NCBI GenBank assembly: GCA_015904045.1
Contig: JABMDG010000049.1
Coordinates: forward strand, 31,562-37,816
Reading direction: 5' to 3'
Length of the DNA: 6,255 bases
Source of the DNA: Nitrospira sp.
Lineage (GTDB): Bacteria > Nitrospirota > Nitrospiria > Nitrospirales > Nitrospiraceae
How positions within the stretch are numbered: the first letter of the stretch is position 1; the number at the start of each line of letters is the position of its first letter. Positions 1-6,255 of the stretch are shown here, piece by piece. The notes beneath the pieces are model-generated. The model saw only the letters and a program-made list of their open reading frames with translations, was not told where the DNA came from and searched no databases. The translations under genes were made by a program, and so were the position numbers.

Positions 1-1728
1 CAACGATTCAATCGACTGATCCGCCAGTCGAATGGCCGAGTGGAATCCCAATGAGGTCGTCCCGCCGATATTGTTGTCGATCGTGCCGGGGATGCCGGTG
101 ACCTGAACGCCGAACATCTCATACATCGCGCGCGCCCCGCGCAGGCTTCCATCCCCCCCCAGCACCACGAGCGCGCCGTCCCGCAGATACGGCTCCAGAT
201 TGCGGACCGCCGCTTGCTGCACCTGTTCGTCCTTGAAGTCTTCAAAGCGGCTGCTGCCGATCGGACTGCTCGGCCGGCTGCCCAGCATGCGCGTGTCCTG
301 CTCAGAAACCTTTTCGATCCAGTTGTTGGCCAATCCCAGAAATCCGTGCCGCACAAAATAGACATCCAAACCGAACCGGTTTCCGGCAACTCGAAATTCT
401 TTCAGCGCCGCCCCGGCACCCGCAAAGTCCCCACCCGACACGAGCGCCACCAGTTGTTTTACCTGACGCGGCTTCAATGTCACACGATCCCGTCGCTGAC
501 GCTCTACCGACACCCAAGCATCCCGTTCCACCCGCTCACGTTCCGACAGACCGACTGCCGTCGAATAGCCGGAGATCTGCCCGTTCTCATAGGTCAGGAG
601 AACGACATTGTCCTGCCCCTCTTTATACTCGCCGAACTCGGAGAAGGCCTCGGTGAACGGGCGGGGGTCCAGAAAGATCACCAGGGCCCGCAACGTCGAA
701 CTATGCGTGTAGAGGCAGGACACAGAACCGCGATGAGTATCCGCGAGACGATGCACCCCATCCACGACGGTGACGTAGGTGTCGAAAAATGAATTGCCCC
801 CCGGATAGCAATAGAGCGGATGCTTGATCAGCTTCTTGGCCGTCTTCACGTCGACTCCGAATGCGTGTGCCGCGGCCTCCGCTTCTGCGGTTTTCTCGAT
901 CCCCGTCACCCATCCAAAATCCTGAGAGTCCAATGCGTCAGCGATCTGTGGTGGATCGAAATCTGCTTTCCCCGTTAGAATGGCGGCCGACACTCGTTGG
1001 CAGAGCTGAGTGGTATTGGGGCTTCGACTGACAAGTTGGACGAACGCCCCTGGGTCCAAATAATTGCGCACGTGCAGATAATCCAACTGCCGGCCCACGA
1101 CTCCGATAATTTTTGCCAATGCCAGACCGACGGCATCCGCCTTGGCGAATCCCCGGTCCCGGTCCAGCACATTGGCGAGCCGGCATCCGACTCGGTGGGT
1201 CTTGCTCTCCACCTGCGACACCCCATGTCTCATCGCGAACAGCAAGGCGCGCTCAGTCAGATCCCGAGGCAACAGCCAAAAACGGTCATCGCCGAGATCA
1301 AGAACAATCCGTCCTTCCGCAAGCTCCGGCGTGAGCTGCGCGCGTGACACAATCGCCACAGGCCGCCGAACGAGAGGCTTCTGACAGTGTCCAATCGCCG
1401 CACGAAAGAGCGGCGCAAGTTCTCCACCCGCCGCCAAGCAGTTCCACGCCGCATAAAACACCAGGGCGTCACCCCCACAGGCGTGATCGATCACCGATTG
1501 CCTGGCGGCACGATATTCGGAGGCATTCGCAAATCCTTGGCGGGCACGCTGAACCAGCGACAGGATTTCTGATGTCGCAGTCCTGGCCCGCTCCAACCGG
1601 TCCGATCGTGTCGGCAGTGGCGGAGGAAGGGTCAACTCGCCGATCCGAGGCAGCCGTGTGAGTGCGTCCCCGTAGAGAAGCAGTCCTTCAAGCGTCACAA
1701 AATTCAATGGGTCGACCGGAGGCGGCAT
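1..1728 (-). CDS. pfkA: Histidine phosphatase-domain / 6-phosphofructokinase fusion protein (3' end beyond window)
   Basis: A stop-free frame of 576 codons runs from ATG at 1728 to the window edge. Residues 425-576 match the first half of ATP-dependent 6-phosphofructokinase, which phosphorylates fructose 6-phosphate in glycolysis: SGGD (431-434), GFLGL (462-466), GSSRF (491-495), GGDGS (524-528) and PGTIDNN (547-553). The Gly residues in GGDGS and PGTID are those of ATP-using rather than PPi-using enzymes. Residues about 160-405 are a histidine phosphatase domain: RHG (167-169, His168 the likely phospho-acceptor), THRVG (177-181), SRSPNTT (234-240), YPGGNS (308-313) and THSSTLRAL (341-349, His342 the second His). 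Residues 1-150 are unassigned. The start is supported by AGGGTGA just upstream; an in-frame TAG lies eight codons upstream of the ATG, with a GTG two codons upstream as the alternative start. Roughly 170 kinase residues should lie off the left edge. Domain calls are firm; the fused protein's reaction balance is inference. Confidence 0.88.
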   Translation of the reverse strand, partial: MPPPVDPLNFVTLEGLLLYGDALTRLPRIGELTLPPPLPTRSDRLERARTATSEILSLVQRARQGFANASEYRAARQSVIDHACGGDALVFYAAWNCLAAGGELAPLFRAAIGHCQKPLVRRPVAIVSRAQLTPELAEGRIVLDLGDDRFWLLPRDLTERALLFAMRHGVSQVESKTHRVGCRLANVLDRDRGFAKADAVGLALAKIIGVVGRQLDYLHVRNYLDPGAFVQLVSRSPNTTQLCQRVSAAILTGKADFDPPQIADALDSQDFGWVTGIEKTAEAEAAAHAFGVDVKTAKKLIKHPLYCYPGGNSFFDTYVTVVDGVHRLADTHRGSVSCLYTHSSTLRALVIFLDPRPFTEAFSEFGEYKEGQDNVVLLTYENGQISGYSTAVGLSERERVERDAWVSVERQRRDRVTLKPRQVKQLVALVSGGDFAGAGAALKEFRVAGNRFGLDVYFVRHGFLGLANNWIEKVSEQDTRMLGSRPSSPIGSSRFEDFKDEQVQQAAVRNLEPYLRDGALVVLGGDGSLRGARAMYEMFGVQVTGIPGTIDNNIGGTTSLGFHSAIRLADQSIESL

Positions 1729-1730
1729 GT

Positions 1731-1737
1731 TCACCCT
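1731..1737 (-). promoter_or_regulatory. Shine-Dalgarno site of the phosphatase-phosphofructokinase gene
   Basis: Read on the minus strand this is AGGGTGA, followed by AC and then the ATG at 1728. It matches the GGTGA side of the anti-SD complement, for which short spacing to the start is normal. It favours the ATG over the GTG two codons upstream, which lies inside the site. Confidence 0.55.
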
Positions 1738-1787
1738 AGCGAATTCCTATGTTTCTTGAACCTTCTCAAAGTCGATGTCAAGCCTGA

Positions 1788-2018
1788 ACCAGGCCACGCA
1801 GTCCCATCCTTAATGGCCCGTGGAACTGCGCAGCACGGCTGTACGCTTTCCTGCAGGAGCCGCAGTTTGAACAGACTGATGCACCTGCGGATGAGGTGGA
1901 ACGACGACTTGCATGCGAAGGCTTGGTCGAACCGGGAGGGAAGCTCGTGACCCTGTCCGGCACAAGAGTCGGCCGACCCGGCGGGACAAACCTGGTAACG
2001 TTACAGGAAATGCGCTAA
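1788..2018 (+). pseudogene. pyk: Remnant of the 3' end of a pyruvate kinase gene
   Basis: The frame ending at TAA 2016-2018 reads, from about 1851, FEQTDAPADEVERRL, then GLVEPGGKLVTLSG, then GTRVGRPGGTNLVTLQEM. This is the pattern of the C-terminal domain of pyruvate kinase: an F(E)NTD-like segment, a helix, GLVKPGD.VV..AG, then G.PGTTN.I.V before the stop. Only about 50-65 C-terminal residues of a protein normally near 470-480 remain. The frame is closed upstream by TGA at 1785-1787 and has no ATG or GTG before the conserved part, so it cannot be expressed as a pyruvate kinase. The original stop appears preserved, so loss came from the 5' side. It lies between two divergent genes, next to another glycolytic gene. 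Family assignment rests on the motif pattern only, over a short segment. Confidence 0.72.
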
Positions 2019-2110
2019 GCGTATCAAGATCCTCGATCAACCATTGAACTCGCCTCTTGATCTCCTTCCCTCGAAGAGGTTAGGCTGCCACCGGTCAATT
2101 AGGACAATGC
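2019..2110 (+). other. Intergenic leader of the RnfD-like gene
   Basis: Between the pyk remnant and the next start there is no coding signal. A weak inverted repeat CCTCTT (2053-2058) / AAGAGG (2074-2079) with a 15-base loop is present. AGGA at 2101-2104 is a plausible ribosome binding site for ATG 2111 (or ATG 2114). I see no convincing -35/-10 pair. Together with the pyk remnant this accounts for the 382 bases without an intact gene. Confidence 0.4.
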
Positions 2111-3145
2111 ATGATGAGACTCTTCCTCGCCTGCATCTTCACCTTTCTTCCCTTCAGTGCCTGGGCAGCCCCCCCAAGCGTCGGCACGACCGATGCGGTC
2201 TATCCACCGGCTGCAGCTGATCTTGCCGATCCGAACAAGGCAGAAGACACCGACGACCAGACCGGCGCCATCGGTCTTTACCAGATCGCCAGCCTCTCCA
2301 CACTCCTCCTCTACGGCCTTCTCTGGATCCACTTTGATGTCTCGCCTTGGCAAATTACGATCACGCTCGGCACGGCACTCCTCACCCAATATGCCGGCTC
2401 TCGCTTCTTCAACCTACCTGTGTTCGACCCCAAGAGCCCCTTGATCTCAGCCCTCTCTCTCTTCCTCCTACTGCGTACGGACCAGCTCCCCGTCGCAGCG
2501 CTGGCATCGTTCCTTGCCATCGCCGGCAAGTTTGTCATCCGATGGAATGACAAGCACGTCTTTAACCCGACTAACTTGGCACTCGCCGTGGTGTTGACCA
2601 GCGGCCTCGGCTGGATATCACCAGGGCAATGGGGGCAGGTCGCCTGGTTCGGCTTCTTGATTGCCTGTCTCGGCGGCCTCGTCGTCACGCGCGCTGCGCG
2701 GGCGGATGTGACGGTGGCCTTTCTCGCCTTCTACGTCGGTCTTCTCATAGCACGGGCACTCTGGCTTGGCGATCCGCTGACGATCCCGCTCCACCAGATC
2801 GAAAGCGGCGCGCTGCTCATCTTTGCCTTTTTCATGATTTCAGACCCGAAAACGACGCCGGATTCGAGAATCGGCCGGATCACCTTTGCGCTCCTCGTCA
2901 CACTGGCAACTCTCTATGTTCAGTTCGGTTTGTTTCGCCCCAACGGCCCGCTGTGGGGACTGATCGCCTGCGCGCCATTCGTCCCATTGATCGACTATTT
3001 GCTTCCAGGCTCTCGCTATGACTGGTCCAAACCATCAACCGGTGTGCAGATGCGTAGCCCAGAGTCACACGTCATAGACCAACCGGTAGCCGTCAACCGT
3101 CTGTGTTCAGTATCGTCCATTCACCAACCAAGGAGGTTCTCATGA
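2111..3145 (+). CDS. Stand-alone NqrB/RnfD-family membrane protein
   Basis: A 344-residue polytopic membrane protein. Residues 1-20 form a signal peptide ending AWA-A, then a hydrophilic stretch to about 55, then about nine hydrophobic segments (roughly 56-72, 82-95, 108-122, 126-144, 153-167, 176-194, 200-217, 231-244, 257-272, 280-298). Family hallmarks are the LLLRT turn (119-123), the HVFNPTNLAL segment (149-158) and FFMISDPKTTP (240-250), the position of the FFM.TDP.T signature of NqrB/RnfD subunits. Those subunits sit in Na+- or H+-linked NADH:quinone or ferredoxin:NAD oxidoreductases and carry FMN covalently on a Thr of an SGAT motif; I cannot find that motif here. No other rnf/nqr subunit is adjacent. 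Start: ATGATG after AGGA at 2101. The tail after about 305 is not recognisable. The stop overlaps the next start by four bases (ATGA). The electron-transfer role is inferred from family only. Confidence 0.78.
   Translation: MMRLFLACIFTFLPFSAWAAPPSVGTTDAVYPPAAADLADPNKAEDTDDQTGAIGLYQIASLSTLLLYGLLWIHFDVSPWQITITLGTALLTQYAGSRFFNLPVFDPKSPLISALSLFLLLRTDQLPVAALASFLAIAGKFVIRWNDKHVFNPTNLALAVVLTSGLGWISPGQWGQVAWFGFLIACLGGLVVTRAARADVTVAFLAFYVGLLIARALWLGDPLTIPLHQIESGALLIFAFFMISDPKTTPDSRIGRITFALLVTLATLYVQFGLFRPNGPLWGLIACAPFVPLIDYLLPGSRYDWSKPSTGVQMRSPESHVIDQPVAVNRLCSVSSIHQPRRFS
3130..3136 (+). promoter_or_regulatory. Strong Shine-Dalgarno site of the DUF2330 gene
   Basis: AAGGAGG, five bases before ATG 3142. 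It fixes the start at 3142 rather than at the upstream in-frame ATG at 3103, which would add 13 residues in front of an otherwise normal signal peptide. It lies inside the last codons of the preceding gene, consistent with translational coupling. Confidence 0.85.
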
Positions 3146-3981
3146 AACGCATCAGTGCAACAGCATTCACACTGCTCATCGGCCTGCTCGCCTGGACCGG
3201 CGACGCATCGGCTTTCTGCGGCTTCTATGTGGCCAAGGCCGATACCAAACTCTTCAATAAAGCCTCCGAGGTAACTATCGCACGGCATGACAACAAGACC
3301 GTCATCACGATGGCCAATGACTTCAAGGGAGATGTCAAAGAATTCGCGATGGTTGTGCCGGTGCCGACGATACTGGAAAAGGAACAGATCCATATCGGTG
3401 AGGCGGCAGTCCTCAAGCATCTTGCCGATTATTCGGCGCCGCGATTGGTTGAATACTTCGATGAAAACCCTTGTCGGCGTTATGAGCTGTTTCAAGATAA
3501 GATGGGCGCCTTAAAAAATACGGCTCCGGCGTCAGCCGAGGTGAAACGGGAACGGGACCGTGCTCTGGGAGTTACGATCGAAGCTCAGTACACCGTCGGC
3601 GAGTACGACATCCTGATTCTTTCGGCCAAGGAGAGTAACGGTCTTGAAGTCTGGCTGAGCGAGAATGGCTATAAGACTCCCAATGGGGCATCAGCCGTCT
3701 TACAAAGTTATCTTAAGCAAAACATGAAGTTCTTTGTGGCGAAGATCAACCTTGGAGAACAGGCAAGACTGGGCCTGAGCCATTTGCGTCCACTCCAGAT
3801 TGCGTTTGAATCGCCCAAGTTCATGCTCCCCATCCGGCTGGGCACGGTGAATGCCGACGGTGCACAGGAACTCTTCATTTACTTCCTGACAAAACAGGGT
3901 CGCGTCGAGACGACAAACTATCGAACAGTCCGCCTCCCGGAGGCCCAGGAGATTCCGGTCTATGAAGGACAGGTTCGGTGA
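3142..3981 (+). CDS. Secreted DUF2330-family protein, apparently truncated at the C terminus
   Basis: A 279-residue exported protein of unknown function. Residues 1-24 are a signal peptide (basic MKR, hydrophobic core, cleavage near ASA-F). The mature part begins with FCGFYVAKAD and continues with VITMANDF (54-61), EFAMVVPVPT (67-76), YSAPRLVEYFDENPC (97-111), VGEYDILILSA (152-162), LKQNMKFFVAKI (191-202) and ESPKFMLPIRLG (223-234), a pattern I recognise as DUF2330. Two Cys (26 and 111) remain; as I recall, full-length relatives carry a further Cys-containing segment near the C terminus. It overlaps the upstream membrane-protein gene by four bases, so the two are probably co-translated and may work together at the membrane surface. 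The reading frame appears to break near 3962: family-like residues continue in another frame beyond this stop (see the 3962-4010 entry). It may still be translated as a shortened protein. Confidence 0.8.
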   Translation: MKRISATAFTLLIGLLAWTGDASAFCGFYVAKADTKLFNKASEVTIARHDNKTVITMANDFKGDVKEFAMVVPVPTILEKEQIHIGEAAVLKHLADYSAPRLVEYFDENPCRRYELFQDKMGALKNTAPASAEVKRERDRALGVTIEAQYTVGEYDILILSAKESNGLEVWLSENGYKTPNGASAVLQSYLKQNMKFFVAKINLGEQARLGLSHLRPLQIAFESPKFMLPIRLGTVNADGAQELFIYFLTKQGRVETTNYRTVRLPEAQEIPVYEGQVR

Positions 3982-4010
3982 CTTCTACAAAGAACTGTTT
4001 ACTCAACAGG
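3962..4010 (+). pseudogene. Out-of-frame continuation of the DUF2330 gene
   Basis: After PVY at the end of the in-frame protein, a different frame reads KDRFGDFYKELFTQQ (3965-4009). It resembles the segment that follows the PV(Y/F) position in DUF2330 relatives as I remember them. An indel next to 3962-3965 (two bases lost or one gained) would restore continuity. After about 4010 the frame turns unrelated and stops at TAG 4034-4036, where lhr sequence begins on the other strand. Support is from motif memory, so moderate. Confidence 0.5.
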
Positions 4011-4866
4011 TAACCAGCTCGGCCACACGATCGTAGACATCCGACCAAATCGCATTCGTTGCGATGGCACTCAATTCATCTTTTGGAACTTCGACGGCCA
4101 GGTCGAGTTCGCGGCGATGGCCGACGTCGATAATAGTACATGGAAGAGAGCTGATGGCCGATGGCGTATGGCTTATGGCACGAGTCGAATCGGACAAGGA
4201 TGACCCATGCCGATTGCCGACCAGGAACTGCGCCACCAGCTCGATCGGCCGCTGTGTGGCGGACAATCCGATTCGCTGCGGCTTTGTAAACGTCAGCGCT
4301 TCAAGACGTTCCAACGAGAGCGCCAGATGTGCACCGCGCTTATTCGGGGCCAGCGCATGAATTTCGTCAACGATCACTGTCCGAACCGTCTGCAACATCC
4401 GTCGGCTCTTCTCGGCCGTGAGCAGGATGAATAGGGATTCGGGCGTCGTGACCAGAATATGAGGCGGGCGCTTGAGCATCTGCTGGCGATCGGCCATTGG
4501 CGTGTCTCCGGTTCGGACCAGAACACGCAGCTCCGGCATCAATAATCCTGCCTGCAACGCCGCATGGCCGATTTGGGCGAGCGGTTGCTGGAGGTTCTTC
4601 TGAATGTCGTTGCTCAGCGCTTTCAGCGGCGAGATGTACAGAACCTGCGTGTGGTCATCCAGCTCACGGGCAAGAGCCTGCTTGAACAGACAATCGATAC
4701 AGGAAAGAAAAGCGGCAAGCGTTTTACCCGATCCGGTCGGCGCCGCAATCAGCGCATCTGATCCGGATTGAATCGCGGGCCACGCCTGGACTTGCACATC
4801 AGTAGGCTCGCCAATGTGGGATTGGAACCAGTCGTCGATGAGGGGGTGAAACCGGGAGGCAAGCAT
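4003..4866 (-). CDS. lhr: Truncated Lhr-type ATP-dependent helicase (N-terminal fragment, probable pseudogene)
   Basis: A 287-residue product containing only the first RecA-like domain of an Lhr (large helicase-related) superfamily 2 enzyme. Visible motifs: Q-motif region PTDVQVQAW (21-29), Walker A PTGSGKT (43-49), Ia YISPLKALSND (77-87), TPESL (141-145), Walker B DEIH (167-170), motif III LSAT (201-204), then VGHRRELDLAV (248-258) typical of Lhr. Full Lhr proteins are usually near 900-1,500 residues; everything after the first domain, including the second RecA domain with motifs IV-VI, is missing. Homology stops at DRVAELV (279-285) and the frame ends two codons later at a TGA in sequence that belonged to the facing DUF2330 gene, with only 21 bases between the two stops. 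No clear ribosome binding site precedes ATG 4866. It could bind ATP but not work as a complete helicase. Confidence 0.85.
   Translation of the reverse strand: MLASRFHPLIDDWFQSHIGEPTDVQVQAWPAIQSGSDALIAAPTGSGKTLAAFLSCIDCLFKQALARELDDHTQVLYISPLKALSNDIQKNLQQPLAQIGHAALQAGLLMPELRVLVRTGDTPMADRQQMLKRPPHILVTTPESLFILLTAEKSRRMLQTVRTVIVDEIHALAPNKRGAHLALSLERLEALTFTKPQRIGLSATQRPIELVAQFLVGNRHGSSLSDSTRAISHTPSAISSLPCTIIDVGHRRELDLAVEVPKDELSAIATNAIWSDVYDRVAELVTC
4152..4179 (+). repeat. Heptanucleotide short tandem repeat inside the lhr fragment
   Basis: Four consecutive 7-base units of the form NNATGGC: TGATGGC, CGATGGC, GTATGGC and TTATGGC. They encode part of the low-complexity stretch around helicase residues 229-239, between VAQFLVG and TIIDVGHRRELDL. 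In Lhr relatives these two blocks are, as I recall, separated by only a few residues. The repeat therefore looks like a small insertion tolerated in a surface loop or gained after decay began. Confidence 0.6.
4781..4845. repeat. Direct repeat, copy A (lhr codons 8-29)
   Basis: These 65 bases align without gaps to 6191-6255 with 59 identities, exactly 1410 bp apart. This copy is the one inside the longer lhr fragment. On the left side similarity falls away over about 10-13 more bases (about 4768-4780). Confidence 0.92.
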
Positions 4867-4875
4867 GCCGGCATG
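4864..4875. repeat. Perfect 12-bp palindrome over the lhr start codon
   Basis: CATGCCGGCATG equals its own reverse complement and contains the lhr ATG (4866-4864 on the minus strand). It could be a dimeric-protein site or chance; it also places a second, out-of-frame ATG just upstream. Confidence 0.55.
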
Positions 4876-4876
4876 T

Positions 4877-4916
4877 TATCACGCCACTTGGGAGGACTCT
4901 ATCGGCTCAAGTGATA
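4877..4916. other. Overlapping inverted repeats between the propeller stop and the lhr start
   Basis: Two alternative 6-bp stems share the right arm region: TATCAC (4877-4882) with GTGATA (4911-4916), and CACTTG (4885-4890) with CAAGTG (4908-4913). They lie in the 57-base gap downstream of the propeller gene on the minus strand. No T-run follows, so this is at best a weak terminator-like structure. Confidence 0.3.
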
Positions 4917-4923
4917 CCTGAAT

Positions 4924-6129
4924 CTATGGATGGCCGGGTGTTGCAATACCAGAAGGGGCAGTCCCGGCGCGAAAAGGGTTTCCCAATAGTGGATTCACCG
5001 GGGCTAGCAAGCCGGTAGCAGTGCTAATTGTATAGGACGACACAGTCCCTCCACCGTTTGCCACAAACAGCACTTGCCCATCCGGCGAGAGCGTCATAGC
5101 CACAGGGTTTGTTCCTGCCGGGACAGGGTTGAGATTGCCTGATGACGGAGGCACAAGGGTGAGCAGACCACCATTGCCAATAGTGAACGTCGTCACATTC
5201 CCTCCGCCGTTTGCCGAGTAGAGAAATTGTCCATTGGATGCGACGATGATTCCGTTTGGAGTTGTCCCTCCAACCGAGATTGGGTTCGGGTTACCTGCTG
5301 TCGGCGAGACTTGAGTTAGAAGCCCGTTCGTTCCAATCTGAAACGCAGTAATGTTATTAGAGCCGCTATTGGCCACATAGAGAAACGATCCATTGGGGGA
5401 GATCCTGATGCTTTTAGGAGCTGTCCCTCCGACCGAAATCGGGTTCTGATTAGCCCCGGTCGCAGGTACCAGCGTCAGAAGCCCGCTTGCCCCGATCTGA
5501 AACACTGTTATGACATTGGACGTACTGCTGGACACATAGAGAAATTGACCGTTGGGGGAAATAGTCATGCCGGCAGGAGCATCCCCTTGGACTGAAACGG
5601 GATTGGTGGTGGCCCCTGTCTGAGGCACCAACGTGAGCGCTCCTGCATCGTCGATCGAAAATGCCGTCACGGTATCAGAGCCGCGATTAGCTACGTACAC
5701 AAACTGGTTGTTCGGCGAGATGGCGAGCGCCACAGGATCCATGCCGACGGGAGCTGGATTGGGATTGGTTTGTGTAGACGGCACGCGTAAGAGTCTGCCA
5801 TCAGTCGCCACTCGAAATGCTGTGACAGTATTGCCGGCCCCGGCGTTCGTCACAAATGCAAAGAAGCCATTTGATGAGACTGCAATTGCCGATGGATCCG
5901 CAATCTGAGGAAAGGGAGATCCGGCAATCGCTGTAAGTGTTCCAGTGGTCGGATTGATAGTATACCCGGATACATCGTCGGAACCGCGATTTGCGACATA
6001 GACGATTGATGTCGTACCGACTCCTCCAATGGCGCCAAAGCCCCCGCCTCCGTCGCCATCCCCACAGCCACCTCCGGCGAGAAGCAAGAGCAGTGGCAGT
6101 ACAAGCGATGCCAGCCGTCGTGTCTTCAT
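4924..6129 (-). CDS. Seven-bladed lactonase/YVTN-type beta-propeller, probable lipoprotein
   Basis: A 401-residue protein with N-terminal MKTRR, a Leu-rich hydrophobic core (10-17) and GGGC with Cys22. The Cys after a hydrophobic core and before a Gly/Asp-rich linker (about 23-39) suggests lipid attachment, although the residue three before Cys is Gly rather than the usual Leu. Residues 40-401 consist of seven repeats of about 47-53 residues, each with a core such as PNGQFLYVANxGSNNITAFQI followed by GLLTLVP and NPxxVGGxxP. This matches the lactonase/YVTN seven-bladed propeller superfamily (6-phosphogluconolactonase-like fold). No ligand or reaction can be assigned. I prefer ATG 6129 because it gives a proper signal sequence; its ribosome site is weak (AGAAG). 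The frame is open upstream to the right edge through an lhr-derived segment, so longer forms starting at GTG 6207 or beyond are possible but would bury the signal peptide. Confidence 0.82.
   Translation of the reverse strand: MKTRRLASLVLPLLLLLAGGGCGDGDGGGGFGAIGGVGTTSIVYVANRGSDDVSGYTINPTTGTLTAIAGSPFPQIADPSAIAVSSNGFFAFVTNAGAGNTVTAFRVATDGRLLRVPSTQTNPNPAPVGMDPVALAISPNNQFVYVANRGSDTVTAFSIDDAGALTLVPQTGATTNPVSVQGDAPAGMTISPNGQFLYVSSSTSNVITVFQIGASGLLTLVPATGANQNPISVGGTAPKSIRISPNGSFLYVANSGSNNITAFQIGTNGLLTQVSPTAGNPNPISVGGTTPNGIIVASNGQFLYSANGGGNVTTFTIGNGGLLTLVPPSSGNLNPVPAGTNPVAMTLSPDGQVLFVANGGGTVSSYTISTATGLLAPVNPLLGNPFRAGTAPSGIATPGHP
4927..6012 (-). repeat. Tandem protein repeats: seven propeller blades
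   Basis: Blade boundaries in residues of the 401-residue form: 40-86, 87-138, 139-191, 192-244, 245-297, 298-348 and 349-401. Blades 3-5 have identical 53-residue length and are most alike, indicating more recent duplication or homogenisation in the middle of the gene. The first blade is shorter and has the YTINPTTGTLT form. Confidence 0.75.
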
Positions 6130-6162
6130 GCTTCTATGTTGATTCGTTTGCAAAGGACCGGC

Positions 6163-6186
6163 GCGTTTCAGTTTATATTGAAACGC
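6163..6186. repeat. 8-bp inverted repeat at the lhr/propeller junction
   Basis: GCGTTTCA (6163-6170) and TGAAACGC (6179-6186) are exact reverse complements around an 8-base AT-rich loop (6171-6178). On the minus strand the loop reads ATATAAAC, resembling a -10 box, 34 bases or more before ATG 6129, though no good -35 is seen. It coincides with the point where similarity between the two lhr copies ends. Confidence 0.65.
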
Positions 6187-6255
6187 CGACCACGCCTGGA
6201 CTTGCACATCAGTAGGGTGGCTGATGTGGGATTGGAACCAGTCGGCAATGAGGGG
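6178..6255 (-). pseudogene. lhr: Second copy of the lhr 5' end (continues beyond the right edge)
   Basis: The frame reads PLIADWFQSHISHPTDVQ then VQAWSAFQ, aligned to residues 8-33 of the other lhr copy (PLIDDWFQSHIGEPTDVQ, VQAWPAIQ). After Gln the helicase sequence is lost, just before the ATP-binding motif, and the frame runs straight into the propeller gene. The lhr start codon is expected 21 bases past the window edge by comparison with copy A. It is only a 5' stub and cannot encode helicase activity. Confidence 0.8.
6191..6255. repeat. Direct repeat, copy B (lhr 5' end)
   Basis: Partner of 4781-4845. The six differences lie at 6217, 6219, 6222, 6223, 6245 and 6247. The repeat probably extends beyond the right edge, so its full length is unknown. 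Confidence 0.92.

Follow-up and report, generated by a model that had tools for sequence, protein, structure and literature searches.

A three-part protein, confined to one class of Nitrospirota within the genomes searched, joins a helical N-terminus, a histidine-phosphatase (HP) fold and an ATP-type phosphofructokinase (PFK) fold, in that order, in a chain of about 787 residues. The first part of its gene lies in the window, by which we mean the whole stretch of 6,255 nucleotides of Nitrospira sp. DNA that was analysed (Table 1). From the residues that are kept and replaced, we tentatively read the product as a PFK-derived, probably ATP-using protein with a changed acceptor or a much-lowered activity on fructose 6-phosphate (F6P), in which the HP fold would act as a ligand-binding control domain.

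Table 1. Features of the window; counts refer to representatives of the fusion protein
Feature	Position	Strand	Remarks
Fusion gene, first 578 codons of about 787-789	1..1734	minus	ORF; 3' end left of the window
N-terminal region, residues 1-160, mostly helical	1255..1734	minus	no Pfam match
HP-fold domain, residues 161-397	544..1254	minus	
PFK-fold domain, N-terminal part, residues 424-578	1..465	minus	remainder outside the window
RHG, phosphohistidine motif	1222..1230	minus	74/74
SPNT, where canonical HPs have SxLxRA (second Arg)	1012..1023	minus	aligned column Arg in 31/74
LDSQDFG, in place of canonical LxExxxG	913..933	minus	
YPGGNS motif, like YPGGES of PFKFB2	790..807	minus	
THSSTLRAL, second catalytic His block	682..708	minus	His and Arg in 74/74
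GGDGS, ATP-type nucleotide/Mg motif (Asp103, Gly104)	145..159	minus	74/74
PGTIDNN, with the catalytic base Asp127 and with Asn in place of Asp129	70..90	minus	base 74/74, Asn 74/74
Pyruvate-kinase C-terminus relic, divergent, directly upstream of the fusion	1860..2015	plus	matches the L001 pyruvate kinase (51 aa at 64.7% identity, E = 5e-15)

The preliminary description of this DNA had placed the HP and PFK domains in one uninterrupted frame, while allowing that two separate genes might have been joined by an assembly error. The single frame was borne out. The fusion is likewise a single frame in N. defluvii and N. moscoviensis, whose chromosomes are finished, so that it is no assembly join. 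The window protein differs from a fusion relative (P0001) at 3 of 576 residues, and a full-length copy of 789 aa was found at 6001-8370 of a related locus (L001). The linker between the two halves was missing in none of the 74 representatives, among which the pairwise distances of the HP half and those of the PFK half were correlated (r = 0.66). For the single pair N. defluvii and N. moscoviensis, identity was 80% in the PFK half, 72% in the HP domain and 65% in the N-terminal region; it was 72% for the PPi-PFK. Several source databases name the protein 6-phosphofructokinase. No description of an HP-PFK architecture was found in the papers searched, in agreement with the preliminary description, to which no characterised protein of this kind was known.

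Taxonomic spread had been suggested as a check; within its group the fusion proved widespread. Of the 246 genomes searched in the class of N. defluvii, 145 contain the fusion, whole or partial and at 58% identity or more. A search of 295 genomes of the phylum gave it in 75, every one of which also belongs to the class-level 145. Next below the fusion in the phylum-wide list stood matches to the PFK half, at no more than 33% identity. A protein search gave 476 relatives, the best 120 of which were all at least 67% identical. A scan of species genomes yielded 67 fusion loci, the titles of which name Nitrospira, Nitrospirae/Nitrospirota, Nitrospiraceae, Manganitrophus/Manganitrophaceae, Nitrospirales NPIRA04 and one 'uncultured Nitrosospira' bin (NOB2). 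In some copies the gene breaks off at a contig end or contains frame breaks or a run of N. One copy at 58% identity (G317:C1:133633-135927) contains five in-frame stops, in a genome where nothing else matched PF00365, and a partial protein (P0208) is labelled as coming from a Parcubacteria bin, perhaps through a binning error.

The PFK half matches the PF00365 profile and fold. Near-invariant PFK positions were compared between 16 ordinary PFKs plus E. coli PfkA and 25 fusion representatives, mixed positions being left uncounted; among the positions with a clear state in the 25, 44 were kept and 23 lost. In all 74 representatives G11, D12, R72, D103, G104, S105, G108, G124, D127, G170, E222, H249 and R252 are kept, while position 125 is Thr in 65 and Ser in 9, and M169 is Met in 73. 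We take Gly104 and Gly124 to be the ATP-type donor residues and Asp103 to be the Mg aspartate. The replacements are D129 by Asn and R171 by Ala, each in 74 of 74 (ordinary PFKs have Asp in 16/16 and Arg in 14/16, respectively), and R162, the allosteric switch that reaches the F6P phosphate across from the neighbouring subunit, by Ser in 70 or Thr in 4, against Arg in all 16 ordinary PFKs. Arg171 and Asp129 are presumably catalytic-site residues (transition state). Arg243', which we take to be a ligand of the F6P phosphate, is Lys in all 25 representatives; this change weighs little, since Lys is also found in 2 of the 16 ordinary PFKs, and Lys or Pro is aligned there in the PPi-type paralogues. 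A 2025 review gives Asp127 as the PFK catalytic base, and Arg162 as one of four F6P-phosphate ligands and as the R/T switch (PMC12203962). In the fusion, binding of the F6P phosphate by K243, H249 and R252 is still conceivable.

Outside the active site, the effector residues R21, R25 and K213 were replaced in 25 of 25 representatives. Most bacterial effector-site residues are gone, but E187, retained in all 25, and R154, which is Lys, count against reading the site as lost. R54 is Glu in 25/25, and Arg in just one of the 16 ordinary PFKs. A His-rich insertion, TPHxHH, directly follows Glu222, with H653 and H655 present in 74/74. On NCBIfam profiles, two fusion proteins (P0001 and P0054) scored 166.4 and 178.9 bits for PFKA_ATP (cut-off 371.35 bits) and 173 and 190.9 bits for the second PFKA profile (cut-off 253 bits), and so missed the cut-offs of TIGR02482 and NF002872; an ordinary PFK used as control (P0227) scored 375 and 390 bits on the two. 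These scores, too, speak against a standard PFK.

For the phosphatase part, a phosphoglycerate-mutase-like fold was found, which upholds its earlier assignment to the HP clan. Foldseek ranked phosphoglycerate mutases, PhoE, TIGAR and PFKFB together (E about 1e-7), with PFKFB3 (2dwp) at rank 14. Membership is assigned here by fold and not by catalytic residues, because little weight can be put on the profile alignment (hhalign probability 45, with one misread frame in the template). The block expected to carry the second Arg reads S.SPNT, and its aligned column is as variable as Table 1 indicates; R245, however, is kept in 72 of 74 representatives. The acid position of LxExxxG is Ser in 71, Ala in 2 and Pro in 1, and the neighbouring residue is Glu or Asp in all 74. 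The invariance of RHG and of the second His argues that the N-terminal extension is under selection. The resemblance to the fructose-2,6-bisphosphatase half of PFKFB, which had been noticed earlier, stood as far as the YPGG[N/H]S motif is concerned; a specific kinship is unsupported, given the mixed Foldseek ranking and the absence of PFKFB entries from the 50 rows of a second HP-half alignment.

In 51 of the 67 loci the neighbour of the fusion is a gene for pyruvate kinase, which is divergent in 28, downstream and in the same orientation in 20 and convergent in 3; flank length varies among the loci, so that the 16 without such a neighbour include short contigs. A divergent, adjacent pyruvate kinase was also seen in three near-complete genomes in which PF00365 matched nothing but the fusion, in one case as a distant pyruvate kinase of 37% identity; these genomes may overlap the 67 loci. 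Besides the relic in the window, a weaker one was seen upstream of the fusion in L001 (5721-5840, E = 3e-5), where an intact pyruvate kinase stands on the other side of the fusion, downstream and convergent. Among Nitrospira groups (L008-L066) the fusion is inverted in place: with gene names given by eye, pyruvate kinase, HAD-like and M16-like genes lie on one side, and c6, barstar-like c7 and hemL-like genes on the other. Since the two commonest arrangements of fusion and pyruvate kinase differ just by this inversion, their adjacency is moderate evidence for a shared function, and it may be inherited synteny.

Further along the window, a single frame leads from the beginning of a small protein into an RnfD/NqrB-like gene (2111-3145, plus strand, junction near 2273). 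Compared with L001, about 2.15 kb is missing at this junction, including a gene that by eye resembles one for a radical-SAM protein; the difference may be a deletion in the window lineage, an insertion in L001 or an assembly join. A DUF2330 gene (3103-3981, plus strand) is shortened to 292 aa, against 448 aa in L001, and 4003-4866 on the minus strand is a fragment of an ATP-dependent helicase, the best NCBIfam match of which is PRK13767. A 79-base stretch near the start of this fragment is repeated at 6177-6255 (88.6%), beyond a lactonase-type beta-propeller gene (4924-6207).

The fusion was the sole PF00365 match in 30 of the 145 fusion genomes, split or broken copies being among them, and more than one match was found in 115, some of these being split copies; the counts are given without completeness figures. 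Both N. defluvii and N. moscoviensis also encode a paralogue of PPi type, with the motifs GGDDT and PKTIDND, in which R162, R171 and D129 are intact. A separate FBPase I was present in 4 of 4 fusion genomes, and in 25 of 26 hand-picked genomes of a second set (22 of the 23 with the fusion). In a published study of genomes, Great Lakes Nitrospira are said to lack phosphofructokinase (PMC9239080).

What does the protein do? The retention of the base and of the Mg and ATP residues favours a phosphotransferase, and the uniform loss of Arg162, Arg171, Asp129 and most effector residues disfavours a normal allosteric F6P kinase. The PFK half would bind ATP and most likely phosphorylate an acceptor other than F6P, or F6P far less efficiently. 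The HP-fold domain would then bind a phospho-ligand or be weakly catalytic, serving as a control domain in place of the lost effector site, and its control could tune lower glycolysis or gluconeogenesis jointly with pyruvate kinase. Against this reading, a working PFK would equally account for the 30 genomes with the fusion as sole PF00365 match, and the correlation between the distances of the two halves reaches only r = 0.66. We rank the remodelled acceptor above two other explanations. The protein may possibly be a catalytically dead or nearly dead pseudo-enzyme, which would bind ATP and a sugar-phosphate at the old PFK site and serve only as sensor or regulator of a partner, for example pyruvate kinase. 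In its favour, the substitutions in the PFK half are without exception, the fusion adjoins pyruvate kinase in many loci, and human PFK is changed at positions 129 and 171 as well, in its C-terminal half, which is non-catalytic. Against it, none of the 74 representatives has lost the base Asp127 or the Mg-binding Asp103. In the eukaryotic regulatory half, by contrast, Ser stands at the base position and, according to the review, the ATP pocket is gone (PMC12203962).

We consider it unlikely that the fusion is a working F6P 1-kinase with its own phosphatase, acting on F6P and fructose 1,6-bisphosphate (FBP) or making and breaking a signal, as a convergent counterpart of PFKFB. The ATP-type signature, the base, E222, H249 and R252 would suit such a pair, as would RHG, the second His and YPGG[N/H]S, and the genomes with the fusion as sole PF00365 match. 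Moreover, E/D267 (74/74) could be the HP proton donor after a shift of one residue, and the conserved R179, R183 and R245 could stand in for the second Arg. Yet D129N, R171A and R162S/T are each found in 74 of 74 representatives and R243K in 25 of 25, most effector-site residues are changed (E187 being kept), the canonical second Arg of the HP half stands at its aligned column in only 31 of 74, the PFK equivalog cut-offs are missed and FBPase I is separate (4/4 and 22/23). The suggestion in the preliminary description that the F6P/FBP step is coupled or controlled by this kinase/phosphatase pair is therefore not upheld. An ordinary housekeeping PFK, rightly named 6-phosphofructokinase and carrying an inert N-terminal extension, is very improbable: the active-site replacements are exceptionless, the extension appears to be under selection from its invariant RHG and His, and at least one further match to PF00365 turns up in 115 of the 145 fusion genomes, split copies accounting for some of these.

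Extending the remodelled-acceptor reading, one may speculate, with rather little confidence, that a PFK-derived enzyme without the classical effector site and the Arg162 switch has gained a new acceptor and recruited the HP fold as control or opposing activity. It would be a bacterial, PFK-1-fold counterpart of PFKFB, making and perhaps breaking a novel phosphorylated sugar signal that sets pyruvate kinase in Nitrospira.

Among nitrite oxidisers and complete-ammonia oxidisers, Nitrospira are a major group, and under the label of 6-phosphofructokinase the fusion can be taken up in metabolic reconstructions as if it proved glycolysis. It may well be something other than the ordinary sugar kinase of its database name; if it makes no FBP, 30 of the 145 fusion genomes are left without a known FBP-making member of the PFK family. 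The uniform losses and retentions make it a natural test of a change of acceptor and control in the PFK fold. Its function is directly testable, as the gene is present in the named strain N. moscoviensis NSP M-1, which is in culture.

Compared to bacterial PfkA (PF00365, for example E. coli 1PFK), the fusion is without D129, R162, R171 and most of the effector site and has Lys at 243; it adds the N-terminal and HP-fold domains and a new His-rich insertion. As in the C-terminal half of eukaryotic PFK-1 (TISNN, MGG), Asn stands at 129 and Arg171 is lost (MGx). According to the review, catalysis and the ATP pocket have been lost from this half in yeast and mammals, and its sugar site has become an effector site for fructose 2,6-bisphosphate (PMC12203962). 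Unlike that regulatory half, the fusion keeps the ATP-site residues and the catalytic base, and it has no tandem PFK duplication. Set against phosphoglycerate mutase, PhoE and HP branch 1, the HP half shows 13-20% identity, a variable second-Arg column, Ser at the acid position in 71/74 and an unusual SPNT block, and it is fused to a PFK. No Pfam domain for a P-loop 6-phosphofructo-2-kinase was found in P0001. The fusion resembles PFKFB (PFK-2/FBPase-2) in combining a sugar-kinase-type domain with an HP domain and in the YPGGxS motif (5htk aligned, E about 1), but differs from it in that the canonical second Arg is unconserved, the kinase half has the unrelated PF00365 fold and the HP domain comes first.
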